Of a DNA stretch of 38,544 bases, positions 1 through 38,544 are shown piece after piece. Position numbers and translations under genes: made by a program. The notes beneath the pieces are model-generated. The model was not told the DNA's origin and did no database searches. It worked only from the letters and a program-made list of their open reading frames with translations. Location: contig JAFGDV010000002.1 in the NCBI GenBank assembly GCA_016931955.1, forward strand, positions 1 through 38,544, written 5' to 3'. Within the stretch, counting starts at the first letter, position 1. The number at the start of each line of letters is the position of its first letter. The DNA comes from Candidatus Altarchaeota archaeon. GTDB taxonomy: Archaea > Altiarchaeota > Altiarchaeia > IMC4 > QMZM01.

Positions 1-1
1 A

Positions 2-556
2 ACAAGCACCACAACTACTACATCAACAACTACAACAACTATGGAAACCACGACAACCTCGACAACAAGCCCTACTCCAACATCAACAACTACTTCAACA
101 ACCATAAAGAAAACAAAAAAGGATACCGACTCCCCCACAGAAAGCATTAGAGTCAATTTTGCAAAACCAAAGTTTACATGCTTTGATGGGATATTGAACT
201 GCCACGACGGCGGCTGTGAGACGGGAGTGGACTGTGGGGGGCCATGTGAGCCCTGCATGAGCTGTGAGGATGGGGTGCTGAATCAGGGAGAACATGGAGT
301 GGACTGCGGAGGGCCCTGTAGGCCGTGTCCGACGACGACCTCAACCTCGACGACTACAACACGGTCAGAGAAAACAACGACGACAACCACCAGTACAACC
401 ACTACGACGACAACACTCGAGCGGATAGATGTCACAGGAAAGGTTGCCGGCGGAATCACTTTGGAGGGGGGAATACTACTAAGCATACTGGCAATCCTGG
501 TATTGACTGGGTTCGCACTATACAGGGTTTATAGGAGAAAAGGTTCAGGAGTCTAG
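2..556 (+). CDS. Thr-rich, Cys-motif surface protein, 5'-truncated by window edge
   Basis: The reading frame is open from base 2, so the gene starts outside the window; 184 residues are visible. They begin with Thr/Ser tracts. Next come two copies of a Cys module of the form C-x-DG-x-LN...G(V)DCGGPC-x-PC (roughly bases 178-337), then a second Thr-rich linker and a C-terminal hydrophobic helix followed by a basic tail (RVYRRK). This is the architecture of an exported protein held in the membrane by its C-terminus, with a glycosylatable Thr stalk. The Cys module is familiar from archaeal surface proteins, where it probably forms disulfides. Substrate and partner are unknown. The 3' end overlaps the convergent nuclease gene by 12 bp. 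Confidence 0.75.
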   Translation, partial: TSTTTTTSTTTTTMETTTTSTTSPTPTSTTTSTTIKKTKKDTDSPTESIRVNFAKPKFTCFDGILNCHDGGCETGVDCGGPCEPCMSCEDGVLNQGEHGVDCGGPCRPCPTTTSTSTTTTRSEKTTTTTTSTTTTTTTLERIDVTGKVAGGITLEGGILLSILAILVLTGFALYRVYRRKGSGV

Positions 557-1387
557 GCCGTAGAAGTGTTTGGCTTCGGCGACGATTTCCTTGAGCTTGT
601 TTCTGGATATTCCGGTCTTCGTCGACAGGAGACTGAAGTCGTTGTTCACCAGATCCTTTGCAAGAATCATGTTGGCGCTGAAAAGCCTCAGCTTAGATCT
701 CTTGTCGACTGTCTTCAATATGGTTACAGGATATAAACCCTTTGACTCGATCATGAATTCTAGGGTGTTCTCTGGGGGAAACCTCCAACCAAGCAACTTA
801 AGATTCTTGCACTGAGCATACTGTATGGCTTCAGGGGAAAACCTCGTGTTAGTCACAAGCCATATTTCGTCGAAGTGAGGACAGTGACCCAAATCGCAGC
901 CCTCATTCAAGTCAAGTAATCGCGCGTAAGTGTACATAGCCTCCTTCAACCCAGTGTTAAGCCCCTTCGTGTTATGGTACTTGCATTCAACAGCCGAAAG
1001 CCTGCCGTCAGAGGATTCCACGATGACATCAATCTCGTGGATGACGCACACTCCCATGACGTGCTGCCTCACCTTGGTACTGTAGCCATATTCCCTCAGG
1101 ATCTCCCCAACATAGGTTTCGAATGCGAAGCCTTCAGGCCCCAGACGCATGATGGCTCCCTTTAGGTCGTATCTTGAAGCGAGAGACGGCCTCTCCATGT
1201 GCAGCAGCTGATGGACTATTCGGAAGATCTCCTTCGTGGTTATGCCTTCATAGAGTTTATCATTCAGTTGATCGAGGATTTCAGAAGCCAGCTCCTCAGA
1301 GGCCCCGGAACGCAGAACAGCGCGGCGGACCTTCTCCGGGTTATATTCCTCCAATTCGCCAGAAGCCTTCCTAATCATAATTGCCAT
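545..1387 (-). CDS. ATP-cone domain / Mrr-type restriction endonuclease fusion protein
   Basis: The 280-aa protein has two recognisable parts. Residues 1-90 look like an ATP-cone: the start (IRKASGELEEYNPEKVRRAVLRSG) resembles the nucleotide-sensing domain of ribonucleotide reductases and NrdR. Residues 85-200 match the Mrr/PD-(D/E)xK nuclease fold, with D120 in EIDVIVE and E134-x-K136 in ECKYH as the likely catalytic triad. The C-terminal 70 residues look helical and may bind DNA. The likely role is a DNA nuclease gated by ATP or dATP, but the biological target is not known. It could act in DNA repair or in defence. It is transcribed divergently from the cation exchanger and has no obvious methyltransferase partner here. 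Confidence 0.8.
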   Translation of the reverse strand: MAIMIRKASGELEEYNPEKVRRAVLRSGASEELASEILDQLNDKLYEGITTKEIFRIVHQLLHMERPSLASRYDLKGAIMRLGPEGFAFETYVGEILREYGYSTKVRQHVMGVCVIHEIDVIVESSDGRLSAVECKYHNTKGLNTGLKEAMYTYARLLDLNEGCDLGHCPHFDEIWLVTNTRFSPEAIQYAQCKNLKLLGWRFPPENTLEFMIESKGLYPVTILKTVDKRSKLRLFSANMILAKDLVNNDFSLLSTKTGISRNKLKEIVAEAKHFYGLDS

Positions 1388-1431
1388 TATCCTGTTTATT
1401 TATTTCTTATACGGGGATAAATTATTACTGT
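1388..1431. promoter_or_regulatory. AT-rich divergent promoter region
   Basis: This 44-bp AT-rich gap separates the nuclease gene (minus) from the exchanger gene (plus). The run TTTATTTATTTCTTATA (about 1394-1410) lies 20-30 nt upstream of both start codons, which is the spacing of an archaeal TATA box with leaderless or nearly leaderless transcripts. No Shine-Dalgarno motif precedes either gene. Confidence 0.45.
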
Positions 1432-2415
1432 ATGGTTCTCACAAATCTTGCGCTTTTTGTGGTGGGATGTCTCGTGTTGGTGAAGAGCTCGGAAGCGCTC
1501 GTAGACACATTATCCAAGATTGCTGCTTATTTCAGGGTTACCGAGTTCGTGATCGGATTCATATTGATGGCGTTCGCCACATCCGTACCAGAGCTGTCTA
1601 TCGGGGTTTCCTCTGCCTTAGAGTCCACGTTGGAGAGACCTTTAACGTCACTGGCCCTCGGCAACATAGTGGGCGCGAACATCATAGATCTGACCCTTGT
1701 TATTGGAATAGGCGCCATACTGAGGAGAGACATAAAGGTCGAGACGAAGGCTGTCAGAACAGACACCATATACATGTTCTTGATAGCTTCTTTGCCCCTC
1801 ATCCTGATGATGGATTCGAAGATAACTCAGGCCGACGGCATATTTCTTATCTTCGTGTTTTTCATTTACATTCTCAGGCTGCTCAAACAGAGGAGCAGGT
1901 TCAGGGAGAAGAGCAAGATGCTGGTCTCCAGGAGAGAATTCCACAAAAACGTTACCATCTTTATGATAAGTATCATCCTCCTGTTCCTCAGCGCGATCTG
2001 CGTCGTCGAAAACGCGACCGAGTTAGCTGCGAAACTTGGGGTGCCGAACATACTCATCGGATTGTTTATGATATCGTTGGGCACGACGCTCCCAGAGCTA
2101 ACGTTCGGGACAAAGGCAGTCCTCTCCGAGCACCCGTATATGGCGCTTGGAAACGTTATAGGTAGCATAATCGTGAACTCAACCCTTATACTGGGCCTCA
2201 CAGCGATTATATTCCCCATCCAGACCGCGGATTTCCTCGTCTTTCTGACGAGCGCATTATTTATGTTAACTGTAGCGTTCATGTTCATGACATTCATAGA
2301 GGCTGAGAGGCACATCCTGTGGCAGGAAGGGGTTGGCTTGATCCTCCTGTACGTGCTGTTCGTAATCGTGGAATTAAGCATACATCAATTTGAGACAACC
2401 CAAATCGGTGCATGA
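1432..2415 (+). CDS. Sodium/calcium exchanger family (CaCA) membrane protein
   Basis: This is a 327-aa integral membrane protein with about ten hydrophobic helices and the two inverted alpha-repeats of the CaCA superfamily. Alpha-1 carries ATSVPELSIGV and GNIVGANIIDL; alpha-2 carries GTTLPELTFGT and GNVIGSIIVNSTL. The acidic residue in each PEL motif is the expected Ca2+/Na+ ligand. The family (YrbG/NCX_Mj-like) exchanges Ca2+ or other cations against Na+ or H+ across the cytoplasmic membrane. I chose the ATG at 1432 because the frame upstream to a TTG at 1381 would overlap the divergent gene and add non-family sequence. It may belong functionally with the Na+/H+ antiporter operon that follows after 47 bp. 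Confidence 0.88.
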   Translation: MVLTNLALFVVGCLVLVKSSEALVDTLSKIAAYFRVTEFVIGFILMAFATSVPELSIGVSSALESTLERPLTSLALGNIVGANIIDLTLVIGIGAILRRDIKVETKAVRTDTIYMFLIASLPLILMMDSKITQADGIFLIFVFFIYILRLLKQRSRFREKSKMLVSRREFHKNVTIFMISIILLFLSAICVVENATELAAKLGVPNILIGLFMISLGTTLPELTFGTKAVLSEHPYMALGNVIGSIIVNSTLILGLTAIIFPIQTADFLVFLTSALFMLTVAFMFMTFIEAERHILWQEGVGLILLYVLFVIVELSIHQFETTQIGA

Positions 2416-2462
2416 CTGTAGACGGTTTTTAGTGTAGGAAACACAATAGTAGTAAGTCCAAA

Positions 2463-2954
2463 ATGTGTGCGGAAAAAAAGATGCCTAGGTTCCTTGCAGT
2501 CTCTATTATCCTGTTCGGATTCTGGCTGCTGTTGTCGTGGCACTTCGATCCACTACATCTAACGCTGGGACTGATCAGCTCTCTTCTGATAGCGTATTTA
2601 TCCAGCGACCTTCTAATAAGTGAGGAGGAGATCGGTTTCTCTCCGAGGAAGGTGTTTTCATTCATCCTTTATTCAATCTATCTGGCATACAACATAGTAT
2701 TGGCTAACCTCGACGTCGCATACAGGGTCCTTCATCCAAGGATGCCCATAGATCCGCAGATAGTAGAATTCAAGACGAAATTGAGGTCGGATGTTGGAAG
2801 GACCATACTAGCTAATTCCATCACATTAACCCCTGGAACGATCTCCGTGGACGTCAGAGGTGATGTGTTCTATGTACATGCCCTCTCAGAGAAGTCCGCC
2901 GAAGAACTCTTGAGGGGTAAGATGGAGGGCAAACTGATGAGGATATTCGAGTGA
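2463..2954 (+). CDS. mnhE: Mrp-type Na+/H+ antiporter subunit E
   Basis: The 163-aa protein has two or three N-terminal membrane helices and a soluble C-terminal part, as in MrpE/MnhE/PhaE. Family landmarks include the segment FWLLLSW near the N-terminus and the LRSDVGRTILANSITLTPGT region around residue 107-126, where the conserved 'ANSITLTPGT' is diagnostic. It is a structural subunit of the multisubunit cation/proton antiporter. It is the first gene of an operon running to about 9850. The start could also be the ATG at 2481, and no strong ribosome site distinguishes them. Confidence 0.9.
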   Translation: MCAEKKMPRFLAVSIILFGFWLLLSWHFDPLHLTLGLISSLLIAYLSSDLLISEEEIGFSPRKVFSFILYSIYLAYNIVLANLDVAYRVLHPRMPIDPQIVEFKTKLRSDVGRTILANSITLTPGTISVDVRGDVFYVHALSEKSAEELLRGKMEGKLMRIFE

Positions 2955-2961
2955 ATGAAAG

Positions 2962-3273
2962 ATGGACCTATCTGAAGTAATCACCCTGCTATTCCAAGCA
3001 CTACCTGAAGTGATCACCCTGCTATTCCAGATAATCCCCCTTTTTTTGGTCTTCACGGCCTTCCTATGCCTCTACAGGGTCGTGATCGGACCCCGCGCAG
3101 GTAACAGGATAATTGCCATAAACGTGATCGGGACAAAGACTGTTGTATTGCTGGTATTGGTCGGATTCATATACGGCAGTCCATACTTTGTCGATGTCGC
3201 CTTAGTCTATGCATTGGTTAATTTCATCATGACCCTTGCGGTCGCAAAATACTTAGAAACTGGAGGGATATAG
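2962..3273 (+). CDS. mnhF: Mrp-type Na+/H+ antiporter subunit F
   Basis: The 103-aa protein has three predicted membrane helices. The MrpF/MnhF signature is visible in YRVVIGPRAGNRIIAINVIG and in YFVDVALVYALVNFIMTLAVAKY at the C-terminus. It forms part of the membrane arm of the antiporter. It starts 7 nt after mnhE. The N-terminus carries an 11-residue tandem duplication (SEVITLLFQAL / PEVITLLFQII), which lengthens the first hydrophobic segment relative to a normal MrpF of about 85-95 residues. Confidence 0.9.
   Translation: MDLSEVITLLFQALPEVITLLFQIIPLFLVFTAFLCLYRVVIGPRAGNRIIAINVIGTKTVVLLVLVGFIYGSPYFVDVALVYALVNFIMTLAVAKYLETGGI
2972..3029 (+). repeat. 33-bp-period tandem duplication inside mnhF
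   Basis: Two 25-base copies (2972-2996 and 3005-3029) of a sequence starting CTGAAGTAATCACC differ at one base and are exactly 33 bases (11 codons) apart. The duplication keeps the frame. Near-identity at synonymous positions argues for a recent event. Confidence 0.9.
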
Positions 3274-3603
3274 GTGTTAGAATCAATAATCTTGGACTTA
3301 ATCAGCATTGGATTCATGTTAACAGGGACCTTTTTCTTCATCACTGCAACAATCGGTTTGCTCAGATTCCCAGACCTGTTCACAAGGCTTCACGCAACCG
3401 GGAAAGGCGACACATTGGGTGCGGGTCTGATTCTGATAGGCCTTGCTATACACGCCATAAACGCCGGTATGACATCAGAAACTGTAAAGATCCTGTCTAT
3501 ATGTGTCTTCGTGTTCGCGACTTCTCCAGTGGCTGCGCACGCCATATGCAGGGAGACCTATATTAAAGAGGGCAAACACTGGGTAAGGGGGGGTAAAGAG
3601 TGA
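3274..3603 (+). CDS. mnhG: Mrp-type Na+/H+ antiporter subunit G
   Basis: The 109-aa protein with three membrane helices matches MrpG/MnhG. The family core is present as LRFPDLFTRLHATGKGDTLG, followed by the C-terminal SPVAAHAICRETY. The GTG start at 3274 immediately follows the mnhF stop codon, indicating translational coupling. It is a small structural subunit of the antiporter membrane complex. Confidence 0.92.
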   Translation: MLESIILDLISIGFMLTGTFFFITATIGLLRFPDLFTRLHATGKGDTLGAGLILIGLAIHAINAGMTSETVKILSICVFVFATSPVAAHAICRETYIKEGKHWVRGGKE

Positions 3604-3845
3604 TCTATCCACTAGACCTATTGCTCTTATTGTTTCTGGTAGTTTGCGCCTTGATGGCGGTAAAGCTACGGGACCTATTGGATTCTATCATAGTGTTAGC
3701 AGGCTATAGTCTGATTATGGCTTTAACGTGGGTGGAGATGAACGCACCGGATGTTGCTTTAACAGAAGCAGCAGTAGGTGCAGGAGTCACTACCTTCCTG
3801 TTCATCGCAGCCTTGAGTAAAACAGTGAGGAGGGAAAAAAGGTGA
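3600..3845 (+). CDS. MbhD-like subunit (DUF4040; C-terminal part of MrpA)
   Basis: This 81-aa protein with about three hydrophobic helices matches DUF4040, which is MbhD in membrane-bound hydrogenases or a segment of the MrpA C-terminus in bacterial Mrp. The diagnostic segment is WVEMNAPDVALTEAAVGAG. The GTG start overlaps the mnhG stop by 4 bp (GTGA). In bacterial Mrp this region is part of one large MrpA protein. Here it is encoded separately, as in archaeal Mbh/Mrp clusters. Confidence 0.88.
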   Translation: MIYPLDLLLLLFLVVCALMAVKLRDLLDSIIVLAGYSLIMALTWVEMNAPDVALTEAAVGAGVTTFLFIAALSKTVRREKR

Positions 3846-4141
3846 TAAAGATCTTCTCGATAATCTCGCTCATACTCGTTGGATTGGTGTTCTTCTACAT
3901 CGCAGAGGAGATGCCTGATTTCGGCAACCCGGATAATCCAACGAACAACAACGTTTCTAGGAGGTACATAGAGAGATCCCTGGAAGAAACGGGTGTGCGG
4001 AACATGGTGACTGCTGTTCTTGCCAGCTACAGAGGCTACGACACGCTGGGGGAGACTACAGTAATATTCACTGCAGGAGTTGCTACCATGTTCCTATTCC
4101 AGAGATGGAAGAAAGAAAAACCGCCGGGGGTTAGGAAATGA
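3842..4141 (+). CDS. MbhE-like subunit (MrpA/MrpB linker region)
   Basis: The 99-aa protein has a hydrophobic helix at each end. The central family motif VRNMVTAVLASYRGYDTLGE is typical of MbhE and of the extreme C-terminus of MrpA. The GTG start overlaps the previous stop codon by 4 bp. It is a structural piece of the antiporter near the MrpA-MrpB junction. Confidence 0.85.
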   Translation: MIKIFSIISLILVGLVFFYIAEEMPDFGNPDNPTNNNVSRRYIERSLEETGVRNMVTAVLASYRGYDTLGETTVIFTAGVATMFLFQRWKKEKPPGVRK

Positions 4142-4575
4142 CAGACCCGGGAGGAGTGTCCATTGTGGTGAGAACCGTTTCAAGGATTATGATTCCATTC
4201 ATCCAGTTGTTTGGTATCTACACCATAGCACATGGGGAGACGTCAGCTGGCGGGGGCTTTCAGGGGGGTGTGATTCTTGGGACAAGCATCATATTGCTGT
4301 CCATAGTATTTGGTTTAAAAGAGGCTGATAGGAGAATGCCAAGGGAACTACTAACAGCCTTCATGTGCGTTGGTTTGTTGATCTATTCAGGGATAGGCGT
4401 ATTGGACTTACTCTCCGGAGGCAGGTATCTGGAGTACAGCAGTCTTCCCCTTCCTCTGCCGCCTCATGAAATCAGTGCCCTGTCCATCTTGGGCGTGGAG
4501 ATAGGTATTGGAATCACTGTGATGGCAGTAATAATCCTGTTGTTTTTCTGTCTTGCGGGTGAAAGAGATGCTTGA
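4138..4575 (+). CDS. mnhB: Mrp-type Na+/H+ antiporter subunit B
   Basis: The 145-aa protein with four membrane helices matches MrpB/MnhB/MbhF. The signature is HGETSAGGGFQGGVILG near residue 32-48, followed by a glycine-rich hydrophobic stretch. ATG at 4138 overlaps the upstream stop as ATGA, continuing the coupled operon. Confidence 0.92.
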   Translation: MTDPGGVSIVVRTVSRIMIPFIQLFGIYTIAHGETSAGGGFQGGVILGTSIILLSIVFGLKEADRRMPRELLTAFMCVGLLIYSGIGVLDLLSGGRYLEYSSLPLPLPPHEISALSILGVEIGIGITVMAVIILLFFCLAGERDA

Positions 4576-4921
4576 GGATTTGATTCTGGCCAAATACAAT
4601 TACTGGATTTCCGCAGTGCTTATGTTGATTGGATTCTATGCGATGATGTCGAAGAAGAACTTCATAAAAAAGATCATAGGGATGAACATCTTTCAGACCG
4701 CAATAATCCTCTTCTATATATCCATTGCAGATGTCAAGGACGGTGCTGCTCCAATCCTCGTAGATGACGTTCTTGTATATGTAAACCCATTGCCCCAGGT
4801 TCTAATGCTGACAGCAATAGTTGTCGGCGTTAGTACTACAGCTGTTGCCCTTTCCTTGATCATGAAGATATATCAGGAATATCAAACAATCGAGGAGGAT
4901 GAGGTCTTAGAGGTGCGTTGA
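4568..4921 (+). CDS. mnhC: Mrp-type Na+/H+ antiporter subunit C (NuoK-like)
   Basis: The 117-aa protein has three membrane helices and is homologous to complex I subunit NuoK. Visible landmarks are KKNFIKKIIGMNIFQTAIILFY and the C-terminal LPQVLMLTAIVVGVSTTAVALSL, which is conserved in MrpC/MnhC. I chose the ATG at 4568 because GGGTGA lies 5 nt upstream; in-frame TTG 4553 and GTG 4559 are alternatives. It overlaps mnhB by 8 bp. Confidence 0.92.
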   Translation: MLEDLILAKYNYWISAVLMLIGFYAMMSKKNFIKKIIGMNIFQTAIILFYISIADVKDGAAPILVDDVLVYVNPLPQVLMLTAIVVGVSTTAVALSLIMKIYQEYQTIEEDEVLEVR

Positions 4922-6405
4922 TGATCCAACACTCTCCTGTACTGGTTGTGATAATTCCATTAGTTACTGCATTTTTAATCCCCTTAATGGGGTTATTGAG
5001 GAAAAAATACTGCATCTACCTATCAGTCCTCTCTATGTTGTCCATCTTCGTCATCGCAGCCTCTATTGTGACTTCTTTAGTGTCTTCAGGCACAATCCAT
5101 TACTATCTCGGAGGCTGGGAGCCTCCTTGGGGTATTGAGTATGTCATAGACCCTCTGAGTAGTTTCATGGTCATCCTCATAACATTCATCAGCCTCATCA
5201 TTGTCGTGTATTCTAGGAGGAGCGTGGAGAAGGAGCTACCCAACAACGAGGTTGCGTTCTACACATTATTCATGCTGCTCATAACAGGGCTTTTAGGTAT
5301 AGTAGTAACTGGAGACCTCTTTAATCTCTATGTATTCCTTGAGATCGCATCACTAACAGCTTATGCGTTAATTGCAGTCGGTGAAAAAAGAGACGCACTG
5401 GTTGCAAGCTTCAACTATTTAATAATTGGTACCATAGCCGCCTGTTTCATCCTTCTGGGAATCGGCTTCCTCTATATGGTTACTGGCTCGCTGAATATGG
5501 CCGACGTGTCTACGCGGCTCCCTGAAGCATATGGCCAGTACCCTAAAGTCGTACTCGCCGCACTAGCCTTCTTCGTCGTGGGTTTAAGCATAAAAGTGGC
5601 GTTATTCCCCTTACATTTGTGGCTTCCAAATGCCTACACACATGCCCCTTCAACGGTCAGCGCATTACTCGCAGCCTTGATGACGAAGGTTGGGGCTTAT
5701 GTGATGATACGGATAATCTTCACCGTTTTTGGTTTCAGCTTCATTACACAGATCACGGATATCGCCCCACTCATGGATATCCTCTCCATTGTCGGGGCTT
5801 TGGCAATCATCGTAGGTGCTGTGTTCGCCATATCTCAGACTGACATAAAGAGGATGTTAGCCTACTCCAGTGTTAGCCAGATTGGTTACATCGTTTTAGG
5901 GATCGGGTTAAGTAATCCAATAGGGCTGACTGGAGGGATCCTCCATATACTGCATCACGCCTTCATGAAGGGTTGTTTGTTTCTGGCCGTTGGCGCAATA
6001 ATATACAGGACAGGCATAAGGGATATCTTCGACTTCCAGGGTATTGGGAGGAAGATGCCATACACGATGTTGGCTTTCTCCATAGCCGCACTCTCCATGG
6101 TGGGGATCCCCCCACTCTGCGGGTTCTTCAGTAAATGGTTTCTGGTCCTGGGAGCTATAGAATCAAAGAGTTGGAAGGTGTTTTTTTCCTTGGTGATCTT
6201 GTCGAGCAGTTTACTGAACGCTGGATACTTTTTCAGGATCTTGGAGAGGACGTGGTTTGGCGAATCACCTTACTCTCAGAGGGATGAGGCCCCGATCAGT
6301 ATGCTGCTCCCAACCCTGACTTTAGCAGCTGGTTGTATTTTACTTGGCGTATTGATATTTGTATCACACCCCTTTATCGTCTCCATTGTCGATACACTAT
6401 TCTAA
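4921..6405 (+). CDS. mnhD: Mrp-type Na+/H+ antiporter subunit D (first copy)
   Basis: The 494-aa, roughly 14-helix protein belongs to the proton-translocating antiporter family (MrpD, NuoL/M/N). Key ion-path residues are in place: E141 in the TM5 motif VFLEIASLTAY, K225 in the TM7 segment GLSIKVALFPLH, K256 in TM8 (LMTKVGAYV), and a Lys in the late motif FFSKWFL. ATG at 4921 shares one base with the mnhC stop. In the known family this subunit carries protons or Na+ through the membrane. Confidence 0.92.
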   Translation: MIQHSPVLVVIIPLVTAFLIPLMGLLRKKYCIYLSVLSMLSIFVIAASIVTSLVSSGTIHYYLGGWEPPWGIEYVIDPLSSFMVILITFISLIIVVYSRRSVEKELPNNEVAFYTLFMLLITGLLGIVVTGDLFNLYVFLEIASLTAYALIAVGEKRDALVASFNYLIIGTIAACFILLGIGFLYMVTGSLNMADVSTRLPEAYGQYPKVVLAALAFFVVGLSIKVALFPLHLWLPNAYTHAPSTVSALLAALMTKVGAYVMIRIIFTVFGFSFITQITDIAPLMDILSIVGALAIIVGAVFAISQTDIKRMLAYSSVSQIGYIVLGIGLSNPIGLTGGILHILHHAFMKGCLFLAVGAIIYRTGIRDIFDFQGIGRKMPYTMLAFSIAALSMVGIPPLCGFFSKWFLVLGAIESKSWKVFFSLVILSSSLLNAGYFFRILERTWFGESPYSQRDEAPISMLLPTLTLAAGCILLGVLIFVSHPFIVSIVDTLF

Positions 6406-6406
6406 G

Positions 6407-7882
6407 ATGGAAATAACCTCGATAGAACCGCTGCTGGCTGTGTTGGTTTCATTGATATGCGCCTTTTTGGTAGTATTATCCCGGAAACGCCGAGATATCA
6501 GGGAATCATGGACCATCCTCGCATCTGTTGTGCAATTTCTTATCATAGTCTCTATGGTTCCCACAGTCCTCGAAGGTGACACAATATCCTTTGAAGTGAT
6601 CTCAATCCTGCCTGGAATCCCCCTCAAATTTAGAGTGGACGCCTTTGGTCTATTCTTCGGAGTCCTTGCATCCTTTCTGTGGATTCTAACATCAATCTAC
6701 TCCATCGGTTATATTAGATCGCTTCAAGAGCATTCGCAGACCAGATACTTCGCCTCCTTTGCGGTTTCATTATCCTCAACCATAGGAATCGCCTTCTCAG
6801 CCAACCTCATCACCCTCTTCATATTCTATGAGATGTTAACCTTCAGCGTCTACCCATTGGTCATCCACAAGGAGACTCTAAGAGCGAGGAGGGCGGGCGT
6901 AAAGTATCTGGTATACATTCTAAGTGGCGGAGTCGTTCTTCTGTTGGCGATAATCTTGGCATATTCCCTCGCCGGAACACTGGACTTCTCAGACCGCGGC
7001 TTTTTAGCCTTAGAACAAGCACCGAAAGAGATGCTTCAGATACTGTTTGTTTTATTCGTTGTCGGCTTCGGCGTGAAATCCGCCATAATGCCCTTCCACT
7101 CTTGGCTGCCCACTGCAATGGTCGCCCCGACTCCAGTATCTGCTCTACTGCATGCAGTGGCAGTGGTCAAGGCAGGAATCTTCGGTATTGTGAGAGTGAT
7201 TTACTTTGTATTCGGCCTAGACCTTATGTCCGAATTAGGGTTGGGGACTCCTCTGGCCTACTTTGTCTCTTTCACAATAATTGTTGCTTCCATGTTTGCA
7301 CTGACACAGGACAACCTGAAGATGAGGCTGGCGTATTCCACAATCAGCCAACTGTCGTATATCATACTTGGCGCAGCCCTCCTGACTCCCAGCGGATTAC
7401 TTGGAGGGGTTCTGCATATTGCACATCATGCCTTCATGAAGATAACCCTCTTCTTCTGTGCTGGTGCTATCTATGTTGTGACCCATAAGGAGAAAGTAAG
7501 CGAGATGAACGGCATCGGAAAAGAAATGCCCTTGACTATGGCGGCTTTTTCTATATGCGCTATAGGTCTGATAGGCATCCCCCCAGTTGCTGGCTTTCTG
7601 AGTAAGTGGTACCTTAGCCTAGGATCCATGGAAGCAGACAAGGTATTTTTTGTCTTCGTTTTGCTTCTAAGTTCCCTGCTGAATGCAGCATATTTCCTCC
7701 CCATCATCTTCAACGCCTTCTTTAAGGAGCCCTACGGGTTAGGGGGTAGGAGAGAAGCCCCATCCTTCATCTTGATCCCGTTGATAATCACGGCAATAGT
7801 CTCGATAATACTGTGTATAGCGCCGGAAGAATTCAACCCCTTTTTTCAGATGGCTGAATTAATATGGAATAGTGTGGTGTAG
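6407..7882 (+). CDS. Mrp-type antiporter subunit D (second copy, MbhH-like)
   Basis: This 491-aa polytopic protein of the same family as the preceding gene has E142 (FYEMLTFSVYP), K224 (FGVKSAIMPFHSWLP), K255 (AVVKAGIFG) and a late Lys in FLSKWYLSLG. All residues expected in a functional proton-conducting antiporter-like subunit are therefore present. The ATG at 6407 lies 1 nt after the previous stop. An in-frame TTG at 6359 would need a 47-bp overlap and is rejected. In archaea the equivalent position in Mrp/Mbh clusters often holds a second MrpD/MrpA-like channel. Confidence 0.9.
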   Translation: MEITSIEPLLAVLVSLICAFLVVLSRKRRDIRESWTILASVVQFLIIVSMVPTVLEGDTISFEVISILPGIPLKFRVDAFGLFFGVLASFLWILTSIYSIGYIRSLQEHSQTRYFASFAVSLSSTIGIAFSANLITLFIFYEMLTFSVYPLVIHKETLRARRAGVKYLVYILSGGVVLLLAIILAYSLAGTLDFSDRGFLALEQAPKEMLQILFVLFVVGFGVKSAIMPFHSWLPTAMVAPTPVSALLHAVAVVKAGIFGIVRVIYFVFGLDLMSELGLGTPLAYFVSFTIIVASMFALTQDNLKMRLAYSTISQLSYIILGAALLTPSGLLGGVLHIAHHAFMKITLFFCAGAIYVVTHKEKVSEMNGIGKEMPLTMAAFSICAIGLIGIPPVAGFLSKWYLSLGSMEADKVFFVFVLLLSSLLNAAYFLPIIFNAFFKEPYGLGGRREAPSFILIPLIITAIVSIILCIAPEEFNPFFQMAELIWNSVV

Positions 7883-7883
7883 T

Positions 7884-8075
7884 ATGGATGCGTGTAGATC
7901 AAAAATGGCCATAGTCTTGGGTTTCGGTTCACTATTGATGCTATGCTTGGAGCTGATCCAAGTAGGTGAGGGATACCTGTTTCTGGGGTACAACATTGTG
8001 CTGGCGATCATCGGATGCATTTATTTCATTACTGCGATTAAGATCTTTGGGATCATCCAGGGGGGGGTGTCCTGA
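7884..8075 (+). CDS. Small two-helix membrane protein within the antiporter operon
   Basis: The 63-aa protein has two hydrophobic helices (residues ~8-25 and ~31-52) separated by a short GEGYLFLGY loop. I do not recognise a family. ATG at 7884 follows the previous stop by 1 nt, and its TGA stop overlaps the next ATG (TGATG), so it is embedded in the coupled operon. It may be a lineage-specific accessory subunit of the complex. An upstream GTG at 7872 is possible. Confidence 0.7.
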   Translation: MDACRSKMAIVLGFGSLLMLCLELIQVGEGYLFLGYNIVLAIIGCIYFITAIKIFGIIQGGVS

Positions 8076-9850
8076 TGGAAGTTGTTCCGCCCGCATCCAT
8101 ATTCCTACTGGGGGCTTTTCTGGTACCCCTCCTAAAAGGGAGATTAAAGAAGGCTTATCTATTGTCTATTCCGCTTCTTGCCCTTATCGATCTTGTTTTT
8201 ATTAAACCCCAGACCAGTTATGTCATCTCCTTCCTGAACATGGATTTGATTCTCCTCCAAGCAGACGGACTAAGCCTTTTTGTAGGCTCTATCTTTGTTA
8301 TAATAGGATTTCTGTGTATTCTCTATTCCCTCAACGTGAGGGAGGACGGTCAGCACTTCTCCTCTCTCTGGTATATTGGCAGCTCCCTGGGCGTGGTTTT
8401 TGCAGGAGACCTCTTTTCTCTCTTGTTTTTCTGGGAGATTATGGCGGTTTCTTCCGTATTCTTGATCTGGTACCAGAAGGGTAGGGAATCGATTGACGCC
8501 GGATTCCGATACATCCTGATGCACATCTTTGGGGGGAGCTGTCTGCTGGCGGGAACAGTAATACACTACTCAACCACGAAGTCTATTGCAGTATCATCCA
8601 TAGATCCTGGCATCTCTTACATACTTATCCTGATCGGCGTCGGCCTCAATGCCGTGTTCATACCCCTCCACACATGGCTTCCAGATGCCTATCCAAAGGC
8701 AACCATTACCGGAGCGGTCTTCATGTCGGTGTACACTACAAAAACAGGGGTATATGTTCTCGCCAGAATGTTTCCCGGGGTTGAAGCAGTGGCTTACATG
8801 GGTGGATTGATGGCGCTCTACGGCGTCACCTTCGCTCTATTGCAGAACGACGTGAGGAAACTGCTCTCCTATCACATCATCAGCCAGGTTGGCTACATGG
8901 TCGCAGGCATCGGCTTGGGAACCGCCCTAGGCATCAATGGGGGATTGGCTCACCTCTTCAACAACATCCTCTATAAGACCCTGCTCTTCATGTGTGCAGG
9001 CGCCATGATCTATAGGACAGGAAAGAGCAATCTAACAGAGCTCGGCGGCCTGGCGAGGAAGATGCCCATAACTGCTACCCTGTTTGTAATAGCTGCTCTC
9101 TCCATTTCAGGTGTCGTCGGATTCAACGGATTCGTAAGTAAGGGTATGGTATTAGAAGCGTCTCATTCCCTGTCAATTGTTTGGTTGTTGTTGGAGTTGG
9201 CTTCTGTTGGAACGCTCCTCTCCTTCCTGAAGGTAGGGTATTATGGATTCTTCAGAAAAAATGAAATCGATGCAAAGGAAGCCCCTCAGATCATGCTCGT
9301 CGCTATGTTGATAATTGCCTTCTTGTGCATCATTATTGGCCTCTATCCTGATCTACTCCTCAGCATTCTTCCCTACTCAACCGAGTATCATCCCTTTTCT
9401 CCGACGCATGTCTTGGGGGCTTCGCAGCTGCTGATGGTGACTGGCATATTCTTTTTGGTTGGTCTGCGAGTATTCAGCCCACATGACAGAGTCACCTTCG
9501 ACTTCGATTACATCTACGGGAAACTTGCTGGATTGTTTCTGTGGTTCTGTAGGGATCCTATGATTGAATTAGCGTCAGCCTTAGACAGGATGGCTGTAAA
9601 AGCAGCCAATTCTTTCCTCTGGTTTTGTATGAATCCTAGGAGGGCTATAGACTACCTCCCCCACAGACTCCACCTCTTCTATCTAGAATTGGTGAGGGCT
9701 GAGCATGCAATAGAGGTCAGGGTAAGGCTTGACGAACAGAGGATAAAGCACATGAAAAGACGCGAACAGATAAGCATAAGCGTCACAATACTTTTGGTTA
9801 TATTAATACTATTATTGTATCTATTTATCTACGAGTTCGGAATCATCTAA
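8075..9850 (+). CDS. Antiporter-like subunit with extended C-terminus (MrpD/MrpA-like, third copy)
   Basis: The 591-aa protein is a third member of the proton-conducting family. E121 (FFWEIMAVSS), K223 (TTKTGVYVLAR) and a late Lys (FVSKGMVL) are conserved. The TM7 Lys of the other two copies is replaced: GLNAVFIPLH has Asn192 at that position. After the channel core comes an extension of about 110 residues starting VTFDFDYIYGKL, with two FLWFC-x-(D/N)P elements, an amphipathic charged helix and a final membrane helix. This resembles the lateral-helix extensions of NuoL and of archaeal 'antiporter subunit D' proteins, and would brace the complex. It ends the operon, abutting the convergent PEPCK gene. 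Confidence 0.88.
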   Translation: MEVVPPASIFLLGAFLVPLLKGRLKKAYLLSIPLLALIDLVFIKPQTSYVISFLNMDLILLQADGLSLFVGSIFVIIGFLCILYSLNVREDGQHFSSLWYIGSSLGVVFAGDLFSLLFFWEIMAVSSVFLIWYQKGRESIDAGFRYILMHIFGGSCLLAGTVIHYSTTKSIAVSSIDPGISYILILIGVGLNAVFIPLHTWLPDAYPKATITGAVFMSVYTTKTGVYVLARMFPGVEAVAYMGGLMALYGVTFALLQNDVRKLLSYHIISQVGYMVAGIGLGTALGINGGLAHLFNNILYKTLLFMCAGAMIYRTGKSNLTELGGLARKMPITATLFVIAALSISGVVGFNGFVSKGMVLEASHSLSIVWLLLELASVGTLLSFLKVGYYGFFRKNEIDAKEAPQIMLVAMLIIAFLCIIIGLYPDLLLSILPYSTEYHPFSPTHVLGASQLLMVTGIFFLVGLRVFSPHDRVTFDFDYIYGKLAGLFLWFCRDPMIELASALDRMAVKAANSFLWFCMNPRRAIDYLPHRLHLFYLELVRAEHAIEVRVRLDEQRIKHMKRREQISISVTILLVILILLLYLFIYEFGII

Positions 9851-11725
9851 CTATATGAATTTCTCAGGGGTTATGTAGTACCCATATTCTTCTCTTGCTT
9901 TTTCCAGCCTCTTTTCCTGCTCCTCCAGTGCCTTCAAGAGGGCTTCTGGTGTGTTCAACACCTTCTCTCTGTAGAACTCCTTCACCCTCTCGATCCTCGA
10001 CAGATTCTCTGGAACCCTGATAGTGAATATCTCAGCATAGGCCTCCTCCTTGAAGCCTTGGTTGACCACCTTCTTGAATAACGGTTTCAGGTCCTCATAT
10101 CTTGGTATTAATCCAACTGGTGTTTTTATGGCTTCGACGTCTTCATGTACTCGAAGCTCCATCCACTTAAGCCAGACCCGCTTCGCCACCTTATCCGTTA
10201 GAGGATTTCCTTCAAAGTCTCTCAGGAAGTAGTTCACTGCAAAAATCTTTGGCACATACCTCAGCCCCTTGCCGAAGTCCAAGTAATTCCAGATGTATCT
10301 GCTCAAGGGTATGGACAGGAAATCATGGTTCGACATGGGATCCAGTTTCCTGACACCTGATTTGCCGAGTGTTGCAGCAGTCGTCTCCGACTCCAAGGAT
10401 GCTCCCATTATAAGAATACCATGCTCCCAATTGAATGCCTCCATAACGGGAACAGAGGTGTGAGAGTCCCGCCCGCCATAGATTATTCCACCGACTTCAA
10501 CACCTTGTGGATCGTCGATCCTTGAATCGATATTAGGTAGAAGCTTCATGTCAAATGTGAACCTGGCGTTTGGGTGCGATGGAGGAATCTCCACGCCTTC
10601 TGAATCCAGTTTTCCGAGAAACCATTCACCTGAGTGGTTGAAGCCTTTTGTGGGTATTCTCCCATTTTTACCGACCCAGTAGGCTTCCCCCGTCTCATTT
10701 ACCAATATATTGGAAAATATTATTTCCCCCGGATGCGTGAGCACCTGATAGATTATGGGATCATCTCGCGAGTTTATTCCGCCGATTACGCCAAAGACGC
10801 CCCTTTCCACGTTCACCGCCCGCAGCTCACCGTCCATCTTCCGGAGGTATGCTATGTCGTCTCCTACGATGGTTTCTCCGGGCATCATCGAGGTCGAGGT
10901 TTTCCCGCACATTGAAGGAAAAGCCCCCAATAGATAGGTCACCCTGTCATTTGGACCATGTGCGCCCATAACCAGCATGTGTTCTGTGAGCCAGCCCTCA
11001 TGCGATGCCAGATGTATCGCAAGTCTCATCGATAGCTTCTTCAATCCAATAGTGTTCCCTCCATATTGTGTGTTCGCAGAGTATACGATGTTTTCTTTCA
11101 TGTCTATGTAGACCCTCCTCCCGTCTATGTTCTTGCTCACTCCCTTCTCAAGCTCGCCTGCGCTGTGAACTAGGAAAAAGAATCTCTCGCTTTCCCCTAT
11201 TTTCCTGAACTGCTCATATCCTGGACGGTAGAGTAGTCCCTCGCTGTGTGCGACATAGGCTGAGTCCGTCAACTGGGCTGCTGGAATCGAGAACTCTGAA
11301 TCTACAGGTCCTAGGCAGAAGAATTTTATGATCAGCTCCTTACCCTCCATGATGTTCTCTATTATTCCTCTGATCTCTCTAAGGCCTTCGTCTCTGTCGA
11401 TGGCGTTTAGGCTGGAGTCGGATTCAATATCTTTGGGTATGAGAAACATCGTCCCTCTCTTGTCTCTCGCCTGATCGTTGTAGCCGTCAAAGTGTACTGT
11501 ATGTCCCTTGATGGAAAGTTTTCTCTCCTCTCCCTTCCGGATGGCCTGCTCTCTTATGTATTCCTCACACCTCGGACTGTCGTCGCAGACGAACACCTTG
11601 GAGGGATTGCAGAGTTCTATGTATTCCTCAATCAATCTATGAAGTCTCTTGTTCCTTATCTCAGAGAGTTTTCTATAACCTTCTTCACCCAGTCTACCCC
11701 TAACCTTCTCTAACATTTTCGGCAT
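9851..11725 (-). CDS. pckG: Phosphoenolpyruvate carboxykinase (GTP)
   Basis: The 624-aa protein matches GTP-type PEPCK over its full length. Motifs: the P-loop with reactive Cys in FPSMCGKTSTSMM (C273, residues 269-281), YGGNTIGLKK (221-230, PEP and metal binding), H249 and D290 as metal ligands, and GRDSHTSVPV in the C-terminal half. It converts oxaloacetate and GTP to PEP, CO2 and GDP in the cytoplasm, the entry to gluconeogenesis from C2 acids. That fits the two acyl-CoA synthetases nearby. It is a single gene with its own TATA box; the Met at residue 4 is an alternative start. Confidence 0.97.
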   Translation of the reverse strand: MPKMLEKVRGRLGEEGYRKLSEIRNKRLHRLIEEYIELCNPSKVFVCDDSPRCEEYIREQAIRKGEERKLSIKGHTVHFDGYNDQARDKRGTMFLIPKDIESDSSLNAIDRDEGLREIRGIIENIMEGKELIIKFFCLGPVDSEFSIPAAQLTDSAYVAHSEGLLYRPGYEQFRKIGESERFFFLVHSAGELEKGVSKNIDGRRVYIDMKENIVYSANTQYGGNTIGLKKLSMRLAIHLASHEGWLTEHMLVMGAHGPNDRVTYLLGAFPSMCGKTSTSMMPGETIVGDDIAYLRKMDGELRAVNVERGVFGVIGGINSRDDPIIYQVLTHPGEIIFSNILVNETGEAYWVGKNGRIPTKGFNHSGEWFLGKLDSEGVEIPPSHPNARFTFDMKLLPNIDSRIDDPQGVEVGGIIYGGRDSHTSVPVMEAFNWEHGILIMGASLESETTAATLGKSGVRKLDPMSNHDFLSIPLSRYIWNYLDFGKGLRYVPKIFAVNYFLRDFEGNPLTDKVAKRVWLKWMELRVHEDVEAIKTPVGLIPRYEDLKPLFKKVVNQGFKEEAYAEIFTIRVPENLSRIERVKEFYREKVLNTPEALLKALEEQEKRLEKAREEYGYYITPEKFI

Positions 11726-11747
11726 AAACTCTAAGGCTGAATTTAAC

Positions 11748-11759
11748 CCCTTATATACT
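11748..11759 (-). promoter_or_regulatory. TATA box of the PEPCK gene
   Basis: On the minus strand the sequence reads CAGTATATAAGG, centred about 29 nt upstream of the ATG at 11725. That spacing places transcription start at or just before the start codon, so the message is probably leaderless. Confidence 0.6.
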
Positions 11760-11779
11760 GGTAGGTATTCTTTAAAAAA

Positions 11780-13408
11780 CTAACCACCGAACATCAGCAG
11801 CTCGGGTTTGAAGATCAGGATCAATCCAAGAGACAGCATTATAATGCCCCCCACCAACTTAAGGATCCTCCCCTGTGTTTCGTTCAGCCTCTCAGACTTG
11901 AAGGAGTATACGAAGCTTCCAAGGATTGCGAAGAGGGGTATGACGTAGACTGCTGCATAGAAGGCTGTGAGGATGATGTAGGACAGGGGATTGTTGGGGT
12001 AATTGACCAGCATGGTTTCTATGTACTCCATGGGCAGGATGAACGTGCACCCAAGCTCCACAAGGTTTACCATGGCAGCTAACGCCATTGTTGCCACCGC
12101 CGCGAACAGCAGGTCTCGCTTGGACCTTGCGTTATTCACTTCTCTGACGAGTGCGCCTATTCTCTTGAATATCTTGCCCTGTTTTTCGGCTGACATCGTA
12201 AGCGACACTCCTTTCTTGAAGAAGAAGAAGTCTTTGATGTTTATTATCCCAGCCACCATGGCTATCACTGCAACCAAATACCTGATTATCTCCTTGTATT
12301 CTCCCAGGAGCTCGGTTCTCAGGAACAACAAAACGATGATGAAGAGGAAGTACATGAAGCCAGATGTTAGGATGAATATGGAACCGATGAAGAGCATCTT
12401 TTTCCTTGAGCGCGTATGCGTTAGTATGGACAGCAGGAATGCGAGCACTGCGAAGGCGCATGGGTTGAAGCCGTCAACCAACGCTATGATGAAGGTGAAT
12501 ACTGGGAACGAGAACTGTTTTGCGTAGGCGACTATGTTCATTGAGGGAAGGGATTCAAAGTAGGTGAAGACAAGGGCTATTATAACAAGCAGATACAACG
12601 AGATCCAGTATCTCCTCTGAACGCATGCCCCGAAGACCATGTATGCTACTGGCACGAGCACAAGCAGGACTGCTACTGCAATCACCAGATAATTCGGCTC
12701 GTGGAGGGGGGGCTTCACCAATCCTTCTATCTTGCTCGTCGGTTCTTCGGCGCTTATAACATCCCCTGTCTTAGCATCAAGCTTTACAAGGATGTTAGGG
12801 TAGTTGATGTCTGATTTGATTCTTTCTGGAGTCCACCAGGCAACAAGGTAGACGTCATCGGTCAAGACGACATTCGCTATAACGTCTTTGTGTGAGGAAG
12901 TCAGGTTGCATACGAGGCAGTTTTTTCTCGCAGTCTCCAGTGCGTCTGCCTTTGAGATAACCGTCGAGAAATTCATCAGCTGCCTTACTGCGTTCTCTAT
13001 TTGGTTAGGGCATCCCACGTAGGCATTATATCCCTGATACCAGACGAGGTCGCAGTCCTCTGTATTAAAGCCCACAAATACCGTATTCCCTATGAATGTG
13101 CGAGGCACTCCAACCGCGATTGTATCATATCTCTCACAGAATTCCTCGAACAGCTCCCGGTTTTCTGCTGAATCATAGTAGTTTATCTTCAATTGAGGGT
13201 ACTTTTCCCCGAGTTTATGCAGGTATTCTTTTTCTTCAGCGCAGTGTGGACAAGATTTGTCGAAGAAGAAGTATATCTCCGCATCACTGTCGCTTATCTG
13301 AGCGTCTGCAAGGATGGATGCGATACATATAGACACCAGGGCCAGCGTAAGGAACAATACCATGCCATCCCTTAACCTGCTTTTAATCCCCTTATCAGGA
13401 TACAACAT
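11780..13408 (-). CDS. Thioredoxin-fold / CcdA-DsbD-like membrane fusion protein
   Basis: The 542-aa protein has an N-terminal signal helix (~16-36) and an extracytoplasmic thioredoxin or glutaredoxin-like domain with CPHC at 53-56. A second soluble segment (~150-225) carries CLVC (164-167) and a PepSY-like KLDAKTGDVISAEE. A C-terminal multi-helix domain follows (~240-540). That domain has the paired membrane cysteines of the CcdA/DsbD family, C317 in DGFNPCAFA and C454 in VELGCTF. It would pass reducing equivalents from the cytoplasm across the membrane to its own outer thioredoxin domain, controlling disulfides in exported proteins. Cys-rich exported proteins at both ends of this window are plausible clients. 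No cytochrome c genes are nearby. Confidence 0.82.
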   Translation of the reverse strand: MLYPDKGIKSRLRDGMVLFLTLALVSICIASILADAQISDSDAEIYFFFDKSCPHCAEEKEYLHKLGEKYPQLKINYYDSAENRELFEEFCERYDTIAVGVPRTFIGNTVFVGFNTEDCDLVWYQGYNAYVGCPNQIENAVRQLMNFSTVISKADALETARKNCLVCNLTSSHKDVIANVVLTDDVYLVAWWTPERIKSDINYPNILVKLDAKTGDVISAEEPTSKIEGLVKPPLHEPNYLVIAVAVLLVLVPVAYMVFGACVQRRYWISLYLLVIIALVFTYFESLPSMNIVAYAKQFSFPVFTFIIALVDGFNPCAFAVLAFLLSILTHTRSRKKMLFIGSIFILTSGFMYFLFIIVLLFLRTELLGEYKEIIRYLVAVIAMVAGIINIKDFFFFKKGVSLTMSAEKQGKIFKRIGALVREVNNARSKRDLLFAAVATMALAAMVNLVELGCTFILPMEYIETMLVNYPNNPLSYIILTAFYAAVYVIPLFAILGSFVYSFKSERLNETQGRILKLVGGIIMLSLGLILIFKPELLMFGG

Positions 13409-13484
13409 TTTAGAATATTAAGATTTTTCATTTAAGTATGACCGACAACGACTTCTTTTTTTGTCTCATACAATATTATTGACT

Positions 13485-14216
13485 GTGGCAGGAAATTTCA
13501 TAGGCACCTCGGGCTGGAGCTATGATCACTGGGCGAACCAGTTCTACCCCAAAGACTTGAACAAGAACCGGTGGCTTGAATTTTACACAGAAAACCTTGA
13601 TTCAGTGGAACTGAATGCCTCCTTCTATAGGCTGCCGAAGAAAAAGACCTTCGAGAACTGGTGGGAGAGAACCCCTGACTGTTTTACTTTCTCCGTTAAG
13701 ATGAGCAGGTACGTGACCCACGTGAAGAGGCTTCTCGACCCAGAAGATTCCCTCAAGGTCTTTTTTGACGCAGTCGGCGGCTTAGGAGAGAAATGCTCTA
13801 CAGTCTTGATCCAGCTGCCGCCCAGCCTCGGGTTCGAAACCGGAAGAGTCAACACATTCCTGGAAGAATTAACCGTCAAGTACGGAGACTACCGATTCAC
13901 CTTCGAATGCAGACATCAGTCCTGGTTCAATGATGGAGTCTATGACCTCCTCAGGAGGTATGGGATCGCCCTTTGTATCTCAGACACACCCTGTTATCCC
14001 TATTCTGAGGAGGTTACCTCTGGTTTTGTCTACGTCAGACTGCACGGCCACGAGCAGCTTTATGCCTCAGACTACAGCGACCAACAACTCAGGGAGTGGG
14101 CTGACAAGATCAGGGCCTGGAACATCGGGGGTAAAGATGTATTCATCTACTTCGATAATGACGCTAATGCTTATGCAGTAAAGAATGCTTTAAGGCTCAG
14201 GGAACTCCTAGAGTGA
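13485..14216 (+). CDS. DUF72 family protein (YecE-like TIM barrel)
   Basis: The protein (about 243 aa from GTG 13485) has the complete DUF72 pattern: IGTSGWSYDHW at the N-terminus, SVELNASFYRLP, FSVKMSRYVTH, LIQLPPS, FTFECRHQSW, YVRLHGHEQLY and VFIYFDNDANAYA. The fold is a TIM barrel; the biochemical function is not established. I prefer GTG 13485, which begins just before the family's conserved IGTSGW, over the longer TTG starts at 13461 and 13479. It is convergent with, and abuts, the next gene. Confidence 0.9.
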   Translation: MAGNFIGTSGWSYDHWANQFYPKDLNKNRWLEFYTENLDSVELNASFYRLPKKKTFENWWERTPDCFTFSVKMSRYVTHVKRLLDPEDSLKVFFDAVGGLGEKCSTVLIQLPPSLGFETGRVNTFLEELTVKYGDYRFTFECRHQSWFNDGVYDLLRRYGIALCISDTPCYPYSEEVTSGFVYVRLHGHEQLYASDYSDQQLREWADKIRAWNIGGKDVFIYFDNDANAYAVKNALRLRELLE

Positions 14217-14669
14217 TTACTTTCTTGCGCCGCCGATTACTGCGCCAATAGCTCCAACTATGAAGCCTAAAACAGGTCCTAAGAGAGCAAATATCACAAC
14301 CTTTGCAAAGACGCCCAGTAAAGCGCCGAGGAAGTACTCTATTAGTGGGTATCCAATCAAGAACTGCTCTATAACCCTGAGCGTTAATGCCTTAACCGCC
14401 TCAAAGAGGGCTGCGATAATCCCCGTAGAGAATCCAGCGAGTAATCCAGCAATCCCTCCGGCTGCTATGGTTCCGCTGTGTTTTTTGGCGGCAGACCATC
14501 CGATGTAGAGGTAGATCATGAGGCCAACTCCCATACCAAAGAGGGTTGGGAACCATGCAATGATCGTAAATATTCGAGAATCCATGCCCAGCATCCAGAG
14601 TAAAGCCAACAATCTGAGAACGAAATCGACAAAGGTATAAAGGAGAGACCACAGGAGGTATATCAACAC
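14217..14669 (-). CDS. Glycine-rich integral membrane protein of unknown function
   Basis: The 150-aa protein has four or five hydrophobic helices with small-residue packing motifs (AAGGIAGLLAGFSTGIIAALF; GAIGAVIGG at the C-terminus). Only a few charged residues separate the helices. I do not recognise a family. The predicted start is a GTG at 14669 with no clear Shine-Dalgarno motif, so the N-terminus is uncertain. It is a single gene, tail-to-tail with DUF72. Confidence 0.7.
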   Translation of the reverse strand: MLIYLLWSLLYTFVDFVLRLLALLWMLGMDSRIFTIIAWFPTLFGMGVGLMIYLYIGWSAAKKHSGTIAAGGIAGLLAGFSTGIIAALFEAVKALTLRVIEQFLIGYPLIEYFLGALLGVFAKVVIFALLGPVLGFIVGAIGAVIGGARK

Positions 14670-14724
14670 TGGAATCTTTATTATCTAGAGATACTCCCTA
14701 AATGTTTTGTCGCCGATCATGAGT

Positions 14725-14765
14725 CATCAAGCTATTATTTTCCCTCCCCGTTTAAATACTTGATG
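14725..14765 (+). promoter_or_regulatory. Ferredoxin upstream region: TATA-like box within an inverted repeat
   Basis: A 7-bp inverted repeat, CATCAAG (14725-14731) and CTTGATG (14759-14765), flanks a pyrimidine-rich stretch and the TATA-like TTTAAATA (14751-14758). A second AT-rich element, TAATTTTTAAAGG, follows at about 14771. The ferredoxin gene starts at 14829 after AAGGGGG, a Shine-Dalgarno-like run. The whole gap 14670-14828 holds no gene. Confidence 0.35.
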
Positions 14766-14828
14766 CCGAGATAATTTTTAAAGGACGAAACTCAATTATA
14801 GTGATAGATTACTTCTAAGGGGGATAAG

Positions 14829-15014
14829 ATGACTCAGATAAAGATTGACAAAGAGAAGTGTGTTGGCTGCGGCACCTGCGTTGAGACTTGCCCTGTCAAC
14901 TTGTATGCCATGGACGGTGACAAAGCCGCTTTCGTCGGCGACGTAGACGACTGTCTGATCTGCAGAGCATGCGAGGCCGCATGTCCGGCAGCAGCAATAG
15001 AGGTAATAGAATAA
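14829..15014 (+). CDS. 2[4Fe-4S] ferredoxin
   Basis: The 61-aa protein has two classic cluster motifs, C11-x2-C14-x2-C17-x3-C21-P and C42-x2-C45-x2-C48-x3-C52-P, and little else. It is a soluble low-potential electron carrier in the cytoplasm. In this window it is a natural partner for electrons produced by flavin-based bifurcation at the Hdr-Mvh complex, although that link is inference. It is monocistronic, preceded by a G-rich ribosome site and followed by an oligo-T tract. Confidence 0.95.
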   Translation: MTQIKIDKEKCVGCGTCVETCPVNLYAMDGDKAAFVGDVDDCLICRACEAACPAAAIEVIE

Positions 15015-15016
15015 GA

Positions 15017-15024
15017 CTTTTTCT
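15017..15024 (+). terminator. Oligo-T terminator after ferredoxin
   Basis: CTTTTTCT occurs 3 nt after the ferredoxin stop codon. A U-rich tract is sufficient for termination in many archaea. Confidence 0.4.
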
Positions 15025-15028
15025 ATCT

Positions 15029-15058
15029 AAAAAAAAGGGGGCAGGGTTTATACTGCCC
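15029..15058 (-). terminator. Hairpin plus U8 terminator of acs
   Basis: Read on the minus strand, GGGCAG, an 8-nt loop and CTGCCC are followed by CC and eight T residues (the A run at 15029-15036). The hairpin overlaps the acs stop codon. This resembles a bacterial intrinsic terminator, although the U8 run alone may be what acts in an archaeon. Confidence 0.65.
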
Positions 15059-16997
15059 TGTCCAGTTCTTCCACCGCTTCTGGGTTCGCAAGCGTTGATA
15101 TGTCTCCCACGTCTTCTCCAAGAACCTTGGCCTTGATGACTCTCCTCATTATCTTTCCGCTTCTTGTCTTAGGGAGGTCATTGACGAACTTCACAGTGGA
15201 AGGCTTCGCTATCGCTCCCAATTCTTTCCCAACATGGATCCTCAGTTCTTCCTTAAGCTCTGGTGAGGAATTAACTCCTCGTTTCAGTATGACTAAGGCT
15301 TCTATAGCTTCTCCCTTTATAGGGTCTGGCTTCCCCACCACAGCCGCCTCTGCAACAGCCGGATGGCTTACGAGAGCGGATTCGACTTCTGCGCTCCCAA
15401 TCCTGTGGCCTGCAACCTTCAGGACGTCATCAGACCTCCCCTGAATCCAGAAATATCCCTCCTCATCTCTCCTTGCCATGTCGCCTGTCAGATAAACCCC
15501 TGGAAACATAGACCAATACTGTTTATGGTATCTATCAGGATCCCCGTAGACTGTCCTTATCATGGAGGGCCATGGCTTCTTTATCACAAGGTATCCTCCC
15601 TTGTTGGTTATCGACTTACCGTCTTCGTTGTATATGTCTGCTTCAATCCCTGGAAGCGGCTTTGTCGCTGAGCCCGGTTTCAGGGGAGTAACTGGATAGG
15701 GGGATATCATAAAGTTTCCTGTTTCGGTCTGCCACCAGGTGTCCATGATGGGGCATCTTCCCCCGCCAATCATCTGGTGGTACCATACCCATGCCTCGGG
15801 ATTGATCGGTTCACCGACGCTTCCAAGCAGCCTCAAGGAGCTGATGTCGTGTTTCTTTAGCCATTCGTCGCCGAACTTCATGAACATCCGGATAAGTGTA
15901 GGAGCTGTATAGAATATGGTTACCTTGTATCTCTCCACTATCTCCCACATCCTATCCTGTGCCGGATAATCCGGGGCACCCTCGTACATAACTGAGGTCG
16001 CACCTGCCATCAGCGGTGCATACACTATATATGAGTGTCCAGTAACCCAACCAACGTCTGCTGTACACCACCACACATCCCCCCCCCTGAGGTCGAACAC
16101 GTACTTGAGTGTTGTATATACACCGACGGAGTAGCCTCCGTGAACGTGTACTACTCCTTTAGGCTTTCCTGTGGTTCCGGAGGTGTAGAGTATGAATAGC
16201 GGGTCCTCAGAGTCCATTACTTCCGTCTCACACTCTGTGCTTTCATTTTTTACCAGTTCATGCCACCACATGTCCCTGTCTTTCATCGCTACTTCGTTGC
16301 CTGCGTGCTTCACAACAATAAGTCGTTCAACGGCCGGCGCATTCTGTATGGCTTCGTCAGCGCTCTCTTTTAGTGGAACAACACCTCCCCTCCGATAGAA
16401 GCCGTCTACTGTAATTGCTATCTTAGCTCCCGCGTCATTGACCCTCTGCGCGAATGCCTTAGCACTGAACCCGGAGAATACCACTGAGTGTATGGCTCCG
16501 ATCCTAGCACATGCGAGCATGGCTATTGGCAGCTCTGGTATCATAGGCAGATAGATGCTTACCCTGTCTCCCTTCTTCACTCCCAGTCTTTTAAGTGCAT
16601 TAGCGAACCGATTAACCTCTTTATACAGGTCTTCATAGGTCAGTCTCCTGAGCCTGCCGTCCTCGCTCTCCCAGATGTATGCTATCTTCTCCCTCACACC
16701 GGTTTTCATGTGGCGGTCAAGTGCGTTGTGCACTATGTTGCACTTTGCGCCGATAAACCATTTAGCATCTGGAGGATTCCACTCTAGAACATCATCCCAT
16801 GGCTTGTACCATTCCAGCTCCTTGGCCATCTCCTCCCAAAACCATCTATGATCTTCTGCCTTCTCCAGCAGTTCATTGTATGACTTTATATTATGCTCAT
16901 CCATCCACTTTTTGATGTTGCTATCCTCAACTATCCCCTTGGAGGGTTTGAAAACCCTTTTTTCTTTCAATAAAACGTCTAGGTCTTTTTTCTCCAT
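15048..16997 (-). CDS. acs: Acetyl-CoA synthetase (AMP-forming)
   Basis: The 649-aa enzyme matches acetate-CoA ligase end to end. Motifs: [11 protein letters not shown] (271-281, adenylate-forming loop), [21 protein letters not shown] with the Trp that limits the acyl pocket to acetate or propionate, [20 protein letters not shown], and [11 protein letters not shown] with catalytic K615. It converts acetate, ATP and CoA to acetyl-CoA, AMP and PPi. I chose the ATG at 16997 over GTG 17006 because the TATA box is centred 24 nt upstream of it. It is a single-gene unit bounded by that promoter and a hairpin-U8 terminator. Confidence 0.97.
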
Positions 16998-17016
16998 ATT
17001 TTGCACCCTACTACGG

Positions 17017-17025
17017 CTTTATAAG
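17017..17025 (-). promoter_or_regulatory. TATA box of acs
   Basis: The minus strand reads CTTATAAAG, a close match to the archaeal TATA consensus. It is centred 24 nt before the ATG at 16997, implying a leaderless mRNA. Confidence 0.65.
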
Positions 17026-17158
17026 GAACCCCCTTAGGTAAAACACACAGGAGGTATTGCATCACAACGAATGCAGTTAATTATATGAGCCAGTATTTAA
17101 AGCCATCTGTTTCTGTTCTATCGACCTGTTTAAGTGAATTTTTTGCTTAGGTACTGGT

Positions 17159-17192
17159 AAAAAAAAGGGTGCGTCGGATCTATTCGACGCAC
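17159..17192 (-). terminator. Hairpin plus U8 terminator of the MFS/acyl-CoA synthetase operon
   Basis: On the minus strand the 8-bp perfect stem GTGCGTCG / CGACGCAC (17185-17192 and 17169-17176, loop of 8) is followed by CC and eight T residues (17159-17166). It begins 7 nt after the stop codon at 17200. This is a textbook intrinsic terminator shape. Confidence 0.8.
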
Positions 17193-17199
17193 ACCAATC

Positions 17200-19257
17200 C
17201 TATTTGCCAGTTTTTTCCATGACCTGTTTCAGGTATTTGTAGGCTTTCTCTGCTTCCTCGATGGCCGTTTTATCCTCTAAGGTGGTTACGTCCCCCATCT
17301 TTGCCCCGACAGCAACCGACTTCAGCAGTCTTCTCATGATTTTTCCGGATCTTGTCTTCGGCACCATGTCGACGAAGAGTATGCTTGCATCGGATGCTAC
17401 CATCGGACCGATGGTCTTCCTCAAGTGCAATTTGAGATCGGTTTCAAGATCCTGGCTTGCCATGAACCCCTGTTTTAGAACTGTGAATATCAACGGCACC
17501 TCGCCCTTCACTTCGTTGGGTCTTCCTATGCAGGCTGCCTCTGCGACTGCTGGATGTAGGATCATGGCTGACTCCACCTCAGCTGTTCCAACACGGTGGC
17601 CTGCTATCTTCAGGATGTCGTCAGCCCTTCCAAGAACCCACACGTATCCGTCTTTGTCCTTGACTGCGAAGTCTCCCGTATAGAAGTACCACTTTTTTTC
17701 CTCTTTTTTGCTGAACTTCGACCAATAGATTTCCACGTATCTTTCAGGGTCCTTGTATAGTGTCATGAACATGCCAGGCCAAGGTAGGGTTACTGCGAAA
17801 TATCCCCTGTCTCCAAGCTTGCATGGGTTTCCTTCTTCGTCGAGCACTTCCATTTTCACACCAGGGAACGGGTAACCGTTTGTTCCAGGCTTTAGCGGGA
17901 ATATCCTCCCTAATCCAGGGAAGTGTCCGGTCAACATCTGACCAGTCTCTGTCATCCACCAGGTGCTTGATGCGACAACATCTCCTCTGCCAACGTTTGA
18001 GTAATACCACCTGAACGCCTCTGGGTTTATCGGCTCCCCAACGGAATGGAATATCCTCAAAGTTGATATGTCATGTTTCTTTATGAGATCTAATGGAAAC
18101 TTCATCAGCATCCTTACCGCAGTCGGGCTTGTGTAGAAGACTGTTGTCCCATACCTTTCTATGATGCTCCACCACCTGTCTGGTGCAGGATAGTCTGGAG
18201 CGCCTTCATACATTATCGACGTTGCTCCTGTCATCAGGGGTCCGTAGACTATGTAGCTGTGTCCTGTAACCCAACCAACGTCTGCGGCACACCAGTAGAC
18301 GTCATCGTCTCTTATGTCAAAGATAAGCTTCATTGTCGCATAGAGTCCGACTGCATATCCTCCTATGCTGTGTTGAACCCCCTTCGGGGCACCTGTTGTT
18401 CCAGATGTATATAATATGTAGGAAAAATCCTCCGCTCCCATCTCTTCCACTTCGACCTTCACGTTCTCTGATATGTGTTTTATGAAATCGTGATGCCAGA
18501 CATCTTTTTTCTTGTTCCACGGCACTGCTGCCCTGTCTGTTCTCCTGACGACGATTACCTTTTCTATCTTATGCCCTCTTTCTTCACATATTGCTACGGC
18601 TTCATCAACAATCTCTTTGAGTTCCACTATCTTCCCTCTCCTGTATAAGCCGTCTGATGTAACGATTATCTTCGAGCCTGCTGCTATGGCTCTTTCAGCG
18701 AGTGCTAGTGCACTGAATCCACTGTAGACTATGCTGTGTTTAGCCCCAATCCTCTGAACTGCCAACATATATAGCGGCATTTCCGGGATCATTGGCAGGT
18801 AGAAGGTCAGTATATCCCCTCTTTTAACCCTCATTTCTTCTTTCAGTGCATATGCAATCCTGTTTGATTCCCTATATAAATCATAGAACGTGAACTTTCT
18901 GACTTCTCTTGGAGCTTTTAGTATTTCGTCGAATAGCTCTCCTTCCCATATCAGTGCTACCTTGTTTTTTCTTCCCTGCTGTATCTGCCAGTCCAAACAC
19001 AGATAGGCTATGTTTGTTTCCCCGCCAACAAACCACCTGTAGAATGGAGGATTGCTGTCGTCTAAGACGGTATTCCATTTTTTGAACCATGAAAGCTTTT
19101 CCGCCCAGTCATTCCACCATTTCTCTACCGACTTCTTGTTTTCTACTATCCCTTTATAAAACTTTTTGTAGTCTTCTACCTTCCACTCCCTGTCCTTCCA
19201 TGAGGGGGGTATCATATAATGCTCAAATTCTTCATAGACTTTCTCTCCATCTGCCAT
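17200..19257 (-). CDS. Acetyl-CoA synthetase-like AMP-forming acyl-CoA ligase (second copy)
   Basis: The 685-aa paralogue of the neighbouring Acs has YTSGTTGAPKG (283-293), [21 protein letters not shown] and [11 protein letters not shown] with catalytic K639. Retention of the Trp in the WW motif points to a small acyl substrate (acetate, propionate or similar). The chain is longer than Acs through insertions near residues 108-120 and around 510-530. It lies 14 nt downstream of an OFA-type MFS carrier, so uptake and activation of one organic acid are probably coupled. ATG 19257 is chosen because GGTGA lies 5 nt upstream; that motif also contains the alternative GTG 19266 start. Confidence 0.92.
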   Translation of the reverse strand: MADGEKVYEEFEHYMIPPSWKDREWKVEDYKKFYKGIVENKKSVEKWWNDWAEKLSWFKKWNTVLDDSNPPFYRWFVGGETNIAYLCLDWQIQQGRKNKVALIWEGELFDEILKAPREVRKFTFYDLYRESNRIAYALKEEMRVKRGDILTFYLPMIPEMPLYMLAVQRIGAKHSIVYSGFSALALAERAIAAGSKIIVTSDGLYRRGKIVELKEIVDEAVAICEERGHKIEKVIVVRRTDRAAVPWNKKKDVWHHDFIKHISENVKVEVEEMGAEDFSYILYTSGTTGAPKGVQHSIGGYAVGLYATMKLIFDIRDDDVYWCAADVGWVTGHSYIVYGPLMTGATSIMYEGAPDYPAPDRWWSIIERYGTTVFYTSPTAVRMLMKFPLDLIKKHDISTLRIFHSVGEPINPEAFRWYYSNVGRGDVVASSTWWMTETGQMLTGHFPGLGRIFPLKPGTNGYPFPGVKMEVLDEEGNPCKLGDRGYFAVTLPWPGMFMTLYKDPERYVEIYWSKFSKKEEKKWYFYTGDFAVKDKDGYVWVLGRADDILKIAGHRVGTAEVESAMILHPAVAEAACIGRPNEVKGEVPLIFTVLKQGFMASQDLETDLKLHLRKTIGPMVASDASILFVDMVPKTRSGKIMRRLLKSVAVGAKMGDVTTLEDKTAIEEAEKAYKYLKQVMEKTGK

Positions 19258-19271
19258 GTTTTTCACCTCAT

Positions 19272-20615
19272 TTATCCTTTTTTTTCAGGTTCCGGCGGTT
19301 TCACGAATAAAGCCATTAATGCAGCTATTCCAACCAACAAGCCGATGATAATTCCGGGCATCGTATAGCCTCCAACCGATGCTGTTGCTGGAACCATGTT
19401 TGCTGACAGCATTGGTCCGAGGATTCCTCCCACACCGTATGCAGTGAATACTGCGCCATAGTTGACACCAACGTTTTTAGTACCGAAAAAGTCCGCCGTC
19501 GCCGACGGGAACAGAGCGAAGTTGGCGCCGAAACATACCCCTATCAAGGCCATGACGGCATACACTGCAAGAGTGGACAACGTCGCAGTATATACCAGGG
19601 TGGATACAAGAACTGCCTGCACTGCAAACAGTACGAACATCGTCTTTGTCCTTCCTATTTGATCAGAAAGCCATCCAGCGAAGATCCTCCCAACCCCGTT
19701 GAATATGGCCAGCACGCTTACAGCCAAAGCCCCTTCCAAGCCAGCCGCAGCCGCCGGGAAGTCGTGCACCGTTTCGAAGGTCAACGAGGCGAAGTTCTTT
19801 AGAAACCCTATGACCATAAGGCCTGCTGATGCTGAAAACGTGAACATTACCCAGAGCAACCAGAACTGCCTCATCTTAATGATCTCTGAGATACTAAATT
19901 CCTTGTATGCGTGCGTAACCGCCTTCTTTACCTTCGTTGGATCCCAGCCCTCTGGTTTCCAGCCTTCGGGGGGGTTTTTTAGTAGCATTGCCCCAATACA
20001 GACTACTATGATAAATAAAACCCCCAATGTCAGGAATGTGCTCTGCAGCCCTATTCCCGCTAAACCATTTAACCCGGGGAGATTGAATATTGAAGCGACT
20101 ATTGGCTGTATTAATCCGGTTGGTTGGGCGGGCACGCCGCTTATCAATATCTCAGCCATCGGTGCTAGAAGCACCGAACCGAAGCCGAAGCCGAATACCA
20201 TTAACCCCATCACCAGCCCTCTCTTGTCTGGGAACCATTTACTTCCTGCGGCTATTGGTGCATTGTAAGCAAACCCTACACCAGAACCTGCTAGAACCCC
20301 GTATGTTATATACATCAGTATGTTGTCTTGTACAGATAAGCTTGAGGCTATGAATCCTAATCCGAGGAGCAGACCGCCTATTAGTGCTATTAACCTTGGG
20401 CCTTTTTTGTCTTGTATTCTGCCCGCTAGGGGCATGGTCACCGCGAAAAAGAGGAGCATGATGGAGAACGCCAGTCTTTCATCCGTCACCGCCCATTTGA
20501 AGTCCTTCTGTAGTGCGGCGCCGAAGATGCTCCATGTGTAGGTCACCCCGAGCATTAAGTTGATCAGTATTCCACCTACGACGATAAGCCACCTGTTGCT
20601 TTTAGAAGATCCCAT
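19272..20615 (-). CDS. MFS transporter, oxalate/formate antiporter (OFA) family
   Basis: The 447-aa protein has 12 predicted membrane helices. The N-terminal GVTYTWSIFGAALQKDF and the loop motifs GRIQDKKGPR and GWLSDQIGRTK identify the OFA group of the major facilitator superfamily. Members carry small carboxylates such as oxalate, formate or lactate, sometimes by exchange. The substrate here is unproven, but the synthetase encoded next in the operon suggests acetate, propionate or a similar acid. ATG 20615 has a GGTGA ribosome site 4 nt upstream. Expression is probably governed by the palindrome at 20639. Confidence 0.9.
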   Translation of the reverse strand: MGSSKSNRWLIVVGGILINLMLGVTYTWSIFGAALQKDFKWAVTDERLAFSIMLLFFAVTMPLAGRIQDKKGPRLIALIGGLLLGLGFIASSLSVQDNILMYITYGVLAGSGVGFAYNAPIAAGSKWFPDKRGLVMGLMVFGFGFGSVLLAPMAEILISGVPAQPTGLIQPIVASIFNLPGLNGLAGIGLQSTFLTLGVLFIIVVCIGAMLLKNPPEGWKPEGWDPTKVKKAVTHAYKEFSISEIIKMRQFWLLWVMFTFSASAGLMVIGFLKNFASLTFETVHDFPAAAAGLEGALAVSVLAIFNGVGRIFAGWLSDQIGRTKTMFVLFAVQAVLVSTLVYTATLSTLAVYAVMALIGVCFGANFALFPSATADFFGTKNVGVNYGAVFTAYGVGGILGPMLSANMVPATASVGGYTMPGIIIGLLVGIAALMALFVKPPEPEKKG

Positions 20616-20638
20616 GGTGTCACCTTCACAGTAATTTA

Positions 20639-20654
20639 TAATGATTAATCATTA
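20639..20654 (-). promoter_or_regulatory. 16-bp perfect palindrome, putative operator of the MFS/acyl-CoA ligase operon
   Basis: TAATGATTAATCATTA is a perfect 16-bp palindrome 24 nt upstream of the MFS start codon. It sits downstream of a good TATA box, around the expected transcription start, the classical repressor position. Nearly the same sequence, plus the adjoining TAAAT, occurs in the hdrA promoter (28229). It should bind a dimeric regulator; the regulator gene is not in the window. Confidence 0.7.
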
Positions 20655-20663
20655 ACATTAAGC

Positions 20664-20673
20664 CTTTATAAAT
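20664..20673 (-). promoter_or_regulatory. TATA box of the MFS/acyl-CoA ligase operon
   Basis: The minus strand reads ATTTATAAAG (centre about 20669), placing transcription start near 20642 and leaving a leader of about 27 nt that carries the GGTGA ribosome site. A second TATA-like TTATAAAT overlaps the palindrome and is less well placed. Confidence 0.5.
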
Positions 20674-20683
20674 TATTGATAGG

Positions 20684-20690
20684 AAAAAAA
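20684..20690 (-). terminator. U7 terminator after cutA
   Basis: Seven consecutive T residues on the minus strand begin about 14 nt past the cutA stop codon. I see no clear stem-loop, so this would be a U-tract terminator of the archaeal kind. Confidence 0.45.
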
Positions 20691-20704
20691 CGACAGATGA
20701 CGAA

Positions 20705-21007
20705 TTACCTCACGTTGCCCCGAACCCAATCAATGAACTCCCTGTTTGCTTCAACCCCCATCCTGAGGATGCACGGAACCCTGTGGCTGTGGATTTCTCT
20801 CACAGCCCCTGCGACTTCGCTGAATCTCTTCTTCAAGGTCTTCGCAATTACCACGTATTCTTTGTCTTCTGTGATCTTGCCTTCCCACCAGTACATGCTC
20901 TCTATTGGGAAGAAGTTAGCGCAAGCTATCAGTCTCTTATCCAGGAGATGCTTTGCTATCTTCTCTGCCTCGGCTTTGCCCCTGCAGGTTATATATACCA
21001 GAATCAT
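20705..21007 (-). CDS. cutA: Divalent-cation tolerance protein CutA
   Basis: The 100-aa protein is a full-length CutA1. The family core ACANFFPIESMYWWEGKI (about residues 29-46) and the strand EYVVIAKTLKKRFSEV are present. CutA forms very stable trimers with a ferredoxin-like fold. It binds divalent metals and has been linked to copper tolerance in bacteria, but its real role is unclear. It starts 7 nt after the stop of the small Cys-rich gene, so the two form an operon. Confidence 0.95.
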   Translation of the reverse strand: MILVYITCRGKAEAEKIAKHLLDKRLIACANFFPIESMYWWEGKITEDKEYVVIAKTLKKRFSEVAGAVREIHSHRVPCILRMGVEANREFIDWVRGNVR

Positions 21008-21014
21008 CTGTAGA

Positions 21015-21173
21015 TCAGTCCAGTTCCCCCGACCTTATCTTTTCCACCAAGGTCTTCCATTCACTCTTCTTCAGGGTGCATAGATTCCCTTTTTCCCCGA
21101 TCCTTACTTCTTCTTTATCTACTTCCACTGCGGGGCAGCACTTGCAGGAGCCGCATAAGCTGATTACCTTCAT
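21015..21173 (-). CDS. Small 52-aa Cys-rich protein upstream of cutA
   Basis: A 53-codon frame starts with ATG at 21173, preceded 8 nt upstream by a near-perfect Shine-Dalgarno motif (GGAGGTT). The product begins MKVISLCGSCKCCPAVEVDK, with four clustered cysteines (C7, C10, C12, C13) and another at C32. Its C-terminus (KKSEWKTLVEKIRSGELD) looks like an amphipathic helix. The cysteines suggest metal or Fe-S binding; I do not know a named family. Its 7-nt spacing to cutA and divergence from the FdhD gene suggest a metal-handling role. Confidence 0.8.
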   Translation of the reverse strand: MKVISLCGSCKCCPAVEVDKEEVRIGEKGNLCTLKKSEWKTLVEKIRSGELD

Positions 21174-21227
21174 CTTTTTCAACCTCCTTTTTTAATTATT
21201 GTAGACCAGAGATTATTAACTAAGAGG

Positions 21228-21905
21228 ATGAAGTCTAAGGCTTTCAGGTACGGACCCAATGGAGTAGAAGAAGAAAACGTCACCGTATCCGACGAAGAAG
21301 TCTTCACCGTTTTCATCAACAACAAAGAGATCACACTCTCTGCTTCTCCCAGAGACTTGAGAGAGCTTGCTGTGGGCTTTGTCGTGTCCGAGGGATTCTC
21401 ACTCCATGAGGGGATAACCGACGTTGAAGTGGACGACAATAGGATATTGGTTGAGACTGGAGTCTGCGAGAATATCAAAGCCTCTAGGGTGTCTCATGGG
21501 CAGAAATTCCGTAGAGAGGTTATCTTGGACTCCCTCCGCTTCTTCAGGGAGTGTTCTGTTGAGTGGAAGCTCACCGGCGGAACTCACTCTGCTGCATTGG
21601 TCTCATCGGAGGGGGAATTATTGCGTTGTTTTGAGGATATTAGTAGGCGTAACTCTCTATACAAGATCATCGGCTGGGCTTTGTTGAACAATCAATCGCT
21701 GAGCAATAGATTTGTTCTTTTCACGGGCAGGGTTTCAGGTGATGTGGTGGAAAAGCTCGCAAGAGTTGGTGTTCCGTTAATCGTCTCCAACACGGCGCCG
21801 CTGTCCAAGGCAATAGAGTTCGCAGAAGAATACAATGTAACATTGATCGGATTCGCCCGACATCCTAGATTCACTGTATACAGTAATCCCTGGCGGATCA
21901 TCTAG
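21228..21905 (+). CDS. fdhD: FdhD-like sulfurtransferase homologue, apparently lacking the CxxC motif
   Basis: The 225-aa protein aligns with FdhD, which moves sulfur from a cysteine desulfurase to the Mo/W-bisMGD cofactor of formate dehydrogenases. Conserved blocks: TGGTHSAAL (116-124), EDISRRNSLYKIIGWAL (136-152; FdhD usually has GRHN), GRVSGDVVEKL (167-177), SNTAPLSKAIEFAE (187-200) and GFARHPRFTVY (208-218). The usual CxxC that carries the persulfide is not found; the region around 86-100 (RVSHGQKFRREVIL) has no Cys. It may therefore be a cofactor-binding paralogue with a changed mechanism. No formate dehydrogenase is in the window. It overlaps the convergent NifU-like gene by 4 bp. Confidence 0.82.
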   Translation: MKSKAFRYGPNGVEEENVTVSDEEVFTVFINNKEITLSASPRDLRELAVGFVVSEGFSLHEGITDVEVDDNRILVETGVCENIKASRVSHGQKFRREVILDSLRFFRECSVEWKLTGGTHSAALVSSEGELLRCFEDISRRNSLYKIIGWALLNNQSLSNRFVLFTGRVSGDVVEKLARVGVPLIVSNTAPLSKAIEFAEEYNVTLIGFARHPRFTVYSNPWRII

Positions 21906-22126
21906 ACGGCTTCGACTTTCACTATCTCTGGGGCTTCTTTTTTAACGGCTGTTTCGACTAAAGCCTTAAGGGTCATCTGAGCCATAGGGCAGCCGGCACA
22001 GGAACCCTGCAACTTCACCTTAACTACGTTGTCTTTCACGTCAACCAGCTTAATGTCGCCGCCGTCAATCTGCAAGGCAAGCCTCACCTTGTCAAGAGCC
22101 TTCTCAACCCTCTTTTTAGTGTCCAT
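21902..22126 (-). CDS. NifU-like (Nfu) Fe-S cluster carrier
   Basis: The 74-aa protein is a stand-alone NifU C-terminal domain. It begins KKRVEKALDKVRLALQIDGGDIKLVDV and has the cluster-binding motif GSCAGCPMAQMTLK (C43, C46). It assembles or carries [4Fe-4S] clusters, which the HdrABC-MvhAG complex and ferredoxin of this window need in number. ATG at 22126 lies 1 nt after the stop of the upstream lipoprotein gene, so the two are translationally coupled. A 16-residue basic N-terminal extension from 22174 is overlap artefact. Confidence 0.92.
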   Translation of the reverse strand: MDTKKRVEKALDKVRLALQIDGGDIKLVDVKDNVVKVKLQGSCAGCPMAQMTLKALVETAVKKEAPEIVKVEAV

Positions 22127-22127
22127 T

Positions 22128-22628
22128 TTACTGCTGCATCTCAATCTCAGTCGTCGAAGACGCAATAACCTCACTATTATATATTACATCAACGTTTACA
22201 TTATATGAGCCCGGTTGTATGCCCGCACAACCATAACAGCGAGGCGTCTGATAGGAGAAACTCTTCTGGTTCAATCCCCTTAAAAGCGCCATAGACTCAG
22301 TCTTATCAATCCGGTAGTAACCAGCGCTGATGCCGTATATCCTAAGCAGAACATCAAGGTCATGGGAGCTGTCCACGACAACGTTAATGCTCATGAGCTC
22401 ATTGGAGTGGTAAACATCCTTGTCGGTTGAAAGAGATATGTTGATTTCAGGATTCTGCACAAGAGGGCGTGTGGTGGTAGTTGATTGTGCAGTAGTCGAG
22501 GTTGTGGTTGCCTTCGTCGTGGTCGTCATCTGAGAGGAAACCTGAGTTGTAGTGGCTTCATCCACTTTTTGCCGAATGCATGCACTGAATAACAGAATAA
22601 CAACGAACACATAAGCCCATTTTATCAT
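22128..22628 (-). CDS. Thr-rich secreted lipoprotein with C-terminal beta domain (paralogue 1)
   Basis: The 166-aa protein has a signal peptide ending in a lipobox-like FSAC (C17), a Thr/Ser linker (about 26-54) and a folded C-terminal domain with beta-sandwich character. The domain carries RCYGC (C130, C133) and ends DVIYNSEVIASSTTEIE. The next gene upstream has the same plan and clear similarity (TDK-x-VY, CYGC-x-x-I-x-PG-x-Y, VIY, TEIE). Function is unknown; it probably sits on the outer face of the membrane. Confidence 0.8.
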   Translation of the reverse strand: MIKWAYVFVVILLFSACIRQKVDEATTTQVSSQMTTTTKATTTSTTAQSTTTTRPLVQNPEINISLSTDKDVYHSNELMSINVVVDSSHDLDVLLRIYGISAGYYRIDKTESMALLRGLNQKSFSYQTPRCYGCAGIQPGSYNVNVDVIYNSEVIASSTTEIEMQQ

Positions 22629-22677
22629 ACTATATCTTAATGATTTTCTGTTTAAAAACTCGTGTTCGCTTAAGCTG

Positions 22678-23202
22678 TCAGCTTAACTCTATTTCAGTGA
22701 CTGCGGTGGCAAGGATCTCCTCTTCGTATATAACCTCCACGGTGATCGGGTAGACGCCCGGAGAGATTGCATTACACCCATAACAGTCAGGCAATCTGTA
22801 ACTGAATTCCACCACCGTGATGCCTTCCTCAAGACTTATCTCCCTGCTTCTCTCTATGTGATAGGGGTAGTAAAGCCCCTCAATCCCATAAACCTTGATC
22901 TGTGCACCTTCAAGGATACTAGAACTGTTGACCTCCACAGTGATGTTCATGAGCTCATATGGGCGATAGACTCTCTTGTCCGTGAACAATGTTACCGAGA
23001 TGTTCCAGTCAACGGGCAGTGTCGTGCTCGTTGTCGTAGTCGTTGTAGTTGTCGTAGTAGTAGATGTTGTCGTAGTGGTGGTCGTTGTCGTGGACGTCGA
23101 AGTCACAGTGGAAGACGTCGTATCACCCACTTGGTCTCCAATGCATCCACTGAATACCGCCTGAAAGAGTACCAAAGACACTAAAATACCTGCTTTTTTC
23201 AT
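22678..23202 (-). CDS. Thr-rich secreted lipoprotein (paralogue 2)
   Basis: This 174-aa paralogue of the following gene has a signal peptide with FSGC (C20), an almost pure Thr/Ser linker (28-61) and a beta-type C-terminal domain with DCYGC (C140, C143), YELMNITVEVNSS and VIYEEEILATAVTEIE. The two proteins differ mainly in linker length. The CYGC pair is likely a disulfide or metal site outside the cell, perhaps maintained by the CcdA-thioredoxin fusion encoded at 11780. The name is structural only. Confidence 0.82.
   Translation of the reverse strand: MKKAGILVSLVLFQAVFSGCIGDQVGDTTSSTVTSTSTTTTTTTTTSTTTTTTTTTTTSTTLPVDWNISVTLFTDKRVYRPYELMNITVEVNSSSILEGAQIKVYGIEGLYYPYHIERSREISLEEGITVVEFSYRLPDCYGCNAISPGVYPITVEVIYEEEILATAVTEIELS
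23020..23121 (-). repeat. Thr-codon (ACN) low-complexity tract
   Basis: About 34 codons, nearly all ACN with a few Ser codons, encode the lipoprotein linker. The same kind of tract occurs at 1-120 and 340-420 in the surface-protein gene. Such imperfect trinucleotide arrays are prone to expansion and contraction in whole codons. Confidence 0.8.
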
Positions 23203-23239
23203 GAGTAAATAATCCTTTGATTAGCCAATTAAAAGTTCG

Positions 23240-24145
23240 CTAATGGTGGCCGTATTTCTCCTTCAGTCTACGCAAATCCTCATGTGTGTGCTCGTGCAGG
23301 TGGAGGTGAATGTGCCCGCCTTCAGTTTCAATGGAATCAGTAAGATACTTAACGGCTTCGTCCATGGAGAGGGGAAGACTAGAGCAGTTGTAGCCGAAAC
23401 AGGACAGGACCTCGAACAAGTAGGTGATTGGAGGAATTTCAAGGTTTGCCTTCTTCAACAACTCTGTGTTCAGGAATATTTCCTTAGGAGTGCCTTCAGC
23501 AATAATCTTTCTATCTAATACGTAGACCCTGTCCGCTAATCCTGGGACAAGGGATACGTCATGGGTTGAGATGATTACTGTCTTACCCCTCTCTTTGAGG
23601 TCTCTCATCACCCCCACAAGGTCTCTCCTGCTCTTGGGGTCGAGGTTCGCGGTAGGCTCATCCAAAACGATGATCTCTGGATCCATGGATAATATCGTTG
23701 CAAGAGCCGCCTTCTTTTTCTCCCCCAGACTCAGCTGATGCGGGTACCTGTTTTCGTATCCGCTCAGGCCGACTTTTTCCAGCGCCGAACTCACTCGCCT
23801 TTCAACTTCCCCACGATCCAGACCCATATTTATGGGACCGAATGCTACGTCATCGAAGATTGTAGGCATGAACAACTGGTCATCAGGGTGCTGGAAGACC
23901 ACGCCGATTTCTTTTATGAGCTCAGACCTCTTCTTCTCTCTTATGTTTCTGCCGAAGACTTCTATCGAGCCTTTACCGGATAATACGCCGTTCAGGTGCA
24001 GCAGCAGGGTGGATTTTCCGGCGCCGTTTGGTCCGAGAAGTGCAATTGATTCTCCTCTGAGTATATCCAGGGATACATCATTGAGGGCGACGGTTCCTCC
24101 AGGGTATCCGTAGCTTAGATTCTTTATTGATATTATCTCCTCCAT
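23240..24145 (-). CDS. cbiO: Nickel/cobalt ECF transporter ATPase with His-rich tail
   Basis: The 301-aa ABC ATPase has Walker A GPNGAGKST (38-46), Q-loop FQHPDDQ (84-90), signature LSLGEKKK (138-145), Walker B IIVLDEPT (158-165) and a switch His in VIISTHD. This is the CbiO/NikO energising subunit. The C-terminus adds a segment with eight His in 26 residues (HIHLHLHEHTH, then a terminal HH), likely to bind Ni2+ or Co2+. ATG 24145 begins 2 nt after the cbiQ stop and immediately precedes the ABC domain; 96 residues of in-frame sequence upstream read through cbiQ and are not real. Confidence 0.93.
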   Translation of the reverse strand: MEEIISIKNLSYGYPGGTVALNDVSLDILRGESIALLGPNGAGKSTLLLHLNGVLSGKGSIEVFGRNIREKKRSELIKEIGVVFQHPDDQLFMPTIFDDVAFGPINMGLDRGEVERRVSSALEKVGLSGYENRYPHQLSLGEKKKAALATILSMDPEIIVLDEPTANLDPKSRRDLVGVMRDLKERGKTVIISTHDVSLVPGLADRVYVLDRKIIAEGTPKEIFLNTELLKKANLEIPPITYLFEVLSCFGYNCSSLPLSMDEAVKYLTDSIETEGGHIHLHLHEHTHEDLRRLKEKYGHH

Positions 24146-24147
24146 CT

Positions 24148-24912
24148 TTAGATGAACCTCACCACAACTGCGGCTGCTATAAAGAAGGCTGCGAATATCC
24201 CATCCAGCGCCCTTATTTTGAAGTCGTCGAGCGTCTTTATGCTTCCGGTGAATCCGCGCGACAACATCGCATTGTAGATGCGTTCCCCCCGCCCATAGCT
24301 TCTGATGAAGAGGTTTCCTATTATATCCCCAACAGTCTCTATATGCCACCTTCTGTTTCCGCCGGAGCTCCGCAGATCCCTTGCGCGTTTCATTCTCATC
24401 GTCTCGTCGACTAAAACAGTCATGTAACGACACATGAATGAGATAGTTAAAACCATGATCTTAGGCATTTTGAGGCTTTCAAATCCTCGGATTAGCCTTG
24501 GAAAGGGCGTCGTCGACGTCAGGACTATCATCGACAGAACAGACAAGTAGGACTTGGCGAACACACCAATCAGGGTCTCCAAGCCCCTGTGTGTCACGTT
24601 AAGCTGCAAGAATCTGAGGTCGTATGATGCCATAACCTCACCTCCTTGGATGAATGGGAGGGATAAAAATACCAGTAGGACGAATGGAATCACTGTGAGG
24701 GAGCGCCTGAATACGAAGGAAAGAGGCACCCTCGACAGTATTACGACTGAGGATATGAGCAAGAAATAGGTGGAGAACCTGCTGCCTTCATCTGCCGGAG
24801 TTGAGACTACTAGGAAGATAAAAAAGATGAGGGATAGCGTCTTAATCCGAGGATCTATCCCATGTATTATGCTCTTAACATCGCCGTATTTGTTGGATAG
24901 GTCATGTTGCAT
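24148..24912 (-). CDS. cbiQ: Nickel/cobalt ECF transporter permease CbiQ
   Basis: The 254-aa membrane protein has about five helices. It begins with the family's IDPRIKTLSLIFFI and contains the coupling motif around ETMRMKRARDLRSSG and the late SYGRGERIYNAMLSRGF, both typical of ECF T-components. It connects the ATPase to the metal-binding CbiM. The start overlaps the PDGLE gene by 11 bp. Confidence 0.92.
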   Translation of the reverse strand: MQHDLSNKYGDVKSIIHGIDPRIKTLSLIFFIFLVVSTPADEGSRFSTYFLLISSVVILSRVPLSFVFRRSLTVIPFVLLVFLSLPFIQGGEVMASYDLRFLQLNVTHRGLETLIGVFAKSYLSVLSMIVLTSTTPFPRLIRGFESLKMPKIMVLTISFMCRYMTVLVDETMRMKRARDLRSSGGNRRWHIETVGDIIGNLFIRSYGRGERIYNAMLSRGFTGSIKTLDDFKIRALDGIFAAFFIAAAVVVRFI

Positions 24913-25201
24913 TATTTGTCCCGCCCCTGAATGCCTTCCCCAAGAGTATGCCCGCCCCGAAAAGCATTAGGGTTCCTGTTACGCCTGCAAGTGAAGCAGA
25001 TAAAACCTCATTCTCTATTCCAGGTATGATGTAGTCGGGCATTGGAGATTCCATTACCTCATGCCCTTCCCCATGTTCGAGGAAGCCCTTGTCTTCTGCA
25101 ACCCTTTCGAGACCATCCGGGTCTGGTGACGCATACAGCGAGATCACGGCAGCCATTATTAATGCCACAACTAGTCCGAAAATCCAGTAGTTATCTCTCA
25201 T
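24902..25201 (-). CDS. PDGLE-domain subunit of nickel/cobalt transporter (CbiN/NikN-like)
   Basis: The 99-aa protein has an N-terminal helix, an external loop containing PDPDGLERVAEDKGF and a second helix near the C-terminus. The PDGLE motif defines the small subunit that works with CbiM/NikM in archaeal and bacterial Ni/Co uptake. ATG 25201 has GGTGG about 7 nt upstream. Confidence 0.9.
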   Translation of the reverse strand: MRDNYWIFGLVVALIMAAVISLYASPDPDGLERVAEDKGFLEHGEGHEVMESPMPDYIIPGIENEVLSASLAGVTGTLMLFGAGILLGKAFRGGTNNAT

Positions 25202-25213
25202 CTTTTTTCCACC

Positions 25214-25849
25214 TCATATTTTCTGAAGCTCCAAGAGGTCGGGTCTCGTCTTAAGTATGAAGGCGACGACTACAACACTCACAGCAGCCTCTATCAAACC
25301 TATTATCATGTGTATTGAAACCATCGCAGGCAGAACCACTCCTATAGGTATTATGCCAGATGCTGCAATCTCTATAGAAGTCGCTGCCGAGGCTAGGACT
25401 ACTGCAAGCCAAGCTGCAACAGCAATTGCTGGAAACCTTCCTGAGTCGCCTTTGACAATATTCTTTATTGTATAGTATATGTAGTAGCCGCCTACTGTCC
25501 CGATCAAACCCATGTTGAATATGTTCGCCCCAAGAGTTGTTATTCCCCCATCTTGGAAGAATACGCCTTGAACTATGAAGACTGTCGCCATTATTATAGA
25601 CGCAGAGAATGGTCCGAGGATAACTGCAGCCAAGACACCACCCAGCATGTGCCCGGATGTTCCTCCCGCAACTGGGGTGTTCAGCATCTGCGCTGCAAAG
25701 ATGAATGCTGCGAGAACACCCAGCATTGGGACGTGTTTTTCCCCTAATCGTTCGTTGGTCTTCCATATTGCGTAACCTAAAACAGCTACGGCCAATGCCC
25801 ACATTATGAGCCAAACCTCAGTGCTTAGAAATCCGTCAGGTATGTGCAT
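25214..25849 (-). CDS. cbiM: Nickel/cobalt transporter substrate-binding membrane protein CbiM/NikM
   Basis: The 211-aa protein begins MHIPDGFLS, where the N-terminal Met-His is part of the metal site in CbiM/NikM, so ATG 25849 is the correct start; GGTGAAAAA precedes it. Further in, the GTSGHMLGG segment supplies more metal-site residues. Seven or so helices follow. It is the S-component that selects Ni2+ or Co2+. Divergent pairing with hypF, and no cobalamin gene in view, favour nickel as substrate. An in-frame extension to 25930 is rejected. Confidence 0.93.
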   Translation of the reverse strand: MHIPDGFLSTEVWLIMWALAVAVLGYAIWKTNERLGEKHVPMLGVLAAFIFAAQMLNTPVAGGTSGHMLGGVLAAVILGPFSASIIMATVFIVQGVFFQDGGITTLGANIFNMGLIGTVGGYYIYYTIKNIVKGDSGRFPAIAVAAWLAVVLASAATSIEIAASGIIPIGVVLPAMVSIHMIIGLIEAAVSVVVVAFILKTRPDLLELQKI

Positions 25850-25858
25850 TTTTTCACC

Positions 25859-25918
25859 AGTAATATTTTTTTTGTAATGGTATAATTTTAGTAATACTAA
25901 TATAAAAATAGTAATATT
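25859..25918. promoter_or_regulatory. Three direct repeats AGTAATAYT between cbiM and hypF
   Basis: AGTAATATT (25859-25867), AGTAATACT (25890-25898) and AGTAATATT (25910-25918) lie in the very AT-rich 107-bp divergent promoter; a looser TGTAATGGT sits at about 25873. A TATA-like AATATAAAAA (25899-25908) faces hypF and AATTATA (about 25882-25888) faces cbiM. The repeats may be a metal-responsive operator, but the AT richness makes chance copies possible. Confidence 0.45.
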
Positions 25919-25956
25919 CGAGGTTTTCATTAAGAACTACCAATATAGGGATAGAG

Positions 25957-28197
25957 ATGCACAAGAACGCCATCATCCGGATCTCAGGGATAGTGCAGGG
26001 TGTCGGCTTCAGGCCCTTCATCTACAGGATTGCGAAAAAGCACAAGATAAAAGGCTATGTGAAAAACCTTGGAGACGCCGGAATCGAGATCCTTGCAGAG
26101 GGAGACATAGAAGCCTTCGTAAGGGATGTAGGGGAGAAGAAACCAGCTAACGCCCACATAGACAATCTGTCTATTGAACTTATTAAGTCCGAAAAAAAAT
26201 TCACCGACTTCCAGATCACCAAAAGCGGCGGCACAGGATATGGTGGAAGCATCCCGGCAGACACTGCCGTCTGCAATAGATGCCTAAAAGAGCTCCGCTC
26301 TAGGAAGAATAGGAGACACCTTTATCCATTGATTACGTGCACTGACTGCGGTCCAAGGTTCACGACACTTGATCACATCCCACTGGATCGAGACAACACT
26401 TCATTCAAGGATTTCCCCCCATGCAGAGAATGCCGAAGGGAATACAAGAATCCGGAGGATAGAAGATTCCATGCGCAGACCATCGCCTGCCCAGTCTGCG
26501 GACCCAGGTACTCTTTAGTGGATAAGGAGGGAAAAGAGATCCCTAATCCAGTGGATTCCGCAGTAAAAAAACTCAAAGAGGGGGGGATTCTGGCAATAAA
26601 AGGCATCGGTGGGATGCATCTGGCATGCCTGACTTCAAGGGATGACATCCTTGAGGAACTGAGGAACAGGCTTAGAAGACCACAGCAGCCATTCTCAATC
26701 ATGGCAACCCAAGAGATGGTAGAAGGCTTCACTGGGGTATCCAGGGAGGAGATAGGACTCCTGTCCTCAAAGGAGAGACCCATCGTAGTACTAAGAAAGA
26801 GCATAGACTACAGGCTTTCAGATCTTATCTCACCCGGACTGCACAATATAGGGGTGATGCTACCCTATACCGCCCTGCATCACCTACTGTTTGGAGGAAT
26901 AGATGAACCCTTGGTGATGACCTCCGCTAATGTCCACGGAGAACCCATGATAACAGGGGATGAGGACATATTCAAGTATAAGACAGCAGACTATTATCTC
27001 CTACATAATCTGGAAATCATCAACAGATGCGATGACTCAGTGATAAAATTGGTTAATGGGAAAAGTGCGTTCATCAGGAGAAGCAGGGGCTTTGTTCCTG
27101 TACCGATCAAGGTGGGCTTGGATAAGAACGTTCTTGCGTTGGGGGCTGAGATAAACAATACCTTCTGTCTTCTAAGGGATGGAAACGCTGTTCTGAGTCA
27201 GCATATAGGGAACACTCAACGTGCTGCGACCCTTGAATTTATGGAGAATACAATCGGAAGATTCCTCGAAATGATGCCCACGAGGATAGATTTAATAGCC
27301 TGCGACCTGCATCCAACATTCAACACAAGCCGCCTCGCCAAGGAGCTCGGCAGGGAGATGGGGATCCCAGTAGTCAGGGTACAGCATCATCATGCTCATT
27401 TAGCCTCCCTGTTGGCCGAACACCACCTGGAGGGAGTAGTTGGGATATGCTGTGACGGCGTAGGCTATGGGGAAGACGGTCGCCCATGGGGTGGAGAAGT
27501 CATCTCCTCCAAGAACGGCGTCTTCAAGAGGCAGGGTCACCTGAGGGAGCAGAGGATGCCTGGAGGGGATACTGCAGCCTATTATCCGGCTAGGATGGTC
27601 GCTGGGATACTCTATGGGAGGCTTAGTGTGGGGGAGCTTGTGAAGACCCTGGAGCCGCTCTACTTCAAACATGGTAGTCAGGAGGTCCAAGTTGTCGTTA
27701 AGCAGTTGGAGAATGATGTGAATGTTCAGTGGACGACTTCCGCTGGCAGGGTTCTGGATGCAGTATCAGCATTGCTTGGAGTCTGCCAGTATAGGAGCTA
27801 CGAGGGTGAACCAGCCATGAAGTTGGAGGCTGCCGCGATCGGTGGGAAAGAAATCGATTTCCCGGTGAAGGTGGAGGATAACGTGCTTAACACTACCTTG
27901 ATAGTGGAGAGGGTTCTCGAGCTCAGAGACTCACACCCTCTCAAGGATATTGCTTTCTCGGCTCAGAGGGCGCTGGCTGAAGGTCTTGCATTGATTGCTG
28001 TGGACGTTGCTGAAAAGAACACTATAGACACCATTGGTGTGTCTGGAGGCGTCGCATACAATAATCTTATTGTGAGGACCATCGCAGAATACGTGAGGGA
28101 AAAGGGCTTCAGGTTCGTACAAAACGAGAGCGTCCCCTGTGGGGATGGGGGAATCTCCTTCGGGCAGGCGGTTTATGCCGTGATTAGAAAAGACTGA
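25957..28197 (+). CDS. hypF: [NiFe]-hydrogenase maturation carbamoyltransferase HypF
   Basis: The 746-aa protein has the full HypF order. The acylphosphatase domain has GIVQGVGFRP (11-20) and N37. Two zinc fingers follow (C106, C109, C128, C131 and C156, C159, C178, C181). The YrdC-like domain spans about 200-380. The C-terminal Kae1-like domain has QHHHAHLASL (about 475-484) and GVSGGVAYN. HypF turns carbamoyl phosphate and ATP into the thiocarboxamide used to make the cyanide ligands of the NiFe site. It is divergent from the Ni/Co transporter and directly upstream of the hydrogenase operon it would serve. hypA-E are not in the window. Confidence 0.97.
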   Translation: MHKNAIIRISGIVQGVGFRPFIYRIAKKHKIKGYVKNLGDAGIEILAEGDIEAFVRDVGEKKPANAHIDNLSIELIKSEKKFTDFQITKSGGTGYGGSIPADTAVCNRCLKELRSRKNRRHLYPLITCTDCGPRFTTLDHIPLDRDNTSFKDFPPCRECRREYKNPEDRRFHAQTIACPVCGPRYSLVDKEGKEIPNPVDSAVKKLKEGGILAIKGIGGMHLACLTSRDDILEELRNRLRRPQQPFSIMATQEMVEGFTGVSREEIGLLSSKERPIVVLRKSIDYRLSDLISPGLHNIGVMLPYTALHHLLFGGIDEPLVMTSANVHGEPMITGDEDIFKYKTADYYLLHNLEIINRCDDSVIKLVNGKSAFIRRSRGFVPVPIKVGLDKNVLALGAEINNTFCLLRDGNAVLSQHIGNTQRAATLEFMENTIGRFLEMMPTRIDLIACDLHPTFNTSRLAKELGREMGIPVVRVQHHHAHLASLLAEHHLEGVVGICCDGVGYGEDGRPWGGEVISSKNGVFKRQGHLREQRMPGGDTAAYYPARMVAGILYGRLSVGELVKTLEPLYFKHGSQEVQVVVKQLENDVNVQWTTSAGRVLDAVSALLGVCQYRSYEGEPAMKLEAAAIGGKEIDFPVKVEDNVLNTTLIVERVLELRDSHPLKDIAFSAQRALAEGLALIAVDVAEKNTIDTIGVSGGVAYNNLIVRTIAEYVREKGFRFVQNESVPCGDGGISFGQAVYAVIRKD

Positions 28198-28220
28198 GCT
28201 TGTTATTTATATCATCGAGG

Positions 28221-28230
28221 GTATATTATA
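28221..28230 (+). promoter_or_regulatory. TATA box of the hdrA-mvh operon
   Basis: GTATATTATA is centred about 28 nt before the GTG at 28254, so the transcript would begin close to the start codon. The palindromic operator begins at the box's last bases. Confidence 0.55.
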
Positions 28231-28244
28231 ATGATTATTCATTA
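28229..28244 (+). promoter_or_regulatory. Near-palindromic putative operator of the hdrA-mvh operon
   Basis: TAATGATTATTCATTA matches the perfect palindrome at 20639-20654 in 15 of 16 positions; the one difference is in the centre. The next five bases (TAAAT) are also identical when both are read toward their operons. It lies between the TATA box and the expected transcription start, where a bound repressor would block initiation. Confidence 0.7.
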
Positions 28245-28253
28245 TAAATATCG

Positions 28254-30395
28254 GTGAGCGTGTTGAAGGTCTTCATATGCACCTGTAGAGGGGGAATAAC
28301 CCTGCCCAAGGATCTGGATTTCGGGGAAGACGTTAAAGTTAGGGTTATTGAGGATATATTCTTTGATAAAGCCCAGGAGGAGATAGAATCCTTCGTCGGA
28401 AAAGAGAAGATAGTCATCGCAGGCCCCAGTCCAAGGATCATGGAAGGCTTCTTCAGCGACCCGAACATAGCCTTCGTGAACATCTGGGAGCAGGCCTCTA
28501 TGGTAGGCCACGGACCCGAAAAGATAAGAGACCTCATACATGGAGCTGTTGAGGGGCTCAGGAACACTGCGCCGGTGGAGAAGAAGGTCTTCGAGATAAA
28601 GAATAAAGATGCCTTAGTCATTGGCGGGGGCGTCGCCGGCCTTGAAGCTGCAAGACATATAGCGAACGCCGGATTCAAGGTGTACCTCATAGAGAAGAAG
28701 CCATTCCTTGGCGGAGTGGTCGCCGGCTTGGACAGGCTCTACCCAGAGGGGACGCCGAATTCCCATGTCCTCTACCCATTGATAAACGAGGTTGTTAGGA
28801 ACAAGGGCGTAGACATTCTAACGAACACCGAAGTGGAGGAAGTTGATGGATCCCTTGGAGACTATCGAGTAAAAATAAAGACGCACGGTAGAATCCCTAA
28901 GGGCTTGATGCTCAAAAAATGCGAGGAGGTCTGCCCGGTAACGGTTAACGACCACGGCATCAAGAGGAAGGCAATCTATTACATGCCGACCTACCCATAC
29001 AGTCATGGGATAGACTTCGATTCCTGCACACGTTGCGGAGAATGCGTTAAAGTCTGCGAGGACATAAGCCTGGAAGAAGAGGAAAAAGAGATAGAGGTTG
29101 GCGCAATTGTTGTGGCAACTGGTTTGAAGGAATACGACGCCTCAAAGATCATAGAATACGGTTACGGCAGATATCCTAACGTATTGACTCAGTGGGAGTT
29201 CGAGAGGAGGTTTTCTAATGGATTGATTAAGCCGAAGAGCGTCTCCATAATACACTGCGCCGGCTCAAGGGATAAAAACCACCTGCCCTACTGCTCTCGC
29301 GTATGCTGCATACTCGGCTTAAAGGAGGCGAAGCTGGTAAAGGATACAAGCCCCGATACTGAAGTCTATATAAACTACATCGACATGAGAAGCTACGGAC
29401 CCTTTGAGGAATTCTATAACACCATCAGAGAAATCTATGGAGTAAAATTCATCCAAGGTAGGCCTTCTGAGATCCTGCAGGACGGCGAAGAACTGGTCGT
29501 GAGGGCGGAAGACATCCTGCTGGGGAAGCAGATGGATAACCGGGTGGAATACGTTGTCCTGATGACGGGCTTTGTTCCAGATGATGAACTATTCCATAAG
29601 CTCGGGTTACCGGCGGATGGATGCTTTCCTACCGAGTATGTGAACTCCCAGCATTCAGTCGATGCAAATCCTAGAGGGATCTTCATCGCCGGAGCTGCTG
29701 CGTTCCCGAAAGGGGTGGCTGAGTCGATGATTGATGCAGGGGATGCGGCTCAGGGCGTGATAGACGTCCTGGACAGATACGCTGTAGAAAAGAAGACACC
29801 AACAGCAAGGATAAACAGCAGCATCTGTGGGGAGATAGACTGCAGGATCTGCCTCACGGCGTGCCCCTATGGAGCAGTATACCTTAAAGACGAGGAAGTT
29901 ACAGTCAATGAGGAGCTCTGCATGGGCTGCGGCATATGCACCGCAACCTGTGCCGCCGGAGCGAACCAATTGGATGGTTGCACGAACAACGGCATGCTGG
30001 CTCAGATAGCCGCAACAACCAAGGAGGGCGACGTGGTAGCGTTCCTCTGCAAGTGGAGTTCATATTCTGCTGCAGACAAGGCAGGCTACGAGCTTTTGAG
30101 ATATCCAGAAAACGTGAAGATTATAAGGATCCCATGCACTGGCAGAGTGGATGCCCAGATGATCCTGAAAGCGTTCAGCTCTGGCGCGAAAGGCGTATTG
30201 ATCGCCGGCTGTCCCCCTGATGGATGCCACTATTTTACGGGAAACCTTAAGGCGAGGAAGAGGGTTATCGCCTTGAAGAAATTGATTGAACAATTCGGCA
30301 TCAACCCGGAAGCGTTGGCTATTGAGTGGATAGGAAAGGATGAGTCAAAGAAGTTCGTGGAAATCGTCAACCGGCTTAACGGAGGAGGTAGGTGA
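28254..30395 (+). CDS. hdrA: HdrA-MvhD fusion (heterodisulfide reductase subunit A with hydrogenase delta domain)
   Basis: The 713-aa protein joins two proteins usually separate. Residues 1-590 are HdrA: N-terminal VFICTCRGG, FAD-binding IGGGVAGLEAA (123-133), a ferredoxin insert (C258, C261, C264, C268), the flavin-proximal cluster set C335, C347, C351, C352, and two ferredoxin clusters (C525-C537 and C556-C566). Residues 594-705 match MvhD: RIPCTGRVDAQMILKAF and AGCPPDGCHYFTGN, with cysteines C599, C628, C653 and C658. The normal CNWC pattern is CKWS here, one Cys fewer. It bifurcates electrons from the hydrogenase between HdrB and ferredoxin. Start is uncertain: GTG 28254 (leaderless), GTG 28260 or TTG 28263 after GGTGA. 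Confidence 0.93.
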   Translation: MSVLKVFICTCRGGITLPKDLDFGEDVKVRVIEDIFFDKAQEEIESFVGKEKIVIAGPSPRIMEGFFSDPNIAFVNIWEQASMVGHGPEKIRDLIHGAVEGLRNTAPVEKKVFEIKNKDALVIGGGVAGLEAARHIANAGFKVYLIEKKPFLGGVVAGLDRLYPEGTPNSHVLYPLINEVVRNKGVDILTNTEVEEVDGSLGDYRVKIKTHGRIPKGLMLKKCEEVCPVTVNDHGIKRKAIYYMPTYPYSHGIDFDSCTRCGECVKVCEDISLEEEEKEIEVGAIVVATGLKEYDASKIIEYGYGRYPNVLTQWEFERRFSNGLIKPKSVSIIHCAGSRDKNHLPYCSRVCCILGLKEAKLVKDTSPDTEVYINYIDMRSYGPFEEFYNTIREIYGVKFIQGRPSEILQDGEELVVRAEDILLGKQMDNRVEYVVLMTGFVPDDELFHKLGLPADGCFPTEYVNSQHSVDANPRGIFIAGAAAFPKGVAESMIDAGDAAQGVIDVLDRYAVEKKTPTARINSSICGEIDCRICLTACPYGAVYLKDEEVTVNEELCMGCGICTATCAAGANQLDGCTNNGMLAQIAATTKEGDVVAFLCKWSSYSAADKAGYELLRYPENVKIIRIPCTGRVDAQMILKAFSSGAKGVLIAGCPPDGCHYFTGNLKARKRVIALKKLIEQFGINPEALAIEWIGKDESKKFVEIVNRLNGGGR

Positions 30396-30396
30396 G

Positions 30397-31386
30397 ATGC
30401 CCGAAAAGAAACTGAGGCTCGCAATATGCCGGGGGGCGACATGCTCTGGTTGTGACATCGCAGTCCTCGACATCCATGAAAGGCTACTCAGCGTTCTTGA
30501 AAAGGCCGACATAGTATTTGCTCCAACGATAATGGATGCAAAATACGAGGACCTTGAAGCCATGGAAGACAACAGCATCGATGTTGGATTATACCACGGC
30601 TCCGTCAGGTTATCGGAGAACGAGCACATGGCGGAACTCATGAGGAAAAAATGTCGGCTCCTTATAGCATTCGGCGCATGCGCTTGCTTCGGGGGGATCT
30701 TCGGGTTAGCCAACGTCTCAGATAGAGAGGAAATCTTTAGAGAAGTCTACAAAAAGACTGCTTCGACGGAGAACCCGGATTTTGTAACACCAGAGGAGGT
30801 CTACAGAGACAAAAAAGGTCATGAGCTCACCCTCCCAAGGTTCTATGACGACGTTTATGCGTTAGACGATAAGGTCGACGTAGACTATTACGTACCACTG
30901 TGTCCGCCTGTTGCGGACCAGATCATGACGGCATTGAACGCCATAATCTCAGGCGACCTTCCGCCCAAGGGGGCAGTTATCGCCTTAGAGAAGACACTCT
31001 GCAGTGAATGCCCAAGAAAGAAGTCAGAGAGGCGGAAAATCGATAAAATCCATCGACCCCATGAGGTAGAACTCGACCCAGATACCTGCTTCCTCGACCA
31101 AGGGCTCATATGCATGGGTCCGGCGACCAGGGCAGGATGCGGCGGCATCTGTCTGACAGCTAATGTCCCATGCAGGGGATGTAATGGCCCCACAAAGGAG
31201 GCCTTCGACCAGGGGGGCAACATGCTGGGTCTGATTTCAACCATCTTCGGCATATGCGAGGAAGACCTGACTGAGGCGGATGTGGAGAAAATCTTTAAGC
31301 AGATAAAGGATCCACTAGGTACTTTTTACAGATTCACCCTACCGAAGTCGATGCTCCGCAGGGTAAGGAAGGGAGATTCAAGATGA
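30397..31386 (+). CDS. mvhG: F420-non-reducing [NiFe] hydrogenase small subunit
   Basis: The 329-aa protein matches MvhG, the electron-transfer subunit of group 3c hydrogenases. Proximal cluster ligands are in CSGCD (C16, C19), GACACFGG (C95/C97) and PLCPP (C169). A Cys-rich C-terminal half (CSECP, GLICMGPATRAGCGGIC, CRGCNGP) binds the other clusters. ATG 30397 follows the hdrA stop by 1 nt and is preceded by the G-rich GGAGGAGGTAGGTGAG. It carries electrons from the NiFe site to the MvhD domain of the preceding protein. Confidence 0.96.
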   Translation: MPEKKLRLAICRGATCSGCDIAVLDIHERLLSVLEKADIVFAPTIMDAKYEDLEAMEDNSIDVGLYHGSVRLSENEHMAELMRKKCRLLIAFGACACFGGIFGLANVSDREEIFREVYKKTASTENPDFVTPEEVYRDKKGHELTLPRFYDDVYALDDKVDVDYYVPLCPPVADQIMTALNAIISGDLPPKGAVIALEKTLCSECPRKKSERRKIDKIHRPHEVELDPDTCFLDQGLICMGPATRAGCGGICLTANVPCRGCNGPTKEAFDQGGNMLGLISTIFGICEEDLTEADVEKIFKQIKDPLGTFYRFTLPKSMLRRVRKGDSR

Positions 31387-32864
31387 GCAAGAAAGAGATA
31401 GTGATTGCGCCTGTTACACGGCTTGAGGGGCATGCTAAGATAGACATATTCCTCAACGACAAAGGCAATGTGGAGGATGCCTACTTCCAGGTCACAGAGC
31501 TGAGAGGCTTCGAGAGGTTCTGCCAGGGCAGGCCGATCGAGGAGCTCCCGAGGATAGTGCAGAGGATATGCGGCGTATGCCCCACACCTCATCATCTGGC
31601 TTCGGCTAAGGCAGCTGACAGCGTCTTCGGGGTCGAACCGCCTGAGACCGCAAAGAAGCTGCGGGAGCTTAGCTTGAACGCCCACATACTGCACAGCCAC
31701 ATAGCTCACTTTTATGCTTTAGCTGGTCCTGACTTCATCATGGGCCCTGACGCAAAACCAGAGGATAGGAACATTGTTGGGGTGATACGGAAGGTTGGCC
31801 TTGAGGTGGGTGGCAAGGTCATCAAGGCCAGGGCCCAGGCACAGAGGATTCAAGAGATCATCGGCGGACGGGGAACACACCCTGTGAACTCCCTCCCAGG
31901 CGGCATAGCCAAGGGCATAACACCCGAGCAGCGGGATGAGATTGAAGAGATGGCAGAAAACCTTGTGGACTTCGGCGGATTCACTCTAAAGGTATTTGAC
32001 GACTTCGTCTTGAAGAACAGGGACTACGTTGACCTGATTACAGGGGATGTTTACAGGCATGAGACCTACTATATGGGTACCGTCGACGACAGGAACAACC
32101 TAAGTTTTTATGAGGGCAGCATCAGGGTAGTCGACCAAAAGGGCAGGGAGGTGTTGAAGTTCCCCGCCAAGGACTACTTAAAGCATATCGCTGAGCACGT
32201 TGAACCATGGTCTTACCTCAAGTTCCCCTACCTGAAGAAATTCGGCTGGAAGGGTCTCATCGACGGTCCAGGTTCAGGCGTCTACCGGGTGGCTTCATTG
32301 GCCAGGTTAAATGTTGTGGAGGGAATATCTACCCCATTAGCCCAGGAAGCCTTCGGGGGGATGTTTGAAACGCTTGGTGAGAGGCCTTCCCACGCAACCC
32401 TGGCTATGAACTGGGCCCGCGTTGTTGAAATAATGCACGCTGCTGAGCGGGTGAGGGAGCTCATACAGAACCCTGAGATCACCAGCTCAGATGTCAGGAA
32501 TATTCCAACAGATGTCGTCGGCGAAGGTATCGGACATGTAGAGGCTCCAAGAGGCACATTGATACACCACTACTGGTCGGATGATGAGGGTATGACAACA
32601 AAGCTGAACATCATCGTTGCCACGGGAAACAACAATGCTGCAATATGTATGTCAGTGAAGAGGGCTGCTGAGAAGTTGATCCACAACTTCAAGGTCGATC
32701 AGGGCATACTCAACAGGATAGAGATGGCTTTCCGAGCGTATGACCCATGCTTTGCCTGCGCAACCCATTCATTGCCAGGGAAGATGCCCCTCGAGGTAAG
32801 GATCTTCAATCCGGACAAGACCCTCCACAAGAAGATTACGCGTGATGAGGAGGGAGAAAGATGA
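31383..32864 (+). CDS. mvhA: F420-non-reducing [NiFe] hydrogenase large subunit
   Basis: The 493-aa catalytic subunit has both NiFe-binding motifs: RICGVCPTPHH (C63, C66) and DPCFACATH (C456, C459, H462). The N-terminal PVTRLEGHAKI is typical of group 3. A 31-residue tail follows H462; in this family it is removed by an endopeptidase after nickel insertion. ATG overlaps the mvhG stop (ATGA). It oxidises H2 in the cytoplasm and feeds the HdrA-MvhD fusion. Its maturation needs HypF, encoded just upstream, and nickel from the nearby transporter. Confidence 0.97.
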   Translation: MSKKEIVIAPVTRLEGHAKIDIFLNDKGNVEDAYFQVTELRGFERFCQGRPIEELPRIVQRICGVCPTPHHLASAKAADSVFGVEPPETAKKLRELSLNAHILHSHIAHFYALAGPDFIMGPDAKPEDRNIVGVIRKVGLEVGGKVIKARAQAQRIQEIIGGRGTHPVNSLPGGIAKGITPEQRDEIEEMAENLVDFGGFTLKVFDDFVLKNRDYVDLITGDVYRHETYYMGTVDDRNNLSFYEGSIRVVDQKGREVLKFPAKDYLKHIAEHVEPWSYLKFPYLKKFGWKGLIDGPGSGVYRVASLARLNVVEGISTPLAQEAFGGMFETLGERPSHATLAMNWARVVEIMHAAERVRELIQNPEITSSDVRNIPTDVVGEGIGHVEAPRGTLIHHYWSDDEGMTTKLNIIVATGNNNAAICMSVKRAAEKLIHNFKVDQGILNRIEMAFRAYDPCFACATHSLPGKMPLEVRIFNPDKTLHKKITRDEEGER

Positions 32865-33304
32865 ACCTGCAAGAGGAGATCCTCTCGAATATAGATGGCA
32901 GGACACTGAATTACTGCTTCAGCTGTGGGATGTGCACTGGAGGCTGCCCTTCAGCAAGGGTGACGGACAGCATATACAACCCAAGGAAGATACTTCATAG
33001 AGCGGCCCTGGAAGGCAGGCTTGAAGAGGACATCTGGTTGTGCACCAACTGCTACACCTGCCAGGAGCGCTGCCCTACGAAGACCAAGGTCGCTGACCTT
33101 ATCAGCCTGATGCGTAGGATCTATGTCAAAGAAAAGGGCATACCTGGATTCATTAAACCGTTGATTGAGAACCTCGGGGCATGCGGTTTCACTGCTAGGA
33201 TAGGTGACCTCGAGAACAAGAGGCGTGAGAGGATGGGGCTCCCATCAGTCAAACAAAATCAAGAAGTCCGGAGGATTATAGAGAAGACTGGGGGCGGATT
33301 ATGA
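32861..33304 (+). CDS. hdrC: Heterodisulfide reductase subunit C
   Basis: The 147-aa protein has two [4Fe-4S] motifs, C19-x2-C22-x2-C25-x3-C29-P and C61-x2-C64-x2-C67-x3-C71-P, with the HdrC spacing and the helical C-terminus. It relays electrons from HdrA to HdrB. ATG overlaps the mvhA stop by 4 bp. Confidence 0.95.
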   Translation: MNLQEEILSNIDGRTLNYCFSCGMCTGGCPSARVTDSIYNPRKILHRAALEGRLEEDIWLCTNCYTCQERCPTKTKVADLISLMRRIYVKEKGIPGFIKPLIENLGACGFTARIGDLENKRRERMGLPSVKQNQEVRRIIEKTGGGL

Positions 33305-34182
33305 GAGAGTATGCCTACTTCATCGGATGCACGATTCCCTTCAGGGAGTCGAACTATGATCTCTCGACCAGGAAGGTCATGGAGAAACTGGACATAGGGT
33401 TGTTAGATATGCCCGACGCAGGCTGCTGCGGCCTCTACTATGAGCTGGTGAATGAGATGACTCACCTGGCCTTGGCTGCTAGGGTTATATCGATGGCTGA
33501 GGAACTCAAGCGTGACCTCCTAGTCCTCTGCAGCGGATGTAATGGCTCCCTCTACAGGGTGAACAAGAAACTGAAGGAGAATCCAGAACTCAAGGATAGG
33601 GTTAACGAGGTCTTATCTGAAGTGGACCGCGAGTTCAAGGGCACTGTGGAGGTGAAACACGTCATAAGGGTTCTGTGGGAGGACGTCGGCATCAAGGAGA
33701 TAAAAAAGCATGTCAGCAATCCAATAAACATCAAGGCTGCTGCACACTACGGCTGCCACTTCCTGAGACCCTCAGACGAGATGGATTTCGATGATCCGAG
33801 AGAGCCCATAAGCCTCGACAGGTTGATCGAGGTCACAGGTGCGGAGTCCATAGACTACTTCGAGAAATCACTTTGCTGCGGCGGCTATGTGCTCGCAGCA
33901 GACCAGAAAGCGGCTTACATGATGACTGGAACAAAGCTCAGGAACGTGAAAAAAGCTGGGGCTGATATCATAGTGACTGCATGTCCCTTCTGTCACGTGA
34001 TGTATGACGCGAATCAGAAGGCTGTTGAGGCTGAATTAGAGGAGAGTTTTGGCATCCCAGTACTGCATTACCCTCAGCTTCTGGGGCTTGCGATGGGTTT
34101 CGACCTGAAGGAGATGGGTTTGGAGCAGAACCGCGTCAGATTTAATCCTCAGATGTTCAATAATAAAAAGGAAGATGAGTGA
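33301..34182 (+). CDS. hdrB: Heterodisulfide reductase subunit B
   Basis: The 293-aa protein has both CCG domains intact: C10, C42-C43, C77 and C80, then C152, C192-C193, C228 and C231. In HdrB these hold the two non-cubane [4Fe-4S] clusters that cleave a disulfide. The natural disulfide here is unclear because no coenzyme M or B pathway is seen. ATG overlaps the hdrC stop (ATGA). The short C-terminal tail is Asn/Lys rich. Confidence 0.95.
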   Translation: MREYAYFIGCTIPFRESNYDLSTRKVMEKLDIGLLDMPDAGCCGLYYELVNEMTHLALAARVISMAEELKRDLLVLCSGCNGSLYRVNKKLKENPELKDRVNEVLSEVDREFKGTVEVKHVIRVLWEDVGIKEIKKHVSNPINIKAAAHYGCHFLRPSDEMDFDDPREPISLDRLIEVTGAESIDYFEKSLCCGGYVLAADQKAAYMMTGTKLRNVKKAGADIIVTACPFCHVMYDANQKAVEAELEESFGIPVLHYPQLLGLAMGFDLKEMGLEQNRVRFNPQMFNNKKEDE

Positions 34183-35524
34183 CCTCGTAATCATAGGCGG
34201 TGGTGGCGCAGGCATGACTGCAGCTTTGACCGCAAGGAAGATAAACCCCAGGGTTGATGTTACCATAATAACTAAAGAGTCTCTCTCTTATTCTTCCTGT
34301 GCGCTGCCTTTCGTGATAAGCGGCGAGATTCCTTCCATGGACGACATCACAAGCAGCATGGAGGCGATATGCCAGAAGAGCGGCATAAAACTAGTTCTGG
34401 ATTCTGCGACCTCCATTGACACAAAAAAGAAGGTCGTCTCCACAGAAAGGAGTGGGCTGATATCGTATGATTCCTTAATAATCGCGACCGGCGGGCGAAC
34501 TATGGTACCCCCCATCAAGGGCGCTGATTTAAGGAACATATTGACCCTTTACACGGTAGATGACGCAGAAAAGATCATGGCTCAAGCGAATAAGTCAAAA
34601 AAGGCGGTTGTCATCGGTGGGGGGGCTATTGGCATAGAAGCAGCAGCCGCCTTGGTCGGGTTGGGGCTTAAGGTCACCTTGGTGGAGGGCTTCCCCCACG
34701 TCCTTTTCAGGTTCTTCGATGACGAGTACCTTGCGATCATCGAAGATGAACTGAAGGCAAAGGGGATCGAAATCATCCTGAGCCACTTTGTCGAAGAGGT
34801 CATGGGAAAGGAAAAAGTCGACGCAGTAAAGGTTGCAGGTAAAGAGATACCCTCTGATCTTATTATCATGGCCACTGGCGTCAGACCGAACAGCGAAATA
34901 GCGGAGAAGGCTGGCATCAAGACCATGAAGTATGGTATATTGACTGACTGGCTGATGCAGACTAACATTAAAGATGTCTATGCTGCCGGAGACTGCGCCT
35001 ATTCCAGGTCTATGATCACTGGGGAACTGATGTTGAGTCAGCTTGGGACTACTGCGATAAGGCATGGGACCGTCGCCGGAATGAACGCCGTGGGTGAATC
35101 TGTCGCCTTCGAGGGCGCCCTGGGTTCGATGGCCCTCAAGATATTTGACCTGAAGGTTGGCAGGACAGGGCTTACCGAGAGGGAGGCGAAGGAGGCTGGA
35201 ATCGACGTCATTTCTGGAAGAGCTAAGGCGACGACTAAGGCGAAATACTACCCCGGCCATAAGGAAGTCGACGTCAAGCTGATCTTCGATGCTGCATCGA
35301 AGGAGTTGATCGGCGGACAGATCATTGGTGGGGGTGCGGTCGCCAAAAAAATCGACCTCATAGCGTTGGGGATAAGCAAGCATGCGACAGTAGAGGATCT
35401 GATTGGACTGGGTTACAGCTACACGCCTCCTCTGGCTCCAAGCCATAACGTCATCGTCCTCGCAGCCGAAAACGCCTACCGCAAGATGAAACGCGCTGAA
35501 GAAGCAAGGCGTAGACGATTCTGA
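34175..35524 (+). CDS. FAD-dependent pyridine nucleotide-disulfide oxidoreductase, CoA-disulfide reductase/NADH oxidase-like
   Basis: The 449-aa flavoprotein has an FAD motif at the N-terminus (VIIGGGGAGMTAAL), a single active-site Cys C42 in SYSSCALPF, an NAD(P)H-binding motif VVIGGGAIGIEAAAAL, the second FAD motif DVYAAGDCA and a C-terminal dimerisation domain. These mark the CoA-disulfide reductase, NADH oxidase and NAD(P)H polysulfide reductase group. It overlaps hdrB by 8 bp and is preceded by GGAAG, so it belongs to the Hdr-Mvh operon. It may exchange NAD(P)H electrons with a thiol or polysulfide linked to HdrB, but this is inference. Confidence 0.88.
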   Translation: MSDLVIIGGGGAGMTAALTARKINPRVDVTIITKESLSYSSCALPFVISGEIPSMDDITSSMEAICQKSGIKLVLDSATSIDTKKKVVSTERSGLISYDSLIIATGGRTMVPPIKGADLRNILTLYTVDDAEKIMAQANKSKKAVVIGGGAIGIEAAAALVGLGLKVTLVEGFPHVLFRFFDDEYLAIIEDELKAKGIEIILSHFVEEVMGKEKVDAVKVAGKEIPSDLIIMATGVRPNSEIAEKAGIKTMKYGILTDWLMQTNIKDVYAAGDCAYSRSMITGELMLSQLGTTAIRHGTVAGMNAVGESVAFEGALGSMALKIFDLKVGRTGLTEREAKEAGIDVISGRAKATTKAKYYPGHKEVDVKLIFDAASKELIGGQIIGGGAVAKKIDLIALGISKHATVEDLIGLGYSYTPPLAPSHNVIVLAAENAYRKMKRAEEARRRRF

Positions 35525-35539
35525 CCTGTAGTGCCTAAC

Positions 35540-35549
35540 TTTTTTCTTT
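35540..35549 (+). terminator. Oligo-T terminator of the hdr-mvh operon
   Basis: TTTTTTCTTT occurs 15 nt after the operon's last stop codon, with more T-rich sequence following and no strong stem-loop. The gap 35525-35648 also has a TATA-like TTATAT at about 35581 that could serve the next gene. Confidence 0.45.
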
Positions 35550-35651
35550 GTCCTTTCTACCTCGACATACTCAGATGTTGTTATATCAAGATGTTAAGAT
35601 GGTTGGATGTTGACACATAGGCCTTAAGGGTTGATGTTCTTGTATTTTATG

Positions 35652-36028
35652 ATGGAACAGATAGAAGACCATACAGTTGAAGGCTTGTTTCGAAACAGGC
35701 CGCAGGCATACGAACTGTTTTGGCCGTGCGAACTTATATTGAGTCCCTTGGGTCGGTAGAGATAGAGGCTGCGAAGACTCAAGTGTCATTCAAAAGAAAA
35801 AATAGATTTGCATGGGTGTGGCTGCCGCAGACATGGACTAAAAAAAGACCCCCGGAAAGCGTGACACTAACCTTCAGCCTCCCCAGGCAGATCAAAGATG
35901 AACGGATCGCGGAAGCCGTCGAGCCGCGACCAAGACGCTGGACCCACCAAATCGTCTTAGAGAAAAAATCCGACTTAGACGAAAAAGTGAAAAGTTGGCT
36001 GCAGGAAGCATACGAACAAGAAAGGTAG
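35652..36028 (+). pseudogene. DUF5655 family gene interrupted by a -1 frameshift
   Basis: ATG 35652 (or the adjacent ATG 35649) opens a frame encoding EDHTVEGLFRNRPQAYELF, which then departs from the family and stops soon after. The continuation VRTYIESLGSVEIEAAKTQ and FKRKNRFAWVWLP, through RRWTHQIVLE to LDEKVKSWLQEAYEQE, lies in the -1 frame from about 35720 to 36028. Joining the two at the TTTT run (35718-35721) restores a plausible complete DUF5655 protein of about 125 aa. It is either a sequencing error, a recent pseudogene or a programmed slip. The function of DUF5655 is not established. Confidence 0.75.
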
Positions 36029-37312
36029 CTACTTCTCTTTGACCCCCGTCAGGGTCGTGCTGCCCTCCGGGATCACGAGGACTTTGGCGTCTTTTCCAAT
36101 CAGGTTGATGGCTTTCTCCAACGCCTCTTGAGGTGTCTCAGCGTATTTGAACAAGAAGACGCCCTCAACTTCTGCCTTGGGCATCTCCGACACCAGGAAG
36201 AGGGTGGCTTTCTCTCTTGCAAGATGATTATAGTATGCTTTGTGTCCGCCGATGTTGAATTCCTTTTCCAGTTCCGTCTTCATCTCATCCCCGCTCCCGT
36301 ATTTGCGCATCCACGCAGCATAGTTCCGATGACCTACGCCGTTGCCTGCGCCCTCAGGGCATTCCGCGACCAGTATCACGACGCCCTTATCCCTGACGAC
36401 GCCGAGAGAGAGATGCAAAGCCTTGTATGCCTGATATAGGTCTATGTCATGTGGTGCGCCGTTTGCTGCGGTAACGACGATATCTGCTTTTTTGGGAGTT
36501 TCTGCCTTATAGATTTTCTCCACCAATGCAGCGCCTCTTCTGAGGACTGAATCGAAGTCTCCTGCAAATGCGCCGACTATGCCTTTTTCGTCTTGGACCA
36601 CGTTTATGGTGAAATCAATGCCTGCAAGCCTTGCGGCTTCAGTCATGTTCTCATACATGGGGTTTCCATCGAGTCTCCCTGGTCTCGAATTGTGGTGGAA
36701 GAAATTCCGTTTATAGTTGTCTTGGATGGTTGAGTAGCTGCTTATACCGGGTAGGATGCTCTTCCTCCCGCCGCCGTAGCCCGCGAAGTAATGTATTTCG
36801 ACGTCCCCTGTGAGGATTCTGACATCTGCTTCAAGGAATGGCTTCTTCACCTCCACCCTCGTGCCTCTGGAGGTAGTACCAACGTAGACGAAATCCGACC
36901 CATTACAGTCGTTGCTGATGTACTCTATCCTTGAAGCGATTCCTTTTCCTAACAGGATTTCCGCCTCCTCTTTCTTTGTTGTTCTGTGTGAACCAGTAGC
37001 AAATATTATCAATATGTTGTCGTCCCCTATGCCCAAGTCGTAGAGTTCGTCAAGGAGTGGTGGGAGCATTTCTGCCGTGGGACACGGACGAGTGTGGTCG
37101 TCTACGACGATAGCCACCTTGTGTTTTTTTTCTTTTTTCGCGATTATTTCTGCAAGTTTTTCTGTGCCCACAGGGTTATCCAACGCATCCTCTATGATCT
37201 TCCGCGGAGACTTATCCACTCTGACGCCTTTCGGCTTCAATACACCCAAGAGATTCTCGTCTGGAACATCCAGAGGGAGCTTTTTACCCCCATAAGGCAG
37301 CTTTATCCTCAT
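36029..37312 (-). CDS. larA: LarA family nickel-pincer (lactate racemase-type) protein
   Basis: The 427-aa protein matches LarA. DDHTRPCP (71-78) and GSHR (H109) are present, and EIHYFAGYGGGRKSILPG carries H174 and K184, the residues that in lactobacillar LarA bind nickel and attach the pincer cofactor. A further His pair at 206-207 fits the last ligand. The family racemises or epimerises 2-hydroxy acids; lactate is only one known substrate. ATG 37312 is chosen because the family's N-terminus (IKLPYGGKKLPLDVP) begins there and GAGGGTCGAGG precedes it. No larB, larC or larE is in view. It is tail-to-tail with the DUF5655 gene. Confidence 0.9.
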   Translation of the reverse strand: MRIKLPYGGKKLPLDVPDENLLGVLKPKGVRVDKSPRKIIEDALDNPVGTEKLAEIIAKKEKKHKVAIVVDDHTRPCPTAEMLPPLLDELYDLGIGDDNILIIFATGSHRTTKKEEAEILLGKGIASRIEYISNDCNGSDFVYVGTTSRGTRVEVKKPFLEADVRILTGDVEIHYFAGYGGGRKSILPGISSYSTIQDNYKRNFFHHNSRPGRLDGNPMYENMTEAARLAGIDFTINVVQDEKGIVGAFAGDFDSVLRRGAALVEKIYKAETPKKADIVVTAANGAPHDIDLYQAYKALHLSLGVVRDKGVVILVAECPEGAGNGVGHRNYAAWMRKYGSGDEMKTELEKEFNIGGHKAYYNHLAREKATLFLVSEMPKAEVEGVFLFKYAETPQEALEKAINLIGKDAKVLVIPEGSTTLTGVKEK

Positions 37313-37344
37313 CCTCGACCCTCGACTTTTATGTTTGTCTACGG

Positions 37345-37351
37345 ATATATA
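37345..37351. promoter_or_regulatory. Shared symmetric TATA element between larA and the LOR/SDH gene
   Basis: ATATATA is the only strong TATA candidate in the 64-bp divergent gap. It is centred 29 nt before the plus-strand ATG 37377 (leaderless spacing) and 36 nt before the minus-strand ATG 37312 (leader of about 10 nt). One symmetric box may serve both genes. Confidence 0.45.
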
Positions 37352-37376
37352 GTTACTTTGAATTAGATAGATTAAA

Positions 37377-38544
37377 ATGGACATCATCGAAGAAATCGAA
37401 TTAAAGGGGCATATCATAGATTCACTAATACTGCCCAGGGTATTGGACACGATAATGGACTTGAAGGGGGAATTCGAAATACTCCAGTTGGACGTGGGTA
37501 AGACCAAGGTAGATGAAAGCTACTGCAAGATACGAGTCACGGGTTCGCCTGAACTCTTTGATGAACTGGAGAGATTGGGGGCAATGCTACCGAAGAAGGA
37601 AGTAAAAACTGCCGCTGCTCCGAAAGACAAGGTTCTCCCGGACAATTTCTATGGAACCACACATCATCCAACCCACGTTTTCTTGGATGGTGGGTGGAGG
37701 CCCGTCAGAGAACTTGAGATGGACTGCGTCATAGTTATTGAGGGGGACAAGGCCGTTTGCAAACGCCAGGGTCTTGTGAAGAAGGGCGACCTCGTTGTTG
37801 TGGGCTTGGACGGCATAAAGGTTGAAGCCCCTCAGAGATCTAGAGCGCCGCAAGACATCTTCGGCTTCATGTCCAGCGAGGTTTCTCCAGAAAAGCCCAT
37901 CATATCATACATCAAAGGCCTTGCAAGGGAGATGAAGGCCATAAGGGATAACGGGGGTTTCATCATCTTCGTAGTTGGAACGGCTATGGCGCATACGGGT
38001 GCAGACGAAGCCCTCGCTGAACTTATAAGGATGGGTTACATCCAGGCCGTGTTTACCGGGAACGGCTTCGCTGTCATGGACATAGAAAAACGGCTTTACG
38101 GGACGACCCTTGGGATGGACAAGGACACGGGAAAGGTCCTCAAAAGAGGATACAAGAGCCATCTTGCAGCCATAAACGAGGTCTGGAAGGCTGGTAACAT
38201 AAGAAAAATGGTTGAGAAGGGCGTCATAAAGGGTGGTGTCTTATACGAGTGCGTCAGAAACAATACACCCTATGTGATCGGCGGCTCTCTCCGGGACGAC
38301 GGCCCACTGCCAGATACGATAACAGACGTAATGGAAGCTCAGGATGAGATGAGGAGATACGTCCAAAAAGCGGATCTCTGTGTAATCTGTGCATCAATGC
38401 TCCATGGAATCGCAACCGGAAACATGCTCCCCTCAAAGGTCAAAACGGTCGCGATTGACATAAACCCTTATGTGGTAACCCGACTCCAGGACAGGGGGAC
38501 AACCCATGCCTTGGGCATGGTAACGGATCCCGCAGTCCTATTAC
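37377..38544 (+). CDS. LOR/SDH-domain protein (archaeal ornithine cyclodeaminase-type, TIGR00300-like), 3'-truncated
   Basis: The frame is open from ATG 37377 to the window edge (389 codons seen), so the C-terminus is missing. The start is MDIIEEIELKGHIIDSLILP. It continues with GDFEIL-like LKGEFEILQLDVGK, DNFYGTTHHPTHVFLDGGW, DIFGFMSSEVSPEKP, FVVGTAMAHTGADEALAELI and AVFTGNGFAVMDIEKRLYGTTLG, all typical of the LOR/SDH family. Members have been tied to ornithine cyclodeamination (ornithine to proline), and I recall the family being described as nickel-pincer dependent, which I cannot confirm here. It is divergent from larA across 64 bp. Confidence 0.85.
   Translation, partial: MDIIEEIELKGHIIDSLILPRVLDTIMDLKGEFEILQLDVGKTKVDESYCKIRVTGSPELFDELERLGAMLPKKEVKTAAAPKDKVLPDNFYGTTHHPTHVFLDGGWRPVRELEMDCVIVIEGDKAVCKRQGLVKKGDLVVVGLDGIKVEAPQRSRAPQDIFGFMSSEVSPEKPIISYIKGLAREMKAIRDNGGFIIFVVGTAMAHTGADEALAELIRMGYIQAVFTGNGFAVMDIEKRLYGTTLGMDKDTGKVLKRGYKSHLAAINEVWKAGNIRKMVEKGVIKGGVLYECVRNNTPYVIGGSLRDDGPLPDTITDVMEAQDEMRRYVQKADLCVICASMLHGIATGNMLPSKVKTVAIDINPYVVTRLQDRGTTHALGMVTDPAVLL

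Follow-up and report, generated by a model that had tools for sequence, protein, structure and literature searches.

The window analysed here, a 38,544-nucleotide stretch of DNA from a Candidatus Altarchaeota archaeon, carries on its minus strand an unannotated open reading frame of 52 codons (21015–21173, stop included), running from an ATG at 21173 to a TGA at 21015–21017. Homologue searches and alignment place its product, MKVISLCGSCKCCPAVEVDKEEVRIGEKGNLCTLKKSEWKTLVEKIRSGELD, in an unnamed family of proteins with a three-cysteine loop. The protein has no hydrophobic segment; the loop, LCGSCKCCP, identified from the model and the alignment, occupies codons 6–14 (21132–21158, minus strand) and contains C7, C10, C12 and C13, and a further cysteine, C32 (codon at 21078–21080, minus strand), is the residue that splits the family. 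A Shine-Dalgarno-like GGAGGTT (21181–21187, minus strand) precedes the gene, 7 bases from the ATG (9 if counted from GGAGG) and not 8 as given in the first-pass annotation, whose description of this ribosome site as among the best in the window holds, GGAGGT being found upstream of six window starts. The combination of GGAGG, a spacing of 4–10, an ATG and 50 codons occurs four times in the window, against a mean of 0.86 and a maximum of 4 in 50 dinucleotide shuffles; the ribosome site taken by itself argues weakly for the small gene.

Downstream, cutA (20705–21007, minus strand; PF03091, E 8.9e-32) begins 7 bases beyond the stop of the small gene, and fdhD (21228–21905, plus strand, first ATG at 21228; TIGR00129 over cut-off) is the divergent neighbour. 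The adjacent genes of the window are these two, a NifU-like gene and an MFS gene, cutA being the sole metal-related neighbour. The FdhD homologue reads ETGVCENIK, in which the second cysteine of the CxxC pair usual in FdhD seems to be missing. The MFS transporter (19272–20615, minus strand), over the NCBIfam cut-off for an L-lactate MFS transporter, is followed by an acyl-CoA synthetase-like gene, while two tandem, similar-looking Thr-rich lipoprotein-like genes (22128–22628 and 22678–23202, minus strand) each contain a CYGC motif.

The 52-codon frame is a real protein-coding gene, as had been proposed from the sequence, because it is conserved across genomes, and not on account of its ribosome site. 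The window protein matches six of 60 other genomes over nearly its full length (E≤6.7e-15), and a profile search of the window's phylum, the Altiarchaeota, recovered seven of 29 genomes, its own included, at E≤2.6e-28, with an eighth only at 0.009. Twenty-three family loci were confirmed by a scan of genome contigs, with titles naming Altiarchaeales/Altarchaeum, Undinarchaeales, Hecatella, Euryarchaeota, Dehalococcoidales and other Chloroflexi, Omnitrophota and Elusimicrobia. The family is patchy in the phyla sampled, occurring in 14 of 400 genomes of Chloroflexota at E≤0.001 (of which 12 at E≤5.6e-15), in 6 of 193 of Omnitrophota and in 5 of 250 in the phylum of Hecatella. Third codon positions hold the majority of the nucleotide differences in seven of ten homologue pairs (up to 26 of 33) and exactly half in the other three, two of which have only 6 differences. 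Loss of the frame in relatives that keep cutA, named in the first-pass annotation as the finding that would speak against a gene, was not what the phylum showed: seven of 15 cutA-bearing genomes, the window's own included, keep the frame, and eight are without the small gene.

Neither Pfam nor NCBIfam gave anything better than E 0.0018 for 24 family members (NCBIfam best, E 0.028). A sequence search of the PDB returned two matches, neither credible, and single-query searches of plasmids (with a Chloroflexi homologue) and phages (with the window protein) returned nothing at E≤1. The most recurrent weak Pfam match, Usp-48 (PF24543), appears in 10 of the 24 members with a best E of 0.0018; it was rejected, the window protein scoring 17 bits where the cut-off is 27 and none of the 23 homologue genomes searched reaching that cut-off, and PHROG 20366, a weak match at E 0.024, was likewise dropped. 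No name for the family appeared in the titles or abstract openings searched. It is an unnamed, cysteine-rich family of about 50 residues, present in both archaea and bacteria.

Conservation was assessed in 43 sequences, comprising the window protein, the 23 contig-scan loci and 19 further homologues; weak or partial matches (G102, G229, G018, L098–L100), an additional short start found for L084 and 3-kb loci that repeated a genome already in the set (L001–L007, L042–L046, L062–L073, L076, L087–L097) were left out. L6, C7, P14, E27, N30 and L34 are invariant, while C13, V23, G26, W39 and L42 are each retained in all but one of the 43. The loop holds three or more cysteines (C7/C12/C13 or C7/C10/C13) in 42 members: between L6 and P14 there are three in 40 sequences, four in two (the window copy and L080r) and two in the long-branched row L086r. 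The middle thiol is provided either by C12 (CC type) or by C10 (C-x2-C-x2-C type), such that the count is kept while the position shifts. All four cysteines of the C7-x2-C10-x-CC pattern noted in the first-pass annotation are present in the window copy, but C10 is not a conserved position (18 of 43 homologues), and C32, which that pattern does not include, is present in 22 members and absent from 21, never occurring with the pure C-x2-C-x2-C type (0 of 16). The window copy is of the C32-bearing form. L083r and L084 have additional cysteine-rich C-terminal tails (CDCGCGCQ and CCPDCPPDCC, respectively) that are metallothionein-like.

Coupling to cutA and a position opposite an FdhD homologue had been read as clues to function. 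Of these, the divergent fdhD is indeed present at the window gene, but none of the 42 homologue loci, some of which are cut by contig ends, contains a match to the window FdhD at E≤1e-5. Adjacency to cutA is seen in one of the seven gene-bearing genomes of the phylum, namely the window's own; all seven carry cutA, in the other six on a different contig or, in G015, about 677 kb away. At the 42 homologue loci the window CutA has a single match at E≤1e-5, lying 1.66 kb away at L082, where Pfam confirms cutA. Within the phylum, cutA is present in all 7 bearers of the small gene and in 8 of 22 other genomes (p 0.006), a comparison that was set aside because it ignores kinship and genome completeness. 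The placement of cutA elsewhere and the missing FdhD at homologue loci rule out a CutA/FdhD partnership as a general clue; the useful clue is the cysteine rule together with the loci of the relatives.

These loci were scanned in six frames for metal genes (MerR, ArsR, MerA, MerT, CopZ-type, CopA, CsoR, cation efflux and ArsP-type) at E≤1e-15, on the same strand and within 3 kb of the family gene. Metal genes were found at 20 of 21 C32-lacking loci (the exception is L108r), at 3 of 22 C32-bearing loci (L027, L032, L086r) and at none of 20 control regions. Since the probes were drawn from the homologue loci themselves, these counts show how widely genes already identified there recur and are no independent discovery. 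The contrast gives a Fisher value of 4e-8 (1e-6 without near-copies), which is too strong because the C32 label changes only about three times, and at least twice, on a poorly resolved tree with few columns and many open forks. At the laxer limit of E≤1e-6, the MerA-like matches at C32-bearing L034, L106r and L107 are other disulfide oxidoreductases. One independent replicate of the pairing of C32 loss with a metal locus is provided by L109, which has no C32, has MerA 1 kb downstream, and groups on a starred branch with L106r/L107, where C32 is present and no metal gene was found at E≤1e-15.

Family models support the same linkage. Among 97 near same-strand neighbours (104 open reading frames minus eight long or duplicate ones, plus cutA), zf_CopZ matches 7, HMA 5, MerR 5, MerT 4 and ArsR 3, and thioredoxin-like models match up to 5. 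The controls were 67 proteins, read from 20 stretches chosen at round coordinates in 13 genomes that carry a homologue; there, none of these families was matched by two or more among the 25 of 97 control families listed, beyond which single metal-family matches may hide. MerA over the NCBIfam cut-off lies beside the family gene at L021, L026 and L109, the CopZ_Nterm metallochaperone passes its cut-off at L103 and L036, and a heavy-metal P-type ATPase does so at L080. MerB in L029 and MerC in L102 pass the Pfam cut-off, and Pfam further confirms MerR (in L084, for example), ArsR, cation efflux and ArsP/YHS domains, while the two MerR-type regulators tested stay below every specific NCBIfam cut-off. 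A MerR/ArsR-linked, mer-type context is found for relatives such as L021, L029, L036, L101, L102 and L103. The window copy does not lie in such a locus with MerA, MerB, MerC or MerT; its genome has no MerA match at E≤1e-60, and none of the 29 genomes of its phylum has MerA over cut-off, four unrelated-looking matches falling below it. Of the earlier guess of a metal or sulfur carrier, a link to metals is thus well supported for the family and would extend to the window copy by analogy with its relatives, while nothing found pointed to a sulfur carrier.

Several features of these loci were noted in passing. In the archaeal locus L109 an Lrp/AsnC-type regulator with an archaeal TRASH domain (204–854, minus strand) lies between the family gene and MerA. 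The MerR/ArsR tails at L036, L101, L103, L105, L083, L084, L085, L021 and L029 are CPxIE- or CPG-like, resembling the CPxVE of the family. One Chloroflexi genome, G068, has two family copies, L026 near MerA and L083 near a MerR gene.

The family does not belong to the core of mer systems. Among the 193 Omnitrophota genomes, six carry MerT, six the family and four both (p 4e-6), and four of the seven MerT loci scanned carry the family gene; among 400 Chloroflexota genomes, 85 carry MerA (E≤1e-120), 12 the family and four both (p 0.29), and of 30 MerA loci examined to about 1.5 kb on each side, two carry it. Both co-occurrence counts rely on identical settings having sampled the same genomes, an assumption that the shared handles support. 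The Chloroflexota counts rule out MerA as a general partner. Elsewhere the family gene lies near thioredoxin (Altarchaeum and IMC4 loci) or upstream of pheS/pheT-like genes (four Dehalococcoidales-type loci), and these contexts, with the MerA and MerT counts, suggest an accessory of some mer/cop loci that does something more general in other places.

The thioredoxin context prompts consideration of a thiol-redox partner, in which the loop and C32 would form a switchable disulfide reduced by thioredoxin, metals being secondary. Same-strand thioredoxin matches occur at L033, L034, L038 and L040, and one on the other strand at L108r, as against 0 of 20 controls; at L033 the gene (Pfam Thioredoxin) starts about 16 bases downstream of the family gene, and pyridine-nucleotide disulfide oxidoreductases, thioredoxin-reductase-like by eye, lie near L034 and L106r/L107. 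All the same-strand thioredoxins, however, are from the window's own phylum, with L034, L038 and L040 closely related, C32 is missing from 21 of the 43 members, and redox chemistry alone would leave the mer/cop loci unexplained; we consider a role of this kind unlikely. Most C32-branch members carry four thiols, which would also suit a small housekeeping iron-sulfur or zinc protein whose linkage to mer in one branch reflects opportunistic recruitment, as would the non-metal neighbours of that branch, the pheS/pheT-like genes included. As the other branch has only three conserved thiols, such a protein seems to us very improbable.

AlphaFold2 models of the window protein (mean pLDDT 85.7; strands 2–4, 15–18, 22–27 and 30–35, helix 36–48) and of the Omnitrophota member L036 (mean pLDDT 89.1) show the same order of elements, with the cysteine loop predicted to join strands 1 and 2. 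Four strands with a terminal helix, a trait of DUF397, are thus predicted in both. Structural comparison of the window model places PC4/Sub1 chains on top (Z 4.3–4.1, rmsd 2.5–2.6 over 47 residues), while for L036, PC4, Sub1 and YdbC entries make up 8 of the first 14 rows (Z 5.0–4.3; human PC4 at Z 5.0, rmsd 2.0, 47 residues), below the Enterococcus protein 3pm7 (Z 5.5) and KhtT (Z 5.1). All rows have Z<8, which may reflect a common arrangement, and Foldseek found nothing at E≤0.001 for either model. Local HHalign comparison with ten DUF397 proteins scored 25.2 over 47 columns (P 2.6e-4; the best of 300 column shuffles reached 18.8), the local alignment alone standing out since the global score was poor (15.1), and three PC4-type proteins gave 28.9 over 26 columns (maximum of 300 shuffles, 17.2). 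None of 476 decoy ORF translations from homologue loci reached 25 (maximum 20.9), although these decoys are single sequences, some surely spurious, and may score below profiles; single DUF397 sequences scored 11.2–26.0.

The similarity to PC4 and DUF397 is suggestive of kinship. We do not assign the protein to either family, given that the two Pfam models fail to match and the motifs of DUF397 are lacking: DUF397 (PF04149) and PC4 (PF02229) have no match in 24 members at E≤1, and DUF397 none in the window's own genome at E≤10. In place of CxE in strand 2 and RDS at the end of strand 3 the family has C13-P14-x-V-(E), its G26-E27 falling near where RDS aligns, and the XRE-type HTH partner gene typical of DUF397 is absent next to the window gene. 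The predicted fold also bears on whether the protein is a metal- or redox-sensing regulator, touching nucleic acid or the adjoining MerR/ArsR and tuning transcription. The four strands and helix in both models, the lead of PC4/Sub1 in the window list, profile scores above all shuffles and decoys, and the MerR or ArsR gene that adjoins many members are consistent with this, and the second model moved the odds slightly towards it; but KhtT and another protein score similarly in the low-Z list, Foldseek and the Pfam models are silent at their limits, and the PC4 profile match covers only 26 columns, with decoys that are single sequences. We regard a regulator as distinctly unlikely.

On balance we favour, with modest confidence, a cytosolic protein that binds soft metals (Hg/Cu-type) through thiolates and serves as buffer or in hand-over, in the manner set out here for both branches. 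The three loop thiols of this small, soluble and presumably cytosolic protein would hold one soft metal ion of Hg(II) or Cu(I) type. Trigonal thiolate binding is suggested by three conserved thiols within one loop of a tiny protein found at Hg/Cu loci; MerR and ArsR sensors use three-thiol sites. The bound ion would be buffered or passed on. In the C32-lacking branch the protein may work within MerR-, ArsR- or CsoR-linked mercury and copper loci, probably between uptake (MerT) and a sink (MerA, or a CopA pump); in the C32 branch, that of the window, the extra thiol would probably contribute to metal or thiol homeostasis more broadly, at some loci next to thioredoxin. The comparisons support the gene, its conservation, the three-thiol rule and the locus linkage of the C32-lacking branch; metal binding itself, the metal concerned, the affinity, the hand-over and such a role for the window copy are what we infer from the sequences.

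Among known systems, the MerP/HMA metallochaperones (CopZ, the MerA N-terminus) are likewise small cysteine-bearing proteins of mer/cop loci, and the task of holding and passing on a soft metal is likely the same. In contrast to the HMA metal-binding motif, a GMTCxxC pair, the family has a three-thiol loop; its predicted fold differs, and none of 24 members matches HMA (PF00403) at E≤1. The zf_CopZ/CopZ_Nterm putative iron-sulfur metallochaperone (PF18423, NF047645) is also cysteine-rich and, by name, concerned with metal handling, but is a separate, neighbouring gene in Omnitrophota loci, and its models match none of 24 members at E≤1. PC4/Sub1/YdbC (PF02229) has the four strands and helix predicted for the family and a similar end, GxxLxxxEWxxL, but named PC4 chains reach at most Z 5.0, and the three PC4 sequences used have no cysteine loop. 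Archaeal mer operons are described as often consisting of merA alone, and small stand-alone TRASH-domain proteins, proposed as Hg traffickers in Sulfolobus mer operons, are reported only from archaeal mer operons (PMC3466566). The family resembles these in being small, stand-alone and present at archaeal mer loci, but is also bacterial, and none of 24 members matches TRASH at E≤1. DUF397 proteins are described as confined to actinobacteria, with four strands, a helix and CxE in strand 2 (PMC7159879). DUF397/BldB (PMC7159879, PMC10294661) and the family, as modelled, share four strands, a terminal helix and a conserved cysteine in strand 2, while differing in CPxV(E) for CxE, in the missing RDS and in the lack of an XRE partner by the window gene.

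A wider proposal, tentative and leaning towards doubtful, is that tri-cysteine mini-proteins of PC4/DUF397-like fold constitute a third class of soft-metal carriers (or sensors) next to the HMA and TRASH proteins. The C32 form would then serve metals and thiols generally, in archaea as in bacteria, and its counterpart without C32 would have arisen along with recruitment to mercury/copper loci, at least once in archaea (L109). It raises the question of whether the fold of DNA-binding PC4, and perhaps of Streptomyces BldB-type regulators, can also carry metal. Comparative evidence has here established as real, and tied to a process, a 52-codon reading frame that no database model describes; if the proposal is true, it would add a new type of protein to mercury and copper handling, archaea included.
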